The notes beneath the pieces were generated by a model. That model was not told where the DNA came from. It searched no databases and worked only from the letters and a program-made list of their open reading frames with translations. From the NCBI RefSeq assembly GCF_003053845.1, contig NZ_QAYG01000002.1:62001-126000 (forward strand): 64,000 bases of DNA, read 5' to 3'. Numbering within the stretch: the stretch's first letter is position 1; each line of letters opens with the position of its first letter. Source of the DNA: Breoghania corrubedonensis (GTDB taxonomy: Bacteria > Pseudomonadota > Alphaproteobacteria > Rhizobiales > Stappiaceae). Below, piece after piece: positions 1-64,000 of this stretch. The position numbers and the translations under genes are program-made.

Positions 1-408
1 ACCGTCGGCTGCGTGGCACGCGACCGCAACGGCGATCTGGCGGCCGCCACATCGACCGGCGGCATGACCAACAAGCGCCCCGGCCGGGTCGGCGACAGTC
101 CGGTGATCGGTGCGGGGACATATGCCAGCAATGACGGTGCTGCGATTTCCGCGACGGGCCACGGCGAAGCCTTCATCCGCGAAACGGTGGCGCGCGATAT
201 CGCGGCGCTGGTGCAGTATGCCGGGCTCGACCTGACGGAAGCGGTGCGGCGCAAGGTGATGGTGGACCTGCCCCGCATCGGCGGCGACGGCGGCGTGATC
301 GCCATCGCACCGGCGGGCGCTCCGGTCCTGATGTTCAACACGCGGGGCATGTACCGCGCATCGGCTTGCGAAGGCGGCGATGCCAAGCTGGGGATCTACG
401 CCGACTGA
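1..408 (+). CDS. iaaA: Isoaspartyl peptidase / L-asparaginase, C-terminal (beta) part, 5'-truncated
   Basis: The frame is open from base 1 and gives 135 residues before the TGA, so the alpha-subunit half lies outside the window. The first codon encodes the Thr of TVGCVARD. In this Ntn-hydrolase family that Thr is both the autocleavage site and the catalytic nucleophile, so what is visible is essentially the mature beta subunit. ATSTGGMTNKRPGRVGDSP and GAGTYA follow, which are family hallmarks for substrate binding. The enzyme removes beta-aspartyl residues from isoaspartyl dipeptides and can hydrolyse asparagine. A strong hairpin follows the stop, so it appears to end a transcript. Family assignment is secure; the natural substrate is not known. 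Confidence 0.9.
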   Translation, partial: TVGCVARDRNGDLAAATSTGGMTNKRPGRVGDSPVIGAGTYASNDGAAISATGHGEAFIRETVARDIAALVQYAGLDLTEAVRRKVMVDLPRIGGDGGVIAIAPAGAPVLMFNTRGMYRASACEGGDAKLGIYAD

Positions 409-418
409 GGCACCATCT

Positions 419-463
419 GCCCCATCGCGTCCGCGCGCACCCTGTCCGCGGACGCGATGGGGC
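419..463 (+). terminator. Hairpin terminator after the isoaspartyl peptidase gene
   Basis: A perfect 17-bp inverted repeat: GCCCCATCGCGTCCGCG at 419-435 and its complement at 447-463, with an 11-base loop. It begins 10 bases after the stop codon. The following tract is CCTCCTT rather than a clean T run, so intrinsic termination may be partial, but the stem is very stable. Confidence 0.75.
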
Positions 464-915
464 CCTCCTTCGGGACGACCCACATCCCACGTGCCATCAC
501 GCGAAACTCTCACGCCACCCGATTTTTGGGGAATAAAGGGGCATCATTTCCTGCTCGCCAACGTCGCCATACGGCACGTGAGCCGTAAAACGCCTTATAT
601 TTCAGATATCTCATTTATTTAAGTCAAATATACATCATATTTCATGATGAAAAGTCATGAGATAATTGTAAAACCACATAAGATACATAGAAGATAAATT
701 TAGATACATATATCTAATTATAAAATAGAGATAACAACTTGAATCACCCAACGGTATCATCAGTCTGCCGCTGATGTCGGCAAAATGGATTCAAATTGGG
801 CGGCGATTGCCGTTCATTTGGTCAATCGACCAATGTAACAAATCATACATGCCTGTTACGATCGCTAACGAATAGAACAGATCGAAGCGCACTTCCGCGT
901 GCGAGGAACTGACCT
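464..915. other. AT-rich intergenic control region upstream of the liv operon
   Basis: No convincing gene is seen in this stretch. Bases about 595-750 are strikingly AT-rich compared with the GC-rich flanks and include two AGATACATA copies (near 680 and 703). The likely promoter of the liv operon is here, together with the palindrome at 818-833. A short open frame at 380-622 has no ribosome-binding site or recognisable content and is not called. Confidence 0.5.
818..833. promoter_or_regulatory. Palindromic operator candidate TTGGTC-N4-GACCAA
   Basis: Perfect inverted repeat TTGGTC AATC GACCAA about 80 bases before the livG start. Half-sites of TGGTC/GACCA type are known for FadR-subfamily GntR regulators. 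None of the regulators in the window is a clear FadR-type protein next to it, so the cognate factor is unknown and may lie to the left. Confidence 0.4.
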
Positions 916-1710
916 ATGCCAAGCGATAACGGCGCCCTGCTGTCCGTCCGTCAACTCAACAAGAGCTTCGGCGGGATCAAGGCCCTGTCCGGGGTCGACT
1001 TTGAGATTCCGCAAGGCGTTCTGGCCGGTCTCATAGGGCCGAACGGATCGGGCAAGACGACCGCCTTCAATCTGGTTACGGGTGTCCTGAAGCCGACCTC
1101 GGGACAGATCGTCTTCCGCGCCGTCGACGTGACGGGCAACGCCCCGGAACGCAATGCCGAACTGGGCATGGCCCGCACCTTCCAGAACATCCGCCTGTTT
1201 CGCGACCTGCCCGTCATCGACAACGTGATGGTCGGCCTGCACATGCGCAACGGGCCCGGCTTCTGGTCGACGGTTCTGGGCCTGCCGCGCGCCTCGATCG
1301 CGGAACGCAACATCCGCAAGGAGGCGTTGGAAGCGCTCGAGGTCCTGGGGCTTGCCGACAAGGCGCACCAGATTGTCGCCAACCTGCCCTATGGCGACCA
1401 GCGCAAGGTCGAGTTCGCCCGCGCCCTCGCCACCAAGCCGCAACTGCTGCTGCTCGACGAGCCGACGGCTGGGATGAACCCGCAAGAGACGGCCGATCTT
1501 GGCAAGACGATTTCGAAACTCCACAAGGACCTCTCCCTGACCGTTCTTCTGGTCGAACACGACATGAAGATGGTGATGGGGATCTGCGAAGAACTGACGG
1601 TCATCAATCAGGGAAAGATGCTGGCCTCCGGCACGCCGCAGGAGATCCAGAACAATTCCGCCGTCATCGACGCCTATCTGGGCCGCCGCCGCGAGAAGCA
1701 CGATGCTTGA
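916..1710 (+). CDS. livG: Branched-chain amino acid-type ABC transporter ATPase (LivG-like)
   Basis: A 264-residue ATPase that powers a LivHM-type importer at the inner membrane. Walker A is GPNGSGKTT (residues 41-49), Walker B/Glu is LLLLDEP (about 177-183), and the H-loop is in LLVEHDMK. The signature motif reads LPYGDQRK instead of LSGGQ, which is usual for LivG. The ATG follows GAGGAACTGACCT. The gene overlaps livF by 8 bases and starts a run of five transporter genes. Substrate specificity cannot be read from the ATPase. The neighbouring amide and peptide hydrolases suggest an amino-acid derivative rather than leucine itself (inference). Confidence 0.93.
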   Translation: MPSDNGALLSVRQLNKSFGGIKALSGVDFEIPQGVLAGLIGPNGSGKTTAFNLVTGVLKPTSGQIVFRAVDVTGNAPERNAELGMARTFQNIRLFRDLPVIDNVMVGLHMRNGPGFWSTVLGLPRASIAERNIRKEALEALEVLGLADKAHQIVANLPYGDQRKVEFARALATKPQLLLLDEPTAGMNPQETADLGKTISKLHKDLSLTVLLVEHDMKMVMGICEELTVINQGKMLASGTPQEIQNNSAVIDAYLGRRREKHDA

Positions 1711-2428
1711 CCTCGAAGACGTTCATATCAACCGCGGGGGCACCCATGCCGTGCGCGGGGTCTCCCTCACTGTCGGGCGCGGCGAGATCGTATCGCTGAT
1801 CGGTGCGAATGGTGCGGGCAAGACGACGACGCTTGCCGCCATCTCCGGACTGTTGCGTCCGCGAAAGGGGAAAATACTCTTTCGCCCGCAAGAAAACGCG
1901 CCGGCCATCGATCTGACGACCATGAAGGCGGAACAGATCGTTGCCGCGGGCATTTCCCACTGCCCCGAAGCAAGGCAGATCTTCGGGAATCTCAGCGTCA
2001 CGGAAAACCTGAAGATCGGCGCCTATCTGCGCAACGATGCCGATGGCGTGGCCAGGGATCTCGCCGACATCCACGCCCGGTTTCCGATCCTTCACGAACG
2101 CGGCTCCGTGCCGGGCGACAAGCTCTCGGGTGGCGAACAGATGATGCTCGCCATCGGCCGCGCCCTGATGAGCCGGCCGAAGCTGATCCTGTTCGACGAG
2201 CCCTCCCTCGGCCTCGCCCCCATCCTCGTGGAGCAGATCTTCGAGATCCTCGAAACCATCCGTCGGGACGGTGTGACCGTTCTGCTGGTCGAACAGAATG
2301 CGTCCATGGCCCTGGAATTTTCCGACCGCGCCTACGTGATCGAGGCGGGCGAGATCACGCTCGCCGGCACGGGCAAGGAACTCGCATCCAACAGCGACGT
2401 CCAGCGCGCCTATCTGGGAGCCGCCTGA
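1703..2428 (+). CDS. livF: Branched-chain amino acid-type ABC transporter ATPase (LivF-like)
   Basis: A 241-residue second ATPase that pairs with LivG. Walker A is GANGAGKTT (residues 34-42), the signature is LSGGEQMMLAIGRAL, Walker B is LILFDEPSLGLAP and the H-loop is LLVEQNASMAL. Gln in place of the switch His is typical of LivF proteins. The ATG lies inside the end of livG, and the last bases overlap the livH start, so the two ATPases and the permease are probably translationally coupled. Confidence 0.93.
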   Translation: MLDLEDVHINRGGTHAVRGVSLTVGRGEIVSLIGANGAGKTTTLAAISGLLRPRKGKILFRPQENAPAIDLTTMKAEQIVAAGISHCPEARQIFGNLSVTENLKIGAYLRNDADGVARDLADIHARFPILHERGSVPGDKLSGGEQMMLAIGRALMSRPKLILFDEPSLGLAPILVEQIFEILETIRRDGVTVLLVEQNASMALEFSDRAYVIEAGEITLAGTGKELASNSDVQRAYLGAA

Positions 2429-3324
2429 TGACCCTTCCCTATCTGATCGACCAGCTCGTCAACGGCCTGATCCTCGGCAGCATGTACGCGCTGGTCGCCA
2501 TCGGCTTCTCGATGATCTACGGCATCGTCCGGCTCATCAACTTCGCCCACGGCGACATCCTCACCATCGGCGCCTTCGCCGGGCTGGCGGCCTTCGCCTC
2601 CGCCGACCTGCCCTTTCCCGTGGTGATCCTGATCGTGCTCGTCGCCGGGGCCGTCGTCGGCATGGTGATCGAGCGCACGACCTTCCGTCCGATGCGCGGC
2701 TCGCCGCAGGTGACCGGCTTCATCGCCTCGCTCGCCGTTTCCATCATCCTGGAAAACCTGGCGATCATGATCCTGTCCGCCCAGCCGCGCACCTTCCGCA
2801 TTCCGGCCTACCTGAACGCGCTCGTCGATTTCGGCCCCGTCTCGATCCGGGTGATCGATCTGATGATCGTTGTGCTCGCGATTGTCCTGGTGATCGCGCT
2901 GACGTCCTTCGTGCGCTTCACCAAGGTCGGCATCGCCATGCGCGCGACAGCGGAGAATTATGATGTCGCACGGCTGATGGGCATCAACATCAACCGCATG
3001 ATCATGCTCGCCTTCGCCATTGGCAGCGCGCTCGCCGCCGTCGCCGGGCTGATGTGGGGCAGCAAGTACGGACAGATCAGTCCGCTGATGGGCGTCCTTC
3101 CCGGGCTGAAGGCCTTCGTGGCCGCCGTTATCGGCGGTGTTGGCTCCATTTCCGGCGCGGTTCTGGGTGGCTACATCCTGGGGCTTGCGGAAGTGCTGTT
3201 CGTCGGCCTGCTGCCGCCCGCCCTTTCCGGCTACCGCAACGCCTTCGTCTTCGGCGCGCTCATCCTCGTGCTGCTCGTTCTGCCGAACGGCCTGCTGGGC
3301 CGCAACACGGAGACACGGGCATGA
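2428..3324 (+). CDS. livH: Branched-chain amino acid-type ABC transporter permease (LivH-like)
   Basis: A 298-residue, strongly hydrophobic inner-membrane permease with about eight membrane segments. MIYGIVRLINFAHGD near residue 30 is the conserved LivH signature, and the conserved cytoplasmic loop that docks on the ATPases is at RATAENYDVARLMGIN. It shares one base with the livF stop and overlaps livM by ATGA, so the operon is very compact. Confidence 0.93.
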   Translation: MTLPYLIDQLVNGLILGSMYALVAIGFSMIYGIVRLINFAHGDILTIGAFAGLAAFASADLPFPVVILIVLVAGAVVGMVIERTTFRPMRGSPQVTGFIASLAVSIILENLAIMILSAQPRTFRIPAYLNALVDFGPVSIRVIDLMIVVLAIVLVIALTSFVRFTKVGIAMRATAENYDVARLMGININRMIMLAFAIGSALAAVAGLMWGSKYGQISPLMGVLPGLKAFVAAVIGGVGSISGAVLGGYILGLAEVLFVGLLPPALSGYRNAFVFGALILVLLVLPNGLLGRNTETRA

Positions 3325-4352
3325 GCGACCGCGACACCTTCCTGCCGAAGTTCGCCGCCCTTGCCCTCATCGGCGCAGGCCTCGTCTTCTGGGCGCGCTC
3401 GGTCCTCGACCCCTATGCGCTCTCCATCGTCATGTTCGTCGGGATCAACGTGATCCTCGCGGTCAGCCTCAACATCTCCAACGGCTTCACCGGCCTGTTC
3501 TCGCTGGGCCATCCCGCCTTCATGACCATCGGCGGCTACATGACCGCGATCCTCGTCATGCCCGCCGCCCGCAAGGGGCTGATGCTGCCCGACCTGCCGG
3601 CCTTTCTGGCGGGACAGGAATGGAGCTTCCTTCCAGCCCTTCTGGCCGGCGGGTCCCTCTCCGCGCTTGTCGCCGTCATCGTCGGCTTTCCCGTCCTCAG
3701 GTTGCGCGGACACTATCTCGCGGTCGCGACGCTGGGCCTCATCTTCATCGTCCAGAGCCTCGCGGTGAACCTCGACGGCGTCACCCGCGGCGCGCTGGGC
3801 CTCAGCGGCCTGCCGTCGCTCACCACCACCTGGTGGGTCTACGGCTTCGTGCTGCTGACGCTGTTCGTGTGCTGGCGGCTGAAGCATTCCTCGCTCGGCC
3901 GCACCATGCTCGCCATCCGCGAAAACGAGCTTGCCGCCGCCTGTCTCGGCGTCAGGGTCGCGCGCACCCGGGTCTTCGCCTTCGCGCTCGGCGCCTTCTT
4001 CGCCGGCATCGCCGGCGGTCTGTGGGTGCATGTGGTGACGCTGATCAGCCCGGACAGCTTCTCCTTCGGGTTGGCGTTCCAGCTCGTCGTGATGGTCGTC
4101 GTCGGCGGCACCGGTTCGATCACCGGCGCCAGCATCGTCGCCGCCGTCCTCACGCTTGCCACCGAGTTCCTGAAACCGGTCGAGGAGAGCCTGAACCTCT
4201 ACGGCGCCAGCCAGATCGCCATCGCGGTCGGCGTCATCCTCATCCTCATCTATCGTCCCGCCGGCCTGTTCGGCACAGCAGAGCCCCAACCGCTGAACCT
4301 CATAAAACGACTGGGCAGCCGGCACACCTCACCCGCCAACTCACCTGAATGA
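3321..4352 (+). CDS. livM: Branched-chain amino acid-type ABC transporter permease (LivM-like)
   Basis: A 343-residue second permease. The ATG at 3321 overlaps the livH stop (ATGA); frames starting further upstream only read through livH. It has multiple membrane helices, the family stretch NISNGFTGLFSLGHPAFM and an EAA-like loop at AIRENELAAACLGV. It forms the channel with LivH. The C-terminal tail after RPAGLFG is short and polar. Confidence 0.93.
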   Translation: MSDRDTFLPKFAALALIGAGLVFWARSVLDPYALSIVMFVGINVILAVSLNISNGFTGLFSLGHPAFMTIGGYMTAILVMPAARKGLMLPDLPAFLAGQEWSFLPALLAGGSLSALVAVIVGFPVLRLRGHYLAVATLGLIFIVQSLAVNLDGVTRGALGLSGLPSLTTTWWVYGFVLLTLFVCWRLKHSSLGRTMLAIRENELAAACLGVRVARTRVFAFALGAFFAGIAGGLWVHVVTLISPDSFSFGLAFQLVVMVVVGGTGSITGASIVAAVLTLATEFLKPVEESLNLYGASQIAIAVGVILILIYRPAGLFGTAEPQPLNLIKRLGSRHTSPANSPE

Positions 4353-4369
4353 ACAGAAAGGCAATCCCC

Positions 4370-5533
4370 ATGCAGACTTGGATCAAGGGTTTGGCATCGG
4401 CAGCCGTGGGCGCGCTCATCGCGGCCTCCGCAGGCTCCGCCCAGGCGGCCGACCCCATCGACATCGTCGCCCTCTACAACCTCTCCGGCGGCGGTCAGGC
4501 CTCCCTCGACGTGCCCTCGCTCAACGGCGTCAAGCTGAAGGCGAAGATGATCAACGAGGCCGGCGGGCTGCTCGGCGGCCGGATGCTGAACGTCACCGCC
4601 TTCGACACCAAGGACGACACGCGCGAGGCCGCCACCGCCGCCAAGCGCGCCGTCGCCATGAAGGGCGTCAGCGCCGCGATCGGCTTTTCCGACACCACCT
4701 ACGTGCTTGCCGCCGCCCCGCTCTTCCAGACCGCCGGCATCCCGTTCGTGACCTCCGGCGCCACCTCTCCCGACCTGCCCGTCATGGTCGGCGACGAGAT
4801 GTTCCTCGTTCCCTTCGGCGATGACGTCCAGGCCGAGGCCATGGCCGAATACGCCTACAACAAGCTCGGCATCCACAAGATCGCCATCTGGACCGACCGG
4901 GGCATGGATTACACCACCGGCCTGACCAAGTACTTCACCAAGCGCTTCGAGAAGCTCGGCGGCAAGGTCGTTCTCTCCGACGTCTTCATGACCTCCGACC
5001 AGGACTTCTCCGCCCTCGTCTCGCGCCTGAAGTCCACCAAAGGGGTTGAGGGCGTCTATGCCGCCTCGGGACCCGATACCGCCGGCATCATCATCAAGCA
5101 GATCCGCGAAGCCGGTCTCGACCTGCCGATCATGGGCGGCGACGGCCTCGACACCGACCTCGTCGTCTCCGTCCCGGGCAAGGAAATGGCCACCGACGTC
5201 TACTTCACGACGCACGCCTATGTCGGCCTCGACACCGGCCCGGCCAACGAGTTCCGCAAGGCCTACACCAGGGAATACGGCCACGAGCCGGAGAACGCCT
5301 TCGCCGCTCTCGGCTTCGACGCGATGGGCGTCGTCGCCAACGCGATCGAGAAGGCCGGCTCCGCAGACCCGGCAGCCGTCACCAAGGCGCTCGCCGCGAC
5401 AAAGGACTACGAGGGCGTCACCGGCGCACTGACCTATCCCGAAGGCAGCCATGTCCCCTCCAAGCCGGTCGCGATCATGCACGTCGACAAGGGCAACGTC
5501 GATTTCGACGAGACGGTGACCCCGCAGGACTGA
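4370..5533 (+). CDS. Periplasmic binding protein of the Liv-type importer (Peripla_BP_6)
   Basis: The ATG at 4370 gives 387 residues with a typical Sec signal peptide (MQTWIKGLASAAVGALIAAS, cleavage after AQA) and follows AGAAAGG. An upstream ATG at 4349 would put extra residues before the signal and is less likely. The mature protein begins ADPIDIVALYNLSGGGQAS, as in leucine/amide-type type-I binding proteins. The GVSAAIGFSDTTYVLAAAP region is the usual site where the ligand's alpha-amino or carboxyl group is held. It closes the five-gene importer operon. The ligand is unknown. Confidence 0.9.
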   Translation: MQTWIKGLASAAVGALIAASAGSAQAADPIDIVALYNLSGGGQASLDVPSLNGVKLKAKMINEAGGLLGGRMLNVTAFDTKDDTREAATAAKRAVAMKGVSAAIGFSDTTYVLAAAPLFQTAGIPFVTSGATSPDLPVMVGDEMFLVPFGDDVQAEAMAEYAYNKLGIHKIAIWTDRGMDYTTGLTKYFTKRFEKLGGKVVLSDVFMTSDQDFSALVSRLKSTKGVEGVYAASGPDTAGIIIKQIREAGLDLPIMGGDGLDTDLVVSVPGKEMATDVYFTTHAYVGLDTGPANEFRKAYTREYGHEPENAFAALGFDAMGVVANAIEKAGSADPAAVTKALAATKDYEGVTGALTYPEGSHVPSKPVAIMHVDKGNVDFDETVTPQD

Positions 5534-5552
5534 CGATCGTTCCACACAGCTG

Positions 5553-5589
5553 TCCCGGCCGGCGACCGGCTCCGCCCGGCCGGCCGGGA
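5553..5589 (+). terminator. GC-rich hairpin after the liv binding-protein gene
   Basis: Perfect 11-bp inverted repeat TCCCGGCCGGC / GCCGGCCGGGA with a 15-base loop, just after the stop. There is no T run (ATCCTTCAG follows). It may attenuate rather than stop transcription into the downstream hydrolase genes, or stabilise the liv message. Confidence 0.45.
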
Positions 5590-5641
5590 TCCTTCAGATC
5601 ATCGCGGACATCCCGTCCGCCTGGGAGACTTCAACTTCAAC

Positions 5642-6424
5642 ATGACCGACGGACTTTTGCGCGACGGTGATTGCGCGCCATTCGCGATGGAAAATCCGGG
5701 CTCGACCTCGCCCATATTCCTGACGTCCGACCATGCGGGCCGCGCCATTCCGAAGCGCCTGGGATCCCTTGGGCTATCACAGGAAGATCGCGGCAAGCAC
5801 GTAGCCTACGACATCGGCATCTACGGGGTGACCACCCGGATCGCCCAGGCGCTCAAGGCGACCTACATCTATCAACCGTATTCCCGCCTCGTCATCGACT
5901 GCAACCGCCTGCCCGGCAACGCACAGTCCGTGGCGCCGGTCAGCGACGGTGTCCGGGTTCCGGGCAACGTGGATCTCGCACAGGCTGACATCGAGGCCCG
6001 CCAGAACGAGATCCTGATGCCCTATCAGGACGCGATCGCGCGCACGCTGGACGAGCGCGAGGCGGCGGCCCTGCCGACATTGTTCTTTGCGATGCACAGC
6101 TGCACCCCGGTGATGGGATCGATGCCGCCGCGCCCCTGGCATATCGGCGTCATGGCTGTCGACGACTGGCGCATCGGCGACGAGCTGATCGCGCTTCTGG
6201 AAAAAGAGACCGATTTCTGCATCGGTCGCAATCAGCCTTATGAGATCAATCCCGCAACCGACTACACTGTGCCCGTCCACGCGATCGCACGGCGCCTGCC
6301 CTATGTCGAGATCGAGATACGGCAGGACCTCATCGGCGAGGAGAACGGTCAGCGAGAATGGGCGGCGCTTCTGAGCGACATTTTCCCGCGCGCGATCGCG
6401 AATTCGGAGATATTGGCCCATTGA
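5642..6424 (+). CDS. N-formylglutamate amidohydrolase family protein
   Basis: A 260-residue hydrolase of the FGase family, which cleaves N-formyl (or related N-acyl) amino acids with a metal-activated water. Family features are LTSDHAGRAIPKRL near residue 30, the DIGIYGVT stretch, SRLVIDCNR and a later HSCTPV. ATG 5642 is preceded by GGGAGA at a long spacing; ATG 5687 is an alternative. Known members act in histidine degradation, but no hut genes are seen. Here it sits between an amino-acid-type importer and a glutamine-synthetase-like ligase, so another N-acyl amino acid is plausible (inference). Confidence 0.82.
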   Translation: MTDGLLRDGDCAPFAMENPGSTSPIFLTSDHAGRAIPKRLGSLGLSQEDRGKHVAYDIGIYGVTTRIAQALKATYIYQPYSRLVIDCNRLPGNAQSVAPVSDGVRVPGNVDLAQADIEARQNEILMPYQDAIARTLDEREAAALPTLFFAMHSCTPVMGSMPPRPWHIGVMAVDDWRIGDELIALLEKETDFCIGRNQPYEINPATDYTVPVHAIARRLPYVEIEIRQDLIGEENGQREWAALLSDIFPRAIANSEILAH

Positions 6425-7311
6425 GCACACATGGAAGCCAACCGGCGGACGCGCCGTCTTCAGGCCACTCCCTTCAGGAGCGGGTGCGTCAGCAGCTGAC
6501 ACGTTTCACGGATGCGGAACGCCGCGTCGCGCAGGCGCTGCTGGCGGACTATCCCGTGGCCGGTCTGGAGACCGTCGCCCGGTTCGCCAAGCGGGCGGGC
6601 ACGAGCGGGCCGACGATCCTGCGCTTCGTCTCACGCCTGGGCTTCCAGACCTATGCCGATTTTCAAAACGCCCTGCACGAGGAAATCCACGTCCGCCTGC
6701 AGGGCCCGCTGACCCGCTACCCCTCCCAGGGCCATCCGGAAAAGCGGGACCTGACCGAAAACGTCACCCAGGCTCTCGCGGACAATATCTCGAAAGTCGG
6801 CAAGACCTTCCACCAGGACGACCTTCAGGAGATCACCGCGCTGCTTTGCGATGAAGCGCGGACGGTCTTTTTTCTGGGCGGCCGCTTCAGTCACATACTG
6901 GCGACGTACTTTCATCACTATATGAGGGAGCTGCATCCCAGGGTACGGCTCGTCAGGGACACCAGCGCGGCCTGGGCCGACTACCTGCTGGACGTCAAGC
7001 CGGGCGATGTCCTGGTGACGTTCGATTTCCGGCGCTATCAGGCCGACGTTCTGGAATTCGCCAAGGCCGCAACGGCGCAGGGTGCGACGATCATCCTGAT
7101 CACCGACGTCTGGTATTCGCCCATTGCCTCCCTCGCCCACAAGGTCGTCGCCTGCCCGGTCGAGATCCCCAGCGCCTTCGACAGCGGGGTCGCGGGACTT
7201 GCGACCGTCGAAATCATCGTTTCCGCCGTAGTCGAGGAACTCGGCACGGATGCCAAGGAGCGGATGACCACGCTGGAAGGTTTGCGCAAGTCGTTCCGGC
7301 TCGGCCAATAG
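6421..7311 (+). CDS. RpiR/MurR-family transcriptional regulator (HTH-SIS)
   Basis: A TTG at 6421 overlaps the stop of the preceding gene (TTGA), has GGAG upstream and gives 296 residues; no ATG fits the N-terminus better. The HTH_6 domain is about residues 20-100 (LTRFTDAERRVAQALLADYP, then TSGPTILRFVSRLGF). A C-terminal SIS fold of about 150 residues (VFFLGGRFSH, LVTFDFRRYQAD) normally binds a phosphosugar or similar effector. Its place inside the operon suggests it controls the liv/hydrolase genes in response to an intermediate. Confidence 0.85.
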   Translation: MSTHGSQPADAPSSGHSLQERVRQQLTRFTDAERRVAQALLADYPVAGLETVARFAKRAGTSGPTILRFVSRLGFQTYADFQNALHEEIHVRLQGPLTRYPSQGHPEKRDLTENVTQALADNISKVGKTFHQDDLQEITALLCDEARTVFFLGGRFSHILATYFHHYMRELHPRVRLVRDTSAAWADYLLDVKPGDVLVTFDFRRYQADVLEFAKAATAQGATIILITDVWYSPIASLAHKVVACPVEIPSAFDSGVAGLATVEIIVSAVVEELGTDAKERMTTLEGLRKSFRLGQ

Positions 7312-7347
7312 ACACAGCCCTCACCTCTCATTCGGGATACGCCTGCC

Positions 7348-8661
7348 ATGATCCACGAAGACCTCACCATGTTCTGCTACGCCGACCTCTCTGGCGCCGT
7401 GCGTGGCAAGGGCCTGCCCGCCAACCTCGTCGAAAAGCGCCTGACAAGTGGTGTCGGCTGGACCCCCACGAACATCATGTACACCGCGATAGGCACGATT
7501 GCGCCCTCGCCCTTCCTCTCGTTCGGCGACGTGATGCTGAAGGCCGACCCGAGCACCCGTGTGGAAGTCGATTTCGAGGACGGCACGCCCGCGGAGCGCT
7601 TCTATCTCTGCGATGTCACCAACACCGACGGCAGCCGCTGGGACTGCTGTCCGCGCAGCGCACTCAAGGACGCGGTCGAGGCCTTGCGCAAGGAGACGGG
7701 CCTCACCTTGAAGGCGACCTTCGAGCACGAGTTCGTCTACGAGGGCGCCAATGCGGGCGCGGCCGACATGTACGCGCTGGAGGCGATCCGCAAGCACGGC
7801 GCGTTCGGCGAAACCTTCCTCGCCGCGCTGTCGCAGGCGGGCGTGGAGGTGGACAGCTACCTGTCCGAATTCGCAGCCGGCCAGTTCGAAGTGACGATGC
7901 CGCCCTGCGATCCGCTTGCGGCCTGCGACAAGGCCATCATCGTCAAGGAGATGGCCCGCGCGACGGCCTGGCGGCTCGGCTCGTCGGTCAGTTTCTCGCC
8001 ACGCCTTTCCCCCAACGGACTGGGCAACGGTGTGCATGTCCATTTCAGCCTGTGGGACGAGAACGACAAGCCGGTGAGCCACGACGCGGACGGCCCGCTC
8101 GGCGTCAGCACGCCCGCTCAGGCGTTTCTGGCGGGCATTGTGCGGCACATGCCGGCGCTTCTCGCCTTTACCGCCCCCTCGCCGATTTCCTACCTGCGCC
8201 TGATTCCGCACAGCTGGACCGGTGTCTGGTCGAATATCGGCCTGCGCGACCGCGAGGCCGGTATTCGCATTTGCCCGACATTCGGCCCGGCGGAAAAGGT
8301 CGCCCGGCAGTTCAACTTCGAATACCGCGCCGCGGACGCGACCGGCAATCCGTACCTGATGATGGCAATGATCCTGCAGGCCGGCCGGCTGGGACTGCGC
8401 GACAAGCTGCCCATGCCCGAGCCGACCGTGAATGTCGATCCGGAGGAAATGAGCGAGGACGATCGCAAGAAGAACAACATCGTCCGTCTGCCGGCAAGCG
8501 TGGGCGAAGCGCTGGCCGCGCTGAAGGCCGACGAGGAGTTGGCCGAGTGCCTGCCGCCCGCCCTGCTTGATATCTTCGTGACCAACCGGACAGCGGAAGA
8601 AAAGCTGTCGGCGGGATGGTCGGCCCAGGAACTCTGCGAGCGATACGCCCGGGTCTACTGA
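7348..8661 (+). CDS. Glutamine synthetase-like ATP-dependent gamma-glutamyl ligase
   Basis: A 437-residue GlnA-superfamily protein. The catalytic C-terminal domain is recognisable from TFEHEFVYEG (metal site), LGNGVHVHFSLWD (the GxHxHxS metal/ATP strand) and FEYRAADATGNPYLMMAM (the Arg/NPYL strand). The usual N-terminal loop is short and the NKRP loop region reads RLIPHSWTGVW, so it is diverged from true GlnA. Relatives glutamylate amines or other amino compounds (PuuA-type) or act as amidohydrolase partners. The neighbouring isochorismatase-like and FGase-like enzymes suggest a gamma-glutamylation route for a nitrogenous substrate (inference). Confidence 0.85.
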   Translation: MIHEDLTMFCYADLSGAVRGKGLPANLVEKRLTSGVGWTPTNIMYTAIGTIAPSPFLSFGDVMLKADPSTRVEVDFEDGTPAERFYLCDVTNTDGSRWDCCPRSALKDAVEALRKETGLTLKATFEHEFVYEGANAGAADMYALEAIRKHGAFGETFLAALSQAGVEVDSYLSEFAAGQFEVTMPPCDPLAACDKAIIVKEMARATAWRLGSSVSFSPRLSPNGLGNGVHVHFSLWDENDKPVSHDADGPLGVSTPAQAFLAGIVRHMPALLAFTAPSPISYLRLIPHSWTGVWSNIGLRDREAGIRICPTFGPAEKVARQFNFEYRAADATGNPYLMMAMILQAGRLGLRDKLPMPEPTVNVDPEEMSEDDRKKNNIVRLPASVGEALAALKADEELAECLPPALLDIFVTNRTAEEKLSAGWSAQELCERYARVY

Positions 8662-8727
8662 TCCGCGCAGCGCCTGACCGGCCGGCCACGCGCCGGCCGA
8701 AACTCACCCATCGAGAGAGCGATTTTC

Positions 8728-9354
8728 ATGCAGCGCGAACAAGATGCACGGCTCACCCGGATCAGGCCGTTCGATCCCCAAAAGACATGTCTTCTGCTGA
8801 TCGACACCCAGAACTGCGTCTGGAACGACGACGTCGCGGCCCGTTTTCCCGAGTTCGACGCCACCATCCGCACCACGGTGCTTCCCAACCAGAAGAAACT
8901 CATCGCGGCGTTCCGCAAGGCGGGCGGCGAGGTCATGTACACGGTCATGGAAAACCTGACCAGGGACGGACGCGACCGCAGCCTCGACTACAAGCTTTCC
9001 GATTTCTTCATAGCCAAGGGATCGTGGGACGCTCGGGTCCTCGACGAGCTCGCGCCCGGAGACGACGACATCGTCCTGTCGAAGACCTCCTCGGGCGTCT
9101 TCAATTCGACCAATATCGAATACGTCCTGCGCAACATCGGCATCGACACGGTGGTGATAACCGGATTTCTGACCGACCAATGCGTCGATCATGCCGTGCG
9201 CGATGCCGCCGATCGCGGCTTCTATCCGATCTGCGTGTCGGATGCTTGCGCAACCCATTCGAAGGAACGTCACGAGACGGCGCTGAACGCCTTCAAGGGC
9301 TATTGCCGCACGGTGACAACGCAGCAGCTCATCAATGAACTGGGCGACGCCTGA
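8728..9354 (+). CDS. Isochorismatase-family cysteine amidohydrolase
   Basis: A 208-residue cysteine hydrolase with the Asp-Lys-Cys triad visible: Asp in LLIDTQNCV (about residue 26), Lys in LSKTSSGVFNST, and the nucleophile Cys in TGFLTDQCVDHAVRDAADRGF (split: TGFLTDQC, then VDHAVRDAADRGF). This family includes N-carbamoylsarcosine amidase, nicotinamidase and ureidoacrylate hydrolase, which release ammonia from amides or carbamoyl groups. The start ATG follows GAGAGAGCG. It is the last gene of the + strand run, and the following hairpin separates it from the convergent creatininase-like gene. Confidence 0.87.
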   Translation: MQREQDARLTRIRPFDPQKTCLLLIDTQNCVWNDDVAARFPEFDATIRTTVLPNQKKLIAAFRKAGGEVMYTVMENLTRDGRDRSLDYKLSDFFIAKGSWDARVLDELAPGDDDIVLSKTSSGVFNSTNIEYVLRNIGIDTVVITGFLTDQCVDHAVRDAADRGFYPICVSDACATHSKERHETALNAFKGYCRTVTTQQLINELGDA

Positions 9355-9402
9355 CGCCCCGTTCGCGGGATAATCAGGCGGCAGACCCAATGGCGTTTTT
9401 CT

Positions 9403-9430
9403 CCGCTCGCCCCCAATCACGGGCGAGCGG
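9403..9430. terminator. Hairpin between convergent genes
   Basis: Perfect 10-bp repeat CCGCTCGCCC / GGGCGAGCGG with an 8-base loop, between the ends of the isochorismatase-like (+) and creatininase-like (-) genes. There is no T tract on the exit side of either strand, so a shared terminator is suggested mainly by position. Confidence 0.5.
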
Positions 9431-9478
9431 ACAAGCGCCTTCGATGCCTCTCACCGATGTCTCTCACCGGCCGCAGGC

Positions 9479-10180
9479 TCAGTTCCACGGTCCTTCGATC
9501 AGGTCGCGTGTCTCCGCCAGACCAGCCTGCCAGACCGCCAGCATCTCCTCGTCCGATTTCTGATAGACGCCGCCGAAATTTCCGTCGCCAATGAGGTCCC
9601 GGACCGCGGCAGGTCCCTTGACCCGCATCCTTGCGAAATCGACGAGCGGCTTTTTCTTCTCCGGCTGTTCCACGCCCGCCAGACGCGTCCAGGGGAAGTT
9701 CTCCATCCACGATGCGTGGGAGGCGAGTGGGTCGATTTCCTGCACCTTGGCAAGGGTCCGGGGGGCATTCCACCAATTGTGGAATTTCACCGCGACATCC
9801 GGATTGTCGCCCATCCATTCGGCGATGAAATTGGCCGCCGGCTGGTTGCCACCATGGCCGTTGACGATCAGGACGCGCCGGAACCCGTGCTGTTTCAGGC
9901 TGTCGAGAATATCGCGCACAACCGCCAGATAGGTCGAAATCCGCAGGCTGACCGTGCCGGGATAGGCCATGAAGGACGGCGTCACACCGTAGGCCACAAC
10001 CGGGAACACGGGCACGCCGAAAGGTTCGGCCGCCTCGCCCGCCATGCGCTGCGACAGGATGCTGTCCGTTGCGAGCGACAGATAGGCGTGCTGTTCCGTG
10101 GAGCCGAGAGGAAGAACCGCCAGATCATTGGTCTTCAGGTAGTCCTCGACCTGCGGCCAGTTCATATCGCTGATTTTCAT
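9479..10180 (-). CDS. Creatininase-family amidohydrolase
   Basis: A 233-residue creatinine-amidohydrolase-fold protein. The metal-ligand pattern is seen in LPLGSTEQHAYLSLATDS (Glu, His, Asp) and in LIVNGHGGNQPA (His), with FRRVLIVNG as the core strand. Family members open cyclic amides (creatinine) or cleave formamides and lactams. The isochorismatase-fold neighbour could in principle act on a carbamoyl product, as in creatinine-to-sarcosine routes, but that pathway is not shown here. It lies 30 bases downstream of the GntR gene on the same strand. Confidence 0.85.
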   Translation of the reverse strand: MKISDMNWPQVEDYLKTNDLAVLPLGSTEQHAYLSLATDSILSQRMAGEAAEPFGVPVFPVVAYGVTPSFMAYPGTVSLRISTYLAVVRDILDSLKQHGFRRVLIVNGHGGNQPAANFIAEWMGDNPDVAVKFHNWWNAPRTLAKVQEIDPLASHASWMENFPWTRLAGVEQPEKKKPLVDFARMRVKGPAAVRDLIGDGNFGGVYQKSDEEMLAVWQAGLAETRDLIEGPWN

Positions 10181-10210
10181 GAAGTTTCCAGTTTCTTCTT
10201 GTTGAGGCGT

Positions 10211-11167
10211 TCACGCGGTGTGCGTCAGCAGGGGTTTCAAGACACGATCGACGTCGGCCGGATCCGGGATGTGCCGGTATTCGAACATGAACGTGCCCGG
10301 GCGGGCCATCTCCGCTGTCTTCTCCGTTCCCGTTGCATAGACCACCGCGTCGCAGACCTTCAGGTGGTCCGCCACCATCGGATCATCGAAGTTGATCGCC
10401 GTCACGTTCGTCACATGGGACGCGAAGCGCCGCACGGCGGAGCGAAAGCTCGGAAGAAAATCGGGGAACTGGGACAATACGAGCAAGCGGGCGGTCGGCA
10501 TGAGCGATGCCAGCTGCATGCGGGTCGTCTCCGAGGGGATGAAACGAATGGTCACGATCCGTGCCGAAGGCATGAGCTGTTTCAATTCCTTGTGGCGGTT
10601 CGTGAACGTCACCACGCAATCGGAAGATGCCGCGAAAGCTCGGGCCTGGGGATCATGGCGCAGGGCGTCGAGCGTCGTGCCTTCCACAAGCACCCGGCTG
10701 CCGAGCTGTTCGCCCAGAAGGCGGCAATAGCTGTTCGTTGCGTCGGGAAACAGGCCCGCCATGACGAAATGCGCCCGAGGGCCGATCCGTTGGCGATAGT
10801 CGACCCGTGTCTTCACGATCGTACTGAAGTCGGCAGCGCTGATACCGAGTTCAAGCGCCTTGTCGATCGCCTGGTCGATCTCCCGGTGCAGCGTGTCGAT
10901 ATCGGAATGCTGGGCCGCGCGCGCCTGGGAACTGTCGGTGATGAACGTGCCAGCTCCCTTGCGGGCCTCCACCAGACCTTCCGCCTTCAGCTCACTGTAA
11001 ACCTGGGTGACCGTCATCGGCGCGACCCCGGCAAGCTTCGCCATCTCGCGCACGGACGGCAGAGCGTCGCCCGCCGTGAGTTCCCCGAACGAGATTGCGA
11101 ACTCGATCGCGCCCTTGAGTTGCGCGCGGACTGGCATCGCCAGGGATCGATCTACGCGGAAATCCAT
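10211..11167 (-). CDS. GntR-family transcriptional regulator
   Basis: A 318-residue protein. The N-terminal winged HTH (residues 1-75) has the GntR pattern PVRAQLKGAIEFAISFGEL, LPSVREMAKLAGVAPMTV and VEARKGAGTF. The long C-terminal domain (about 100-318) is neither FCD nor obviously UTRA. Short alternating beta-alpha stretches such as SDCVVTFTN and TARLLVLSQF suggest a periplasmic-binding-like effector fold. It is divergent from the dipeptide-type importer, with 188 bases of shared control region holding two copies of an AT-rich motif. It probably regulates both directions. Confidence 0.85.
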   Translation of the reverse strand: MDFRVDRSLAMPVRAQLKGAIEFAISFGELTAGDALPSVREMAKLAGVAPMTVTQVYSELKAEGLVEARKGAGTFITDSSQARAAQHSDIDTLHREIDQAIDKALELGISAADFSTIVKTRVDYRQRIGPRAHFVMAGLFPDATNSYCRLLGEQLGSRVLVEGTTLDALRHDPQARAFAASSDCVVTFTNRHKELKQLMPSARIVTIRFIPSETTRMQLASLMPTARLLVLSQFPDFLPSFRSAVRRFASHVTNVTAINFDDPMVADHLKVCDAVVYATGTEKTAEMARPGTFMFEYRHIPDPADVDRVLKPLLTHTA

Positions 11168-11188
11168 AAATCAACCTTGTCACAATGG

Positions 11189-11335
11189 AAATTGTTATAT
11201 CTCAATATCACAGCTCTCCTCTCATGCGACAGACTTCATCATCCCAAATTATGAGCATGATGGCTAAAATCTGAGCATACTTTGACATTGACAACGATCA
11301 GCGTCCGATGAAATCGTTATATTAAACTATATCAC
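11189..11335. promoter_or_regulatory. Paired operator-like repeats between the GntR gene and the dipeptide-type importer
   Basis: AAATTGTTATATCTCAATATCAC (split: AAATTGTTATAT, CTCAATATCAC) at 11189-11211 is repeated with small changes at 11311-11335 as AAATCGTTATAT, TAAACTATATCAC. One copy is next to the regulator start and one is about 20 bases before the importer start. Two TTGACA hexamers (11282 and 11288) lie between them. The layout fits divergent promoters controlled by the GntR protein. Confidence 0.5.
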
Positions 11336-11355
11336 CTAGAAGCGAGGGAAATCGC

Positions 11356-12936
11356 ATGAATGCCATGTTCAAGGCGTTGGGGCTGGGCGCGATCGTGCTC
11401 GGCGCCAGTCTGAGCGGCGCGGCCGCCGTGGAGCGCGGCGGCATCCTGACCTATGCGCGCCAAGCCGACAGCCGGCTGCTGGATCCCGTCTACAACCAGG
11501 GCAACGTGAACATCTGGGTTCTTTCCAGCATGTACGACACCCTCATCCTGCCGACCGACGACGGCAAGGGGCTGAAGCCCGGCCTGGCGACGAACTGGCA
11601 GGTTTCCAAGGATGGCCTGACCGTTACGCTGCATCTGCGCGACGACATCAAGTTCTCCGACGGAACGCCGATCACGGCCGAAGACGTTCGCTGGTCACTG
11701 GAGCGCGCCGCCAATCCCGAGCATGGTATCTGGAACTTCATGCTGGGATCGATCGACAACGTCGAGGCCAGGGACGAGAAAACCATTCTGCTTCACCTGA
11801 AGCACACAGACCCCGCCATTCTCCCGGCGCTGTCCGTCTTCAATGCCGCCATCATGCCGGAAAAACAGTATGAGGCGACGAAGGGCGCGAGCGACGAGGA
11901 CAAGGCGAAAACCTTCGCCCAGCATCCCGTTGGCTCCGGCCCCTTCGTCCTGACCACCTGGGAGCGCGGCTCCTCCATGAAGCTGGCGCGCAATCCCCAC
12001 TACTGGGCCAAGGGTGAGGACGGCAAGCCTCTGCCCTATCTCGACGGCATCAACTTCGAGATCATTCCCGACGACGCGACCCGCATCCTGAAGCTCCAGT
12101 CGGGAGAAATCGACGGGGCGGAGATGATCCCCTACGCCCGGGTCAACGAGCTCAAGCAGGACCCCGCCGTCGACATGGAGCTGTTCCCTTCAACGCGGGT
12201 GCAGTACGTGACGCTCAATGTCCGCCCGAAGCTTGAGGGCGAGAAGAACCCGCTTTTCGATCTCAAGGTTCGCCAGGCACTGAACTACGCGGCCAACAAG
12301 CAGGCGATCATCCAGATCGTCACCCATGGCGTGGGCAAGCCGATGACGTCGTTCATGTCGTCCGGCACCCCCATGCAAACCGGCACCAAGCCGCTCTACC
12401 CCTATGATCTGGCCAAGGCCAAGGCGCTTCTCAAGGACGCCGGCTATCCCGACGGCTTCGAGACCAGCATCATGGTCATCGCCGGCAACCAGGACGAAAT
12501 CGGCATCGCAACCACCCTGCAGCAGATGTGGAGCCAGCTCGGCGTCAAGCTCGACATCCAGCAGGTGGACGACGGCACGCGCGACACCGTCTATCGAAAC
12601 GGCACCTTCCACATGCGACTTTCGGTGTGGACCGACGACATTGCGGATCCCAGCGAGTTCGCCTCCTACGCGCTCTACCCGCCCACCATCGGCGCCCTTC
12701 ACACGGGCTGGTCGAACGACAAGGCGACCAAGCTTTTCGAAGCTTCCCAGCAAGAGCTCGATCCGAAGAAGCGGCTTGAGGAATACGCGCAGATGCAGAA
12801 GATCTTCAACACCAGCGGACCGACCGTTCCCCTCTACGAGACGCCCTACGCGGTCGCGTTGTCGAAGAACCTCCACGGCTTCAATCAGATCCCGCTCGGC
12901 AACAACATCTTCCGCTGGGCCTGGTTGTCCAGGTAA
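11356..12936 (+). CDS. ABC transporter binding protein, dipeptide/nickel family (SBP_bac_5)
   Basis: A 526-residue periplasmic binding protein with a Sec signal (MNAMFKALGLGAIVLGASLS, cleavage near AAA). Cluster-C signatures are visible: LTYARQADSRLLDP, LKPGLATNWQVSKDGLTVT, FSDGTPITAEDVRWSLERA and NPHYW. It delivers peptides, opines or other medium-sized solutes to the DppBC-type permease. The ATG follows GAAGCGAGGGAAATCGC. It is the first gene of a five-gene importer operon, divergent from GntR. Confidence 0.92.
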   Translation: MNAMFKALGLGAIVLGASLSGAAAVERGGILTYARQADSRLLDPVYNQGNVNIWVLSSMYDTLILPTDDGKGLKPGLATNWQVSKDGLTVTLHLRDDIKFSDGTPITAEDVRWSLERAANPEHGIWNFMLGSIDNVEARDEKTILLHLKHTDPAILPALSVFNAAIMPEKQYEATKGASDEDKAKTFAQHPVGSGPFVLTTWERGSSMKLARNPHYWAKGEDGKPLPYLDGINFEIIPDDATRILKLQSGEIDGAEMIPYARVNELKQDPAVDMELFPSTRVQYVTLNVRPKLEGEKNPLFDLKVRQALNYAANKQAIIQIVTHGVGKPMTSFMSSGTPMQTGTKPLYPYDLAKAKALLKDAGYPDGFETSIMVIAGNQDEIGIATTLQQMWSQLGVKLDIQQVDDGTRDTVYRNGTFHMRLSVWTDDIADPSEFASYALYPPTIGALHTGWSNDKATKLFEASQQELDPKKRLEEYAQMQKIFNTSGPTVPLYETPYAVALSKNLHGFNQIPLGNNIFRWAWLSR

Positions 12937-13017
12937 CGCCCACACGAGTTGACACAGACGGAAGACCGGGATCCCCCGGCCTTCCGTTCGTCGCTACGCA
13001 GAAGGGGTGCCGTTTCG

Positions 13018-13956
13018 TTGGCCAGTCTGAGCTTCATCCTCCGCCGCATCCTTCAGATGATCCCCACGATCCTCTTCATTCTGGTCGTGACCTTCGTTCT
13101 CGTGCGCCTCCTGCCCGGAGACCCGGCGACGGTGATGCTGGGAGACCGCGGCCGGGAGGCGGACATCGCCCGCATCAATGCCCAGCTTGGCCTCGACAAG
13201 CCACTGGTGGTGCAATTCCTGTATTTCATCGCGAACGTGTTCAGCGGCAATCTCGGCAATTCCATCGCCCTGCGCGTTCCCGTCACCACACTGCTGGTCG
13301 AACGCCTGCCCGTCACCTTGCTGCTGACCGGCATGGCCGCCGCCATCGCCGTCATCTTTTCCGTTCCGCTCGGTTTCTGGGCAGCACTTCGGCAGAACCG
13401 GGCGAGCGACACGATCATTCGCGGAACGTTCCAGGTCGGCCTTTCCATGCCCGTCTTCTATGTCGGGCTCCTGCTGCTGATCTTTTTCGGCGCGCACCTG
13501 CACTGGTTCCCGATCGGCGGCTACGGCCACGGCTTTGGCGACCATCTCTATCACCTGTTCCTGCCCGCCGTGACCCTGGCGCTGAGCCTTTCGGCCGTGC
13601 TGATGCGCAATCTCAGGTCCGCGATCCTCAATGTCATCGATGCGGAATACGTGGACTTCGCCCGCTCCAAGGGATTGCGCGGCTACGTGATCCTGGTGCG
13701 CCACGTCCTGCGCAACGCCGTCATCTCGACCGTCACCCTGTTCGGCCTGCAGGTCGGCGTCCTGCTCGGCGGCGCCGTCATCACGGAAACGGTCTTCGCC
13801 ATTCCCGGTGCCGGGCGGCTGATGATCGACAGCATCTACGGCCGCGATTATCCGGTCATCCAGGGACTGACGATCTCACTGGCCATCGTCGTGTCGCTCA
13901 TCTTCCTGGCGACCGACCTCCTCCAGGCCTGGCTCGATCCGAGGATCATGCGATGA
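13018..13956 (+). CDS. ABC transporter permease, DppB-like
   Basis: A TTG at 13018 with GAAGGGG 10 bases upstream gives 312 residues beginning ASLSFILRRILQMIPTI after the start, exactly the family N-terminus. A TTG at 12949 would add 23 polar residues. It has six membrane segments, RLLPGDPATVMLG after helix 1, and the EAA loop near DAEYVDFARSKGLRG. It forms the inner-membrane channel with the following permease, which it overlaps by ATGA. Confidence 0.88.
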   Translation: MASLSFILRRILQMIPTILFILVVTFVLVRLLPGDPATVMLGDRGREADIARINAQLGLDKPLVVQFLYFIANVFSGNLGNSIALRVPVTTLLVERLPVTLLLTGMAAAIAVIFSVPLGFWAALRQNRASDTIIRGTFQVGLSMPVFYVGLLLLIFFGAHLHWFPIGGYGHGFGDHLYHLFLPAVTLALSLSAVLMRNLRSAILNVIDAEYVDFARSKGLRGYVILVRHVLRNAVISTVTLFGLQVGVLLGGAVITETVFAIPGAGRLMIDSIYGRDYPVIQGLTISLAIVVSLIFLATDLLQAWLDPRIMR

Positions 13957-14807
13957 GCGATATTGCGACCTCTCAACCCGATGGCGATGCGGGGCGCAAG
14001 AAGGGCCGACGCATATCGATTTCGTTTGCCACCGGCATCGTGATCCTGATCGTCAGCCTGATCCTGGCGTTCTTTCCCTCCGCCTTCGCCCCTTACGACC
14101 CGAACGTCTTCGACTACAACGCCATTCTCCAGGCCCCGAGTTCGGCCCATCTCTTCGGAACGGACAATTTCGGCCGAGACATGTTCTCGCGCGTGATCCA
14201 CGCCTACACGCTCGACATGCAGATCGCGGTGTTCGCCACCATTGTACCCGCCATCGTCGGAACGCTGATCGGCGCGTTCGTGGGCTATGTCGGTGGCATC
14301 ACCGAGAGCGTGTTCGGCCGCATCGTCGACGCCACCATCACCTTCCCTTTCCTCGTACTGGTCATCGCGATCGTGTCGGTTCTCGGGCCCGGTCTGATCA
14401 ACATGTACATTGCCGTCGGCATCATCGACTGGGTGTTCTACGGCCGCCTGACGCTTGGAGAGATCAAGGTGCAGAAGCGTCTCGATTATGCCGCGGCCGG
14501 TCAGGTGATGGGATATCGCCCCAGCCGGATCATCTTCCGCCATCTGCTGCCCAATTCGATGACGCCCGCGCTCGTCTACTGGATGACCGACATGGCGCTC
14601 TGCATCCTGCTCGGCTCCAGCCTCGGCTACCTCGGGCTCGGCGCGCAGCCCCCGGCGGCCGAATGGGGCGTGCTGATCGCCGACGGCAAGAACTTCATGA
14701 CAAGCGCCTGGTGGATCTCGGTTTTCCCCGGCATCGCCATCGTTATCACGGGGCTGGGCTTTAGCCTTCTCGGCGATGGTATCACCGAGCTGCTGAGGAC
14801 GAAGTGA
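13953..14807 (+). CDS. ABC transporter permease, DppC-like
   Basis: A 284-residue permease with a cytoplasmic N-terminal tail, six membrane helices, the HLFGTDNFGRDMFSRVI family motif and the EAA loop at KRLDYAAAGQVMGYRP. The C-terminal SAWWISVFPGIAIV stretch is typical of DppC. It overlaps the upstream permease by ATGA and the downstream ATPase at TGATG, so the whole importer is coupled. Confidence 0.92.
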   Translation: MSDIATSQPDGDAGRKKGRRISISFATGIVILIVSLILAFFPSAFAPYDPNVFDYNAILQAPSSAHLFGTDNFGRDMFSRVIHAYTLDMQIAVFATIVPAIVGTLIGAFVGYVGGITESVFGRIVDATITFPFLVLVIAIVSVLGPGLINMYIAVGIIDWVFYGRLTLGEIKVQKRLDYAAAGQVMGYRPSRIIFRHLLPNSMTPALVYWMTDMALCILLGSSLGYLGLGAQPPAAEWGVLIADGKNFMTSAWWISVFPGIAIVITGLGFSLLGDGITELLRTK

Positions 14808-15802
14808 TGGCCGAGACAGCCCCCGTCCTGAAGGTTCGTGGACTAACGACGACGTTCGAAACCGCGCAGGGCCGCGTCACCGCCGTCGACAACGTCGATC
14901 TCGACGTCTTTTCCGGCGAGGTTCTCGGCCTTGTGGGTGAATCGGGCTCGGGCAAGAGCGTCACGCTGCGCTCCCTGATCCGCCTCATTCACGCCCCTGG
15001 CAGGGTGACCGGAACGGTGGAATGGGAGGGCCGCAATCTGGTCGACCTGCCCGACCCCGCGCTGCGCCGCGTGCGCGGCGGCGAGATCGCGATGATCTTC
15101 CAGGAACCGATGACCGCACTGAACCCGATCCTGCCCATTCGGGTGCAGATCGACGAGAACCTGCGCGCGCACACGACCATGGATGCCGCCCAGCGCCGCA
15201 AGCGGATGCTGGAGCTGATGGATATCGTCGGCATCCCGGCCGCCGCGCGCCGGCTGGAGGAATACCCCCACCAGTATTCGGGCGGCATGCGCCAGCGCGC
15301 GATGATCGCCATCGCGCTTGCAAGCTCCCCCCGCCTGCTGCTCGCCGACGAGCCGACGACCGCGCTCGACGTCACCATCCAGGACCAAATTCTGAACCTC
15401 ATCCTCGATCTTCGGGAGGAGTTTTCGATGAGCGTGGTCCTCGTCACCCACGATCTGGGTGTGGTGGCGAGCACCTGCGACCGGGTGGCGGTGATGTATG
15501 CCGGGCGGATCGTGGAGACCACCTCCGTACACGACATATTCGCAAGGCCGCACCATGCCTATACCCGGGGCCTGATCGGGTCTGTGCCGCGCGGCGGCAG
15601 CGAACGCACCATGTTGATGTCCATCGAGGGCACGCCGCCGAGCCTCGCCCACATGCCACGGGGCTGCTCCTTCAACCCGCGCTGCACCTTCGCAACCGAT
15701 AAGTGCGCAAGCTCCGTGCCCCATCTTGAACATATCGAACCGGAGCACACCGTCGCCTGCTTCCACCATGAAGCGGTCGCTCGTGCGGGAGTGAGTCAAT
15801 GA
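14807..15802 (+). CDS. ABC transporter ATPase, DppD-like
   Basis: The ATG at 14807 lies in GTGATG; the GTG at 14804 would add one residue. The 331-residue ATPase has Walker A GESGSGKSVT, signature YSGGMRQRAMIAIAL, Walker B LLLADEPTTALD and H-loop LVTHDLGVV. The C-terminal oligopeptide-transporter extension contains the Cys cluster GCSFNPRCTFATDKC. It pairs with the next ATPase to energise the importer. Confidence 0.92.
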   Translation: MAETAPVLKVRGLTTTFETAQGRVTAVDNVDLDVFSGEVLGLVGESGSGKSVTLRSLIRLIHAPGRVTGTVEWEGRNLVDLPDPALRRVRGGEIAMIFQEPMTALNPILPIRVQIDENLRAHTTMDAAQRRKRMLELMDIVGIPAAARRLEEYPHQYSGGMRQRAMIAIALASSPRLLLADEPTTALDVTIQDQILNLILDLREEFSMSVVLVTHDLGVVASTCDRVAVMYAGRIVETTSVHDIFARPHHAYTRGLIGSVPRGGSERTMLMSIEGTPPSLAHMPRGCSFNPRCTFATDKCASSVPHLEHIEPEHTVACFHHEAVARAGVSQ

Positions 15803-16812
15803 CGCAAGTGCAAGCGCAGGCCCCGATCCTGTCCCTTCGCGACGTCTCCAAACGCTTCTTCGCCAAGCAGAGGCTGCTCGGCCAGCTAATGGGCGAAAGC
15901 CCGCGTTGCGTCCACGCCCTCAACGGGATCGACCTCGATGTCCATGGCGGCGAGACGCTCGGCATCGTGGGAGAATCGGGCTGCGGCAAGTCCACGCTGG
16001 CGCGCTGCCTGGTGCGTCTGCTGGAACCCGACACTGGCACCATCACCTTCGAGGGCCAGAGCATCGGCGATCTGAAGCGTGCGCGGCAGCGCACCTTCAA
16101 CCGCCGCGTCCAGATGATCTTTCAAGATCCCTACAGCTCGCTCAACCCGCGCATGACCGTTCGCCAGATCCTCAAGGAGGCGCTGAGCGTGCACAAGATC
16201 AGGCCGAAGGACCGGATCGATGCGCGCATCGCGGAACTGATGGAGATCGTGCGGCTCCCCGCCGACGCGGTCGATCGCTATCCGCGCGAGTTCTCGGGCG
16301 GCCAGCGTCAGCGCATCGGCATTGCCCGGGCCCTTTCCGTGGAACCGGAAATCCTGATCGCCGACGAACTCGTCTCCGCGCTCGACGTCTCCGTTCAGGC
16401 CCAGGTCATCAACCTGCTGTTGCAGTTGCAGGACGAGCTGAAGCTGACGATCATCTTCGTCGCCCACGATCTGCGGCTGGTACGCCACATCTCGCACCGC
16501 GTGGCGGTGATGTATCTTGGGCGGATCGTCGAAATCGCCCCGACAGAGGACCTGTTCACGGCGCCCCGGCATCCCTATTCGAAGGCCCTGCTCGACGCCG
16601 CCCCCGATCTCGACCCGGCCAAGCGCAGGAGAGGCGCCGCCGCCCGTGGCGAACTTCCAAGCCCCTTCGACATTCCCCCCGGCTGTCCCTTCAACACACG
16701 TTGCGCCCACGCGACGCAAGATTGCAGGCGCCTGCTTCCCGCCCTGACCCCACGCTCGAAGGACCACATGGCCGCGTGCCACAAGGTCGACTTCGGAGCG
16801 GACGCCGCCTAA
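15799..16812 (+). CDS. ABC transporter ATPase, DppF-like
   Basis: A 337-residue second ATPase. Walker A is GESGCGKSTL, signature FSGGQRQRIGIARAL, Walker B ILIADELVSALDVSVQ, H-loop FVAHDLRLV. Walker B reads DEL instead of DEP, a variant also seen in other DppF proteins. The C-terminal Cys motif is GCPFNTRCAHATQDC. It overlaps the preceding ATPase by ATGA and ends the operon. Confidence 0.92.
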   Translation: MTQVQAQAPILSLRDVSKRFFAKQRLLGQLMGESPRCVHALNGIDLDVHGGETLGIVGESGCGKSTLARCLVRLLEPDTGTITFEGQSIGDLKRARQRTFNRRVQMIFQDPYSSLNPRMTVRQILKEALSVHKIRPKDRIDARIAELMEIVRLPADAVDRYPREFSGGQRQRIGIARALSVEPEILIADELVSALDVSVQAQVINLLLQLQDELKLTIIFVAHDLRLVRHISHRVAVMYLGRIVEIAPTEDLFTAPRHPYSKALLDAAPDLDPAKRRRGAAARGELPSPFDIPPGCPFNTRCAHATQDCRRLLPALTPRSKDHMAACHKVDFGADAA

Positions 16813-16850
16813 TCGCGCCCACGGGCCGCCGCGCATGGACGAACGGAAAG

Positions 16851-16876
16851 AAGAGGCCGGCCGCAGCCGGCGTCTT
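16851..16876. terminator. Hairpin between convergent dipeptide-type importer and amidase operons
   Basis: AAGAGGCCGGC / GCCGGCGTCTT inverted repeat with one mismatch and a CGCA loop, located between two convergent transcripts. The short A and T tracts at the arms fit a bidirectional terminator. Confidence 0.45.
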
Positions 16877-16908
16877 CCATGCTTCAGGCCATGCCGCGAG
16901 GATGCGCG

Positions 16909-18423
16909 TCAGAACGTCGTCCAGTCGCCCTCGGCCTCGAACTCAGCGGCCGCCTGATAGATCGTCGCCTCGTTCCAGTCTCTGGCGACCAGCATCATTC
17001 CGACCGGAAGATCATCGGAAAGGCCGCAAGGGATCGACATGGCCGGATGCCCCGTCACGTCGAACTGGCAGGTGGTGCCCACCATCTCGAAGGCGCGGGC
17101 GATGATTTCCTCAAGTGGCGCATCCGGCTCGGGCAGCTTGGTCGCCACGCAAGGCAGCGTCGGCATCAGCAGCACGTCATATTCGGCGAACCTGGCGTCA
17201 TAGGCTGCCTTCATGACGCTCGCGAGGTTCTGGCACTTGGCATAGAAGCGCCCGCGATAGTGATCGAGCCCCCACTGACCGACGAGCATCGAGATCTTCA
17301 GCGTCTTGGAAAGATCGTCCGCCCGCTGCTTCCACGCCGAATGGGCATCGAGCAGGCCGACGTCGTAGCGCCCCTTCCAGTTGAAGCCCATTCCGTTGCC
17401 ATGCATCATCTGCGCGGTCAGGCCTTCCAGCGCGATCGGCCCCCAGACAGCAGCCGTCAGCGGATGCTCGGGGATGGAAACCTCCTCCACCGTCGCACCC
17501 ATTTTTTCGAAACGCGCGGCAGCTTCCCTGACCTTGTCGGCAACGGCCGTCTGCATGCCCGCGGCGGTGAAACCTTCCTTCAGGATGCCGATCTTGAGGC
17601 CCGCGGCCCCCTTGCCAAGCGCTTCCGTGTAGGGCGCCACTTTTGGTGAATACTGGCGCGGATCGAACCCGTCGGCCCCGGCGAGCACTTCCAGAAGCAG
17701 CGCGTTGTCGGCGACATTGGAGGTGATTGGCCCGGTGTGATCGATGGTCGTCTCGATGGGCATCACGCCCGTGTAGGGGACGAGCCCGTGCGTCCCCTTC
17801 ATGCCATAGGTGCCGCAATAGGCCGACGGAATGCGGATGGAGCCGCCCTGATCGCCGCCGATGGCCATATCCACCTCGCCCGCCGCCACAAGGGCAGCCG
17901 AGCCGGAGGAAGACCCGCCTGCCGAATACCCCATCTTGCGCGGATTGTGGACCGGCCCCGGATCGGAGGTGTGGCTGCCGCCGGAAAGACAGAAATGCTC
18001 GCACACCGCCTTGCCGACGATGGTCGCACCTTCATCGAGCATACGGGTGACGATGGTGGCATCAGCTGCCGGAATGAAGCCTTCCAGCGTGGAGGCGCCG
18101 TTCATCATCGGCACGCCTGCAAGCGCGACGTTGTCCTTCAGGACCACCGTCTTGCCCGATAGCTTGCCGCTCTGCGCACCCTTCACTTCAGACTTGTAGT
18201 ACCAGGCGCCGAACTTGTTTTCAGAAGGACCCGGACGATAGCCGGGCGTGCGCGGATAGGCGGTCGCCGGGATCGGATCCGGCAAGGCGTCGATCAGGTC
18301 ATAGGCATCGAAATTCCCCTGCATCAGGGCGAGATAATCGCCAGCCTCCGCTTCCGACATGGTCATGCCAAGCTTGGCGGCGATTGCGGCGACTTCCGTC
18401 GCGGATGGGCGTGTGACGGCCAT
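16909..18423 (-). CDS. Amidase (amidase-signature family)
   Basis: A 504-residue amidase-signature enzyme hydrolysing a carboxylic amide to acid plus ammonia. The Ser-cisSer-Lys triad reads directly: K96 in VVLKDNVA, S171 in AGGSSSGSA and nucleophile S195 in [12 protein letters not shown]. The N-terminal 90 residues and the [15 protein letters not shown] and [12 protein letters not shown] segments resemble amidases that accompany nitrile hydratases in actinobacteria and rhizobia (from memory of the family). No nitrile hydratase is present. It is the last gene of the AmiC-like/importer operon, 104 bases after the urtE-like gene, so it likely acts on the imported amide. Confidence 0.92.
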
Positions 18424-18527
18424 GAGTTTTCCCTTCTTCCAGATGAGACAGTTCAGTTCAGCGATTTGGTTTGGAGATGCGGCGCAGCCGGGGCCAGGTC
18501 AGACCGGGCTCGCGGCGCGCGTATCGG

Positions 18528-19229
18528 TCAGGCGCAAGACATGGCGATCTTCCCGGCCAGCAGGTCTTCTCGCGCCACCGTGCCGGAAATCTGGCCCTTC
18601 TGGATGGACAGGACCCGGTCCGACAGCGAGGTGATGAAGTCGAGATTCTGCTCCACGATGATCATGGAGAGCGACTTGCGTGCCTTCAGGCCCGCCAGTG
18701 TCTCGATGATCTCGTCGATGATGGAGGGCTGGATGCCCTCGGTTGGCTCGTCCAGCAGGATCAGATCGGGCTGGGTACAAAGGCAGCGCGCCAGCGCCAG
18801 CAATTGCTGCTCGCCGCCCGAAAGCGCCCCGCCGCGCCGGTCGAGCAGCCGCACGAGGCGCGGGAAATCCTCAAGCACCGCGTCGATGATGGAGAGATCC
18901 TCCTTCGCCGCGGTCACAAGTCCCATGCGCAGGTTCTCGTAGACCGACAGGGAGGGAAAGATCTCGCGCCCCTGCGGTACGAGCCCCAGCCCCAGGCGGG
19001 CGCGATCATGGGTAGCAAGCGCGGTGATATTCCGTCCGCGATAATGGACCGCGCCGCCGGTCGCGGGCAGCGCCCCCATCAGCGTGCGCATGAGCGTGGT
19101 CTTGCCCATGCCGTTATGGCCCAGAATGCCGAGATACTCGCCCGGCTCCATGGCGAAGGTAACGCCCATGAGAATCGGTACCCGCCCGTAATTCGCGCGA
19201 AGCCCCGCGACCTGAAGAAGCGCGCTCAT
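18528..19229 (-). CDS. urtE: Urea/amide-type ABC transporter ATPase (UrtE-like)
   Basis: A 233-residue ATPase starting MSALLQVAGLRANYGRVPIL; its start overlaps the urtD-like stop (ATGA). Walker A is GHNGMGKTTL, the signature is LSGGEQQLLALARCL, and LILLDEPTEGIQPSIIDEI is a hallmark of UrtE. It powers the importer encoded by the upstream genes. Upstream frame extension has no support. Confidence 0.9.
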   Translation of the reverse strand: MSALLQVAGLRANYGRVPILMGVTFAMEPGEYLGILGHNGMGKTTLMRTLMGALPATGGAVHYRGRNITALATHDRARLGLGLVPQGREIFPSLSVYENLRMGLVTAAKEDLSIIDAVLEDFPRLVRLLDRRGGALSGGEQQLLALARCLCTQPDLILLDEPTEGIQPSIIDEIIETLAGLKARKSLSMIIVEQNLDFITSLSDRVLSIQKGQISGTVAREDLLAGKIAMSCA

Positions 19230-19957
19230 GCCGCCACCTTCTTTCCAAGATAGATGTCGCGCACCCGCTCGTCTGCGAGCACGGCGGCACAATCGTCCTC
19301 CATCAGGATGCGGCCCTGGTGGAAGATCGTGACCTTCTTGGCGATCATCTTGATGAACTCCATGTCGTGCTCGACCACGATCAGCGCCTTGGTGCGGTTG
19401 ATTTCGCGGATGATCTCCGCGGTACGGCCCGTCTCGTCATCGGTCATCCCGGCGGCAGGTTCATCGAGCAGGATCAGTTCCGGATCGGCGGCAAGCACCG
19501 TGCCGATCTCCACCCATTGCCGCTGGCCGTGAGAAAGCTGGCCAACGATCGCATCGGCGATGCCTGTCAGCCGCGCCCGCTCCAGCACCTCGTCCACCGC
19601 CTCGCGGATTCTGGGACCCGTGGCATGAGCACGCCGCGCGGCAAGCCAGATATGCTCACGCACAGATATCTCGTTGAAAACATTAGGCACCTGCGTCTTG
19701 ATGCCGATGCCAAGCCTCGCGATCTCGTGCGAAGCATGCCCTGCAATCGAATGCGTACGGAAGGTGACGCTGCCCGATGTGGGCGTGAGCTGGCCGGTCA
19801 GCATCTTGAAGAAGGTGCTCTTGCCTGCCCCGTTCGGGCCGATAAGGCAGCGAAGCTCCATTTCGCCCAGCGTGAAATTCACGTCGTCATTGGCGACCAC
19901 GCCGCCGAAGCGCATGGTCAGGTTCTTCGTCTGGAGGAGAGGTACAAGCTCACTCAT
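19226..19957 (-). CDS. urtD: Urea/amide-type ABC transporter ATPase (UrtD-like)
   Basis: A 243-residue ATPase from MSELVPLLQTKNLTMRFGGV, preceded by GGAGAGAAGGG. Walker A is GPNGAGKSTF, the signature is LSHGQRQWVEIGTVL and Walker B is LILLDEPAAGMTDDET, all in the UrtD style. It overlaps both neighbours by four bases, which implies coupled translation of the permease and the two ATPases. Confidence 0.9.
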   Translation of the reverse strand: MSELVPLLQTKNLTMRFGGVVANDDVNFTLGEMELRCLIGPNGAGKSTFFKMLTGQLTPTSGSVTFRTHSIAGHASHEIARLGIGIKTQVPNVFNEISVREHIWLAARRAHATGPRIREAVDEVLERARLTGIADAIVGQLSHGQRQWVEIGTVLAADPELILLDEPAAGMTDDETGRTAEIIREINRTKALIVVEHDMEFIKMIAKKVTIFHQGRILMEDDCAAVLADERVRDIYLGKKVAA

Positions 19958-21012
19958 CCCTTCTCTCCTTCCATGGCGGGCACATCGAGGGAGGAGGACG
20001 GCAGTGTTGATTTGCGCTGCCCCCACCAATACGCGAGATGCTCGAAGGCCTGCTGGATGGAAAGCACGATTCCCTTCGGCAACAGCAACACGAAGCCCAC
20101 GAGAATGACGCCCAGAACAAGGTTTGAATTGAAAGTCTGCTGGGTACCGATCTGCGAGACGAGATACTGGATGAGCACGCAACCAAGGATCGGGCCCACC
20201 AACGTCCCGAGGCTGCCAACCGTGATCCAGATGATGATTTCCGCCGACAGGCTGAGGCTGAAGATGGTTGGCCCGACAAAGGCGCCCCAGTTCACGTAAA
20301 GCGCACCTGCGAGCCCGGCGATCGCCCCGCCGATGACGAAGACGCCGAGCTTGACGAGCCGAGGATCGTAGCCCAGCAGGGCCGCGCGTGTCTCGTTCTC
20401 GCGAACCGCTATCGCGATCCGCCCGAAGGTCGATCCGATCAAGAGCCGAAGCCCGAGATAGACCACGATCAGCAACCCGCCAGTTACCCACCAGGCGTGT
20501 TCAGGATAGAGAATGTCGCTCGGATCGAACGGCATGTTGAAGGTCTGGATCGCCGGAATGCCGTTGAAGCCGCCAAGACGTACGGAGCCGATGGTGTATT
20601 CGTTGCCTGCGGTGGAATTGACCACGTTGAACAGGATCAGCGTCACGGTCAGCGTTATCACGCCGAGATAGACATCCGAGATCCGGCCATAGAAGACGAA
20701 ATAGCCGAGAGCGCCAGCAAAGAGCGCCGGCACGAGGATCGCCAGCACGATTGCCGGCGTGGAATCCCCGAAATTGCCGACCGCCACCGCATAGGCATAG
20801 CCGCCCAGTCCGAAGAAGGCGGACTGGCCAAAGGACAGGATGCCGCCGAAGCCCCAGATGAAGGCGAGGCTCAGCGACAGCACCGCCATGGAGGCGAAAA
20901 GCGTGAGCTGCATGACGGTGAAGAGGTCGAGATAGCCCGGAGCCAGCGCGACCACGACGATGGCGACGAGAACGGCGAGTGCTTGCGCGATGAGCTTGTG
21001 ATTGCGGGTCAT
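19954..21012 (-). CDS. urtC: Urea/amide-type ABC transporter permease (UrtC-like)
   Basis: A 352-residue LivM-fold permease. Multiple membrane helices include LSLAFIWGFGGILSFGQSAF, the conserved family loop, and the coupling loop is AVRENETRAALLGYDPR. Its ATG directly abuts the urtB-like TAG. The C-terminal 30 residues are polar and extend beyond the usual RPxG end. Confidence 0.9.
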   Translation of the reverse strand: MTRNHKLIAQALAVLVAIVVVALAPGYLDLFTVMQLTLFASMAVLSLSLAFIWGFGGILSFGQSAFFGLGGYAYAVAVGNFGDSTPAIVLAILVPALFAGALGYFVFYGRISDVYLGVITLTVTLILFNVVNSTAGNEYTIGSVRLGGFNGIPAIQTFNMPFDPSDILYPEHAWWVTGGLLIVVYLGLRLLIGSTFGRIAIAVRENETRAALLGYDPRLVKLGVFVIGGAIAGLAGALYVNWGAFVGPTIFSLSLSAEIIIWITVGSLGTLVGPILGCVLIQYLVSQIGTQQTFNSNLVLGVILVGFVLLLPKGIVLSIQQAFEHLAYWWGQRKSTLPSSSLDVPAMEGEKG

Positions 21013-21879
21013 CTAGAGCTGCCCCTTGAAGAACCGGCCGGAAATTCCCTGCGGCAGCAGCCGGATGAGAATGATGGCGGAAGTGAAGAGGATGACCTCG
21101 CCATAGACCGGCGTGGTGAAGTAGGCGCCGAGCTGGTTGATGAAGCCGAAGAGACTGGAGGCTGCGACCGTGCCCGACAGGATCGCCGCGCCGCCGCCCA
21201 CCACGGTGATGAAGGCCTTGGCGATATAGGCCGCGCCCATAACCGGCGTGATGCCGGAGACCGGCGCGAGCAGCCCGCCCGCGAGCCCGGAAAGCGCCGC
21301 GCCAAGCGTGAAAGTCATCATGTAGATGCGGGCCGGATTGACGCCGAGCTTCGCCGCCATTTCCGGGTTTTGCATGGTGGCACGCGCAATCAGCCCGAAG
21401 CGGGTATGGCGCATGAGTGCATAGATTATCCCGGCGGCGACCAACGCCATGGCGAGCAGGAACAGCGTGTAGTAGCTCGTGCGATAGGCCCCCACCGAAA
21501 ACCCGCCGAGCGGTGTCGGTACGCCCTTTGTCGTGTTGCCGAATATCGTCGTGACGAAACCGACGATGAAGAGGCTCAGGCCCCATGTCGCCAGCATGGA
21601 ATCGATCAACCGCCCATAGAGAAAGCGGATCAGGCAGCGCTCCACGACGAGCCCGACCAATGCGACGAAGGCTGGCGCGACCACCAGCATGGCGATCCAG
21701 ATGTTCAGCCCTGCATTGGCCGAGACCACGGTGGCATAGGCCCCCAGCATCACGAACTCGCCATGGGCCAGATTGATGATGCGCATCATGCCGAAAATGA
21801 TCGCGAGCCCCAGGCAGAGCAGGAACAGCGAGGCCGCGCCATTGACGACGTCGAGCGCCACAATGACCGCAAGATCCAT
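21013..21879 (-). CDS. urtB: Urea/amide-type ABC transporter permease (UrtB-like)
   Basis: A 288-residue LivH-fold permease starting MDLAVIVALDVVNGAASLF after AAGGGGATCGAA; the longer frame adds 31 non-hydrophobic residues without a better ribosome site. Core motifs are FGMMRIINLAHGEFVMLG and the coupling loop RATMQNPEMAAKLGVN. The N-terminal HEAT-like periplasmic domain of true UrtB is absent, as in short amide-type UrtB proteins. Confidence 0.88.
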   Translation of the reverse strand: MDLAVIVALDVVNGAASLFLLCLGLAIIFGMMRIINLAHGEFVMLGAYATVVSANAGLNIWIAMLVVAPAFVALVGLVVERCLIRFLYGRLIDSMLATWGLSLFIVGFVTTIFGNTTKGVPTPLGGFSVGAYRTSYYTLFLLAMALVAAGIIYALMRHTRFGLIARATMQNPEMAAKLGVNPARIYMMTFTLGAALSGLAGGLLAPVSGITPVMGAAYIAKAFITVVGGGAAILSGTVAASSLFGFINQLGAYFTTPVYGEVILFTSAIILIRLLPQGISGRFFKGQL

Positions 21880-21999
21880 TTCGATCCCCTTGAGATAAGA
21901 AGTGAGAACCAGGCCGGACTGGAGGCCGGAAACGGGCACGAGCGACGCGCCTTTACAGCCCTGCCCGACCATGACCGGACAGCAACGGGAGGGATCGGA

Positions 22000-23238
22000 T
22001 CAGATGTCGATCTCGTATTGCCGGGTATCGTTCGGGTTCTTGATGAGATCGCACACGGCTGCGGTATCGAGCGGCTTCTGGTCGGGATAGCTTTCCAGCA
22101 CCGACCACTTGCGGTCCTTCACCTCTGCGAGGAAGGCGTTGCGGGTGGCGTGATGGGTGGCGCGGTCGAGCGTCACCGTGCCGCTCGGACCATCGAAGGA
22201 AATGCCGCTTTCCAGCGCCTCGATCACCTTCATCCGGTCGATCGTGCCCGCTTTCTTCACACCTTCCGCCCACAGGTGGAAGCCTTCATAGGTCGCAGCC
22301 GCAAGTTCGGAGATGTAGGGGATCTCGGGATGTGCTTTCTTCAGCTTGCCCACATAAGCCGTGCTGGCGGGCGTGGTCAGTTCCTCGAAATAGCCATAGG
22401 CGCCGAGAACGCCTTCGCTCTCCGTCGCATCGAGCGTCGACGGCTCGTTGACGAGACCGAAGGTGGTGGACGCGATCGGAATTTCGCCTTTCATGCCCGC
22501 GGCGGCCCACTGGCGATAGAAGGCGGTGTGGTTGCCGCCCACCAGGGCGGAGAGCACGAGGTCGGGCTTGGCCGCCTGGATCTTGGAAATGGTCGGGCCA
22601 AAATTGGTGACGTCGAGCGGGAAGAAGTCGACGGAAAGGATCTCGCCGCCATGGTCGCGGGCGTATTTGGTCATCCACTTGGCGGTGATCTGCCCGTAAT
22701 TGTAGTCGGCGGCGAGGATATAGGCCTTCTTGCCGGCCTTCTCCATCGCGTAGGGCACCAGCTTCTCGACCGTCTGGGCGGGCGTCGTGCCGGTGCAGAA
22801 GATGTTGCGGTCGCACACGCCCCCCTCATAGAGGGTGTTGTAGAAATAGAGCACGCGGAACCGGTCGAAGGTCGGCCGGATCGCCTCGCGCGAGGCCGAG
22901 GTGATGCCGCCATGAACCACCGCGACCCGATCCTTCACGGCAAGCTGTTGCGCATATTGCGAATAGAGCTGGATGTTCGACTGGGTGTCGTAATGCACCA
23001 GCTTCAGCGGGCGGCCGAGCAGCCCGCCGGCGGCGTTCACCTCCTCGATCGCAAGCGCAAGACTGTCGACCATCGGTACGCCGGTAGCGGCCAGCGGGCC
23101 GGACTGGTCATGCAGGCTGCCGACAAGGATCGGATCCTCGCTGCCATAGCCATAGCGCATGATCACAGCGGGCGCGGCGAGCATGGTTGTGGAGGCGGCT
23201 ATGGAATTACGCAGGAAGCGGCGGCGCGAGAGTGTCAT
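22000..23238 (-). CDS. Urea/short-chain-amide-type ABC binding protein with Tat signal
   Basis: A 412-residue Peripla_BP_5/6 protein. The N-terminus MTLSRRRFLRNSIAASTTML carries a twin-arginine motif, so it is exported folded. It begins PILVGSLHDQSGPLAATGVP and contains GGLLGRPLKLVHYDTQSN, VAVVHGGITSASREAIRP and YNYGQITAKW, the layout of UrtA/FmdD proteins that bind urea or short amides. It precedes the permease genes by 120 bases and follows the AmiC-like gene in the same operon. Confidence 0.9.
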   Translation of the reverse strand: MTLSRRRFLRNSIAASTTMLAAPAVIMRYGYGSEDPILVGSLHDQSGPLAATGVPMVDSLALAIEEVNAAGGLLGRPLKLVHYDTQSNIQLYSQYAQQLAVKDRVAVVHGGITSASREAIRPTFDRFRVLYFYNTLYEGGVCDRNIFCTGTTPAQTVEKLVPYAMEKAGKKAYILAADYNYGQITAKWMTKYARDHGGEILSVDFFPLDVTNFGPTISKIQAAKPDLVLSALVGGNHTAFYRQWAAAGMKGEIPIASTTFGLVNEPSTLDATESEGVLGAYGYFEELTTPASTAYVGKLKKAHPEIPYISELAAATYEGFHLWAEGVKKAGTIDRMKVIEALESGISFDGPSGTVTLDRATHHATRNAFLAEVKDRKWSVLESYPDQKPLDTAAVCDLIKNPNDTRQYEIDI

Positions 23239-23390
23239 TGGAGGTGTCCCCTGAGCTGGTCGGCTTATGGGGATATAGTTGAATTGGCAATAGATGAAAA
23301 ATCAAGTATCTTTTTTGCATGCCCGCCGGGAAGCAACACGAATTGGCGGAAATCCGCGCCGCGGTACGCGGGACCCAAAGCCATCGGGGA

Positions 23391-24440
23391 TCAGAGCGAG
23401 GTAACGACCGTGAAGTCATACCCATCCACCCGCGCCAGATGAACCTGCTGGCGAGCCCCCACAACGGGAGAGACATGATTTCCGCGCGCGGTCCGCTGCT
23501 GCACCGTACGCCCGATTGCGCGGCGAATTTCCGAAGCCTGGGCAACCCCGGCTTCCTCCACCAGCGAGGCAAGGCAATGCACACCTTCGTAACAGGACTC
23601 GCCGAACCCGTTCACCGGCGGCGGCGTCTCACCGAAGGTCGTGTGGTAGCGTTCCAGAAAGGCCCCGTTGTTTCGCGAACGCAGGCTGGAGAAATAGGCC
23701 GACGACACGTAGAGGTTCTCGGTCGCATCCTCTCCAAGGCCGTAGACGATGGTTTCCTCGATCGCCGTGGAGAAGCGCAGCATCTTGCCCGCGAGCCCGG
23801 CTTCCGCAAAAGCTCTGTTGAAATGAATCGCCTCTTCTCCAAGAAAATAGGAAACAACCATGTCGCTGTGGCTCTGCCGGATGGCATTAAGCAGGCGCCC
23901 GTAGTCCCGGTCGCCGATGGACATCAGGTATTCGCCTGTCACTGTCCCGCCATTGTCGCGGATCGCGTGCCGGGCCTCCGCGAAGCTCATGCGCGGCCAG
24001 ATATAGTCACTCCCGCAAAGAAAATGGCGCCGCGCACGCTTGTATTCGCTGAGCCATGCAAGCGCGGGAGCCAGCAGTTCCGCCGTCGTCTCCCCCGTGG
24101 TGACCACCGACTGATCCGCCTCGTACCCCTCGAACTGCGGTGTGTAGATATAAGGAACCCGCCGGTCGATCACCTCGGAGACGAGCGCGCGCGCGTAGCT
24201 TGGAAACATTCCGACAATGGCATCGACCTGCTCCACCTCGATGGCGAAATTCGTGGCCTCGACGGCCTGGCGCGCGCCGCTGCCCAGATTGACGATCACC
24301 GCCTCCGTTTCGCGCCCCAGCACGCCCCCGGCATGGTTCAGCTCATGGACGGCGAGCCTCGTGCAGGCGACGCCGGACGGCGCCCACAAACCGCAGGCGC
24401 CTTCCTGCTCAAGCAGCAACGCGATCTTGAAAGGAGGCAT
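23391..24440 (-). CDS. AmiC-like cytoplasmic amide-sensor / binding-protein homologue
   Basis: A 349-residue Peripla_BP_6 fold protein (IALLLEQEGACGLWAPSG, AVHELNHAGGVLGRETEAVI, GMFPSYARALVSEVI, YTPQFEGYEADQSV) with no signal peptide, so it should remain in the cytoplasm. That matches AmiC, the amide-sensing negative regulator of aliphatic amidase operons. AmiC normally sequesters the antiterminator AmiR (ANTAR domain), but no AmiR homologue is seen in the window. Position at the head of the importer/amidase operon supports a sensing role. An untranslocated transporter protein is the alternative. Confidence 0.75.
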   Translation of the reverse strand: MPPFKIALLLEQEGACGLWAPSGVACTRLAVHELNHAGGVLGRETEAVIVNLGSGARQAVEATNFAIEVEQVDAIVGMFPSYARALVSEVIDRRVPYIYTPQFEGYEADQSVVTTGETTAELLAPALAWLSEYKRARRHFLCGSDYIWPRMSFAEARHAIRDNGGTVTGEYLMSIGDRDYGRLLNAIRQSHSDMVVSYFLGEEAIHFNRAFAEAGLAGKMLRFSTAIEETIVYGLGEDATENLYVSSAYFSSLRSRNNGAFLERYHTTFGETPPPVNGFGESCYEGVHCLASLVEEAGVAQASEIRRAIGRTVQQRTARGNHVSPVVGARQQVHLARVDGYDFTVVTSL

Positions 24441-24794
24441 GACCGTTCCCCATCAGCGTCCGGCGACGACCGGAGTTCGGGAAGACTTATGCAGGAGCCA
24501 TGCCGAACTCCACGGGCTTTCGATAAACTATTTCGCCGTTCGTGCCACGAACTCTGCGCGAGATCGCCGCATCCACGGCAGATCTCGGGAAAACCACTTG
24601 GACAAGATGCCACGGAAATGTGCAATCAGCACCGCAGGACTTTTATGCACTTGCGCGACACTCGACCTCGCTAAACTGTAACCGTTTCTGAAACTTCTGA
24701 CGTCGAATGTACGTCCAAATTTGGAATATGACAGTTGCACCCAAGCGGCTGCGAAAATATATGAAATGGCAATTATTGAAAAAGAGGCCAAGCG
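24441..24794. other. Divergent control region between amidase operon and MarR gene
   Basis: 354 bases without a gene. The right half (about 24660-24790) becomes AT-rich and contains the palindromic stretch GCAATTATTGAA at 24769-24780, close to the marR ribosome site GAGGCC. It should hold both promoters. No leader hairpin of the AmiR-dependent type was recognised by eye. Confidence 0.45.
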
Positions 24795-25241
24795 ATGTCC
24801 GCATCCTCCCACAAGCCGGGAGCCCACCGTGATCCGCACAAACTGTTGCACCTGATCGGCGGCGTGAACCGCCGGTTCGAACAGCAGATCGAGGAACGGC
24901 TAAAGCCCGCGCGCACATCGATTGAGCAGTATCGCATTCTCGATGCCTTGGGTGCGCGCAGTGGACGTACCATGAGCGAACTGGCAGGCCTCGTCTTCGT
25001 GGATTCCCCCACCCTCACCAAGATTGTCGACCGCATGGTCGCCAAAGCCGAGGTCTACCGAGCACCCGATCCTCACGACCGACGCAAGGTTCTCGTCTTC
25101 ATCTCCGAAAAGGGCGCGGAGACGTTGCGCGAGCTGAAGCTTCTGGTGGCCGAACCGGAAGCGGCCCTCGCCGCCCGACTGCCCGCCGGTGACACCGACC
25201 GACTCTGCTCGCTGCTTGAGAACCTGCTGGCCGAGGATTGA
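24795..25241 (+). CDS. MarR-family transcriptional regulator
   Basis: A 148-residue winged-helix dimer protein. The DNA-binding core covers EQYRILDALGARSGRTMSEL, the recognition helix DSPTLTKIVDRMVAK and the wing RAPDPHDRRKVLVFISEKG, which is the MarR signature. It is divergent from the AmiC-like/amide importer/amidase operon and is the obvious local regulator for it. The ligand is unknown. Confidence 0.88.
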   Translation: MSASSHKPGAHRDPHKLLHLIGGVNRRFEQQIEERLKPARTSIEQYRILDALGARSGRTMSELAGLVFVDSPTLTKIVDRMVAKAEVYRAPDPHDRRKVLVFISEKGAETLRELKLLVAEPEAALAARLPAGDTDRLCSLLENLLAED

Positions 25242-25685
25242 GCCCGGCCTGACCAGCTCACTTGCGGCAATAAAGGGCAGGAGCCTGACCAGCTGGCTCA
25301 ACCGCCAGGGGACCAATCTTCGCGTGCAAGGCTGTATGGCGGAGAGATGGGGAAAGCTCGAACCCGCACGGTTTGCGAGACCAACGGCCGCCCGAGCTTA
25401 TGCGAGGCCCCGACTGGAGCGAAGCCCGAAGGGCGACAGTGCGAGGTCAGATAATGGCGGAGGGGAAGCTCTCCAGGCAAAATCGCACACCATATCAGGA
25501 TGACTTCCATCATATTGTTTTTATTTTGAAATTACAGACACCCGCGCGATTTCCCCACTCATCGAATATCATCCAATATCGTCAAATCGCGCGTCTTGTG
25601 ATGGCACAATGATGGGGTACTTCTGACCTGGCCCACATGATGAAGCCCTCTCCCCGATGCTCACCGACACACAGGTGAAGGGTCT
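25242..25685. other. Gene-free stretch with rearranged sequence
   Basis: No gene is supported. A 12-bp direct repeat GCCTGACCAGCT is at 25247-25258 and 25283-25294, just after the marR stop. The right part (25600-25685) belongs to, or abuts, the IS debris. It reads as a recombination scar. Confidence 0.4.
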
Positions 25686-25877
25686 CTATTTCTCTCCGAA
25701 GACAACTTGCCGGACCAGCTCGGTCTGCCGGGCGTCTTCCTTCGCTCGGTTGCTCAACGGGTTCTTCAGCCAGGCATAGAAGCCGCTGGCCCGGATGCGC
25801 AGGCACGGACACATCGTCCGCACCGATGCGTCGGGCGTGTTGAGCGCGGCGATTTCGGCGTGGTCGCCGATCCGCAA
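25686..25877 (-). pseudogene. IS3-family transposase OrfB, N-terminal fragment
   Basis: The translated fragment CPCLRIRASGFYAWLKNPLS followed by RAKEDARQTELVRQ matches the start of IS3-family OrfB (the SGFYAW motif and the following charged helix). It stops after about 40 recognisable residues, with no DDE catalytic core. It is a decayed insertion-sequence remnant between the amidase locus and the PPC/acyl-CoA locus. Confidence 0.6.
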
Positions 25878-25982
25878 GGGCGGATGCAGGGTGGCCCCTT
25901 CGTCTCGGGCGAGAACCCGACCTGCACCACCTTCGAGGTCACGCTGGAGGAATGGCTGCCGGAGCCCCCGGCAACGGCCTGA
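25868..25982 (+). pseudogene. Possible 3' remnant of an unidentified gene
   Basis: An open + strand stretch ends DFGVVADPQGRMQGG, then FVSGENPTCTTFEVTLEEWL and PEPPATA before a TGA. It looks protein-like but has no start of its own and runs into IS sequence on the left. The parent gene was probably cut by the IS. The function is not recognised. Confidence 0.25.
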
Positions 25983-26045
25983 TAGCCCTTTCCATCATTG
26001 CGCCCGCGCGTTCCATTGGGCGCGGGCGCAATGTTGAATGTCGGG

Positions 26046-26957
26046 TCAAGTCGCGGAATTGGCGGCGGTGACAACGAATTCGCAGGTGACGCAGACGGGG
26101 CATTCCCCGGGTGCGAGCCAGCCTTCGAAGACGCGGCCATCCATATCGACGACCAAGATCCGCAGCCGCGCGGCCTCCGGGTCCGCAGCCGCGTCGTAAC
26201 ATCCCTCAAGGACGACGAATTCGGAGGCGTAGGACCGCATCGCCGGTCCCTCCTCGAAAATCGCGCCATTGAGGCTGCCGATCCCCCGGATTTCCGCCCG
26301 CGCAAAGCCCTCATCCCGGCAGATGGCGGCGAGCGCGGCACAGACATCCTGATTGGGCCGCAAGGTCACGGCGAGACCGTCGGGATCCCGCGCATCCCCT
26401 GCCTCGTCGCTGCCGGTTTCGCTGTTGTCGTTACCCGCGCCGGCCGCAGCGGCTTGCGCGGCAAAGAGCCGGAAGCAGGTTTCGGGATCGTCCTGCGAGA
26501 TGAAGGCGGCGCCGTGAAGGCCTGTCCCACGCACCTCGATCGGAGCCGCCGCGCGGCTGTCCGGGCACAGCAGGTGCCCCATCTCGACGGGACCGCCCTT
26601 CGCCTGCCAGCTTCCGTGACAATGGACGAAGGTCTCTCCGTCACGCCAGCCGACAATCGCTCCGGCGAACAGAACCCGCCCGCCCGCATCGTGCTGCACG
26701 GTTGGAGAATACCACGCGGCGTGTCGGTCATCGGGCGCGGCGGCGGGCATGACGAAGGCGAAGGGCGAAAGCCGCCCCCCGTCGAATTCGATATAGGCGC
26801 TGTCGCAGCCCGAGGCGCGAAGCCCACGTCCCAGCCCCTCTTCCACGGTTTCACCCTCTTCGATGGTGAAGGCGATGGGCCGCGTCCGGGCATGCGCCCG
26901 GGCATCGCGGCGCGCGGCGGCCGGACCCGGATGACGGATCGGCGGGTTCAACGGCAT
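26046..26957 (-). CDS. Tandem PPC (DUF296) domain protein
   Basis: A 303-residue protein with two PPC-type domains. Domain 1 (about residues 75-165) shows the canonical ETFVHCHGSWQ and EMGHLL, the His-bearing strand of bacterial PPC proteins. Domain 2 (about 190-300) has the same order (EIRGIGSLNGAIFEEG, EFVVLEGCYD, GRVFEGWLAPGECPV) but lacks the His. Bacterial PPC proteins form trimers; function is poorly known. It is the last gene of the acyl-CoA operon, 64 bases after the synthetase. Confidence 0.75.
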   Translation of the reverse strand: MPLNPPIRHPGPAAARRDARAHARTRPIAFTIEEGETVEEGLGRGLRASGCDSAYIEFDGGRLSPFAFVMPAAAPDDRHAAWYSPTVQHDAGGRVLFAGAIVGWRDGETFVHCHGSWQAKGGPVEMGHLLCPDSRAAAPIEVRGTGLHGAAFISQDDPETCFRLFAAQAAAAGAGNDNSETGSDEAGDARDPDGLAVTLRPNQDVCAALAAICRDEGFARAEIRGIGSLNGAIFEEGPAMRSYASEFVVLEGCYDAAADPEAARLRILVVDMDGRVFEGWLAPGECPVCVTCEFVVTAANSAT

Positions 26958-27021
26958 GACGTTCTCCTCCTCGCCCGCATGGCGCGGGCCTCCCTTTCTT
27001 GTGCGGCGGTCAGCGCCTTTT

Positions 27022-28644
27022 TCAGGCTTCCTCCGACAACCGCAACAGTCCGCGCGCCTCCAGGGTCTCGCGCACCAGTTTCTTGGTGATCTTGCCGTAG
27101 GCGGACTTGGGCATTTCCTCCAGAAAGAAGATCTGCTTCGGGATCTTGTAGCGCGAGACCTTGGCCGCCAGCAGAGCGGCGATCTCGTCCTCGCTCACGT
27201 TCGCGCCTGGCTTGGCCACACAGACCGCGATGCCGACCTCCCCCCATTGCGGATCGGGAATGCCGAGCACCGCAACCTCGCTGAGGCCGGGGTGCAGCAG
27301 GATCTTTTCCTCGATCTCGCGCGGATAGATGTTGGAGCCACCCGAAATGTACATGTCCGACGCGCGGCCCGTGATGAAGAGGTATCCCTCCTCATCGAGA
27401 TGGCCGAGATCGCCGGTGCGAAACCATCCATTGCGAAAGGCCTTCGCATTGGCCTCGGGATTGCGGTAGTAGCCCGCAAAGACGCCGGGGCCGATGACGC
27501 AGATTTCCCCCGTCTCACCCGGCGCCAGGATCGTGCCGTCGTCGGCCTGGATCGATACCTCCATCCCCGTGCGCTCATATCCGCAGGTGCCGGGGCGCGC
27601 GGCCGGCGTATCCCCGAGCGTGTGGGCATGGGCCGGCAGACAGGTGATGTTGCCGGTCACCTCGCCAAGGCCATAGTATTGCACCAGCACCGGCCCCAGC
27701 TTCACCAGCGCCCGCTTCTGATCCTCCCGGTACATCGGCGCGCCGGCATAGATGATGTAGCGCATGGAACTGCGGTCGAATTCATCCACTGCGGGATGCT
27801 CGATCAGCCTTTTCACGATCGTCGGCACCGTGAACATGGTCGAGACACGCCAGCGCTCGACCAGCCTCCACACTTCGGCCACATCGAAATTGGGCGAGCC
27901 CGGCAGGATCGTGGCCACCCCCGCAGCGACCTGAGTCAACTGGTGAACCCCCGCGCCGTGCGACAGCGGCGCGACCACGATCGAACGGTCGTGTTCGGTC
28001 AGCCCCGGCATCAGGTCGCACAGATGGTTGGTCACGACATAGGACATCTGTCCGTGCGTGAGAACGGCAGCCTTCGGCCGGCCGGTCGTACCGGAGGTGA
28101 AGAAGAACCAGCACGGATGGTCGCGTTCGACCGGCGCGTCGGGCACGCGAGCGCCCAGATGCGCCGAAACGAGGTCGTCGTACTCCTCGCCGAAATCCGA
28201 CCCGCCGATGGAGATGACGAATTGCGGCGGTGTCGCCAGCGCAAGGCAGGCGGCGACGTGATCGGGAAATTCCGCGCCGCAGATCATGCCCTTGGCGCCG
28301 CTGGCCTCGGCCAGGTAGGCCACTTCGTCCGGCGTCTGGCGGAAATTCGTGGGCACCCAGACCGCGCCGAGACGGAAGCAGGCGAACATGGACTCGAACA
28401 TCTGGTTGCAGTTCTGCGACTGGACCAGCACCCGATCGCCCTTGGCGATATCGAACCTGTCGCGCAGTGCCTGCGCCATGGCGTCGATCCGGGTCTCGAA
28501 TTCCGACCAGGTCCAGACCGCCTCGCCGAAGACGAAGGCGGGTTTGTCTCTCTGGCGCCGCGCCGCCCGCGTCACGAAATGAGCGAGGTTCGCCACCTTG
28601 ACCGAACTCGGCCCGAAGTCCGGATCGAAATCGAAGGCGCTCAT
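27022..28644 (-). CDS. Acyl-CoA synthetase (AMP-binding, class I adenylate-forming)
   Basis: A 540-residue ligase activating a carboxylic acid with ATP and CoA. The phosphate loop is FFTSGTTGRPKAAVLTH, the A5 motif is YYGLGEVTGN, the A7/A8 hinge is GWFRTGDLGHLDEEGYLFIT with GGSNIYPREIEEKI, and the catalytic Lys lies in KSAYGKITKKLV. The substrate is not readable. With a thiolase upstream, two dehydrogenases and a TRAP acid importer nearby, it probably starts beta-oxidation-like degradation of an imported acid. Confidence 0.92.
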   Translation of the reverse strand: MSAFDFDPDFGPSSVKVANLAHFVTRAARRQRDKPAFVFGEAVWTWSEFETRIDAMAQALRDRFDIAKGDRVLVQSQNCNQMFESMFACFRLGAVWVPTNFRQTPDEVAYLAEASGAKGMICGAEFPDHVAACLALATPPQFVISIGGSDFGEEYDDLVSAHLGARVPDAPVERDHPCWFFFTSGTTGRPKAAVLTHGQMSYVVTNHLCDLMPGLTEHDRSIVVAPLSHGAGVHQLTQVAAGVATILPGSPNFDVAEVWRLVERWRVSTMFTVPTIVKRLIEHPAVDEFDRSSMRYIIYAGAPMYREDQKRALVKLGPVLVQYYGLGEVTGNITCLPAHAHTLGDTPAARPGTCGYERTGMEVSIQADDGTILAPGETGEICVIGPGVFAGYYRNPEANAKAFRNGWFRTGDLGHLDEEGYLFITGRASDMYISGGSNIYPREIEEKILLHPGLSEVAVLGIPDPQWGEVGIAVCVAKPGANVSEDEIAALLAAKVSRYKIPKQIFFLEEMPKSAYGKITKKLVRETLEARGLLRLSEEA

Positions 28645-29810
28645 TTCACCCGCTCCAGGATCGACACATAGTTGGCGACAGCGGCGCCGCCCATGTTGAA
28701 GACGCCGGCAAGTTCGGCGTCCGGGATCTGCATCTCGCCCGCCTCCCCCATCAACTGCATGGCGGCAAGCACGTGCATCGAAACGCCCGTCGCGCCGATC
28801 GGGTGCCCCTTGGCCTTGAGACCGCCAGACGGGTTCACCGGCAGCTTGCCGTCCTTGCGCGTCACGCCTTCGCGGATAACCCGGTCACCCTGGCCCGGGG
28901 CGGCCAGCCCCATGGCCTCGTATTCGATCAGTTCGGCAACGGTGAAACAGTCATGCGTCTCCACGAGGTCGAGATCGTCGAGCGTCAGGCCGGCCGCAAC
29001 GAGTGCGCCGGACCATGCGCGGCGGGCGGCGTCGAAGGCGGTCGGATCGCGCCGGCTGAGCGCCAGAACATCGTTGCAGTGGGCGCGGGCCCGAAAGCCG
29101 ATTGCGCGCGAGAGGTCCGCCGCCGTCTCGGCGTCGGCAAGCACCAGCGCCGCCGCGCCGTCGGAAACGAGGGAGCAGTCGGTCCGCCGCAAGGGCGCCG
29201 CGACATAAGGGTTCTTGTCCGAAACGGTGTTGCAGAACTCGAACCCGAAATCCTTGCGCATATGCGCGAAGGGGTTCGCGCAGCCATTCGCGTGGTTCTT
29301 GGCCGCGATCATCGCGAGCGCGTCCGACTTGTCGCCGTGCTTCTGGAAATAGGTGCGCGCGATGGCGCCGAAGACCCCGGCGAAACCGCCCTCGATATCG
29401 GCCTCTTCCGGGCGGTAGCAGGCGCCCAGAAGAATGTCCCCGATCTCCGCCGTGGGCAGCGCGGTCATCTTTTCCGCCCCCACGACCAGCGCGATCCGGC
29501 CGCGCCCCGATTCAATGAAATCCATCGCGCCGTAAAGCGCCGCCGATCCCGTGGCGCAGGCATTTTCAAAGCGTGTCGCAGGGGTTGAGGCAAGCCCCTC
29601 ATGCACCATTCCCACCAGTGCGCCCTGGAAGTCCTGCTTCGAAAAGCCGTTGTTCATCACACCCACGAAGATGCCGTCGACGGCCTCCGCCCCGACGCCT
29701 GCGTGCTCCAGCGCTTCGGCCACCACCTCGGCCATCAGCGCCTCTGTCGAGGGCGCCGCGCTCTTGCCGAACTTGCCGTGATGCCAACCTACGATCTGTG
29801 CCTTGTTCAT
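28641..29810 (-). CDS. Thiolase-superfamily acetyl-CoA acyltransferase (SCP-x type)
   Basis: Starts MNKAQIVGWHHGKFGKSA at 29810 after GGAGATCAGC and gives 389 residues. The nucleophile Cys is in FENACATGSAALYGA, the His is in ETHDCFTVAELIEYE, and GGLKAKGHPIGATG is the C-terminal catalytic loop of SCP-x-like thiolases. It cleaves a 3-ketoacyl-CoA. It overlaps the IclR gene upstream (ATGA) and the synthetase downstream (ATGA), a tightly coupled operon. Confidence 0.9.
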   Translation of the reverse strand: MNKAQIVGWHHGKFGKSAAPSTEALMAEVVAEALEHAGVGAEAVDGIFVGVMNNGFSKQDFQGALVGMVHEGLASTPATRFENACATGSAALYGAMDFIESGRGRIALVVGAEKMTALPTAEIGDILLGACYRPEEADIEGGFAGVFGAIARTYFQKHGDKSDALAMIAAKNHANGCANPFAHMRKDFGFEFCNTVSDKNPYVAAPLRRTDCSLVSDGAAALVLADAETAADLSRAIGFRARAHCNDVLALSRRDPTAFDAARRAWSGALVAAGLTLDDLDLVETHDCFTVAELIEYEAMGLAAPGQGDRVIREGVTRKDGKLPVNPSGGLKAKGHPIGATGVSMHVLAAMQLMGEAGEMQIPDAELAGVFNMGGAAVANYVSILERVK

Positions 29811-30634
29811 GCTGATCTCCTCCCCGATCCCATCCCGGCGGAAGCTCCGCGCGGGGCGAACATGCGTTCCAGTTTCTGTGCGATGTTGCGCTCCTCCGCG
29901 CGCAGCCACGCCACGATTTGCTCCTGTCGATCCGGCCCCATCCGGCTGTCGATCGCAGCGACGCTGAGAGCCCCGGCGAGACGGCCGTCGGGATAGCGGA
30001 CGGCGAGCCCGACGGCCCAAGAATTGGCCAGAACCAGCCCCGGGTTGAGCGAGTGTCCCTGTGCCCGCGTCTGGCGGATCTGGTTCCAGATCACTTCGGG
30101 CGTATAGGCGGGAAAATCCGCGACAAGCGCCGCGGCATTCTCGCTCAGCACGTGCTCGATTTCCTCGTCGGGCAGTTCGGCCAGAAGCGCGGCCGACCCC
30201 GCGCCCACGCCGAGCGGGTGCTGAGCCCCCGCCTGAAGCACGTGGGTGCGGATCGGGAAATTCCCTTCCTCGCGCTGAAGACAGACCGAGTATCCCCGCC
30301 GCATGACCGAGAAGAAAGCGGTGTCGCCACTGAGGTCCGCCAGTCGCCGCAGGCTTTCACCCGTGATCTCCAGCAGGCCATGCCGTCCGGTAGCCAGCGC
30401 GCCCATGACGAAGGCCTCCTCGCCAAGATGGTAGTCCCGCGTCAGGTCGTCCTGCTCCACCAGCCCGGCGCGGATCAGCGCCAGCATCAGCCGTCGCGTC
30501 GTCGGCTTGTTCAGGCCGCTCTCCGCCATGAGGCCTGACAGCGAAATGCCGCGCGCAGCGTTACGCCGGACAATCGCAAGTAGTCCGAGTGCCCGGTCCA
30601 CGCTCTGTGCACCCGAAATCTTCTCCTCCGCCAT
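29807..30634 (-). CDS. IclR-family transcriptional regulator
   Basis: An ATG at 30634 following GAGGGGGTTG gives 275 residues. The N-terminal winged HTH (residues 8-75: QSVDRALGLLAIVRRN, LNKPTTRRLMLALIRAGL) and the C-terminal effector GAF-like domain (GGAxSAALLAELP-like GVGAGSAALLAELPDEE, SVAAIDSRMG) define IclR. It heads the thiolase/synthetase/PPC operon and is divergent from a dehydrogenase gene. The shared intergenic region carries palindromes that recur at the TRAP operon. Confidence 0.9.
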   Translation of the reverse strand: MAEEKISGAQSVDRALGLLAIVRRNAARGISLSGLMAESGLNKPTTRRLMLALIRAGLVEQDDLTRDYHLGEEAFVMGALATGRHGLLEITGESLRRLADLSGDTAFFSVMRRGYSVCLQREEGNFPIRTHVLQAGAQHPLGVGAGSAALLAELPDEEIEHVLSENAAALVADFPAYTPEVIWNQIRQTRAQGHSLNPGLVLANSWAVGLAVRYPDGRLAGALSVAAIDSRMGPDRQEQIVAWLRAEERNIAQKLERMFAPRGASAGMGSGRRSA

Positions 30635-30657
30635 CAACCCCCTCGTTGCAGTATTTA

Positions 30658-30672
30658 TCCATAATATGGACC
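30658..30672. promoter_or_regulatory. Operator candidate A for the IclR regulon
   Basis: TCCATAATATGGACC. TCCATA-A-TATGGA is a perfect 13-bp palindrome 24 bases before the IclR start. Its reverse complement GGTCCATATTATGGA matches sites at 30776 and 35549 almost exactly. Confidence 0.6.
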
Positions 30673-30775
30673 AATGGATATTGAACCTGATCCATTATTA
30701 TTTACTTTTTCAATTGTGAAAACCCTTTTCATAGAACTTATTTTATCCGATGCTACCGCTGCATCCAGAACAATA

Positions 30776-30789
30776 GGTCCATATTATGA
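30776..30789. promoter_or_regulatory. Operator candidate B for the IclR regulon
   Basis: GGTCCATATTATGA, identical over all 14 bases to 35549-35562. It is 19 bases upstream of the dehydrogenase start, overlapping the probable promoter or leader. The divergent layout with site A suits control of both transcripts by one dimeric regulator. Confidence 0.6.
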
Positions 30790-30807
30790 CGTACGGGAGG
30801 TGGAGAC

Positions 30808-31605
30808 ATGGCGGGACGTGTGGAGGGGAAGACAGTCCTGATAATCGGCGGAGGATCTCCGAAGGACGGGCTGAACAATGGCAAGGCGGCGGCACTGCTT
30901 TACGGGCGCGAAGGCGCGCAACTGGCGATCGCCGACCGCGACACGGAAGCGGCGGAGCGCACCTGCGCAGCCGTTCGCGCCGAAGGAGGTGAGGCCATCG
31001 CGCTGACGGCCGACGTGACGGACAGCGCCTGTCTTGCCCATGCGTGCAGCGCCACCCATGCCGCCTATGGACGGATCGACATCGTGCACAACAACGTTGG
31101 CATCGCCGAGACCGGCGGCCCGGTGGAGACATCCCAGGAAAGCTGGGACCGGGTGATCGCGGTGAACCAGACCGGCATCTTCCTTGTCTGCAAGCATGCG
31201 ATCCCCTTCATGCTGGACCAGGGCGGCGGCGCGATCGTCAACATCTCCTCGGCCGCCGCGCTCCGCTGGATCGGATTTCCCTACGCCGCCTACACGGCAT
31301 CGAAGGCCGCGGTTCTGGCGCTGACGCAGAACATCGCGCTGCAATATGCGGGACAGGGCATCCGGGCCAATTGCGTCCTTCCCGGCCTGATGGACACGCC
31401 GATGATCCGCGAGCCGCTTGCCGCCCGCTATGGCGGCGAAATCGACACGATGATCGCCAGGCGCAATGCCCAGAGCCCGACCGGCAACATGGGCGACGCC
31501 TGGGATACGGCCTATGCCGCGCTCTTCCTCGCCTCGGACGAGGCGCGCTACGTCACCGGCACACAGATCGTCGTCGACGGCGGCCTGACCCAGCGCTGTG
31601 CCTGA
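30808..31605 (+). CDS. Short-chain dehydrogenase/reductase
   Basis: A 265-residue SDR using NAD(P). The cofactor glycine motif is extended (IGGGSPKDGLNNGKAAA), as in a subset of SDRs. The catalytic tetrad is visible in IVHNNVGIAE, NISSAAALRW and YAAYTASKAA, and the C-terminus has VTGTQIVVDGGLT. The ATG follows GGAGGTGGAGAC. It is transcribed away from the IclR gene and probably oxidises a hydroxy intermediate of the same pathway. Confidence 0.9.
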   Translation: MAGRVEGKTVLIIGGGSPKDGLNNGKAAALLYGREGAQLAIADRDTEAAERTCAAVRAEGGEAIALTADVTDSACLAHACSATHAAYGRIDIVHNNVGIAETGGPVETSQESWDRVIAVNQTGIFLVCKHAIPFMLDQGGGAIVNISSAAALRWIGFPYAAYTASKAAVLALTQNIALQYAGQGIRANCVLPGLMDTPMIREPLAARYGGEIDTMIARRNAQSPTGNMGDAWDTAYAALFLASDEARYVTGTQIVVDGGLTQRCA

Positions 31606-31664
31606 CCGCGCAATGACCGCGCGACGCGCCTGGCGAGACGGACGGCGCATCGCCGCCCACCCCG

Positions 31665-32423
31665 TCAGACCCTGAGGCCGGCATTGATGAAGCCGCCGTC
31701 GACGGCCAGAACCTGCCCCGTAACGTAGCTCGCCCGGGGCGACAGCAGGAACGCCACCACCTCGGCCACTTCGGCGGTCGTGCCGTAGCGCCGCATCGGT
31801 ACACGGTCGCTCCATTGCGCCCGGATCTCGGGGCCGTGAACCTGCCGCGCCAGCGGCGTATCGATCGGGCCGGGGGCAACCGCGTTGACGCGGATACCCT
31901 GCGCGCCCATCTCGGTCGCCATGACCTGGGTCATCAGGTTCACCGCGGCCTTGGAGGCGCCATAAGCGCTTCGCCCGCGGTTGCCCGTCAGCCCGGAAAC
32001 GGAAGAGATGTTGACGATACTGCCGCCGCGCCCCTTGGCGATCCAGTGCCGCGCCGCCGTGCGAGCCACCTGAAACGTCCCCACGAGATTAACGTTCAGA
32101 ATGCTGCGGAACTGGTCCGACGGCGTGTCGACGGCCAGCTTGTCCGTCGCGATCCCGGCCGAATTGACCACCCCCGACAGATCGTCGCGCTCGCAGACCT
32201 TTGCGAACGCCGCTTCGACAGCCGCCTCGTCCGACACGTCGCAGGTCAGCGCACGCTCTGCCGGAAGGCCAAGCTGATCGCATGCGGACGAAAGCACGTC
32301 GCCGCGCAGATCCATCAGATAGACGTCCCACCCCTCGGCATGAAGCCGCTCCGCGGTGGCCAGGCCGATGCCCGAACCGCCCCCGGTCACGACCACCGCC
32401 CCGGCCTTGCTGGCTTCCAACAT
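31665..32423 (-). CDS. Short-chain dehydrogenase/reductase (FabG-like)
   Basis: A 252-residue classical SDR. Cofactor motif VTGGGSGIGLATAERL, GVVNSAGIAT, catalytic ISSVSGLTGNRGRSAYGASK and C-terminal VTGQVLAVDGGF. The ATG follows GGGAGGTAAGTTC. It is 61 bases downstream of the TRAP permease gene on the same strand and convergent with the other SDR. It is likely a 3-hydroxyacyl-type dehydrogenase for the imported substrate (inference). Confidence 0.9.
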   Translation of the reverse strand: MLEASKAGAVVVTGGGSGIGLATAERLHAEGWDVYLMDLRGDVLSSACDQLGLPAERALTCDVSDEAAVEAAFAKVCERDDLSGVVNSAGIATDKLAVDTPSDQFRSILNVNLVGTFQVARTAARHWIAKGRGGSIVNISSVSGLTGNRGRSAYGASKAAVNLMTQVMATEMGAQGIRVNAVAPGPIDTPLARQVHGPEIRAQWSDRVPMRRYGTTAEVAEVVAFLLSPRASYVTGQVLAVDGGFINAGLRV

Positions 32424-32484
32424 GAACTTACCTCCCGCTGGCTCTCTGCCCCGCGCGCCCCCTGACCGAAGTGACCGATCGGCT

Positions 32485-34356
32485 TCAAAGGAAGCCGATC
32501 GAGAACCACGGAACGGCCGCTATCAGGACCACACCCAGGAACAACGCCACGAGATATCCGACGATCGGACGCATCCCTTCATCCGGATTGACCTGACCAA
32601 TGACGCACGCCGTGTAGTAGCCAACCCCGAAAGGCGGCGCGAAGAGACCGATGCCCATCGAGAGGATGACGACGATCGCGTAATGCACCCCGTTGATGCC
32701 CACCATCTCGGAGATGGGGAAAAGCAAGGGACCGAACAGAACAATCGCCGGAATCCCCTCCAGCACGCTGCCGAGGATGATGAAGACGACGATCGACACC
32801 GCCATGAAGCTGACGCTCCCGCCCGGCAGCGTCGACATGAAGGTCGCAAGCTCGGCGGAAAAACCCGATTGCGTCAAAGCCCAGCCCATCGCCGTCGCCG
32901 CGCCGATGATGAAGAGGATCGCGCCCGACAGGCTCGCGGTCCCCACCAGAATGGGATAGAGGCGGCGCCAGTCGAACTCGCGATAGACCAGCAGGCCGGC
33001 GACAACGGCATAGACGATGCCGATGGTCGAGACCTCCGTCGCGGTGGCGACGCCCTCGACCACCGCGGCGCGGATCACGAAAGGAAGGACGAGCGCGGGC
33101 AAAGCGATCACGAAGCTGCGCCCGATCTGCCGCGCCGTGGCCCGCTTGATCCTCGACATGTCCTCGCCCCGGGTCCGCCACCAGGCGACGATCCCCAGCG
33201 CAATCGCGAGAACCACGGCCGGCACCAGCCCGCCGGTGAAGAGCGCCGAGATCGACACCCCCGTCACCGACCCGATGGTGATGAGCACGAGCGAAGGCGG
33301 AATGGTCTCCGACATCGCACCGGAGGCCGAAAGGATGGCGACCAGTTCGCCGGGCTTCGATCCGCGGCGCTTCATTTCGGGAAACAGCACCGGCGCGACG
33401 GCCGCCATGTCCGCAGCCTTGGCACCGGAGATCCCCGAAACGAGGAAGATCGCGCCCAGGAGAACATAGTTCAGCCCGCCCCGGATATGCCCCACGAGAT
33501 TGGCCAGAAAACCCACCATCGCCCGCGCCATGCCGGTCATCTCGATGAGATAGCCGAGCAGCACGAACAGCGGCACCGCCAGAAGGATGAGCGAGGACAT
33601 GCCGCCGTCCATCCGCCCCACGATGATCGACAGCGGGATGTGCGTGGTGAGGGACAGGTAGGCAAAGGTCGCAAGCCCGAAGGCAAAGGCGATCGGAACG
33701 CCCGCAAAGATCGCCCCGGTGAGGAAGATGACAAAGAAGATCACCAGATTGACGTTGCCCAGCGTCGCGAAGACCGGCTGCAGCAGGACGAGGATACCTC
33801 CGATGACGAAGAGGGAGACGACCGCCCCCAGCACCATCAGCGGGCTTCCCACCTTCAGCATCCGGACCAGAGAGATCAGGATCATCAACGTCGAGGCGAC
33901 CGGAAGCGCAGCCGCACGCCAGGCCGCCGAGATGCCGAGCCCCGGCGACGTGACAATCACCTCGTGCAGGGCGAAACTGTAGGAGGGCTCAAGGATCAGT
34001 GCGACGAAGGCGGCCGCCGTGACCACGGCGATCACCTCCGCGAAGGCCTGTTTGCGGGGCGACAGCATGCCGACGATCGCCGTCATGCGCATATGCGCGC
34101 CGTTTCGCAGCGCGATACAGGTTCCCAGCAGGCCGAGCCAGAGAAAACAGAGCGAGGCAAGTTCGTCCGACCAGACGAAGGGCCTTTCCAGTACATACCG
34201 TGCGGTGACGCCCGCAAAGAGCACCACCACCTCCACAATCACCAGGATGACCGCCGGGATCTCGATCACGTAGCCCAGCAGCCTGTCGACGCGGTCGAGC
34301 CAGGGCGAACGCACGCCCAGACCCACCGCAGGTCGGTCGACCAATACCTCGCCCAT
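32485..34356 (-). CDS. TRAP transporter fused permease (DctQ-DctM)
   Basis: The ATG at 34356, four bases after the binding-protein stop, gives 623 residues. Residues about 20-175 are the small four-helix DctQ part (ITARYVLERPFVWSDELASL-like region, split as GVTARYVLERPF and VWSDELASLCFLWLG). From about 200 the large DctM part follows with GVPIAFAFGLATFAYLSL, SGAKAADMAAVAP and SASGAMSETIPPSLV. The two subunits are fused, a recognised variant. It imports carboxylates using the ion gradient together with the binding protein upstream. Confidence 0.92.
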   Translation of the reverse strand: MGEVLVDRPAVGLGVRSPWLDRVDRLLGYVIEIPAVILVIVEVVVLFAGVTARYVLERPFVWSDELASLCFLWLGLLGTCIALRNGAHMRMTAIVGMLSPRKQAFAEVIAVVTAAAFVALILEPSYSFALHEVIVTSPGLGISAAWRAAALPVASTLMILISLVRMLKVGSPLMVLGAVVSLFVIGGILVLLQPVFATLGNVNLVIFFVIFLTGAIFAGVPIAFAFGLATFAYLSLTTHIPLSIIVGRMDGGMSSLILLAVPLFVLLGYLIEMTGMARAMVGFLANLVGHIRGGLNYVLLGAIFLVSGISGAKAADMAAVAPVLFPEMKRRGSKPGELVAILSASGAMSETIPPSLVLITIGSVTGVSISALFTGGLVPAVVLAIALGIVAWWRTRGEDMSRIKRATARQIGRSFVIALPALVLPFVIRAAVVEGVATATEVSTIGIVYAVVAGLLVYREFDWRRLYPILVGTASLSGAILFIIGAATAMGWALTQSGFSAELATFMSTLPGGSVSFMAVSIVVFIILGSVLEGIPAIVLFGPLLFPISEMVGINGVHYAIVVILSMGIGLFAPPFGVGYYTACVIGQVNPDEGMRPIVGYLVALFLGVVLIAAVPWFSIGFL

Positions 34357-34360
34357 CGGT

Positions 34361-35377
34361 TCAGGCCAGCTTGCCGACGGCCTGCTCCAGCAGCCCCCAG
34401 GCTGTCGGGCCGAACTTTTCCTGCCAGGTCTCGTAGAACTTGGCGCTGCGCAGCTTCTCGCGGAACGGCCCCGCCTCGGGCGAGTTGAAGGCCATCCCCT
34501 CTTCCTGAAGCGTCTCGGCAAGCGAGGCGTTCAGCGCTTCCACATCTGCGCGCTCCTTGACGGCTGCGGCGTTCAGGTGCTTGGCCACGACATTGCGAAT
34601 GTCCTCGGGCAGCGCCTCCCAGCGCTCCTGATTGGCGAGGAACCAGAAGCCGTCCCACATGTGGTTCGTCATGGAGCAGTATTTCTGCACCTCGTAGAGC
34701 TTGGCCGTCTGGAGGATGGCCAGCGGGTTCTCCTGCCCCTCGACGACGCCGGTCTGAAGGGAGGTGTAGACTTCCGAGAAGTTGATCGAGGTGGGAGCCG
34801 CGCCGAACGCCTCGTACATCGAGGTCCACAGCGGGCTGACCGGAACGCGGATCTTGAACCCCTCCAGGTCGGCCGGTGTCTCGATCGGCTTGCTCCGCGA
34901 GGTCGTCTGCCGGAAACCGTTGTCCCAGATCTTCTCCATGGCGAGGATGCCGTATTTGGAGATCTCGCCGCGGACATGGGCGCCCAATTCGCCATCCATC
35001 GCCTTCCACACCGTGCCGTAGTCGGGAAAGGCGAAGCCCACTCCGTTGATCGCCGTGACCGGAACGAGGGTCGACAGGATCAGACCGGAAAGGGTGAAGA
35101 ATTCCACCGCACCGGCGCGCAATTGGCTCAACGTCTCGGTATCCCCGCCGAGCTGGCTGCTCGGGAAGATCTGGATCTTCATGTCGCCGCCGGTCTCCTC
35201 GGCGATGGCATCGGCGGCCTCCTTGGCGCGGATGTTCAGCGGGTGCGAGAGCTGCAGGTTGTTCGCGTATTTGTAGTTGAACGAGGCGGCTTCCGCCCGG
35301 CGGATTCCGGGCATTGCCAGCGCCGCCGCACCGCCAAGCGCAGTCGTGACGAAAGTTCTGCGAGAAAAATTGGACAT
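34361..35377 (-). CDS. TRAP transporter binding protein (DctP-like)
   Basis: An ATG at 35377 after GGAGGAGCAT gives 338 residues with a Tat-type signal (MSNFSRRTFVTTALGGAAAL). The mature protein has KEAADAIAEETGGDMKIQIF, SQLGGDTETLSQLRAGAVEF and GFKIRVPVSPLW, where the Arg of KIRVP typically clamps the substrate carboxylate. It is the first gene of the TRAP/SDR operon, preceded by palindromes shared with the IclR control region. Confidence 0.9.
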   Translation of the reverse strand: MSNFSRRTFVTTALGGAAALAMPGIRRAEAASFNYKYANNLQLSHPLNIRAKEAADAIAEETGGDMKIQIFPSSQLGGDTETLSQLRAGAVEFFTLSGLILSTLVPVTAINGVGFAFPDYGTVWKAMDGELGAHVRGEISKYGILAMEKIWDNGFRQTTSRSKPIETPADLEGFKIRVPVSPLWTSMYEAFGAAPTSINFSEVYTSLQTGVVEGQENPLAILQTAKLYEVQKYCSMTNHMWDGFWFLANQERWEALPEDIRNVVAKHLNAAAVKERADVEALNASLAETLQEEGMAFNSPEAGPFREKLRSAKFYETWQEKFGPTAWGLLEQAVGKLA

Positions 35378-35430
35378 ATGCTCCTCCCAAGCAGCAATGG
35401 CGCCCGGTTTATCCAGTGCGCCGCCGTAGT

Positions 35431-35447
35431 GGTCCACTATATGGACC
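35431..35447. promoter_or_regulatory. Operator candidate C for the IclR regulon
   Basis: GGTCCA CTATA TGGACC, a perfect 6-bp inverted repeat around 5 bases, 53 bases before the TRAP binding-protein start. The half-site GGTCCA matches those of sites A, B and D. Confidence 0.55.
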
Positions 35448-35548
35448 ATCCCAACGACTTCTCCTCCGGAAGACAGGTTACGGAATGGCTCTTCCTTATG
35501 TCAAACTTTATTGTAAGCTATATTAGAATACATCATCGCATCATGTGC

Positions 35549-35562
35549 GGTCCATATTATGA
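35549..35562. promoter_or_regulatory. Operator candidate D for the IclR regulon
   Basis: GGTCCATATTATGA, identical to site B at 30776-30789, about 170 bases upstream of the TRAP operon and near an AT-rich promoter-like stretch (35490-35535). Confidence 0.55.
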
Positions 35563-35615
35563 TTAGTCAAACAAGCTGCATGGCGAGGACAATGCGAAGG
35601 CGCTGAATATCAGCG

Positions 35616-35945
35616 CTATGTGGCACCGATCACGAGGACGGATCGTGCCGCCTCGACGACATCATCAGTGATCGTCTTGAGCCCGTTAATGCGCAAGATG
35701 CGCTCGATCTGGACAAACAGCCGGTGCACGAGACGGAAATTGCCGTCCGTGATCCGGACAATCGTGGCAACGGCCTGGGTATCTGTGAAGTCGGCGTCAT
35801 CAAGGTTGAGCCCGAGCTGTCGCCAGCGTCGGGTGAGGACGAACGTCAGTTCCTTATCCTGCAAAGGCCGATAAGCATGGGCGAAACCAACGCGGCTGGA
35901 GAGTTGAGGGTAGCGGGCAAGCTTCATCTGAATGCAGGAGCGCGA
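35616..35945 (-). pseudogene. C-terminal fragment of a transposition AAA ATPase (TniB/IstB/MuB-like)
   Basis: An open frame of about 105 residues reads LARYPQLSSRVGFAHAYRPL, FTDTQAVATIVRITDGNFRL, VHRLFVQIERILRINGL and ends SVLVIGAT. This is the lid/C-terminal region of AAA ATPases that accompany DDE transposases; the Walker motifs are missing. It is joined upstream to a piece of a different transposase, so the frame running further upstream is a chimera. Confidence 0.6.
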
Positions 35946-35954
35946 ACGCACGGG

Positions 35955-36110
35955 CATGTAGGCCTGACATAGAAGCTCTCCATGAAGCGGCTTTGCATCG
36001 GCCTTTCCTGGCGCAATGTCGTGCCATCCAACACCACGATCCTGCTGCCAAGCAAGCGTCGCATTCGAGTTGAGCTGAGTGCCATTGTAGCCGACCACCT
36101 TGCAGAGACA
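35955..36110 (-). pseudogene. IS3-family transposase OrfB, frameshifted catalytic-core fragment
   Basis: In one frame the strand reads NGTQLNSNATLAWQQDRGVG and WHDIAPGK; after a frameshift it continues RPMQSRFMESFYVRP. Together this equals the end of the IS3-type rve core (NGTELTSN..W..IAPGKPMQNGF.ESF), with the DDE Glu in MESF. The frameshift and missing ends make it a dead remnant at the edge of the restriction island. Confidence 0.6.
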
Positions 36111-36187
36111 GCCGCCCTATTCCGAGATGGCTTCCAATTCTCCACCCAAGCGCTCACCAGCGGAAACTCCAGGTGCCATCCCTCCCC

Positions 36188-37114
36188 TCACTCTTCCGAG
36201 AAGAAGTCCTCGTCCAGCCGCTTGAATTCGATGATCCGGTGCGTGCGCACGCCGACGCCATGCTCGATCATCAGGCTCGCGAGGCGGGCGCCGTCGATGA
36301 GAACGACGCGCTGGGCGAGATGCTGAACGAACTGCTGGGCGCCCGCGCTGAAAGTGGACGTGGTGACGAACACGCCCTTCGTCGCCCCGAGCCCCACCAG
36401 CGAGCCGACGAATGCCTGCACGTCGGGCCGGCCGACCGTGACATGCCCCGCGTACCGCTTGGCCTGGACATAGACCCGATCAAGCCCGAGGCGATCCTCG
36501 TTGATGACCCCGTCGACGCCGCCGTCGCCGGTGCGGCCGAGCTGCTCGGCAGCGTTCCGGTGCGAGCCGCCGTATCCCATGGCGACAAGCAGATCGACGA
36601 TGAGCTGCTCAAAGAAGGACGGACCGTTCTGCAGGATCCGTTCGATCAGATCACCCCGCAGCGCGGCATCGAGCGCCTTGTGGGCGGCCTCGATCTGTTC
36701 CTCAGGTGTGGAGCTGCTATCGCGGGGGGAGGCGGCATGTGCCGTCGCCTCGCCTGTCGGGGTGCCGTTGTTGCTGCTTTTGTAGAACTCGCGGAAAGAC
36801 GCAAATTGCATCAGAAGGTCAACATCGATGCGCTCCGGCGAAGACGCCAGAAGCGCCCTGCCCTCGTCCGTCGCGATGAAGCGACCGCGCGCCGGCGAAG
36901 CGACAAGACCAGCCTTGCCCAGGTAGAACTTCGCCCAGTGAATGCGGTTGTGCAGGATCCGTTGGCGTCCACTCGGCAGCAACTCCTCGCGTTCCTCCAT
37001 CGTGAGCCCGAGTTCATCGGCAATCCGCTCCGCCACCTCCGGCACACGCCGCTCGCCTTCGGCGGCCTGGCGCAGGACGGGGAGCATCAGGGTCTGGTAG
37101 TCGGGAATGGGCAC
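36188..37114 (-). CDS. mrr: Mrr-type restriction endonuclease
   Basis: A 308-residue protein. The N-terminal Mrr_N winged helix is about residues 1-90 (PDYQTLMLPVLRQAAEGERR, LHNRIHWAKFYLGKAGL). The catalytic Mrr_cat domain is about 160-290, with the PD-(D/E)xK variant D201 in GDGGVDGVI and Q217-K219 in VYVQAKRY. Mrr enzymes cut DNA carrying foreign methylation. Its start is three bases after the stop of the GIY-YIG-like frame, so it is the last gene of the hsd operon. It must tolerate the HsdM methylation made by the same operon. Confidence 0.9.
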   Translation of the reverse strand: MPIPDYQTLMLPVLRQAAEGERRVPEVAERIADELGLTMEEREELLPSGRQRILHNRIHWAKFYLGKAGLVASPARGRFIATDEGRALLASSPERIDVDLLMQFASFREFYKSSNNGTPTGEATAHAASPRDSSSTPEEQIEAAHKALDAALRGDLIERILQNGPSFFEQLIVDLLVAMGYGGSHRNAAEQLGRTGDGGVDGVINEDRLGLDRVYVQAKRYAGHVTVGRPDVQAFVGSLVGLGATKGVFVTTSTFSAGAQQFVQHLAQRVVLIDGARLASLMIEHGVGVRTHRIIEFKRLDEDFFSEE

Positions 37115-37117
37115 GGC

Positions 37118-37561
37118 CTACACCTCTCCGGATAGAGCATTGCCTACGGCTTGATGACCGGCCAACCATGCCCCCTCGATCTGCATATCGTTTGCGAGAA
37201 AGAACTCGTAGCCGAGCGGTTCAGCCCCTGCCCTCTGCAGGCTATATTTCATCGCGTTTTCCCCTTCTTCCGCAATTTTGCAGTTGAGGCTGGGCGAGCG
37301 CCCCACTTCAACTTTCAGGATTTTCCAATCGAAGGCACATTTCGGTATGGCCTTGTTGAAGGCGTAACACCGCGTCTTCGGCGATCCTGAATAGCCGACC
37401 TTGATCACGCTCAGACCCTCGACCTCGGCAGCCGGCCTACCCAGAAAGTGAGAGAGATTGCCGTGCAGCTTCAGGATGTAGAGGTGCTTTGAACCATCCG
37501 CTTCCTCGACGGTGTAGGGTGAAGTTGGGCGTGGAACCGTCGAACTGACCGAGAGCTTGCG
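37118..37561 (-). CDS. GIY-YIG/T5orf172-like C-terminal module after an in-frame TGA
   Basis: This 147-codon stretch is in the same frame as the gene upstream and follows its TGA without another stop. It reads SKHLYILKLHGNLSHF, LSVIKVGYSGSPKTRCYAFN, ENAMKYSLQRAGAEPLGYEF: the Tyr-strand, KVGYS.SP..R and Glu/EFF pattern of T5orf172/GIY-YIG-like domains. A GTG at 37408 could start a shorter protein, but it would lose the first core strand (LYILKLHG). It is therefore most likely either the tail of one longer protein or the remains of one. The stop lies three bases before mrr. Confidence 0.6.
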   Translation of the reverse strand, partial: RKLSVSSTVPRPTSPYTVEEADGSKHLYILKLHGNLSHFLGRPAAEVEGLSVIKVGYSGSPKTRCYAFNKAIPKCAFDWKILKVEVGRSPSLNCKIAEEGENAMKYSLQRAGAEPLGYEFFLANDMQIEGAWLAGHQAVGNALSGEV

Positions 37562-38671
37562 TCAAAACGGCTCCGGCGTTGTATCGAATGTCCGGCGACC
37601 TCCGAAGCAGGGAACCTCCACGACAGGCAGGTCAAGCAGACCGCGCGCCTCGCTCGCATCAAACCGTTTGCAGTATCGGGCGATCGCTATGCGGCTCGAG
37701 GGATCGCCCGCCGTTCGCGGAACGAATTCATCGATCATTGGCCTATGTTCGTCTTCAATCTTCCAGGCGCGTGCTGCCTGAACGCCGAAGTTCCATCGCC
37801 CCGCCATGCCCGGATCGGCTTCCTTGCGGGCGAATGCATCGTCCGGCATGAAATCGCGGGCCGTGCCGGGCTGGCCCGTCAGCTCAAGAAAGCCTACCAG
37901 TCTGCCTCTGAGTTGCGGTGAGTGCGGGGATGTGCTGGTGACATAGACCGCCACGATGCCTCCGGGATTGAAGTCTTCCAGAAAGCGGGCGCGGTCGGCC
38001 TCGCTGGAAAAGCCGATAAAGCCCCATTCATGGGGGTCGAAACCCCAGGCCGATGTCAGCCAGACGTCGGGCGGATCGCGGTCGAAGGGATCGTCCGGCA
38101 AAGCAGCCTCCGCCCGCACATGCCGGGGCGCGATGATGTTCGCCTGAATCAGGCCATCGATGACTTCTGGATGGATCGTCCAACGATAATGGGCGTGGGC
38201 GATGCCGTCCGCCCCCTCGGCGAGGATCGTCGTCCAAATCTCATCGACATAATCGCCTTCCTTCGGCGTCAGGCCGAAACGCGTGCCGATCTTCTTGCCG
38301 AGTTCACCGTAATAGCGGTTTGCGCCACGAAAATCCTGCCAGCCTGCCGCCTCGGAAAGCTCCGTCGCGGTCAACGTCCCGGCGCGGGCATGGGCCTGCA
38401 GCATCGCGCGTTCGTAGTCGGCCAGCGGCGTCAGCCGGAAATAGTCGGCATATTCCTCCGCGGTCCCAATGTTCGGTGCCCGTCGTCCCTCGGATTTGAC
38501 GGCGTGGGAATTGTCCACCCATTGGCGGGCATCCGCCATCGCCTCCTCCACCGTATCGGCCGTGAAGCGCGGTGCCACCTGACCTCCGCCAGCGAAGATC
38601 GCGGCCTGCGCCTTGCCGTTGCGCACGTCGCCGACGATCAGATATCCCCTGTGGTTCTCTTCCTGCCGCAT
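37562..38671 (-). CDS. Unrecognised modular protein in the restriction operon
   Basis: Starting at the ATG after GAGGGGGAGAGCC, 369 residues. Visible parts: a short beta-rich N-terminus (GYLIVGDVRNGKAQAAIFAG), a helical segment (DYERAMLQAHARAGTLTATE, LSEAAGWQDFRGANRYYGEL) that looks like a small DNA-binding or adaptor fold, and a beta-rich region (WGFIGFSSEADRARFLEDFN, IVAVYVTSTSPHSPQLRGRL) reminiscent of PUA/EVE-type modified-base readers (weak inference). It ends FDTTPEPF-TGA, after which the same frame continues into a GIY-YIG-like module. The gene starts 24 bases after hsdS, in the same operon. Confidence 0.7.
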   Translation of the reverse strand: MRQEENHRGYLIVGDVRNGKAQAAIFAGGGQVAPRFTADTVEEAMADARQWVDNSHAVKSEGRRAPNIGTAEEYADYFRLTPLADYERAMLQAHARAGTLTATELSEAAGWQDFRGANRYYGELGKKIGTRFGLTPKEGDYVDEIWTTILAEGADGIAHAHYRWTIHPEVIDGLIQANIIAPRHVRAEAALPDDPFDRDPPDVWLTSAWGFDPHEWGFIGFSSEADRARFLEDFNPGGIVAVYVTSTSPHSPQLRGRLVGFLELTGQPGTARDFMPDDAFARKEADPGMAGRWNFGVQAARAWKIEDEHRPMIDEFVPRTAGDPSSRIAIARYCKRFDASEARGLLDLPVVEVPCFGGRRTFDTTPEPF

Positions 38672-38695
38672 GGCTCTCCCCCTCTTTGTGTACAA

Positions 38696-40039
38696 TCAGC
38701 CCACCTTCTTCCTCCCCCGTCCGGCTTTCGGCTGGGCCGCGCGTTCAGCCTTGATGCGCTCCAGCAGGACGCTTGCGGGTTCGTCGGCGGGATCCTGGGG
38801 CACGAGTTCGCCGCGAAAGGCCTTGGCGAGGAGCGCCTCGTCGAGCTTGCCCAGAAGCGCAAGCGCCCGCTTCGCCTCCGCCGCCAGCCGGTCGATCTTC
38901 CCGAAGGCGGCCTCGATGCGGCGGACGATTTCTTTTTGTTCCGGAAGGGGAGGAAGCGGGATCTCCAATTCACGGACTGTCTTTCCGTTGATCTTCGGCA
39001 TATTGCCGGCAGTTCCAGTAGCTCGGCTTTGGAAGTACCGCCGTACCTGCTCTGTATTCAGAAAGCGCCAAAGATATCGAGTTAATATCTCGTTGCTTAC
39101 CCGGACTCTCATCATCAAATCAGGGTAGATATATTCCAGTTCCGGCCCCTCAAAAATCGCCGAAGCCCCAAGATGCTCAAGAGAATTCGCTCTCTGTATA
39201 AGTATATCTCCCGGTCGAAGCCAAAATCTCGAAGAGATATCGACATCATTCCCGATGTATTTTATTGTATATTCGTTTAAGATCATTTTTCCTGAAGTTG
39301 TGGCGGATAGCTTCAGGGTTTTTGTCCCGACCGGATCGGTTGACGTTTTGGGAGACCATCCGTTGGACGGACCTTCGCGGACCAATGTACCAATGGCCCT
39401 GCTCTTCCATTTGCTGCTCCCCCTATTCTGCCCCCTCCATTCCCGTGTCAGTTCCCCATTGAACGCCTTGGTCAGCACCGCCTGTTTGTAGCGGGTGACG
39501 AGGGTGTCGATGCGGGCGAGGTCGGTGCGGGCGCGGGCGGATTTCGCGCTCAGGCTCTCCAGCTTGGCGACGATGCGCTTCTGTTCGGCGAGCGGAGGAA
39601 GAGGAATAGTCGTCTGCTCAAACTTGCCTTTTGTGACATGACGCAATCCGACGCCCCCATGGGCCTTTCCAATCAGTTCGTCGAGCTTGTGATTGATGCC
39701 CAGCCTAAAAAACTTGCGATTTATATCCTGTTCACGGAATTCGACTTTGAAGATGTGCTGATTGAGGACAGCTTTGCCACCATGCCAAACATGTGCCCCA
39801 AAGGACGTTCCTGGTGTGCCTGACCAAGCAAAGAGCAACTGGTCTTCATCTATTAAAAAGCGCGGGTCGACTTCACCGGAAAAATAGTTGAAAGCCGCAT
39901 CGGGGTTGTTCAAATTTTGGATTCTGACGATTGGTAATCCGGAATCGGACCAGTCACTTGGTTTGAATGCCTTTCCGTTGACCAGATTACATAGGTCTCG
40001 AATCTCAGCAGTCGCCCACCCCCTCGGCAGCCCACTCAT
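38696..40039 (-). CDS. hsdS: Type I restriction-modification specificity subunit HsdS
   Basis: An ATG at 40039 overlapping the hsdM stop (ATGA) gives 447 residues. Two target-recognition domains (about 1-150 and 215-365) alternate with two similar conserved spacers, each beginning IPLPPLxEQK (IPLPPLAEQKRIVAKLESLS and IPLPPLPEQKEIVRRIEAAF) and ending KAFNGELT / KAFRGELV. This is the standard HsdS architecture and sets the bipartite target. The recognition domains are AT-richer than the spacers, a sign of exchange. No disruption is seen. Confidence 0.93.
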   Translation of the reverse strand: MSGLPRGWATAEIRDLCNLVNGKAFKPSDWSDSGLPIVRIQNLNNPDAAFNYFSGEVDPRFLIDEDQLLFAWSGTPGTSFGAHVWHGGKAVLNQHIFKVEFREQDINRKFFRLGINHKLDELIGKAHGGVGLRHVTKGKFEQTTIPLPPLAEQKRIVAKLESLSAKSARARTDLARIDTLVTRYKQAVLTKAFNGELTREWRGQNRGSSKWKSRAIGTLVREGPSNGWSPKTSTDPVGTKTLKLSATTSGKMILNEYTIKYIGNDVDISSRFWLRPGDILIQRANSLEHLGASAIFEGPELEYIYPDLMMRVRVSNEILTRYLWRFLNTEQVRRYFQSRATGTAGNMPKINGKTVRELEIPLPPLPEQKEIVRRIEAAFGKIDRLAAEAKRALALLGKLDEALLAKAFRGELVPQDPADEPASVLLERIKAERAAQPKAGRGRKKVG

Positions 40040-41580
40040 TCCGCCACCTCGGCCGCGTCTGCCGCGCCGTCCTCCAGCTCCGCGCCCAGCGCCTCGATCT
40101 CGGTCATCGCGGCCTGCAGATGTCCGAGGATGGCGGCGGCGATGTCTTCCGGCTCGATCAATCCCTCTTCGGCCTCCTCCTCCGCCTCGCGCAGCCAGGT
40201 GATGTCGAGATTGTCGCCGCGCGCGGCGATCTCCTCGCGGGTGAAGCAGCGCCAGCGGCCCTCCTCTCCCTCGTCCTCGCCGCGCTCGGCGCCCAGTGGA
40301 TCGGGGCCGTAGGCTTTCTCGAAACCGGCGAAATGCTCCGCGTTGAGCTGGTTGGTCTTGCCGAATTTCGGCATCTGGGCGCGTAGGTCGTAGACCCACA
40401 CCTCATCGGTGTTGCCGGCCTCGGTCCTGGCGCGCGTGAAGAAGATGACGTTGGTCTTCACCCCTTGCGCATAGAAGATGCCGGTCGGCAGGCGCAGGAT
40501 GGTGTGGAGATCGCACCAGTTCATCAGCATCTGCCGGAGCGCCTTGCCGCGCCCCTCCTCGAACAGCACGTTGTCCGGCACGACGATTGCCGCCCGCCCG
40601 CCCGGTTTCAGCGCACGGATGCAGTGCTCGACGAAGGGAAGCTGGTAGGAGGAAACGGAATGCGTAACAGAGAGATCATCGCGCGTCGGCGCCCCGCCTG
40701 CCGGGCCAAACGGCGGATTGGTGAGGATCAGGTCGGCTCGTGCGAGGCGTGATCCGTCCGGTGAAAGCGTATCGCCCAGATCGACATTCTCGGTCGCAAG
40801 CCCATGCAGGTAGAGGTTCATCAGCAAGAGCCGATAGGTGGCCGGCACGTTCTCCATGCCGTGGAAGGCCTGATTGCGCTGGAACTCCTGCTCGCGCGTT
40901 CCAAGATCGAAATAATTGTCGCTCGCGCGCCGCATGGCGGTGTCGGCGGCGATGAGAAAGCCGCCCGTGCCGGCGGCCGGATCCTGAATGATCTCACCGG
41001 GCCGCGGCTTCATCAGCCGCACCAGCACCTCGATCAGCACGCGCGGGGTGAAATACTGGCCGGCGCCGCGCTTGGTCTCTTCCGCGTTCTTCTGCAGCAG
41101 GCCCTCGTAGAGATCGCCGAACTGGTCGCGTTCCTCGGAGAACCAGTTCAGGTCATCGATGGCATCGACCAGCGTCTTCAGGTTCTGCGGCTCGCGGATG
41201 AAGGTGGAGGCATTGTCGAAGATCGCCTGCACCATGTAGGGAAGCGCCACGCCCTCGGCATAGGCGAGCTTCTGGTCCTTGCCGGCGTCCCTGTCCGGCG
41301 GCAGCAGCAGCGCATCTTCCTTGCCGAGCTTGGCGTTGGCGTTGCCGAGCACGACAAGCGTTTCGCGGTAGAGCTGGAGCTTGGCCAGACCATCGGCCGC
41401 CACGATATCCGCCCACCGGTGGCCTTTCGGGATGGCGCGGGTCTCGCGGTCGCGCTCCTGCATCATCTTGAGAAACAGCAGGTAGGTCAGCTCGGTGACA
41501 TACTGCTGATAGGTGATGCCGTCCTTGCGCAGCACGGCGCACAGGCGCCAGAGCTTCTGGACGATGGCATTGGCGTTCAT
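40036..41580 (-). CDS. hsdM: Type I restriction-modification methyltransferase HsdM
   Basis: A 514-residue N6-adenine methyltransferase. An N-terminal HsdM_N helical region (to about 150) is followed by the SAM motif IQDPAAGTGGFLIAAD and the catalytic LILTNPPFGPAGG. The long acidic C-terminus interacts with HsdS. It methylates the host target and, with HsdS, forms the core complex for HsdR. It lies 60 bases after hsdR and overlaps hsdS. Confidence 0.94.
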   Translation of the reverse strand: MNANAIVQKLWRLCAVLRKDGITYQQYVTELTYLLFLKMMQERDRETRAIPKGHRWADIVAADGLAKLQLYRETLVVLGNANAKLGKEDALLLPPDRDAGKDQKLAYAEGVALPYMVQAIFDNASTFIREPQNLKTLVDAIDDLNWFSEERDQFGDLYEGLLQKNAEETKRGAGQYFTPRVLIEVLVRLMKPRPGEIIQDPAAGTGGFLIAADTAMRRASDNYFDLGTREQEFQRNQAFHGMENVPATYRLLLMNLYLHGLATENVDLGDTLSPDGSRLARADLILTNPPFGPAGGAPTRDDLSVTHSVSSYQLPFVEHCIRALKPGGRAAIVVPDNVLFEEGRGKALRQMLMNWCDLHTILRLPTGIFYAQGVKTNVIFFTRARTEAGNTDEVWVYDLRAQMPKFGKTNQLNAEHFAGFEKAYGPDPLGAERGEDEGEEGRWRCFTREEIAARGDNLDITWLREAEEEAEEGLIEPEDIAAAILGHLQAAMTEIEALGAELEDGAADAAEVAE

Positions 41581-41640
41581 GGACGGGTCCCGTTCGAATT
41601 CGTTGTTGTGGTTGTTCTTAGGCTGATTCCGGTGCCCGTA

Positions 41641-44600
41641 TCACGCGGCCGATGGTGGCCATATCGCCTCGTTGATCTGCCTGAGCACCTCGTCCAGTTC
41701 GCCGTCGAATTCCTGTGCGATGCGCTTGAAGCCGCCGCGGTCGGCGAAGGCGCCCTGGTCGAACAATGTCGGGTCGGCGACGGGCTTGTCCTTCAGCGCC
41801 CGACCTATGCGACGCAGCCAGTCCTTCTGGCGCTGGGTCCAGGGGCGGGATTTCTCGATCGCGACGATCGCATTTTCCACCCGCTTGGCATAGGGCACCA
41901 GCGGATCGCCGATCGCGGCCTGTCGGACGAAGCCGATGATGTGGGCCGCGATGTCCGCGTTGCGGGCGCTGCCATAGGCGGCCCGCAGCATGGCCTCGGA
42001 ATAGTGATGCTCGTCGAGGAGCGCGGCCAGTTCCGACAGCTCCTTGCGGGTCAGCTCGCGCGGGCGCTGGGTCGCGGCAATCATCGCCGGCACGGCGTTC
42101 ATGTTCTGCCGCACGTAGCGCTCGAAGCCCTCGATGTAGTCCTCCGGCGTCGCGTTATCGCCAAAGATCTCACGGATGTGGAGGAGTTCATCCTCGTGCG
42201 TGGAGATGGCGACACCATCGCCGGGCCCGCGCCGCCGGACAGGCGGACGATCGAGGATCTCGATGGCGCGGGGATGCTCGTCAAACCAGTGGCCAACCTC
42301 GTGGCCGGCCCGGCGCGACAGGTCGGTGACGGCTTCTTCCGGCGTCTGGCCGGCGGCGCGGGTGAACTGCTCGATCTGGTCCTCATCGAGGCGGCGAGCG
42401 AGCGAGCGCATGCGCACCACGATCTGGCCCGCCACCCAGTTCCGGTCCTCGTCCGTTTGCGCATGGCCGAGGTCGGCTGCGAGCTGCGCCATGGAGATAT
42501 CCGGCCGCACCACGACAGGGCGCATGTCCGACATGTTCTGGAGGTTAGCGTAAAGATCGACGGCATCGAAAATGCGGAAGTTTTCCTTGCCGATCTCCGG
42601 GCAAAGGCGCGTGGCGCGGCCTATCATCTGGTCATAAAGAATGCGGCTGGCAACGCGGCGCAGGAAGACGAGATTGCAGATGGAAGGAATGTCGACGCCC
42701 GTGGTCAGCAGATCGACGGTGACGACATATTTCGGCAGCGGGTCGTTTCGGAACTTCAGGATGAGGTCCTGGTTTCCGGGCACGCTGCCCGTGATCTTCA
42801 TGACCATGCCGTGCGGGACGGCCGAGATGCCGTATTCTTCCCGCAGCTCTTCCGTCAGGATATGCACGACATCATCGGCGTGGCTGTCGCGGGCGGCGAA
42901 GATGAGCGTCTTGCCCGGGCGGTCCGGCGCAATTTCTGCGGCCAGCGCCCGGCAGACGACACGGTTGAAGTTCTCCGAGTAGACGCGCTTGTTGAAGGTG
43001 GCGAGGTCGTAGTCGAGAGAGACGTCGTCCGGCAAGTCGAAGAGATCGATCTGGCCAGTGCGCGGATCGATGATCTCGACCTCCTCCCCGCCCTCGAAAT
43101 GGATGCCGGCCTCGGCAAGCGCGGTGGTGATGCGCCGGGGCGGCAGATGGTCGTTGAGCCAGCCTTCCACCACCGCCTGCCGGTAGCCGTAGGAAAACAC
43201 CGGATCGCCGAAGATCTCGCGGGTGTGCAGCGCTGGCGTGGCGGTGAGCGCGATCTTCACCGCGTCGAAATAGTCGAGCACCTGGCGGTAGGCGCTCTGG
43301 TAATCGTCGACATTGCGGAAGCCTATGTCGGTTTCGCGCAACTCGGCATCGAGCGTGTAGCCGCGGTGGGCCTCGTCGACGATGATGCAGTCGTAGGTGC
43401 CGGGCGTCGGCCGGCGGTCGGGATCATCCTCGTTGAGGATGCGGGCGACTAGCGACTGCACCGTCGCGACCTGGACCTGATCCTCCGGTTCGGGCAGCCG
43501 CTGGTCGAGACCGGCGACCTTGTAGATCTGCGCGAACTTCAAAAGTCCCTCGAGTTCGGTCGTCTCCAGCGCGTCTGTCGTCTGTTCGCCCAACGCGGTC
43601 CGGTCCACCAGAAACAGGATGCGGCGGAACCGGCGGTGCTTCAGCAGCCGATACATCAACGCGACGCAGGTGCGCGTCTTGCCGGTGCCTGTCGCCATGG
43701 AAATCAGGATATTCCGCTGTCCGGCCTCCACCGCCTCTTCCACCGCGCGGACCGCATCTTCCTGATAGGGCCTCAGCGCACCATAGCCGAAGCCTTCTTC
43801 AGCCAGCCCCTGAGCCGCCGCGTCGACATCCGTCTCCAGCTTGGCGACGAGATCGCTCGGCGAAAACCATTCCGGCAAGACGCAATCCTGGTTCGTCGCG
43901 CGGCGCACGTCGCGATACCAGATGCCGGAGACCGTCTGCCACTGGCGCACATAAGACCGACCATTGGTGGCGAACACGAAAGGCACACGGAAGGGATCGT
44001 CCAGCCCATGCTGCCAGGGTGCGTCAGGATACCGGTTCCCGGGCTCCAGACGGATATCGCGGGCATAGCGTTCGGCCTGGCGCAACGTACCGGGCACATT
44101 GGTCGACTGGCGCTTCGCCTCGATGACACCCACACACGTGTGCCCGACGAAAAGCGCGTAGTCGACCGGACCGCTTTCGGTCGGCCATTCGGCGATCGCG
44201 ATATTGCGGCCAGCCTCCGGCCTCGTGCCGGCGGAATGGCGCAAGGTCTTGCTGTCGGCCTCCCATTGCTTGTCGATCAATTGAACGTCGATGAGCAGGC
44301 GCGTGTCGGCTTCGTCCAGCTCCAGTTTGCCGGCCGCATCACGGCCCGCCTGCTTCAGCTCGACGCGAATCTGGGCTGGTTCGGCCGCAGCTGCGGCTTG
44401 AAGAGCCTCAAGCTGTTTCGCGAGTTCGTTCTGGCTGGCTTCGAATTCAGCCGCCGTCTGCTCCCAGACCACGCTCTCTGCCCTCGCCTGTCCGGCGAGT
44501 TCCTCCGCCGCCTGCCGGGCGCGCACCTGTTCTTCTGCGGAGGCGTGCGCGGCTCGGAGTTCGGCCTCCGCGGACAGAACAGCCTTTCTCAGTTCCGCCA

Positions 44601-45054
44601 GTTCCTGACGGAGGGCTTCATCTTCTCCCCGGGGATCGGGAGGCGGAACGAAGGCACCGGGCTTGAAATTCGGATCGCGCCCATAGGTCTGACGGAACCA
44701 GACGCCCAGCGAACGGCAGAACTTGAGGGCTGAAAGCGCCTCGGCATGGGTGCCGGTAAATTCATGCGTTGCCTCGTTGCCTTGCCGCCGGACGGCGTGA
44801 AAAACGTCGGCAACCTGCCGGGGAAGAATTCCCTCATAGACCAAGCGGCGCAGGAGATCGTTCTGGTTTTCTCGGCGGTCGGGATCGTATGCAGCGGAGC
44901 GCGCAGCAATCTCCTTGAGCAGAAGTTCCGCGAATTGGCGGCTTTTGATAAGCGAAGTGTTGGCGTCCTCCGCAAAGAAGCGCTCGGCCAATACACCAAG
45001 TTGGCGCAAGGGCCCGCTCAAAGGTTGCAAATGATCAAAATTCGCGGAATGCAT
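41641..45054 (-). CDS. hsdR: Type I restriction endonuclease subunit HsdR
   Basis: The start MHSANFDHLQPLSGPLRQLG at 45054 agrees with family N-termini and gives 1137 residues; a longer frame adds a poor 39-residue leader. Parts in order: a DUF4145-like N-terminal helical region, a coiled coil (about 170-245), the nuclease core with PVDYALFVG and VIEAKRQ (PD-(D/E)xK), the SF2 motor with MATGTGKTRTCVAL and DEAHRGY, helicase motifs including LLTTGVDIPSI and QMIGRATRL, and a C-terminal coupling region. It translocates and cleaves unmodified DNA. Confidence 0.94.
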   Translation of the reverse strand: MHSANFDHLQPLSGPLRQLGVLAERFFAEDANTSLIKSRQFAELLLKEIAARSAAYDPDRRENQNDLLRRLVYEGILPRQVADVFHAVRRQGNEATHEFTGTHAEALSALKFCRSLGVWFRQTYGRDPNFKPGAFVPPPDPRGEDEALRQELAELRKAVLSAEAELRAAHASAEEQVRARQAAEELAGQARAESVVWEQTAAEFEASQNELAKQLEALQAAAAAEPAQIRVELKQAGRDAAGKLELDEADTRLLIDVQLIDKQWEADSKTLRHSAGTRPEAGRNIAIAEWPTESGPVDYALFVGHTCVGVIEAKRQSTNVPGTLRQAERYARDIRLEPGNRYPDAPWQHGLDDPFRVPFVFATNGRSYVRQWQTVSGIWYRDVRRATNQDCVLPEWFSPSDLVAKLETDVDAAAQGLAEEGFGYGALRPYQEDAVRAVEEAVEAGQRNILISMATGTGKTRTCVALMYRLLKHRRFRRILFLVDRTALGEQTTDALETTELEGLLKFAQIYKVAGLDQRLPEPEDQVQVATVQSLVARILNEDDPDRRPTPGTYDCIIVDEAHRGYTLDAELRETDIGFRNVDDYQSAYRQVLDYFDAVKIALTATPALHTREIFGDPVFSYGYRQAVVEGWLNDHLPPRRITTALAEAGIHFEGGEEVEIIDPRTGQIDLFDLPDDVSLDYDLATFNKRVYSENFNRVVCRALAAEIAPDRPGKTLIFAARDSHADDVVHILTEELREEYGISAVPHGMVMKITGSVPGNQDLILKFRNDPLPKYVVTVDLLTTGVDIPSICNLVFLRRVASRILYDQMIGRATRLCPEIGKENFRIFDAVDLYANLQNMSDMRPVVVRPDISMAQLAADLGHAQTDEDRNWVAGQIVVRMRSLARRLDEDQIEQFTRAAGQTPEEAVTDLSRRAGHEVGHWFDEHPRAIEILDRPPVRRRGPGDGVAISTHEDELLHIREIFGDNATPEDYIEGFERYVRQNMNAVPAMIAATQRPRELTRKELSELAALLDEHHYSEAMLRAAYGSARNADIAAHIIGFVRQAAIGDPLVPYAKRVENAIVAIEKSRPWTQRQKDWLRRIGRALKDKPVADPTLFDQGAFADRGGFKRIAQEFDGELDEVLRQINEAIWPPSAA

Positions 45055-45235
45055 GAGCACAACCAAATGGAGAACTGCTTGCTTCGTTATATATACCAAT
45101 AAAAACAACGTTTGTGCCGCCTGGGCAATAGGCGGTCGGGATGCTGGATTGCGCGTGACGCTTTTCCGCACGAACGCGCGCCTTTGAACAGGTTAGAGGC
45201 TTTCTCCCCCTCAAACCCCAGTCACTCGTGGCGCA

Positions 45236-45418
45236 GTGACAAGCATGAAAGGCATGCTTGGTGATGCGAACAAGATGCAGATCTCTGCACCTGTTCAGCC
45301 GGGCAACTCTGGCGGCCCGGTGGTGAATGCGCGCGGCGAGCTGATTGGCGTGGTCGTGTCTGTCCTGGCTCACCGGTCGGCGCTGCCCAGTCCTTACATC
45401 CGCTCCGGTTTGTCCTGA
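45236..45418 (+). pseudogene. Trypsin-like serine protease, 3' fragment
   Basis: MKGMLGDANKMQISAPVQPG then NSGGPVVNARGELIGVVVS is the catalytic-serine segment of HtrA/trypsin_2-like proteases (GNSGGP). Only about 40 matching residues remain; the His and Asp parts are missing and the reading continues into unrelated sequence. It is a stray fragment upstream of hsdR. Confidence 0.5.
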
Positions 45419-45429
45419 ACGTTTCAGGA

Positions 45430-45960
45430 TCAACAGGATCGCCTTCTGCGGGTGTGCAGGGGCCTGGCGGAACGTCTCGGCCACTTCGTCGCGACATCTG
45501 CCTGCGGCTTCCTGTTCCGCATGCCATCGAAAAGCCCGTTCAACGCGGATGGATCACGCTTGCCATAATGCTGAAGCGTTGTGGGCGAGATGCTCGTGGC
45601 CGAGATTCTGGCTGAGAGCGCCCATTTCCTCCAGAGTGTTCGCCATGCGCCTGAACATCGTCGCAAGCGTGTCGCGGATCGCGTGCGGGTGAAAGCAGGG
45701 GATCCCGGCCGCAGCCGTCGCCGTCTTGAGGATGGCGCGAACCGGCGTCACCGTTTTCCAGAACGCCTCCGGCCTTGGTCCCTGGAGAGCGTCGAATGGA
45801 TTTGGCGCGCGCGGAAAGACGGGGGAACCGGCCGAGGCGCCATCGGCGCGGCGTTCCGCAAGCCAGTCGACGACGATCCGCTCGATATACTCCCCGACCG
45901 GAAACCACTCCGCAGCAAGGCGTCGGTGTAAGAGATGAGGGAGGATTCAATGTCTCCATC
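45430..45960 (-). pseudogene. Tyrosine recombinase/phage integrase, frameshifted C-terminal part
   Basis: Across at least two frames the - strand encodes YIERIVVDWLAERRADGA, then TPVRAILKTATAAAG, FHPHAIRDTLATMFRR and LEEMGALSQNLGHEHLA, and in a shifted frame LQHYGKRDPSALNGL. This is the catalytic region of tyrosine integrases (HxxR in HAIRD, the SQNLGHE helix, and the Tyr of HYG). The frameshift after GHEHLA separates the Tyr from the rest, so it is inactive. It may be the integrase that once mobilised this island. Confidence 0.65.
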
Positions 45961-46165
45961 TGACAAATTTAATAGGAAGAAGCGCTACACGTTAGCGGCG
46001 CCGTCCGATGGGCCCGGCTTCGATCCGGGAGACGGGCGAAGCATCGTCCAAGAGTTCTGCGGAAAAATGATCGATCACTTCCGGCCTCCCAGCGACAGTG
46101 GTTCGAAACCAAGCAAGTCAGAGAGACGCCATCGCGTGCAACCGGAGCTCAGCCTTCACCGGTGA
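45950..46165 (+). CDS. Small hypothetical protein
   Basis: An ATG after GGGAGGATTCA gives 71 residues, MSPSDKFNRKKRYTLAAPSD and on; hydrophilic, no recognised domain. The good ribosome site is the main support. It overlaps the 3' end of the AlpA-like gene on the other strand and the start of the integrase remnant, so it may be a chance frame. Confidence 0.3.
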   Translation: MSPSDKFNRKKRYTLAAPSDGPGFDPGDGRSIVQEFCGKMIDHFRPPSDSGSKPSKSERRHRVQPELSLHR

Positions 46166-46465
46166 TGGAAATCCGGTGCGCTGCCCTACCCAGCGCCAGA
46201 TGGTCGGCACGCTGCAATCGTAACGAAGAGCGACATTGCGAACAGAGACATACCGCTCCCCAAAGGGCTCGTCCTGCGCGTCCAAAGGCGGCTGACCAGA
46301 ACGCCTCGCCTCGTGCTCGCGCCGTTCACCTTCTCGGCTGGAAGGTTTGCGCGCTTCTACCGCGATGGACAGAGCTTTCGCCTGATCCGCAGAACCATTT
46401 GGGGGTTTGGCTGAAGAAGGAGTACAGAACCCGTCATACGGGAATTCAAATTGGGAGTTAGCCAT
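46118..46465 (-). CDS. AlpA-like helix-turn-helix protein, probably truncated
   Basis: From the ATG at 46465, 115 residues. The C-terminal half ERYVSVRNVALRYDCSVPTI then WRWVGQRTGFPSPV is an AlpA/excisionase-type MerR-like HTH. Family members continue with a Lys/Arg-rich wing, but here the frame ends AELRLHAMASL, so the 3' end looks replaced. Such regulators usually accompany tyrosine integrases, and the integrase remnant lies next door. Confidence 0.5.
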   Translation of the reverse strand: MANSQFEFPYDGFCTPSSAKPPNGSADQAKALSIAVEARKPSSREGERREHEARRSGQPPLDAQDEPFGERYVSVRNVALRYDCSVPTIWRWVGQRTGFPSPVKAELRLHAMASL

Positions 46466-46696
46466 AGCCCACCGATCTCTTGTCCCCGTCTCCGGGGATG
46501 TTGAGGTCTTGATGAGCACTCCTGCGCTCTCACTGAAAAGGCCTACCTTTTGGTGCCAATTCAGCTTTAGCTAAGAGCTGTCGATTGCGAATGAGATCCA
46601 CAAGCAGCTGCCTGGCAAATTTTGCATCGACGGCAGACGCTGGCGAGCCGATGGGTACACGTCCCAAAATTCCAATTCGGACACAGCCGGGGGAAT
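46466..46696. other. Gene-free boundary between defence island and prophage
   Basis: No gene is supported here. The segment separates the AlpA-like gene from the predicted left terminus of the Mu-like prophage at 46697. The five bases GGAAT before the terminus would be one copy of the target duplication. Confidence 0.4.
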
Positions 46697-46883
46697 TGTA
46701 ACGTGCAAGATCAGATGGCAGTGGGCGGGATTAGGTGAGATTATCCGGGAACAGCCGGGAAATCGTTGAAATGGCGGGGAAAAGGCGTCTTCAGGCGAGC
46801 GCAAGCGCCGGAACGGTGCGCAAGATCAAATGGCACTGATGGCGGATGGTTTCTGTAGGGTGCGCAAGATCACTTGGCATCGG
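46697..46883. mobile_element. Left end (attL) of a Mu-like prophage with three transposase-binding repeats
   Basis: GTGCAAGATCAGATGGCA (from 46703), GTGCGCAAGATCAAATGGCA (46816-46835) and GTGCGCAAGATCACTTGGCA (46860-46879) are copies of one element. The first starts about 6 bases inside a TG terminus (TGTAACG at 46697). Spacings of about 114 and 44 bases resemble L1-L2 and L2-L3 of phage Mu (about 105 and 43). The prophage continues past the end of the window. Confidence 0.75.
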
Positions 46884-47163
46884 GATCGGAAGCTGTACGG
46901 CGCTCGACGAGGATGCCGAGGATGCGGGAGAGCGCGGACAGGATGGATGCGCCGATCCAGCCGGTGACGAAAAGAAAATCGCGGAGAAGCGGCGCCGTAT
47001 AAGCGGCAAAAAAGCCGCTGCCGACGGCAACGACGAGGACGAGTGTCGCCACCTCCGGTGCGCGGCGCCAGTCGGCGTACAGGATAGGCAGCGCCGCCAC
47101 GATCAAGACGAGAATCATCAAGACGACGGCGACACCAGTGCCAAGGTCTTCAAACGCAGACAT
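46870..47163 (-). CDS. Small phage membrane protein
   Basis: An ATG at 47163 after GGGGGGCGTTT gives 97 residues with two or three hydrophobic segments (TGVAVVLMILVLIVAALPIL, VATLVLVVAVGSGFFAAYTA) and a short basic C-terminus. It lies between the attL repeats (it runs into the third one) and the repressor, on the repressor strand. It is therefore expressed from the lysogen and may be a lysogenic-conversion or superinfection-exclusion protein (inference from position only). Confidence 0.65.
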   Translation of the reverse strand: MSAFEDLGTGVAVVLMILVLIVAALPILYADWRRAPEVATLVLVVAVGSGFFAAYTAPLLRDFLFVTGWIGASILSALSRILGILVERRTASDPDAK

Positions 47164-47183
47164 AAACGCCCCCCTAAACCAGC

Positions 47184-47879
47184 TTAAATCGACCTTCCAT
47201 ACCACATGACGCGGCCGGCTACGTGGATGTCGGACGCTTCATTCGCCGGGACGTCCTCGGCCTCGAAGCGGTCGTTGTCGCTGATGAGGCGCAGGCTCCC
47301 GTCGCGCTTGATCTGCAGGCGCTTGACCAGGACCAGACCACCGAGGACGACGACATAAATCGCATTGTCGCGCACTGCGTTGATGGAGGTGTCAACCAGC
47401 AGGACGTCCCCGTCCCGAATGGTCGGCTCCATGCTGTCTCCTTTGGCCGTCAGCGCCCTAGCTGCTCTCGGATTTATCCCGCGACGGTGGAGCCATTCGG
47501 CGCGGAATGCCAGTAATCCCGTGTCATCTTCCCGCTCAGCCAGTGCACCATTCCCGGCCGACGCGTGGACGGACAGCCGGCGGATCATCGTAAAATCCCC
47601 GCCGGAGGCCAATTCGGTGATCAATTCCGAATGCGGAAGATCGTCTTCCTCAACATGGGGCAGCATCTGGCCTTCGCCAGATACAAGCCAAGAGATTGAT
47701 ACGCCTGCCGCTTCCGCCATGGCGCAGATCGCGCCGGCCTTCGGTTCGCTGCGCCCATTCAAATAATTTTCCAACGTCGTCCTCGCGATCCCGGACTTCG
47801 CCGCCAGCGCGTTGCCGCTTCCGGCAAGCCTGGCGCATTGGCGGATCCGTTCTGCCAGCCCGACTACATACTCAGTCAT
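47184..47879 (-). CDS. Phage repressor, HTH plus LexA-like S24 peptidase
   Basis: A 231-residue CI-type repressor. The N-terminal HTH (residues 5-65) contains ALAAKSGIARTTLENYLNGR. The C-terminal S24 domain has the self-cleaving Ser149 in AKGDSMEPTI and Lys186 in LVLVKRLQI, with a possible Ala-Gly cleavage site at SAGNGA (about 108-109). It should hold the prophage silent and be inactivated by RecA filaments after DNA damage. True Mu repressor lacks an S24 domain, so this phage is probably SOS-inducible. Confidence 0.9.
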   Translation of the reverse strand: MTEYVVGLAERIRQCARLAGSGNALAAKSGIARTTLENYLNGRSEPKAGAICAMAEAAGVSISWLVSGEGQMLPHVEEDDLPHSELITELASGGDFTMIRRLSVHASAGNGALAEREDDTGLLAFRAEWLHRRGINPRAARALTAKGDSMEPTIRDGDVLLVDTSINAVRDNAIYVVVLGGLVLVKRLQIKRDGSLRLISDNDRFEAEDVPANEASDIHVAGRVMWYGRSI

Positions 47880-47904
47880 GGCATGAACCCGGAACCGCGT
47901 TCCG

Positions 47905-48028
47905 AGTATCTGAGGATACTGACGTAACGAACATTGTCAAAATAATACAATGACTTACTGAATTTGAGTATGACGATGGGCGCAACTCAACCCGGAACGG
48001 AATATTTTGGTTGCCATACATACTCAAA
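47905..48028. promoter_or_regulatory. Repressor/Ner operator region with palindromes
   Basis: AGTATC TGAG GATACT at 47905-47920 is a perfect palindrome. TTTGAGTATG (47963-47972) and its exact complement CATACTCAAA (48019-48028) form a widely spaced pair with the same AGTAT core. The layout suits cooperative binding by the repressor and/or the Ner-like protein. Confidence 0.55.
47913..47940 (-). promoter_or_regulatory. Predicted repressor promoter
   Basis: On the - strand, TTGACA (47940-47935), a 16-base spacer and TATCCT (47918-47913) lie 34 bases before the repressor start. The -10 box overlaps the 47905-47920 palindrome, which implies autoregulation. Confidence 0.5.
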
Positions 48029-48124
48029 TCGGCCATGGTGTCACCACTTGTTACTCACATCCGTTAATTCATGGGCCGGCCGATCTCGCACACCAGGGCC
48101 GCCCAGCAATGACAGGGATCGCGC

Positions 48125-48418
48125 ATGCCCCGCGTTTGGGACAGACACGCTATTGCCGCCGAGATCCGCAGACGGGGCTCCAACCTCACCCAGCTTGCCC
48201 GCGATGCGGGCGAGCCGGACTGCACATGTCGGCAGGCCATGTCGCGGTGCTACCGCAAGGGCGAATGGATCATTGCCAATTTCCTGGGCGTCCACCCGTC
48301 CGAGTTGTGGCCCGAGCGCTACGCCAAGGCTCCAACCGGCCGCGATACTAACGCGAAGCGCGATAAGCACCAAAGCCAGAATGAGCGCTCCACAACTGAC
48401 ACGAGGTGCGCCGCATGA
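48125..48418 (+). CDS. ner: Ner-like DNA-binding regulator
   Basis: A 97-residue protein with the Ner/Nlp pattern: WDRHAIAAEIRRRGSNLTQL, then EWIIANFLGVHPSELWPERY. In Mu, Ner shuts down early and repressor transcription soon after induction. It is the first gene to the right of the repressor, divergent from it, as in Mu. The C-terminal 30 residues are polar and probably disordered. Confidence 0.8.
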   Translation: MPRVWDRHAIAAEIRRRGSNLTQLARDAGEPDCTCRQAMSRCYRKGEWIIANFLGVHPSELWPERYAKAPTGRDTNAKRDKHQSQNERSTTDTRCAA

Positions 48419-48549
48419 CCCGCCTTGTGTCCATTTATCGGCTTTTCGCTGACACCACCCTGCCGCGCGATCTCGCCGCAGCCCTCGCCCTCGCTCTCTT
48501 CATCGGCTCGGCCCTCGTCTGGATTGCCGCACTGACGGGGGAGATGTGA
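48415..48549 (+). CDS. Small phage membrane protein (44 residues)
   Basis: ATG overlaps the ner stop (ATGA). Residues about 20-40 form one membrane helix (LAAALALALFIGSALVWIAA). It is coupled to the next frame at GTGATG. Function unknown; below the length of most automatic calls. Confidence 0.5.
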   Translation: MTRLVSIYRLFADTTLPRDLAAALALALFIGSALVWIAALTGEM

Positions 48550-48692
48550 TGGGACCGATCATTGGCGCGGTTTTCGCTCTCCTGATCATCGCGATCGTTC
48601 TCAGCCTGATGGTCGCAGGCCTTGCCGCCGCCCGGCGCGAGGAATTCGAGATGCATGCGAGCTGCCTCGATGACGAGGAAGACCGCTCATGA
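48549..48692 (+). CDS. Small phage membrane protein (47 residues)
   Basis: MGPIIGAVFALLIIAIVLSL begins a single membrane helix, followed by an acidic tail (EMHASCLDDEEDRS). It shares its first base with the stop of the preceding frame and overlaps the next gene by ATGA. Function unknown. Confidence 0.5.
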   Translation: MGPIIGAVFALLIIAIVLSLMVAGLAAARREEFEMHASCLDDEEDRS

Positions 48693-49024
48693 GCAGCTTC
48701 TGGCGCGATTACCGCGATGAGTATGGCGACGCGGCGCTGCCGCCCGCCGGGCGCAAGGCGCTCGGCCTGCCGCCCGCGGACGCGCTGACCAACGACGCAC
48801 CCCAAAACCCCGGCGCGGATCTGGCCCCGCCCGCGACCGGGGAAGAAGCGCCGGCGACGAACCTCCCACGTCGCCGGCGCCAGACACTTCGCATCACGCT
48901 CGACGAGGCGCATCGCCGGATGCTTGCCGACGTTTCCGCCGAAGCGGGAACGAGCGACGCGGAGACGGCTCAATCGATCATCTCGCACGTGCTCGACGAC
49001 GACGCGTCGGCGCACGGGAGATAA
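48689..49024 (+). CDS. Hypothetical phage early protein
   Basis: 111 residues: a proline/alanine-rich N-terminal half and a C-terminal RRRRQTLRITLDEAHRRMLA helix region that could be a ribbon-helix-helix-like or oligomerisation segment. Coupled to the previous frame by ATGA and followed two bases later by the ParB-like gene. No function recognised. Confidence 0.6.
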   Translation: MSSFWRDYRDEYGDAALPPAGRKALGLPPADALTNDAPQNPGADLAPPATGEEAPATNLPRRRRQTLRITLDEAHRRMLADVSAEAGTSDAETAQSIISHVLDDDASAHGR

Positions 49025-49026
49025 AC

Positions 49027-49839
49027 ATGCTGAAGACGATACAGATTTCAGACATCGACGCTTCCAACCGACTGCGGCCGATCAATCCGACGTGGGTTTC
49101 GGCGTTTGCCGAACAGATCGCCGCCGGAGAGGATTTGCCCGCGATTGAGGTTGTCGAGACTGACGGCGGATACCGGCTTGTTGCCGGAGGGCATCGGCTC
49201 GCGGCCCACGCGAAGCTCGGGTTGACGGAAATCAAGGTCGAAGTTCTGCCAGAACGCTTCGCAGATCCGGATCAGGCACTGCTGCGCGAAATCCACGAGA
49301 ACATGTTCAATTACGGCCTGACGGCGCTTGACCGGGCCGTGCATCTGGCTGCGTGGCGCGAGGTCTACGAACGGACGAACGAGACCGACAAGCGCGGCGG
49401 CAAGCGACGCGGCAAGGCTGCGACGGAGACCAATTCGCAAGACTTTGCGAAAAGGTTTTCTCTCGCAGCGGCCGAGGCGCTGGAGATCTCCGAACGTTCC
49501 GTGCAATTGGCAGTCAAGGTCGCATCCGACATTGCAAAGGACGTGCGCGAACGCATCGCGTTTCTGGCGATCGCCGACACCATGTCGGAGCTGCTGCAGC
49601 TCACCCAACAGACGGCCGAACGGCAGCGGGCTATCGCGGACATGCTCGCCGCCGAACCTCCGCGCGCGTCAAGTGTGGCGGAGGCGGTTGCACTGATCGA
49701 TGCGGCCCCGAAGCCGATCACGCCTGCCGCCTGGGAGAGGCTTTCCGACAAGTTCTCACGGCTCAAACCGACCGAGCAGGCGCGGTTCTTCGCGCTGCAT
49801 CGCGCCGAATTCGAGGCGTGGCTGGAGGCCAATCGCTGA
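49027..49839 (+). CDS. ParB-like nuclease-domain protein
   Basis: A 270-residue protein. The N-terminal ParB/sulfiredoxin-like domain is about residues 5-95 (RPINPTWVSAFAEQIAAGED, YRLVAGGHRLAAHAKLGLTE, including the GGHR box in place of GERR, and EIHENMFNYGLTALDRA). A helical HTH-like middle (AEALEISERSVQLAVKVASD) follows, then a C-terminal helical tail. ParB-fold proteins bind CTP and DNA. In transposable alphaproteobacterial phages a ParB-like gene is often in the early operon, probably in regulation or DNA handling. No parA neighbour is present. Confidence 0.8.
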   Translation: MLKTIQISDIDASNRLRPINPTWVSAFAEQIAAGEDLPAIEVVETDGGYRLVAGGHRLAAHAKLGLTEIKVEVLPERFADPDQALLREIHENMFNYGLTALDRAVHLAAWREVYERTNETDKRGGKRRGKAATETNSQDFAKRFSLAAAEALEISERSVQLAVKVASDIAKDVRERIAFLAIADTMSELLQLTQQTAERQRAIADMLAAEPPRASSVAEAVALIDAAPKPITPAAWERLSDKFSRLKPTEQARFFALHRAEFEAWLEANR

Positions 49840-50297
49840 TGGCAAAAACGCGCGGCGATACGCTGACGGGCGATCTGCTCTCCTGGGAGCCGGAGCCGGT
49901 TTCGGTCGGCTTCGACGAGGGGCAGGTGCGCGGAAACCGGATGGCGAACCGCATTTCCCAGGCCGTCGCGCTTGCTTTGAAGAGCAGCGAACTCGGCCGG
50001 GCGGAGATCGCCGCGCGCATGAGCGATGAACTCGGTTACCCGGTCAGTGAGGCGACGCTCGACGCCTATGCGTCCGAGGCCAAGGAAAGCCACCGGATTA
50101 CGCTGGAGCGCTTCATTGCGCTTATCGAAGTCACCGGATGCCATGACCTGCTCGGCTTCGTCGCCGAATTCTTTGGTTTCCGGGTCGTGCCCCAGAAATA
50201 CGCCGATCTCATTGAACTGCATCTTCTGGAAGAACATGAGCGCGACGTGACCGCCCGCAAGCAGGCCCTGCAGGCGCGCTGGAGGGGCACGCGATGA
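49839..50297 (+). CDS. Hypothetical phage protein downstream of ParB-like
   Basis: An ATG overlapping the ParB-like stop (TGATG) gives 152 residues. A segment with HTH character (NRISQAVALALKSSELGRAE, ISDEL-like AARMSDELGYPVSEATLDAY) is followed by ESHRITLERFIALIEVTGC. It may be a DNA-binding partner of the ParB-like protein. Longer frames starting upstream run antisense to codon use of the neighbouring gene and are rejected. Confidence 0.65.
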   Translation: MAKTRGDTLTGDLLSWEPEPVSVGFDEGQVRGNRMANRISQAVALALKSSELGRAEIAARMSDELGYPVSEATLDAYASEAKESHRITLERFIALIEVTGCHDLLGFVAEFFGFRVVPQKYADLIELHLLEEHERDVTARKQALQARWRGTR

Positions 50298-50500
50298 GCA
50301 CCCATCCATGCCTCTCCTGTCAATTGCCGGACTGCGACGAGAGCGACCGGCGCTGCGCATTGAAGAAAGCGCTGCGCGAGTACTCCTACAGGTCGAAGCA
50401 AAATCTGCCAATCTCCGATGAGTTGCGCGGTACTTACACCCTTGCCTACGCGGAGATCTACGGATCCGGGCGGAACCGTAGCGGGGTAGCCACGTCATGA
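50294..50500 (+). CDS. Small Cys-containing phage protein
   Basis: 68 residues, MSTHPCLSCQLPDCDESDRR C; four cysteines in CxxC-x4-C-x6-C spacing suggest a small metal-binding knuckle. It is coupled by ATGA on both sides and directly precedes the transposase gene. Function unknown. Confidence 0.55.
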   Translation: MSTHPCLSCQLPDCDESDRRCALKKALREYSYRSKQNLPISDELRGTYTLAYAEIYGSGRNRSGVATS

Positions 50501-52686
50501 AAGAGTGGCTGACCGCCGCAGAGCTGGCCGCCGAGGCGCTGCCCGATTTTCCACATACCGAGCGCGGTGTGCGCAAGATCGCAGATCGCGAGCGCTGGAA
50601 CGACAACCCGGCCTATGCACGTGATCACTCAGGGCGTGGAGGCGGTCTCGAATATCATGTCGCCCTGCTGCCGACGCTGGCCCGTGTGGCCTACGAGACG
50701 CGCAATCGGCGGATCGAATTGCCGGCCGACGATGAGGGGGCGGAGCCTTCGACCCTACCGGCGCCCGGCACGGATCGTGCTGCGATGGAGCGGGACGCGC
50801 GGCTGGCAATCGTCGCAGCATTCGAGGCCTATGCGAAGGGCCAGCGGCTCGGTCAGGCGAGCCTGACGCAGACCTTCGTTTCCCGCTACAACACCGGAAA
50901 GCTCGCGGTCGACGACTGGATCCGCGAGCTGGTGCCGCATCTTTCCAAGCGGACGCTGGCCCGCTGGCGCGCCGCCAAGAAACAGTCGCCAGACAAGCTC
51001 GCCATTGATCGCTCAGCGGCGCGCAAGGGCAAGGGCGTGCTGGAGACCGCCAACGGCGGGGCGCTGCGGACCTTTATCCTCGCGCTCATCGCCCACCAGC
51101 CGCACCTTTCCGGCGCACATGTGCGCACGCTGTGCCGGGACGAATTCGGCGACACGATCACCGCGATCAAGGCTGGTGTCGAGACGGCGCTTCCCATGCC
51201 GCCGGTGCGCACGTTCCAGCACTTTTTAAAGCAGCTTAAAGCGTCGGAAAAAGTCGCGTTGACGCGGCTGACCAACCCGGACCGCTACCGCTCGACAATG
51301 GCGCCGTCCGGCGTCGGTTCGCTTCGGTTCATTACCGAAGCGAACGAACTCTGGCAGATCGACGCCTCGCCCGTCGACGCGCTCTGCACGGACGGGCGAC
51401 ACGCGATCTACTCCTGCATCGACATCGCGACGCGGCGGACCTGCTGGTACGTCTCGCGCACGCCGCGCGCCTCGGCGGTGGCTCTGCTGATCCGCAAGGC
51501 GATCCTCGCCTGGGGTGTGCCCAAGAAGGTCAAGACCGACAACGGCTCGGATTTCGTGGCGCGGGATACCAAGCGGCTGTTCCACTCGCTCGACATCGAG
51601 CCGGAGCTTTCCACCGAATACACGCCGCAGCAGAAGGGCCATGTCGAGCGCTCGATCCGCACGTTTCAGCATGATTGCGCGACGCTGCTTCCCGGCTTCG
51701 TCGGTCACAATGTCGCCGACCGCAAGGCTATCGAGGACCGGAAAAGCTTTGCCGACCGCCTCGGCGCCGATACGGCCGACATGTTCGGCGTGTCGCTGAC
51801 CGGGCCGCAGCTGCAAACCTATGTCGACGATTGGGCTCGCTACATCTACGAGGCCCGCCCGCATTACAGTCTTTCCGGCATGACGCCGGCCGATGCGGCA
51901 GCGGCATCGGGAACGGCGATCCGTACCGTCGATGAGCGCGCGCTGGACGTGCTGCTGATGCCCGCCGCGGGCAAGGATGGCCTGCGGAAGGTGACGAAAT
52001 TCGGCATCCGGATCGATGGCTTCCACTACGTGATCAATGCCGCGATGCCCGGAGATGCCGTTTTTGTCCGAATGGACCCGAACGACGCCGGCCGGGCTTA
52101 TGCCTTCGACGCCGACGATGGCCGCTACATCGGAGAGGCCGTGTGCCCCGAACTGGCGGGCCTGCACCCGAAAACCATCATTGCCGCCAAGAAGGAAGCC
52201 CAGTCTCAGACGCTCAACGAGGCGACACGCGACGTCAAGGCGCGGATCCGCGACATCACCAAAGGCCGGCCGCTCATCGAGCGCGCGATCGATGTGGCCA
52301 AGCGCGATGCGTTGGCGCGCGAGGACGGCAAGGTCGTCGCCCTGCCGAAGCGCACGCAAGAGCACTCGACGCCGGCGATCGCCGCCGCCCTCGATGTGAG
52401 CGCGCCGGAGCCGGTCAAGACGCCTCTTTCCGGCCGCGCCGCGGACTTGCAGGCGGAGATAGAGGCGGACCTGGCAACGGGCGCCACCGCACAGCCGGCA
52501 CCCGTGACGCCGCTCCGCAAACAGGAAACCCCGCAGAACCGCTTCCGCCGCGCGCTCGCCCTTGAGGCCGCGATCGCGGCCGGCGAGCCGGTGGAGACGG
52601 CCGACGCGATGTGGCTCGGCGGCTACCAGACCGGACCAGAATACACGGCCATGAGCCAGATGTACGAGGATTTCGGCGAGGTCTAG
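50497..52686 (+). CDS. Mu-type transposase (MuA-like, DDE)
   Basis: A 729-residue transposase. The N-terminal Mu DNA-binding wHTH starts EWLTAAELAAEALPDFPHTE (internal-activation/end-binding region). The catalytic triad reads directly: D289 in LWQIDASPVD, D348 in VKTDNGSDFV and E384 in KGHVERSIRTF, with 35 residues between the last two. A C-terminal domain for MuB contact follows. It cuts and joins the phage ends for integration and replicative transposition; its targets should be the repeats at 46703-46879. Confidence 0.94.
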   Translation: MKEWLTAAELAAEALPDFPHTERGVRKIADRERWNDNPAYARDHSGRGGGLEYHVALLPTLARVAYETRNRRIELPADDEGAEPSTLPAPGTDRAAMERDARLAIVAAFEAYAKGQRLGQASLTQTFVSRYNTGKLAVDDWIRELVPHLSKRTLARWRAAKKQSPDKLAIDRSAARKGKGVLETANGGALRTFILALIAHQPHLSGAHVRTLCRDEFGDTITAIKAGVETALPMPPVRTFQHFLKQLKASEKVALTRLTNPDRYRSTMAPSGVGSLRFITEANELWQIDASPVDALCTDGRHAIYSCIDIATRRTCWYVSRTPRASAVALLIRKAILAWGVPKKVKTDNGSDFVARDTKRLFHSLDIEPELSTEYTPQQKGHVERSIRTFQHDCATLLPGFVGHNVADRKAIEDRKSFADRLGADTADMFGVSLTGPQLQTYVDDWARYIYEARPHYSLSGMTPADAAAASGTAIRTVDERALDVLLMPAAGKDGLRKVTKFGIRIDGFHYVINAAMPGDAVFVRMDPNDAGRAYAFDADDGRYIGEAVCPELAGLHPKTIIAAKKEAQSQTLNEATRDVKARIRDITKGRPLIERAIDVAKRDALAREDGKVVALPKRTQEHSTPAIAAALDVSAPEPVKTPLSGRAADLQAEIEADLATGATAQPAPVTPLRKQETPQNRFRRALALEAAIAAGEPVETADAMWLGGYQTGPEYTAMSQMYEDFGEV

Positions 52687-52699
52687 TGCCCGCCCAACA

Positions 52700-52733
52700 A
52701 AAAAAGAGCCCCGGCGAACCGGAGCCCTCAAGA
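52700..52733 (-). terminator. Hairpin facing the - strand between transposase and MuB-like genes
   Basis: GAGCCCCGG CGAA CCGGAGCCCTC forms an imperfect stem. On the - strand it is followed by a run of seven T (AAAAAAA on +). It would block antisense transcription entering the transposase gene; on the + strand there is no T tract. Confidence 0.35.
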
Positions 52734-52754
52734 CCATTTTCGAAGGACCATAAG

Positions 52755-53546
52755 ATGACGGCACCATTCAAGAACGTCAAGACGGCAACGGGAACGGCAG
52801 CGGGAGGCTCTATTGCGCCGCTGAAGAACGTCGCCGCGCTGATGACCCTGATCGAGACCCTGCGCAACCGGGCGATCGGCCTGCCGGGGATCGGCGTTTT
52901 TTCCGGCCACTCGGGCTACGGCAAATCGGTCGCGGCGCAATACGCCATGAACCGCACCGGCGCGATCTATGTCGAGGTGCGCGACTACTGGCGGCAGAAG
53001 CGGCTTTGCGAGGCGCTGCTCAACGAGTTGGGCGAAGTCCGCCCGCGCGGCACGGTCGCCCGGATGATGGATGACATCATCTACCGCATGTCTGATGCGC
53101 CAGACCGACCGCTTATCATCGACGAGGCCGACAAGCTCGTCGACGGCCGCATGATCGAGTTGGTGCGCGACATCCACGAAACGACGCAGGCGCCAGTCAT
53201 CCTCATTGGCGAAGAACTGCTGCCCAAGAAGCTCGAAGCGCACGAGCGGGTGCATAACCGCGTGCTCGACTTCCAGCTCGCCAATCCTTGCGATGCGGAC
53301 GACACCGCCGCGCTCGCCCGCCTGCTGGTGCCCGACCTCACGCTCTCGGCGGACCTGCTCGACGACGTGCGCACCCGCACGGCCGGCAAGGCGCGGCGCA
53401 TCGCGACGACGCTGCACGAAATCGGCCAATACGCCCGCAACCACGGCCTCACCGAGATCGACCGCGCCAGCTATGGCGGGCGGATATTCACGGGCGAAAC
53501 GCCTATCCGGGCCCGGGCCGGCAAGACTTCGGGAGGGCGGAACTGA
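52755..53546 (+). CDS. MuB-like AAA ATPase, transposition target selector
   Basis: 263 residues from MTAPFKNVKTATGTAAGGSI. Walker A is GHSGYGKSVAAQYA and Walker B is PLIIDEADKLVD; the C-terminus TRTAGKARRIATTLHEIGQY is the sensor/lid region. As in Mu, the protein should polymerise on target DNA with ATP, deliver targets to the transposase and give target immunity. It is directly downstream of the transposase gene and overlaps the next gene. Confidence 0.92.
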   Translation: MTAPFKNVKTATGTAAGGSIAPLKNVAALMTLIETLRNRAIGLPGIGVFSGHSGYGKSVAAQYAMNRTGAIYVEVRDYWRQKRLCEALLNELGEVRPRGTVARMMDDIIYRMSDAPDRPLIIDEADKLVDGRMIELVRDIHETTQAPVILIGEELLPKKLEAHERVHNRVLDFQLANPCDADDTAALARLLVPDLTLSADLLDDVRTRTAGKARRIATTLHEIGQYARNHGLTEIDRASYGGRIFTGETPIRARAGKTSGGRN

Positions 53547-54178
53547 TGGCAGCGGTTCTGAAACTTCGCGAGCAGGCCAACGGTCGGCCGATCCTGCGCG
53601 GGCATGAGCATTTTTGGAGCGTGATCCTCGACCTGACGCGGGCGGGGGAGACGTTCACGCTCAAGGATGTCGCCAGCGGGTGCAACGATCGCACCGACAG
53701 CTCTGTGACCGACTACGTGCGGCGGCTGACCGTGGCTGGCTACCTCGATACCGTCGGTCAGACCGACGAGGGCCGCTATTCCAAGCCGATCTACAAACTG
53801 ATCAAGCGACAGGCGGAGGCGCCGCGCCTGCGCCGTGACGGCACCGAACTGCCGCCGCCGGCCCAGCAGCTCATGTGGAACACGATGCGCAACCTGCTGA
53901 AAGGCGGGTTCTGCGCACGCGAGCTGGCGCAATTCGCCTCAATCGACGAGGTGACCGTGCCGCTGGTGACCGCCAAGAGCTACCTGAAGCATCTGGACAG
54001 TGCCGGATACCTGCATTGCCTGGAGCCCGGCCGCGGGCGGCACCTTGCGCGCTGGCGGCTGAAGCCGTCCATGAACACCGGCCCCAAGGCGCCGAAGATC
54101 CTGCGCACCCAGGCCGTCTACGACCCGAACCTCAACGAGATCCCCGGAACGGCGGATGCCGAGGAGGTGCAGCCGTGA
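53546..54178 (+). CDS. Phage winged-helix protein, function unknown
   Basis: The ATG shares a base with the MuB-like stop; 210 residues. Two winged-helix-like halves: FWSVILDLTRAGETFTLKDV with SVTDYVRRLTVAGYLDTVGQ, and LMWNTMRNLLKGGFCARELA with VTAKSYLKHLDSAGYLHCLE. Both end in a wing. It probably binds DNA. Conserved placement next to MuB suggests a replication or regulatory role (inference). Confidence 0.65.
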   Translation: MAAVLKLREQANGRPILRGHEHFWSVILDLTRAGETFTLKDVASGCNDRTDSSVTDYVRRLTVAGYLDTVGQTDEGRYSKPIYKLIKRQAEAPRLRRDGTELPPPAQQLMWNTMRNLLKGGFCARELAQFASIDEVTVPLVTAKSYLKHLDSAGYLHCLEPGRGRHLARWRLKPSMNTGPKAPKILRTQAVYDPNLNEIPGTADAEEVQP

Positions 54179-54558
54179 ATGCGCAGGAAACCATGATCGA
54201 CAAGGCCCGCGCCGCGTGGGGCGACACTCTGCCGGAATGGCTGGAAGAACTGGCCGGCATGGCAGACCGGATCGGCCTTGCGGCCACGGCCAAGCGCGTC
54301 GGCTATTCGACCAGCGCCGTCTCCACCGCGATCCGCGGGGTTTATGCCGGCGATCTCGGCCGGATCGAGGACCGGGTGCGCGGGGCGCTGATGGGCGCCG
54401 TTGTCGAGTGCCCGGCGCTCGGCGAGATCGGGCGGCATGCCTGCCTCGACTGGCAGAAGCGGGCGTTCGCGCCATCGAGCGCTGCGCGTGTGCGGGTCTA
54501 TCGCGCCTGCCGCGCGGGCTGCCCTCACTCCAAGCTGAAGGGAGAGCGCGATGGCTAA
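54175..54558 (+). CDS. Phage early protein with C-terminal Cys/His motif
   Basis: GTG start overlapping the previous stop (GTGA), 127 residues. The middle LAATAKRVGYSTSAVSTAIR is HTH-like, and the C-terminus has CPALGEIGRHACLDWQ and VYRACRAGCPHS, whose Cys/His residues could bind zinc. The same layout occurs in transposable phages (recollection). Function unknown. Confidence 0.6.
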   Translation: MNAQETMIDKARAAWGDTLPEWLEELAGMADRIGLAATAKRVGYSTSAVSTAIRGVYAGDLGRIEDRVRGALMGAVVECPALGEIGRHACLDWQKRAFAPSSAARVRVYRACRAGCPHSKLKGERDG

Positions 54559-54880
54559 GCTTTCCGAAATGATCGAGATCGCCCGCGGCGCTATCCAGCC
54601 GTACCGGCAGACCGGCGTTGAACTGTCGGCGGAAGCCGTTCGCGAAACCCACGACGCCCTGGAAAAGGCGCGGGACAAGGCCCTTGTTCTGGAGGCGGAG
54701 AACGAACTGCTGAGGGGCTGCGCGGCCGTCGGCATCGATTACCCGGCTGCTTGGGATCATTGGAACTGCCGCTGCCAGATCGTGACTGCGGCAACGTCAC
54801 TCGGATCCAATGTGGTGCGCTTCCCGGTCATCCCTCGCCCCATCCCGATCCGGACGCCTCCGGAAGGCGGTGCGGCATGA
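54551..54880 (+). CDS. Hypothetical phage protein
   Basis: 109 residues, overlapping its neighbours by 8 and 4 bases. Helical N-terminus (AVRETHDALEKARDKALVLE), then WDHWNCRCQIV and a proline-rich end. No domain recognised. Confidence 0.5.
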   Translation: MAKLSEMIEIARGAIQPYRQTGVELSAEAVRETHDALEKARDKALVLEAENELLRGCAAVGIDYPAAWDHWNCRCQIVTAATSLGSNVVRFPVIPRPIPIRTPPEGGAA

Positions 54881-55296
54881 AGTCGATCAACAAACAGGGA
54901 TGGACCTACGGCGAACTGGCGTTGGCGGTCGGCATGCGGGCGCTGGGTGAGGATGCGGAAACCATCGGTGGAATGCTGAACCGCGAGCCAAAGACGGTTA
55001 CCCAGGCGCTCGCCTTCGCACGCGGGCTGCTGGCCAAAGAGGGATGGCCCGCTTTGCTTTTGCGCAACCAGGACGCGCTGGAACGCCGGCTGCGCAACGA
55101 TCGCCCAGACGATCCCGACCGCGTCGAGCCATTCCGGCCGAGGCGGGCGCATCCCGCCCCGGTGATCACGCGGCCGGATCATGCGCGCGATGTCACAGCT
55201 GAGAGGCTCGGAGACCCGACGCCCGAGCAGCGTGCCCGTATCGCCGAACGCGACACCCAGGAAGCGGAGCCGAAGCGCCCGCGTCGTTATTTTTGA
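54877..55296 (+). CDS. Hypothetical phage protein
   Basis: 139 residues from MKSINKQGWTYGELALAVGM. The N-terminal 60 residues look like a small HTH (EDAETIGGMLNREPKTVTQA, SANT-like GWTYGE at the front). The rest is polar and proline-rich. Coupled by ATGA to the previous gene. Confidence 0.55.
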   Translation: MKSINKQGWTYGELALAVGMRALGEDAETIGGMLNREPKTVTQALAFARGLLAKEGWPALLLRNQDALERRLRNDRPDDPDRVEPFRPRRAHPAPVITRPDHARDVTAERLGDPTPEQRARIAERDTQEAEPKRPRRYF

Positions 55297-55310
55297 AGGA
55301 GGACTGAGAG

Positions 55311-55973
55311 ATGGAAGCGATTGAGAACACGGCGGCTCCCGACGTCGCCACCGCCGGCCGGATCGAAGTTGGCGGACGGACATACATGCAGGACGCCAAG
55401 GGCTCGCTTGTTCCGGTGGAACTGGTGAAGCCGCAGGATGCGCTGCAGGACGAGACCACGCGGAAGATCATGCACTTTGCGCGTGAGCTTTCGGCGCAGA
55501 TCGCGCGTTTCAAGGCCCATGTCTTTGAGGACATCGGAGCGCTTGATGCGCTCTTCGCCCAGGAATACGAGACGAAGCTTGGCGGTCCGAAGGGACACAA
55601 GACGCTGATGACCTTCGACGGGTGTCAGCAGGTGAAAGTGCAGGTCGCCGACCTGATCGATTTCGGCCCTCAGCTCCAGATTGCCAAGGAACTGATCGAC
55701 GAGTGCCTTAACGAATGGTCCTCCGACAGCCGGCCCGAGATCCGCGCGATCGTGACCCGCGCCTTCAACACCGACCGCGCCGGCCAGATCAACCGGTCCG
55801 AGATCTTCATGCTCTTGCGCCTCGACATCGAGGACGAGCGCTGGAAGCGGGCGATGGAGGCGATCCGCGACGCAATGCGCGTGGTCGGCAGCAAGACCTA
55901 TGTCCGGTTCTACGAGCGCGATGCGCCGGACGGTCCCTGGCAAACGATCTCCATCGACCTCTCGAAGGCATAG
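55311..55973 (+). CDS. DUF3164-family phage protein
   Basis: A 220-residue protein. Recognisable DUF3164 features are TYMQDAKGSLVPVELVKPQD near the N-terminus, GGPKGHKTLMTFDGCQQVKV in the middle and IRDAMRVVGSKTYVRFYERD near the end. The family is common in Mu-like phages between MuB and GemA; function is undefined, though DNA-related roles have been assumed. The ATG follows GGAGGACTGAGAG. Confidence 0.82.
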   Translation: MEAIENTAAPDVATAGRIEVGGRTYMQDAKGSLVPVELVKPQDALQDETTRKIMHFARELSAQIARFKAHVFEDIGALDALFAQEYETKLGGPKGHKTLMTFDGCQQVKVQVADLIDFGPQLQIAKELIDECLNEWSSDSRPEIRAIVTRAFNTDRAGQINRSEIFMLLRLDIEDERWKRAMEAIRDAMRVVGSKTYVRFYERDAPDGPWQTISIDLSKA

Positions 55974-55983
55974 GGGGAGCATC

Positions 55984-56262
55984 ATGACGAGCATCTGGTT
56001 CAACCCCGAAAGCGCGCAGTTGAAATCGTATTCTTCGACTTCGCGCGGCCGCAAGGCGGTTGTGAAGATCGAGATCGAGGTGACTGACCTGTCCTACCTC
56101 GGTTTCCTCCTGCAGGATCTGGCGCGCGCTGAATACGAACAGGCCAGCCCGTCGTCTCCCTATCGCCCGCAGCCGAAGTCCGCCGACGAACGCGAGAAGC
56201 GCCGCCGCCTGCGTAACCAAGCTGCCCTGGCGCTTCCGGCGCCGGGAGGCGATCCGTCATGA
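55984..56262 (+). CDS. Hypothetical phage protein
   Basis: 92 residues from MTSIWFNPESAQLKSYSSTS after GGGGGAGCATC. A beta-rich start and a charged helix, EYEQASPSSPYRPQPKSADE. No domain recognised; coupled by ATGA to the next frame. Confidence 0.5.
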   Translation: MTSIWFNPESAQLKSYSSTSRGRKAVVKIEIEVTDLSYLGFLLQDLARAEYEQASPSSPYRPQPKSADEREKRRRLRNQAALALPAPGGDPS

Positions 56263-56495
56263 GCGAGCGCCTGGAGAAACTCGTCGAGGATCTGAAACGC
56301 CGCCTTGATGTCGATCCGGCGGCTGAAGTGATCGGCGATCTCGTCGCCCGTGAAGGTGCGCGAGCGCGGTTCATTGGCGGCACCTACGAGCTGCGTCTTT
56401 CCGGTGTGGCGGGTACCTGCACGGCGGGCGGAAGCGGCCTCTTGCAGTCATGGTGCCGCAACGCCGAGCGCCGGATCGAGAGGGGGCGTGCATGA
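56259..56495 (+). CDS. Hypothetical phage protein
   Basis: 78 residues, MSERLEKLVEDLKRRLDVDP at the N-terminus, then GGTYELRLSGVAGTCTAGGS. Helical start and a small beta part; overlaps both neighbours by ATGA. Unknown function. Confidence 0.5.
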   Translation: MSERLEKLVEDLKRRLDVDPAAEVIGDLVAREGARARFIGGTYELRLSGVAGTCTAGGSGLLQSWCRNAERRIERGRA

Positions 56496-56728
56496 CTTCG
56501 TACACCCTCGATCACATCCGCGCGCTTGTCGTGCTTTCCGAAACCACGCTGAGCCGCACGAAAACCGGATACGCCCGCGAAGACCGCGCACTGCACCGCG
56601 CGTTCGAGGTCGATGGGGCAGTCGTCGCTGACCTCATCACCGCCGGCCTCGTCGAGTGCGACGAGGACGACGAAGGCGCCTACTGCGGGCTGACAGACGC
56701 GGGCTACGAGCTGATGGGGGCGCACTGA
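56492..56728 (+). CDS. Hypothetical phage protein
   Basis: 78 residues from MTSYTLDHIRALVVLSETTL; winged-helix-like pattern (DLITAGLVECDEDDEGAYCG, LTDAGYELMGAH). Likely a small DNA- or protein-binding fold. ATGA-coupled to the previous frame. Confidence 0.5.
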   Translation: MTSYTLDHIRALVVLSETTLSRTKTGYAREDRALHRAFEVDGAVVADLITAGLVECDEDDEGAYCGLTDAGYELMGAH

Positions 56729-56730
56729 TC

Positions 56731-56958
56731 ATGGGCGCCCGCCAGCAGGACCTGTTCGGAAAGCCGGCGCGAGGCAAGCGCCGTTGGCGGGCGCACGTGA
56801 TCGACGCCGGCATCAATCCCTGCATCGGGCCTCAGCACATCGCGAAGTTTTCCTGCCAGCGCTGCCAATGGGCATCCGATTGGGAGGCCTTCGAGACGAT
56901 TGGCGCGATCAAGCGCGGCATCCCTTGCCCCAAGTGCAACGTGGGCGGAGGCGCATGA
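56731..56958 (+). CDS. Small zinc-ribbon phage protein
   Basis: 75 residues from MGARQQDLFGKPARGKRRWR. FSCQRCQWASDW and GIPCPKCNVGGG give a CxxC...CxxC zinc ribbon. Basic N-terminus. Probably binds nucleic acid; role unknown. Confidence 0.55.
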   Translation: MGARQQDLFGKPARGKRRWRAHVIDAGINPCIGPQHIAKFSCQRCQWASDWEAFETIGAIKRGIPCPKCNVGGGA

Positions 56959-56959
56959 C

Positions 56960-57187
56960 ATGCCCGGCCGGTTGGATCTCGTCGCAGAGCGGCAGGAACT
57001 GATCGGCCGGGCGCACCGGAGCCGGTACCGGCTGCACCGGCGGCCGGAGCTGCTGCGGCAGCTCAAGCAAGCGACCAATGAATTGCTGCGCGCGGAACTG
57101 GCGCCAGCCGAAACACCGAAGGAGCCATTAGGGCTTATCGAGGACGACGAGGAACCGCGCGATCCGTTGCGGTGGTGGGACAGATAG
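56960..57187 (+). CDS. Hypothetical phage protein
   Basis: 75 residues from MPGRLDLVAERQELIGRAHR, strongly basic and helical at the start and acidic at the end (LIEDDEEPRDPLRWWDR). The ATG lies one base after the previous TGA. Unknown function. Confidence 0.45.
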   Translation: MPGRLDLVAERQELIGRAHRSRYRLHRRPELLRQLKQATNELLRAELAPAETPKEPLGLIEDDEEPRDPLRWWDR

Positions 57188-57196
57188 GAGGACGCC

Positions 57197-57439
57197 ATGA
57201 CTGAAACGAGCGTGACAGGTGATCGAGCGGCCGACGTTGCGGCCATCATCGAGGGAGTGTTTTGCACTGTTGACCTGCCATTGAATGATCAGCTCGGGAT
57301 CCTGACAGCACTGCTGGCCAAACGCATCGCCGCGATCGGCTCCGACGCTCAGGTGCGCAATGTGGCGGCGGGAGCCACGGACATTATCACCCGATCGGTG
57401 GAGCGTCGCCTCGCTGAAAAGCGGGGGATGCTGTCATGA
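57197..57439 (+). CDS. Hypothetical phage protein
   Basis: 80 residues after GGAGGACGCC, a good ribosome site. MTETSVTGDRAADVAAIIEG, all-helical by eye, no known domain. Confidence 0.5.
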   Translation: MTETSVTGDRAADVAAIIEGVFCTVDLPLNDQLGILTALLAKRIAAIGSDAQVRNVAAGATDIITRSVERRLAEKRGMLS

Positions 57440-57657
57440 GCCGGATCGAAACTCCGAAGAACTGGACGCCGGCGATCGCGCACCGATTTGCGATGGTGCG
57501 GATCGAGCGGATCAAGCATGCGCTCGCGGAGATCGGCTACCTCTACGGCGATGTCTACCAGCCGGTCACGGATGAGGCCGACAGCCTCGCATTCGACGGT
57601 CTCAATGATCTGGTCGATGCGATCAACGAGGCGCGCGATCAGGAGGCGCAGCTATGA
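57436..57657 (+). CDS. Hypothetical phage protein
   Basis: 73 residues from MSRIETPKNWTPAIAHRFAM; helical, acidic end. Overlaps its neighbours by ATGA on both sides. Unknown function. Confidence 0.45.
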   Translation: MSRIETPKNWTPAIAHRFAMVRIERIKHALAEIGYLYGDVYQPVTDEADSLAFDGLNDLVDAINEARDQEAQL

Positions 57658-57872
57658 GGACCAAGATCATCATCGCCGCGCTCACTGCAGCGCGCGAAAT
57701 CGTTGAATACGACCGGCAGGCCACGCTCGAATGCTGCTGCGAATTCGACCAGGAAACGTTTGAGCCCATCATCGAGACCATCGACGAAAGTGGCCGGGCC
57801 GGGATGGCCGCGTATGACGCCGTGCTCGCCAAGATCAACGCCGCGCTGGCGGAACTGGGGGTGCGGACATGA
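57654..57872 (+). CDS. Hypothetical phage protein
   Basis: 72 residues from MRTKIIIAALTAAREIVEYD, with LECCCEFDQETFEP carrying three consecutive cysteines. Overlaps both neighbours by ATGA. Unknown function. Confidence 0.45.
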   Translation: MRTKIIIAALTAAREIVEYDRQATLECCCEFDQETFEPIIETIDESGRAGMAAYDAVLAKINAALAELGVRT

Positions 57873-58072
57873 GCATCACTGACGAGATGATTTTGGGCGT
57901 TCTGAACCAGGGCCAGCCATATGGAACGCCAACCTATGTTGTGCGCAACAAACTCGGCCGAATTGCCACAACGCGGCAAGTCCTCGCCCATCTGAAGCGC
58001 CTTGAGAAGCGTGGGATCGTTGAGCGCGCCTTCTTCAGCTATTCGAACTCAATCGCATGGGTGCGGACATGA
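57869..58072 (+). CDS. Small winged-helix-like phage protein
   Basis: 67 residues. MILGVLNQGQPYGTPTYVVR then TTRQVLAHLKRLEKRGIVER and a short wing. The pattern is a minimal winged helix, so it is a likely transcription factor. ATGA overlap with gemA. Confidence 0.5.
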   Translation: MSITDEMILGVLNQGQPYGTPTYVVRNKLGRIATTRQVLAHLKRLEKRGIVERAFFSYSNSIAWVRT

Positions 58073-58722
58073 GCGCCGCCCTCAAGGCCATCCACGTCAA
58101 GCGCCGGCAGATGGGTCTCGATGACGAGACCTATCGCGCGCTCCTGGAGCGCGTGACGGGCCTCGGCTCGTCGAAGCACATGAACGAGGCCCAGCGCCGG
58201 CTCGTGCTGGTCGAGATGGATCGGCTCGGCGCGCCGAAGACACCTCGCCCTCGGAGTGATCGCGCAAGCGGACCGTACGCCCCCAAGCTGCAGGCATTGT
58301 GGATTGCTGCGCACAACCTGGGCGTGGTGCGCGATCGCTCCGATGCGGCGATGCTTTCGTTTGTCCGGCGCATGACGGGGATCGATCACACGCGGTTTCT
58401 GCGGGATCCCACCGACGGCTCGCGGGCCATTGAAGCGCTGAAGAAGTGGATCCAGCGTGCCCTCCGCGCCGACAACCTCTTCAGCCACAGCAAGCACCGC
58501 CCGGCGCTGCTCAACGACCACCGTTTCCAGGTGCTGTCCCTGCAATGGGCGCGGCTGATCGCGCTCGATGCGACGCCGGCCGCGATGATGACGTCCTGGA
58601 CGCACGCCCGGTTCGGAGCCGCGGATTTCGGTCGGCTGACGGACGGTGACTGGATCGACGCCATGAACGAGCTGGGCGCACTCCTGCGCGAGGCGCTGGT
58701 GAGCAAGGGAGCGGCGGCATGA
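58069..58722 (+). CDS. gemA: GemA-like regulatory protein (Mu gp16, DUF1018)
   Basis: An ATG at 58069 overlapping the previous stop gives 217 residues. IHVKRRQMGLDDETYRALLE near the start, LQALWIAAHNLGVVRDRSDA and MLSFVRRMTGIDHTRFLRDP define the GemA family. In Mu, GemA modulates host gene expression and DNA supercoiling. Its position just before mor matches Mu gene order. Confidence 0.87.
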   Translation: MSAALKAIHVKRRQMGLDDETYRALLERVTGLGSSKHMNEAQRRLVLVEMDRLGAPKTPRPRSDRASGPYAPKLQALWIAAHNLGVVRDRSDAAMLSFVRRMTGIDHTRFLRDPTDGSRAIEALKKWIQRALRADNLFSHSKHRPALLNDHRFQVLSLQWARLIALDATPAAMMTSWTHARFGAADFGRLTDGDWIDAMNELGALLREALVSKGAAA

Positions 58723-58898
58723 CCAGCAAGGAAGCAGCCCTGACCATCCGCCAGCTCAAGGCAATCGCCGACAACCTCGACGAGCGCGCAAAGGCTTTCG
58801 GGGCTGCTTTGGCAGCCAAGCTCCACGCCATCGCCGGGGATCTTCGGCGCGAAGCGGCCGTAATCGCCTCCGAGCAATCCGGAGAGCCGGCATCATGA
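58719..58898 (+). CDS. Hypothetical phage protein (59 residues)
   Basis: MTSKEAALTIRQLKAIADNL begins an all-helical, amphipathic protein that may oligomerise. Both ends overlap neighbours by ATGA. Not in most automatic calls because of its length; supported by coupling only. Confidence 0.45.
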   Translation: MTSKEAALTIRQLKAIADNLDERAKAFGAALAAKLHAIAGDLRREAAVIASEQSGEPAS

Positions 58899-59155
58899 CC
58901 CACGGTATCCTCATCACTGACCATGCGGTCATGCGATACGTCGAGCGGGTGATCGGCATCGACCTCGACGCCGTGCGGGCGAAGATCGCGAACGAGATCG
59001 CGCGCACCCAGGCGCGGGCCGACCTTTCGCAACTTCCCGACCGCTACGCGATCCGGACAGCCGACGCGACCTATGTCATCCGCCGCAACGTGATGACCAC
59101 GGTGCTCCGGCGCGGCGGCACCACGTTCTTTCCGATCGAGGGGGGCGGATCATGA
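58895..59155 (+). CDS. Hypothetical phage protein
   Basis: 86 residues from MTHGILITDHAVMRYVERVI, a helical start then a beta-strand-rich end (TYVIRRNVMTTVLRRGGTTF). The HAVMRYVERV stretch resembles a toxin-like RelE or phage-derived nuclease-regulator fold only vaguely. Unknown function. Confidence 0.5.
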   Translation: MTHGILITDHAVMRYVERVIGIDLDAVRAKIANEIARTQARADLSQLPDRYAIRTADATYVIRRNVMTTVLRRGGTTFFPIEGGGS

Positions 59156-59520
59156 CGGACCTGCCGCGTCCGCCCGCCCATATCGCGCCCTATGTGGAAG
59201 CGCTCGGCCACCAGCGCGCAGCGGAGTTCCTGCTCGCGTTCGGCGGGGCGGCGGCCTATGTCGCGGAGAACCCGCAGGAACGCGGCAAGATGACCGAGGC
59301 GATCGGCGAGGACAGCGTCAGGGCGCTCGGGGCCGTGCTGGGTTTCGGGCGTATCGACCGGGTGCCGGTGGCCGGATGGTGGGTTGCCCAGGTGCTTTAC
59401 TGTCGCGGGGCCTCGATCAGCCAGATCGCACGCGAACTCAGGACCAGCGACAAGACCGTGCGCAAGTGGCTGGGCGAGATGCGCAACAGCCAGCGACAGC
59501 TCAAATTGTTTGCGGATTGA
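59152..59520 (+). CDS. mor: Mor-family transcription activator
   Basis: A 122-residue protein. PPAHIAPYVEALGHQRAAEF and LLAFGGAAAYVAENP form the dimer region, then the C-terminal HTH ASISQIARELRTSDKTVRKW with a last helix ending LKLFAD. This is the Mor/C family that activates the middle and late promoters of Mu. Its position, after gemA and before the lysis genes, fits Mu order. Confidence 0.85.
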   Translation: MTDLPRPPAHIAPYVEALGHQRAAEFLLAFGGAAAYVAENPQERGKMTEAIGEDSVRALGAVLGFGRIDRVPVAGWWVAQVLYCRGASISQIARELRTSDKTVRKWLGEMRNSQRQLKLFAD

Positions 59521-59659
59521 TCTCTGGTTCGCACGCCGGTGCGGGCATTTCAACGCACGGCGCTGATGCACTGTGGCGGACAATCGAGCCGCCCGCAACT
59601 GCCCTTTAAATCGCACTTGAACGGCCGGCTCCCACGCGACCACTCGCAGGGATCCGCTA
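59521..59659. promoter_or_regulatory. Mor-to-lysis intergenic region, candidate middle/late promoter
   Basis: 139 bases without a gene. A small hairpin CGCAC GCCG GTGCG at 59530-59543 may end the early transcript. CCCTTTAAATCGC near 59610 is the only -10-like stretch, consistent with an activator-dependent promoter that lacks a -35 box. Confidence 0.35.
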
Positions 59660-60595
59660 ATGACCGTCATCACCAAACTGAGCCCCGCCGGTGTCGCCGA
59701 TCTCGGCGCACATGAGGGGTTCGTCTCTCGCACCTATCGCTGCCCGGCCGGCGTTCTCACGATCGGCTTCGGCTTCACGATGGGCTCGATGGTTTTCGCC
59801 GACTACTGGCGGACAAAGTACGGCAGAGGACTGAAGCCCGGCGACACGATCACGCGCGAAGAAGCGGAAAAGCTTCTGATCGAGCTGGTCAATCACGAAT
59901 ACGGGGTGACCGTCGCCGACAAGATCAAGCCGCAGAAACAGTGCGAGTTCGATGGAGCCTCGTCGGTCCTCTACAACTGCGGCAAGGGCGCCGCGAACTG
60001 GCGCTGGGCCAAGGCGCTCGCCGCCGGCGATGTGAAGAGCGCCGCAGCGCTGCTGCGCACCACGGCCGTCACCGCGAACGGCAAGCGTCTGCCGGGGCTG
60101 GTCAAGCGCCGTGCGGCCGAGGCCCTGATGATCGAACGCGGCGTCTATTCCAGCCGCAAGGCGATCCGCATCGAGCCCGCAACCGACATTGCGCCCGCCG
60201 CGACCGCCGACGACGAGCTGGCGCACTATCAGGGCATCCTCGCGCGCCTCGGCCACTACAAGGGCCAGCTCGACGGACTGGCGGGGCCGAAAACCACCGC
60301 CGCCGTGCGCGCCTTCCAGGAAACCCAGCCGAACCTCAACGTGGACGGCATCCTCGGCACCGGCACCGCCGCCGCGCTCGACCGGGCCGATGCGGCCGGG
60401 GATCGGGCCAAGGACGTCGGTGCCGCCGCCTTCGTTTCCATCGGCAGCGCCGCCGCCGCTGCTGGTGGCGCTCCGGTGTGGGTGTATTGGGTCGCCGGAG
60501 CGGCCACTGCCTTCGCGTTGCTCGCCGCCGGTGTCTACGCCTGGAGGTATCGCGACGAGATCCGGGCGGCGATCAAGCGGAGGGCCACGGCATGA
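59660..60595 (+). CDS. Phage lysozyme (GH24) with PG-binding domain and C-terminal membrane segment
   Basis: A 311-residue endolysin. The GH24 triad follows the E-8-C-5-T rule: E19 in LGAHEGF, C28 in TYRC and T34 in GVLTIGFG. A PG_binding_1 domain is about residues 190-245 (QGILARLGHYKGQLDGLAGP, KTTAAVRAFQETQPN). Residues about 268-295 form a membrane helix (VYWVAGAATAFALLAAGVYA) with a basic C-terminal tail. The membrane anchor at the C-terminus is unusual for GH24 enzymes. Overlaps the next frame. Confidence 0.9.
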   Translation: MTVITKLSPAGVADLGAHEGFVSRTYRCPAGVLTIGFGFTMGSMVFADYWRTKYGRGLKPGDTITREEAEKLLIELVNHEYGVTVADKIKPQKQCEFDGASSVLYNCGKGAANWRWAKALAAGDVKSAAALLRTTAVTANGKRLPGLVKRRAAEALMIERGVYSSRKAIRIEPATDIAPAATADDELAHYQGILARLGHYKGQLDGLAGPKTTAAVRAFQETQPNLNVDGILGTGTAAALDRADAAGDRAKDVGAAAFVSIGSAAAAAGGAPVWVYWVAGAATAFALLAAGVYAWRYRDEIRAAIKRRATA

Positions 60596-60792
60596 AGGGC
60601 TATCGCACCACACTGATCAACGGCGCGGTGGCGCTTGTTCCCATCGCCGCGGAACTGCTCAAGTTCCTCGGTGCCTTCGATTGGCAAGCCTACCTGGAGC
60701 CGCGCGACGCGCTCTGGGCGATGCTAATCATTGGCGGCCTCAACATCTTTCTGCGTCGCATCACGTCGACGCCGATCGGGCGGTCAAGCTGA
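60592..60792 (+). CDS. Small phage membrane protein, holin-like
   Basis: 66 residues, two hydrophobic segments (LINGAVALVPIAAELLKFLG and ALWAMLIIGGLNIFLRR). Lies between the lysozyme and the 3TM holin and overlaps both. A role in lysis timing (holin, antiholin) is likely by context. Confidence 0.55.
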   Translation: MKGYRTTLINGAVALVPIAAELLKFLGAFDWQAYLEPRDALWAMLIIGGLNIFLRRITSTPIGRSS

Positions 60793-61274
60793 TGGGGCCG
60801 CTCGCATTCGTTGGTCCGGTCATGTCGATCGTCTCCCGGGTTCTGACCGGCGGCGGCTTCTCCGCGGTCATCCAGGACGTGGTCAAGGCGGTGGCCGAGG
60901 GCAAGATGACTGCCGACGAGGCCAACGCGCGGATCGCGGAGGCGCAGGCCTCGGCCGAGGCGGACATGACCAAGGCGCTGGCGGCATCGGCTTCGGAGAT
61001 TTTCGCCGTTGCACAGGAGACGATCCGGGCGTCGTTCCAAAGCGACGATCCGATGGTGCGGCGCGCCTGGGCGATCGTGGTCTGGTCGCAGACCTTCGTC
61101 CTGCTCTGGTACCAGATCGGGCTCCCGTTCTGGATCAAGGCATTTGGCGGCACCTTCCCTCGCACGGGCGACGACATGCTCGCCTGGGCCTATGCGCTGG
61201 TCGGCGGCGCGCTGGGGCTCGCCGGTCTTGGCGCGGTCCGGAGCGTCGGCGCGAACTTCATGAACAAGCGGTAG
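60792..61274 (+). CDS. 3TM-type phage holin (GTA_holin_3TM-like)
   Basis: An ATG sharing a base with the previous stop gives 160 residues. A helical N-terminal region (AEGKMTADEANARIAEAQAS) precedes membrane helices at RAWAIVVWSQTFVLLWYQIG and AWAYALVGGALGLAGLGAVR. The pattern agrees with three-membrane-segment holins known from gene-transfer agents and alphaproteobacterial phages. It permeabilises the inner membrane for the lysozyme. Confidence 0.75.
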   Translation: MGPLAFVGPVMSIVSRVLTGGGFSAVIQDVVKAVAEGKMTADEANARIAEAQASAEADMTKALAASASEIFAVAQETIRASFQSDDPMVRRAWAIVVWSQTFVLLWYQIGLPFWIKAFGGTFPRTGDDMLAWAYALVGGALGLAGLGAVRSVGANFMNKR

Positions 61275-61279
61275 GGGCG

Positions 61280-61696
61280 ATGCAGGAAACCTGGACATTC
61301 GCGGAGATCCTGGCGCGCTTCGGTCCGCTGATCATCATGGTGCTGTCGCTCGGGTGGAGCGTCTACCAGTTCCGGTCGTCGGCCCGAAAAGACGAGTTCA
61401 AGGAGCTGCGCGAGGAAGTGCGCAGCGAGATGGCGAAGCAGTCATCCCAGTTGCAGAAGCACATTCAGGAAGGAGCCAGTTCGCGGGCCGATATCGCCAA
61501 TCGGCTTTCGGCGATCGAGGGTGACCTGAAGCATATGCCATCGGCCGACAGCTACCAGCGGACGGAACTCGCCCTTGTCGGGCTGCGCGGCCAGATGGAG
61601 GTGCTCACCGAACGCCTCAAGCCCGTCGCGGAGATTTCCAACAGGTTGCAGGAATTCCTTCTCGAAGAAGCCAAGGAGCGCCGCGACAGGCAATGA
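61280..61696 (+). CDS. DUF2730-family phage protein (Mu gp25-like)
   Basis: A 138-residue protein: one N-terminal membrane helix (ILARFGPLIIMVLSLGWSVY) and a long coiled coil (about 45-130). This is the DUF2730 layout of Mu gp25, a protein between the lysis genes and the terminase. It may be a spanin-like or membrane-tethered factor; the function is not established. Confidence 0.75.
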   Translation: MQETWTFAEILARFGPLIIMVLSLGWSVYQFRSSARKDEFKELREEVRSEMAKQSSQLQKHIQEGASSRADIANRLSAIEGDLKHMPSADSYQRTELALVGLRGQMEVLTERLKPVAEISNRLQEFLLEEAKERRDRQ

Positions 61697-61992
61697 GCAT
61701 GGACAAGATCATCCGAGAAGAGGCCCGCCTCATCATCCTGCGCGCGCTGGCCGATGAGCCGGACGGACGCTGCAATTCCTCGCTGCTGGTGCGGCATCTG
61801 GAGGTGTTCGGCATCAACCGGCCGCGCTCCTGGACCGAGGCCGAGGTGCGCGAGCTGGAGAACCGCGGCGCCGTGCGCGTGATGGAGGCCGGCTCCGTTC
61901 TGGTGGCGCAGCTCACGGCGCGCGGCCAGGACCATCTTGAGCGCCGCGCGTTCCTGGACGGTGTGAAGCGCCCCAGCCTGCCGGAGGCGTAA
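61693..61992 (+). CDS. Mu gp26-like / VpaChn25_0724-family phage protein
   Basis: 99 residues with a winged-helix pattern (IREEARLIILRALADEPDGR, TEAEVRELENRGAVRVMEAG, VAQLTARGQDHLERR). The family sits between gp25 and gp27 in Mu-like phages. It is coupled to the previous frame by ATGA. Likely DNA-binding; role unknown. Confidence 0.65.
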   Translation: MSMDKIIREEARLIILRALADEPDGRCNSSLLVRHLEVFGINRPRSWTEAEVRELENRGAVRVMEAGSVLVAQLTARGQDHLERRAFLDGVKRPSLPEA

Positions 61993-61995
61993 GCG

Positions 61996-62589
61996 ATGGC
62001 GAAGCAGCGCGGCCGTGGCCGACTATCCGACATCGAGTTGCTGCCTCCCGAGTGCGACCAGGTCATCGCCTGGGCGGCTGAAGAGCTGCGCGGCCATAAG
62101 CGGACGCAGACGGACATCTATGAAGAGTTCTACGCGAAACTCGAAGAGCTGCAACGGGAGTATCGCGGCGAGCTGGACTTCAAGATCCCGTCCTTCAAGG
62201 CGTTCAATCGCTATTCGATCAAGCAAGCGACGCTGACCCGCCGGCTCGAAGAGACGCGGACGATCGCCAGAGCAATCTCGCGGAACTTCGACGCCGAAGC
62301 GAGCGACGATCTCACCCTGATCGCCGCCGAGGCGATCAAGACGCTGGTCTTCGAAGTGATCACGGCCGCCGGAGAAAACGGCATTGAGGCCAAGGACGCC
62401 ATGAACCTTGCCAACGCGCTGCGCGCCGCGACGCAGGCCCAGGGCGTCTCGACCGTGCGCAGGCAGAAGGTGGAGAAGGAGTTCGAAGGCCGGGCTCGCG
62501 AAGCCGTGGACAAGGTCGCCAAGGCCAAGGGCTTCTCGGCCGAGACAGCGAATACCTTCCTCGAAATGATCGGGGTCAAACCCGCATGA
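61996..62589 (+). CDS. DUF3486-family protein (Mu gp27-like, putative terminase small subunit)
   Basis: A 197-residue protein. MAKQRGRGRLSDIELLPPEC opening, FKAFNRYSIKQATLTRRLEE in the middle, and a helical C-terminus. DUF3486 proteins stand directly before the large terminase in Mu-like phages and are thought to be the small subunit that recognises packaging DNA. The ATG follows GGAGGCGTAAGCG; it overlaps the next gene (ATGA). Confidence 0.8.
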   Translation: MAKQRGRGRLSDIELLPPECDQVIAWAAEELRGHKRTQTDIYEEFYAKLEELQREYRGELDFKIPSFKAFNRYSIKQATLTRRLEETRTIARAISRNFDAEASDDLTLIAAEAIKTLVFEVITAAGENGIEAKDAMNLANALRAATQAQGVSTVRRQKVEKEFEGRAREAVDKVAKAKGFSAETANTFLEMIGVKPA

Positions 62590-64000
62590 ATGCGCCCCTC
62601 TCCCGCGAACAATGGGAAAAGCTTCGTCGCGAGACGATGGATACCATGCCGCGCGTCATCGGCGAGGTCGGACGGGCAAAGGCGCTTCTGCCCTATCAGG
62701 GGCAAGCCGTGGGGCTGCTGGAAAGCACCGCTATCCGCGTTCTTTTCATTGAGAAGTCTCGACGGATCGGCATGACGTGGGGGCTTGCCTCCTATGCGGT
62801 GCTTCGTGCCGGGCGAATACGCGAAGCCGGTGGCATGGATGCGATGTACATCTCCTACAGCCAGGAGATGACACGCGAGTTCATCGACGCATGCGCGATG
62901 TGGGCGCGCGCGTTTTCGACTGCGGCGATCGCCCAGGATGAGTACCTGTTCGACGACACGGATCCGGATCACCCGGAAGACACCCGTCAGATCCAGGCCT
63001 TCCGGATCCGCTTCGCCAGCGGGTTCGAGATCATCGGTCTTTCTTCGGCTCCGCGCACCCTGCGCGGCAAGCAGGGTCTCGTCATCATCGACGAGGCGGC
63101 CTTCGTCGATAATCTGAAGGAACTGCTGAAGGCCGCACTCGCCTTCCTGATGTGGGGCGGCCAGGTCGTGGTCTGCTCCACCCATAACGGCACGGAAAAC
63201 GAGTTCAACGTCCAGATCCAGGAGATCCTCGGCGGGCGCTCGAAATACGCCCACATGCGCGTCGATCTGGATCAAGCGTTGAAGGACGGGCTCTACCAGC
63301 GGATCTGCCTTGTACGCGGCATCGAATGGTCGCCGGAGGGCGAGGCCGAGTGGCGCGAGGAACTCATCGGCTTCTATGGCGACGGCGCCGACGAGGAGCT
63401 GTTCTGCATTCCGTCCATGGGTTCCGGCGCCTGGCTGACCGCTCCGCTGATCGAGGCGCGCATGACGGCGGATGCGCCGGTGCTGCGGCTGGAGCTACCG
63501 GCGGATTTCCTCCAGCGACCGGAGCTGGAGCGCGCCGTCCTGTTGGCGCCGTTCATGGCAAATCTGGAGGAAGCACTCGACGCGCTCGACCTCACGCCGC
63601 TCTTTGCCTTTGGCTTTGACTTTGCCCGCGTCGCGGATCTGACAGTCGGCGCGCTTCTGGCGATAGAGAAGGATCTGAAGCGCCGCGAGGTGCTGTCCTT
63701 CGAGCTGCGGGGTGTGCCCGGCGACGAACAGAAGTTGATCGTGCGCACGGTGCTGAAGCATGTGCGGCACCGGTGCGTCGGCGCGGCCTTCGATGCGACC
63801 GGTATGGGCTGGACGGTAGCGGAAGACATGGGCCGTGAATTCGGCCTGCGGGAAAAGGACGATGACGCCGGCCTCGTCTGGGCGGTCAAGTTCTCCCAGG
63901 ACTGGTACCGCCTCAACATGCCGCCGCTCAAGACGGCGTTCGAGGACAATGCGATCACGATCACGGCTGACGCCGACCACTTGTCGGATCTGCGCGCGGT
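62586..64000 (+). CDS. Phage terminase large subunit (Mu gp28-like), 3'-truncated by the window
   Basis: An ATG in the end of the previous gene opens a frame that runs off the window (471 codons, no stop). LLPYQGQAVGLLES precedes a Walker-A-like EKSRRIGMTWGLA. Walker B is GLVIIDEAAFVDNL and the coupling motif region is VVVCSTHNGTENEF. The nuclease part begins AFGFDFARVADLTVGALL with an acidic metal ligand. It packages phage DNA into the head, in Mu by a headful mechanism that includes host flanks. Confidence 0.9.
   Translation, partial: MNAPLSREQWEKLRRETMDTMPRVIGEVGRAKALLPYQGQAVGLLESTAIRVLFIEKSRRIGMTWGLASYAVLRAGRIREAGGMDAMYISYSQEMTREFIDACAMWARAFSTAAIAQDEYLFDDTDPDHPEDTRQIQAFRIRFASGFEIIGLSSAPRTLRGKQGLVIIDEAAFVDNLKELLKAALAFLMWGGQVVVCSTHNGTENEFNVQIQEILGGRSKYAHMRVDLDQALKDGLYQRICLVRGIEWSPEGEAEWREELIGFYGDGADEELFCIPSMGSGAWLTAPLIEARMTADAPVLRLELPADFLQRPELERAVLLAPFMANLEEALDALDLTPLFAFGFDFARVADLTVGALLAIEKDLKRREVLSFELRGVPGDEQKLIVRTVLKHVRHRCVGAAFDATGMGWTVAEDMGREFGLREKDDDAGLVWAVKFSQDWYRLNMPPLKTAFEDNAITITADADHLSDLRA

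What the first reader, a model, noticed from the sequence alone, without database searches (positions are those of the whole stretch)
37118..38671. One modular restriction-operon protein split by a single in-frame TGA
The frame from 38671 stops at TGA (37562-37564), yet the same frame then stays open for 147 codons to 37118. The 51 codons before the first possible internal start (GTG 37408) already contain a core strand of a GIY-YIG/T5orf172-like domain. So the domain boundary is the TGA, not the GTG. The stop is followed by C, the leakiest context for UGA readthrough. Either programmed readthrough makes a long nuclease-fused form and a short form, or the gene has a fresh nonsense mutation. 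The gene is embedded between hsdS (24 bases) and mrr (3 bases), so the operon itself is not decayed. The long form, with a putative modified-base reader and a GIY-YIG-like nuclease, would be an unfamiliar addition to a type I system.
Basis: partly seen in the sequence, partly recalled or inferred. Interest (0 to 1): 0.75.

Follow-up and report, generated by a model that had tools for sequence, protein, structure and literature searches.

The report
Nonsense-split modified-DNA reader–nuclease gene
A bacterial DNA-defence gene, which in related bacteria makes one protein joining a modified-base reader to a likely DNA-cutting domain, is cut in two here by a single stop codon that looks like a recent mutation rather than a programmed switch.

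Summary
In detail: the frame from 38671 stops at TGA 37562-37564, then stays open for 147 codons. Relatives explain it. In 28 of 28 distinct loci where both parts were found, the middle and post-TGA domains lie in one frame with no stop between them. The closest, unnamed same-family genome G412, has the whole operon in the same order: HsdR 73%, HsdM 79%, HsdS 38%, fused protein 49-54%, Mrr 68%. The middle domain models as a YTH/EVE-type modified-base-reader fold. The post-TGA domain is a divergent GIY-YIG/T5orf172-like nuclease, with weaker support. EVE-GIY-YIG fusions are already in print (PMC7641849).

The TGA was seen in this genome only. The sequence after it shows no relaxed selection (branch 0.55, G412 0.56; dN/dS about 0.29). 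I found no SelB over its cut-off, no tRNA-Sec, no UGA-reading tRNA among 44 typed, and no unusual RNA fold; the "leaky" TGAC context is the commonest stop context among the window's other long ORFs (10 of 39). Best reading: a recent nonsense mutation between the domains, leaving a reader without its nuclease. Base-call error and functional readthrough are not excluded. Interest is low.

The parts
37565..38671 (-). Upstream part of the split gene, 369 codons from ATG 38671 (preceded by AAAGAGGGGGAGAGCC): N-terminal module plus EVE/YTH-like domain
38102..38671 (-). N-terminal module, residues 1-190, function unknown; not matched in the G412 operon; similar stretches occur elsewhere without the EVE domain (L009, L076, L077)
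   Evidence: no Pfam hit for the upstream half or for those three stretches; low model confidence
37598..38077 (-). Middle domain, residues 199-358, EVE/YTH-like (PUA superfamily) predicted modified-base reader
37562..37564 (-). In-frame TGA (followed by C), position 370 of 517, between the two conserved domains and just before the low-confidence stretch 371-390 of the model
37118..37561 (-). Post-TGA open frame, 147 codons plus TAG; conserved domain about 37121-37489, GIY-YIG/T5orf172-like
36188..37114 (-). mrr, type IV-like restriction endonuclease (Mrr_N + Mrr_cat), 3 bases after the split gene, GGAGAGG 8 bases before its GTG
38696..40039 (-). hsdS, type I specificity subunit, 447 codons from ATG 40039, 24 bases upstream of the split gene (family searches used it from 40030, three codons short)
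40036..41580 (-). hsdM, type I methylase subunit
41641..45051 (-). hsdR, type I restriction subunit (start codon not settled; frame open to GTG 45171)

Best explanation
The gene between hsdS and mrr normally encodes one protein. An EVE/YTH-like domain is predicted to bind a modified base in incoming DNA, and a C-terminal GIY-YIG-like domain is predicted to cut it, so the protein would work as a modification-dependent (type IV-like) accessory of a type I operon that also carries Mrr. Shown: the two domains are one uninterrupted frame in 28 of 28 distinct loci where both were found, one of them in the same five-gene operon. In this genome one nonsense codon between the domains separates them. 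The likely product is the 369-residue N-terminal module plus reader, without the nuclease, and the 147-codon tail is probably not made as a working protein. The lack of any visible decay after the stop suggests that the mutation is recent on the lineage's timescale. Inferred, not shown: base binding, cleavage, loss of activity, and any reduced mrr expression through loss of translation over 441 bases.
For: 28 of 28 distinct relatives (30 loci, 2 duplicates) have both domains in one frame with 0 stops. Over all 120 loci held, tblastn (E 1e-3) found no locus with the two domains in different frames; outside fusions it found the middle domain alone in 8 loci and the tail alone in 1 (L053, E 0.001). 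In profile searches that read through stops, only G000 has a stop between the two domains: 1 of 14 rows, 1 of 7 rows. In one search, 3 of 8 rows show a stop: G000, plus two that lie upstream of the open frames. G412 has HsdR 73%, HsdM 79%, HsdS 38%, fusion 49% and 54%, Mrr 68% in the same order. Selection is similar on both sides of the TGA: dN/dS 0.47/1.36 for the middle domain and 0.42/1.46 for the tail; terminal branches are window 0.66 and G412 0.51 (middle), window 0.55 and G412 0.56 (tail); 15 of 16 invariant tail columns are kept. SelB: 0 of 10 matches over the cut-off. The best tRNA-Sec hit is a tRNA-Ser. None of the 44 tRNAs typed, of 46 Rfam matches, has a UCA anticodon. RNA fold at the stop: z +0.87. 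TGAC ends 10 of 39 other long ORFs in the window.
Against: Intact constraint after the stop is equally what functional readthrough would leave. The TGA sits between the domains, the tidiest place for a two-form gene (the interdomain stretch is about 36 of 517 positions, so chance is not negligible). UGA-C is documented as inefficient termination in bacteria (PMC5289835, passages). No second strain of this species was available, and the two same-genus genomes have no copy, so recency rests on absence of decay: simulated neutral drift without a new stop still has probability 0.28 at 0.1 and 0.045 at 0.3 substitutions per site. The tRNA list is probably incomplete (no tRNA-Ile with GAT among those typed).
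Confidence: 0.75

Rival explanations
1. Functional UGA readthrough: a near-cognate tRNA misreads the UGA-C stop in a fraction of passages, giving mostly reader-only protein and a little reader-nuclease, perhaps to limit a harmful nuclease.
For: Tail fully open and constrained; stop between the domains, next to a stretch of low model confidence; UGA-C reported as an inefficient stop (PMC5289835, passages).
Against: 0 of 28 distinct relatives have a stop there; TGAC is the commonest stop context among the other long ORFs, 10 of 39; RNA fold z +0.87; no UCA-anticodon tRNA among 44 typed.
Confidence: 0.08
2. A base-call or assembly error: the gene is intact in the organism.
For: Seen in one assembly only, in 21 contigs; no decay on either side.
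Against: Both halves are in the same frame, so only a substitution error would do; those are rare in a finished assembly (general knowledge). Reads were not available.
Confidence: 0.08
3. Two separate proteins are made: the tail is started independently at GTG 37408 (96 residues) and works alone or in trans.
For: GAGGG lies 7 bases before GTG 37408.
Against: That start loses the first strand with the invariant Y398 and G404 columns; no locus was found with the two domains as neighbouring separate frames.
Confidence: 0.04
4. UGA is selenocysteine or the genome reads UGA as an amino acid.
For: One Rfam tRNA-Sec match just over the cut-off, 47.1 against 47.
Against: ARAGORN types that gene as tRNA-Ser(tga); no SelB over the cut-off; 29 of 39 other long window ORFs end at TGA; the only Trp tRNA typed is CCA.
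Confidence: 0.01

Closest known systems
EVE-GIY-YIG fusion proteins (PMC7641849, BMC Biol. 2020: section 9 read whole, passages elsewhere)
   Same: Reader domain of the EVE/YTH kind fused to a GIY-YIG-type nuclease domain, in a restriction context
   Different: Here split by a TGA and preceded by an extra 190-residue module; sequence too divergent for Pfam EVE or T5orf172 to call it. I did not check whether this exact subfamily is in that paper's set
   Same: Same genes in the same order
   Different: Fusion is uninterrupted, 336 codons, and has no match to the N-terminal module
GIY-YIG nuclease family protein WP_341485871.1, Thioclava sp. GXIMD4215 plasmid p2
   Same: EVE-like plus T5orf172-like parts (both below Pfam's cut-offs) in one CDS, near a gene annotated restriction endonuclease subunit S
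   Different: About 31% identical; uninterrupted, 317 codons

Membership tests
EVE/YTH-like (PUA superfamily) modified-base reader | Fold of the domain | tested here: met
   Intact relative L060 modelled (pLDDT 84.9). Foldseek best hits are Mmi1 YTH (prob 0.97, E 0.0099) and S. marinus McrB N-domain (6n0s, prob 0.95, E 0.017); THYN1 with 5mC DNA (5j3e) and 2eve follow at prob 0.63 and 0.35. No hit reached E 0.001, and the whole read-through model gave nothing useful, so met on a coherent but moderate signal
EVE/YTH-like (PUA superfamily) modified-base reader | Sequence match to Pfam EVE | tested here: inconclusive
   3 of 19 relatives, best E 0.052; L067 E 0.0092, below cut-off; window protein none
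EVE/YTH-like (PUA superfamily) modified-base reader | Binds a modified base | not testable with these tools
   No assay
GIY-YIG (T5orf172/MUG113) nuclease | Sequence match to a GIY-YIG family model | tested here: inconclusive
   T5orf172 2 of 19 relatives, best E 0.013, and MUG113 2 of 19, best 0.042. L074, a distant EVE-profile relative, passes T5orf172 (5.4e-6, 27.3 bits against 20) and aligns to this domain through KVG, R, N and E at P 0.0076, but hhalign probability is only 5%
GIY-YIG (T5orf172/MUG113) nuclease | strand-strand-helix-strand-helix core with Tyr, (Y/V)xG, Arg and Glu | tested here: inconclusive
   Order agrees: model strands 395-404 and 421-428, helix 431-441, strand 447-454, helix 464-480; invariant Y398, K424, G426, R434, E471 in 21 of 21 rows. 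But the motif pattern is recalled, and no solved GIY-YIG structure was among the rows shown by Foldseek or the PDB profile search
Programmed UGA readthrough gene | Stop conserved at the same place in relatives | tested here: not met
   0 of 28 distinct relatives
Programmed UGA readthrough gene | Long form made in vivo | not testable with these tools
   Needs protein or ribosome data
Selenoprotein | SelB and tRNA-Sec in the genome | tested here: not met
Type I restriction-modification operon | Open hsdR, hsdM and hsdS with their family domains | tested here: met
   Pfam matches over the cut-offs for all three; frames uninterrupted

The most novel reading that the evidence does not exclude
The stop is a young, functional switch: UGA-C readthrough makes a little reader-nuclease on top of a reader-only protein that competes with or regulates it, so a modification-dependent nuclease in a type I operon is dosed by translation termination.
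Probability: 0.07. Interest if true: 0.6.

Novelty: new member of a known kind. Interest (0 to 1): 0.22.

Why it matters
It gives a likely role to an unannotated gene in a type I operon: none of Pfam, NCBIfam or PADLOC recognised either half, while relatives and a modelled fold place it with modified-base reader-nuclease fusions. It also shows how a lone in-frame stop can be read: constraint after the stop alone does not separate a fresh nonsense mutation from readthrough, whereas absence of the stop in relatives, tRNA content and stop-context counts make the ordinary reading more likely.

Tried and rejected
Pfam, NCBIfam and PADLOC on the separate halves gave nothing at E up to 1. Rejected: chance open frame; selenocysteine; suppressor tRNA (44 of 46 Rfam tRNA matches typed by ARAGORN, no UCA anticodon; the two without a call, L119 and L120, stay untyped; the set looks incomplete); RNA stem at the stop; +1 slippage at the TTT TGA C stretch (it would enter a frame other than that of the conserved tail; from the sequence). 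The PDB profile searches found no useful relative (two chains of one entry, DHT03, at E about 0.8; none). Foldseek on the whole read-through model was uninformative. Viral contigs: 94 pattern matches, 0 relatives. Phage records: none for the middle domain. Plasmids: 1 record for the tail, 3 for the middle domain, none for 16 kb of neighbouring DNA. Two apparent stops inside other relatives (G145 TAG, G1091 TGA) lie upstream of the open frames. One search also listed stops in two matches to the N-terminal half only (L009, L012), which do not bear on the middle/tail boundary. Left out of the 28: loci where tblastn found the middle domain alone (L011, L013, L051, L052, L056, L057, L059, L065) or the tail alone (L053), and profile-only matches (L054/L071, L055/L073, L058, L072, L074); of these L052 (by the profile) and L074 (by Pfam) do reach into a GIY-YIG-like part in one frame. 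Row L009 was dropped from the alignment after it misaligned (A6 to A7). A search of 11 genomes behind named loci with the N-terminal module found nothing. Literature searches; none listed a restriction gene with programmed readthrough, but there I saw only titles, starts of abstracts and counts. The GIY-YIG core test was lowered to inconclusive.

Full report
Observation. The gene from ATG 38671 on the minus strand meets TGA at 37562-37564 and the frame then continues for 147 codons to TAG 37118-37120. hsdS ends 24 bases before it and mrr starts 3 bases after it. All stated coordinates hold. The local base composition gives about 0.0025 for 147 open codons, and the extension has clear relatives, so it is coding or was until recently.

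What the protein is. Neither half matches Pfam, NCBIfam or PADLOC at E up to 1. Relatives were sought in 385 genomes of the class with the upstream half (11 with a match), in 61 relatives with the tail (3), with a profile of the fusion in 397 genomes of the order (13) and 87 of the family (7), with a wider profile in 398 of the phylum (8), in the named genome collection (14 loci) and in plasmids. The window's own genome is counted. I took 30 loci in which tblastn found both the middle domain and the tail; two were duplicates of others. In 28 of 28 distinct loci both parts lie in one frame with no stop between them. Because that set was chosen for holding both parts, I also ran the two parts against all 120 loci held: no locus has them in different frames; the middle domain is alone in 8 loci and the tail alone in 1 (L053, E 0.001). 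The 14 loci were found through the tail only, and in 14 of 14 the middle domain precedes it in the same open frame.

Closest relative. Its fusion is 336 codons and has no match to our first 190 residues. A Thioclava plasmid carries the fusion near a gene annotated restriction endonuclease subunit S, named GIY-YIG nuclease family protein. A Limimaricola plasmid has it as one hypothetical CDS.

Domains. An AlphaFold model of the intact G412 protein (pLDDT 84.9) gives, by Foldseek, Mmi1 YTH (probability 0.97, E 0.0099), the N-terminal domain of S. marinus McrB (0.95, E 0.017), and further down THYN1 with 5-methylcytosine DNA (0.63) and 2eve (0.35), the name-giver of EVE. No match reached E 0.001, but the list is coherent and Pfam EVE appears weakly in 3 of 19 relatives. 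The tail has the order strand, strand, helix, strand, helix with invariant Tyr398, Lys424, Gly426, Arg434 and Glu471. T5orf172 and MUG113, both GIY-YIG-type (recalled), appear weakly in relatives; T5orf172 is significant in the distant EVE-profile relative L074. The profile comparison of our tail to L074 aligns the motif residues but is weak (probability 5%, P 0.0076). No solved GIY-YIG structure came up. I therefore call it GIY-YIG-like, not proven. The first 190 residues are a separate module of unknown function.

The stop. It lies at position 370, between the conserved domains; model confidence is 84 for residues 361-370 and falls to 58 and 44 for 371-390. Facts that speak for a mutation: it is absent from all 28 distinct relatives; the genome shows no SelB over the cut-off and no tRNA-Sec and no UGA-reading tRNA among 44 typed of 46 matches, a set that looks incomplete; and there is no special RNA fold (z +0.87).

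Age of the stop. With the topology fixed, the window's terminal branch is 0.66 for the middle domain and 0.55 for the tail; those of G412 are 0.51 and 0.56. Thus the tail shows no speeding up. dN/dS against G412 is 0.47/1.36 before and 0.42/1.46 after the stop, with dS near saturation. Of columns at least 90% conserved in the other 20 rows, the window keeps 22 of 26 (middle) and 27 of 30 (tail); of invariant tail columns 15 of 16. Departures in the tail are at 394, 488 and 509. A simulation of neutral substitution gives probability 0.28 of no new stop at 0.1 and 0.045 at 0.3 substitutions per site, a loose bound. These results fit a recent mutation or functional readthrough equally; the private nature of the stop and the prior for such events favour mutation. 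A base-call error cannot be excluded without reads.

Mechanism. Inferred from the parts: the EVE-like domain recognises a modified base in invading DNA and the GIY-YIG-like domain cuts. PMC7641849 (section 9 and passages) reports numerous EVE-GIY-YIG fusions in putative modification-dependent restriction and standalone EVE proteins beside type I systems. In this genome the product would be a reader without its nuclease; hsdR, hsdM, hsdS and mrr remain open. The mrr gene has its own GGAGAGG before GTG 37114, so it may still be translated; a polar effect of the untranslated 441 bases is possible but untested.

Organism. G364 and G591, told as same class and same order, hold loci identical in the compared stretch to a named alphaproteobacterial MAG contig and to Pleomorphomonas diazotrophica, so the host is an alphaproteobacterium of that order. 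A family of 87 searched genomes in 7 genera, though 150 were asked for, makes Rhizobiaceae, and so Brucella, unlikely (inference).

Verdict. Observation confirmed.

Noticed in passing
   Followed up: partly
L038, L040, L041, L044, L045: The fusion recurs beside a large upstream ORF that looks like a methylase and a downstream ORF sharing SPPASGKSRALMFIALDKL (helicase-like by eye), a recurrent non-type-I arrangement; families not searched.
   Followed up: no
   Followed up: partly
window 38102-38671; L009, L076, L077: The first 190 residues resemble stretches found elsewhere without an EVE domain; the first 58 or so residues are modelled strand-strand-strand-helix (low confidence). No family match for those stretches.
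   Followed up: partly
window 35619-36098, minus strand: A 160-codon ORF just after mrr resembles, from memory, the C-terminal part of a TniB-type transposition ATPase with an unrelated start; no Pfam match at E 0.01. Possible mobile-element remnant.
   Followed up: partly
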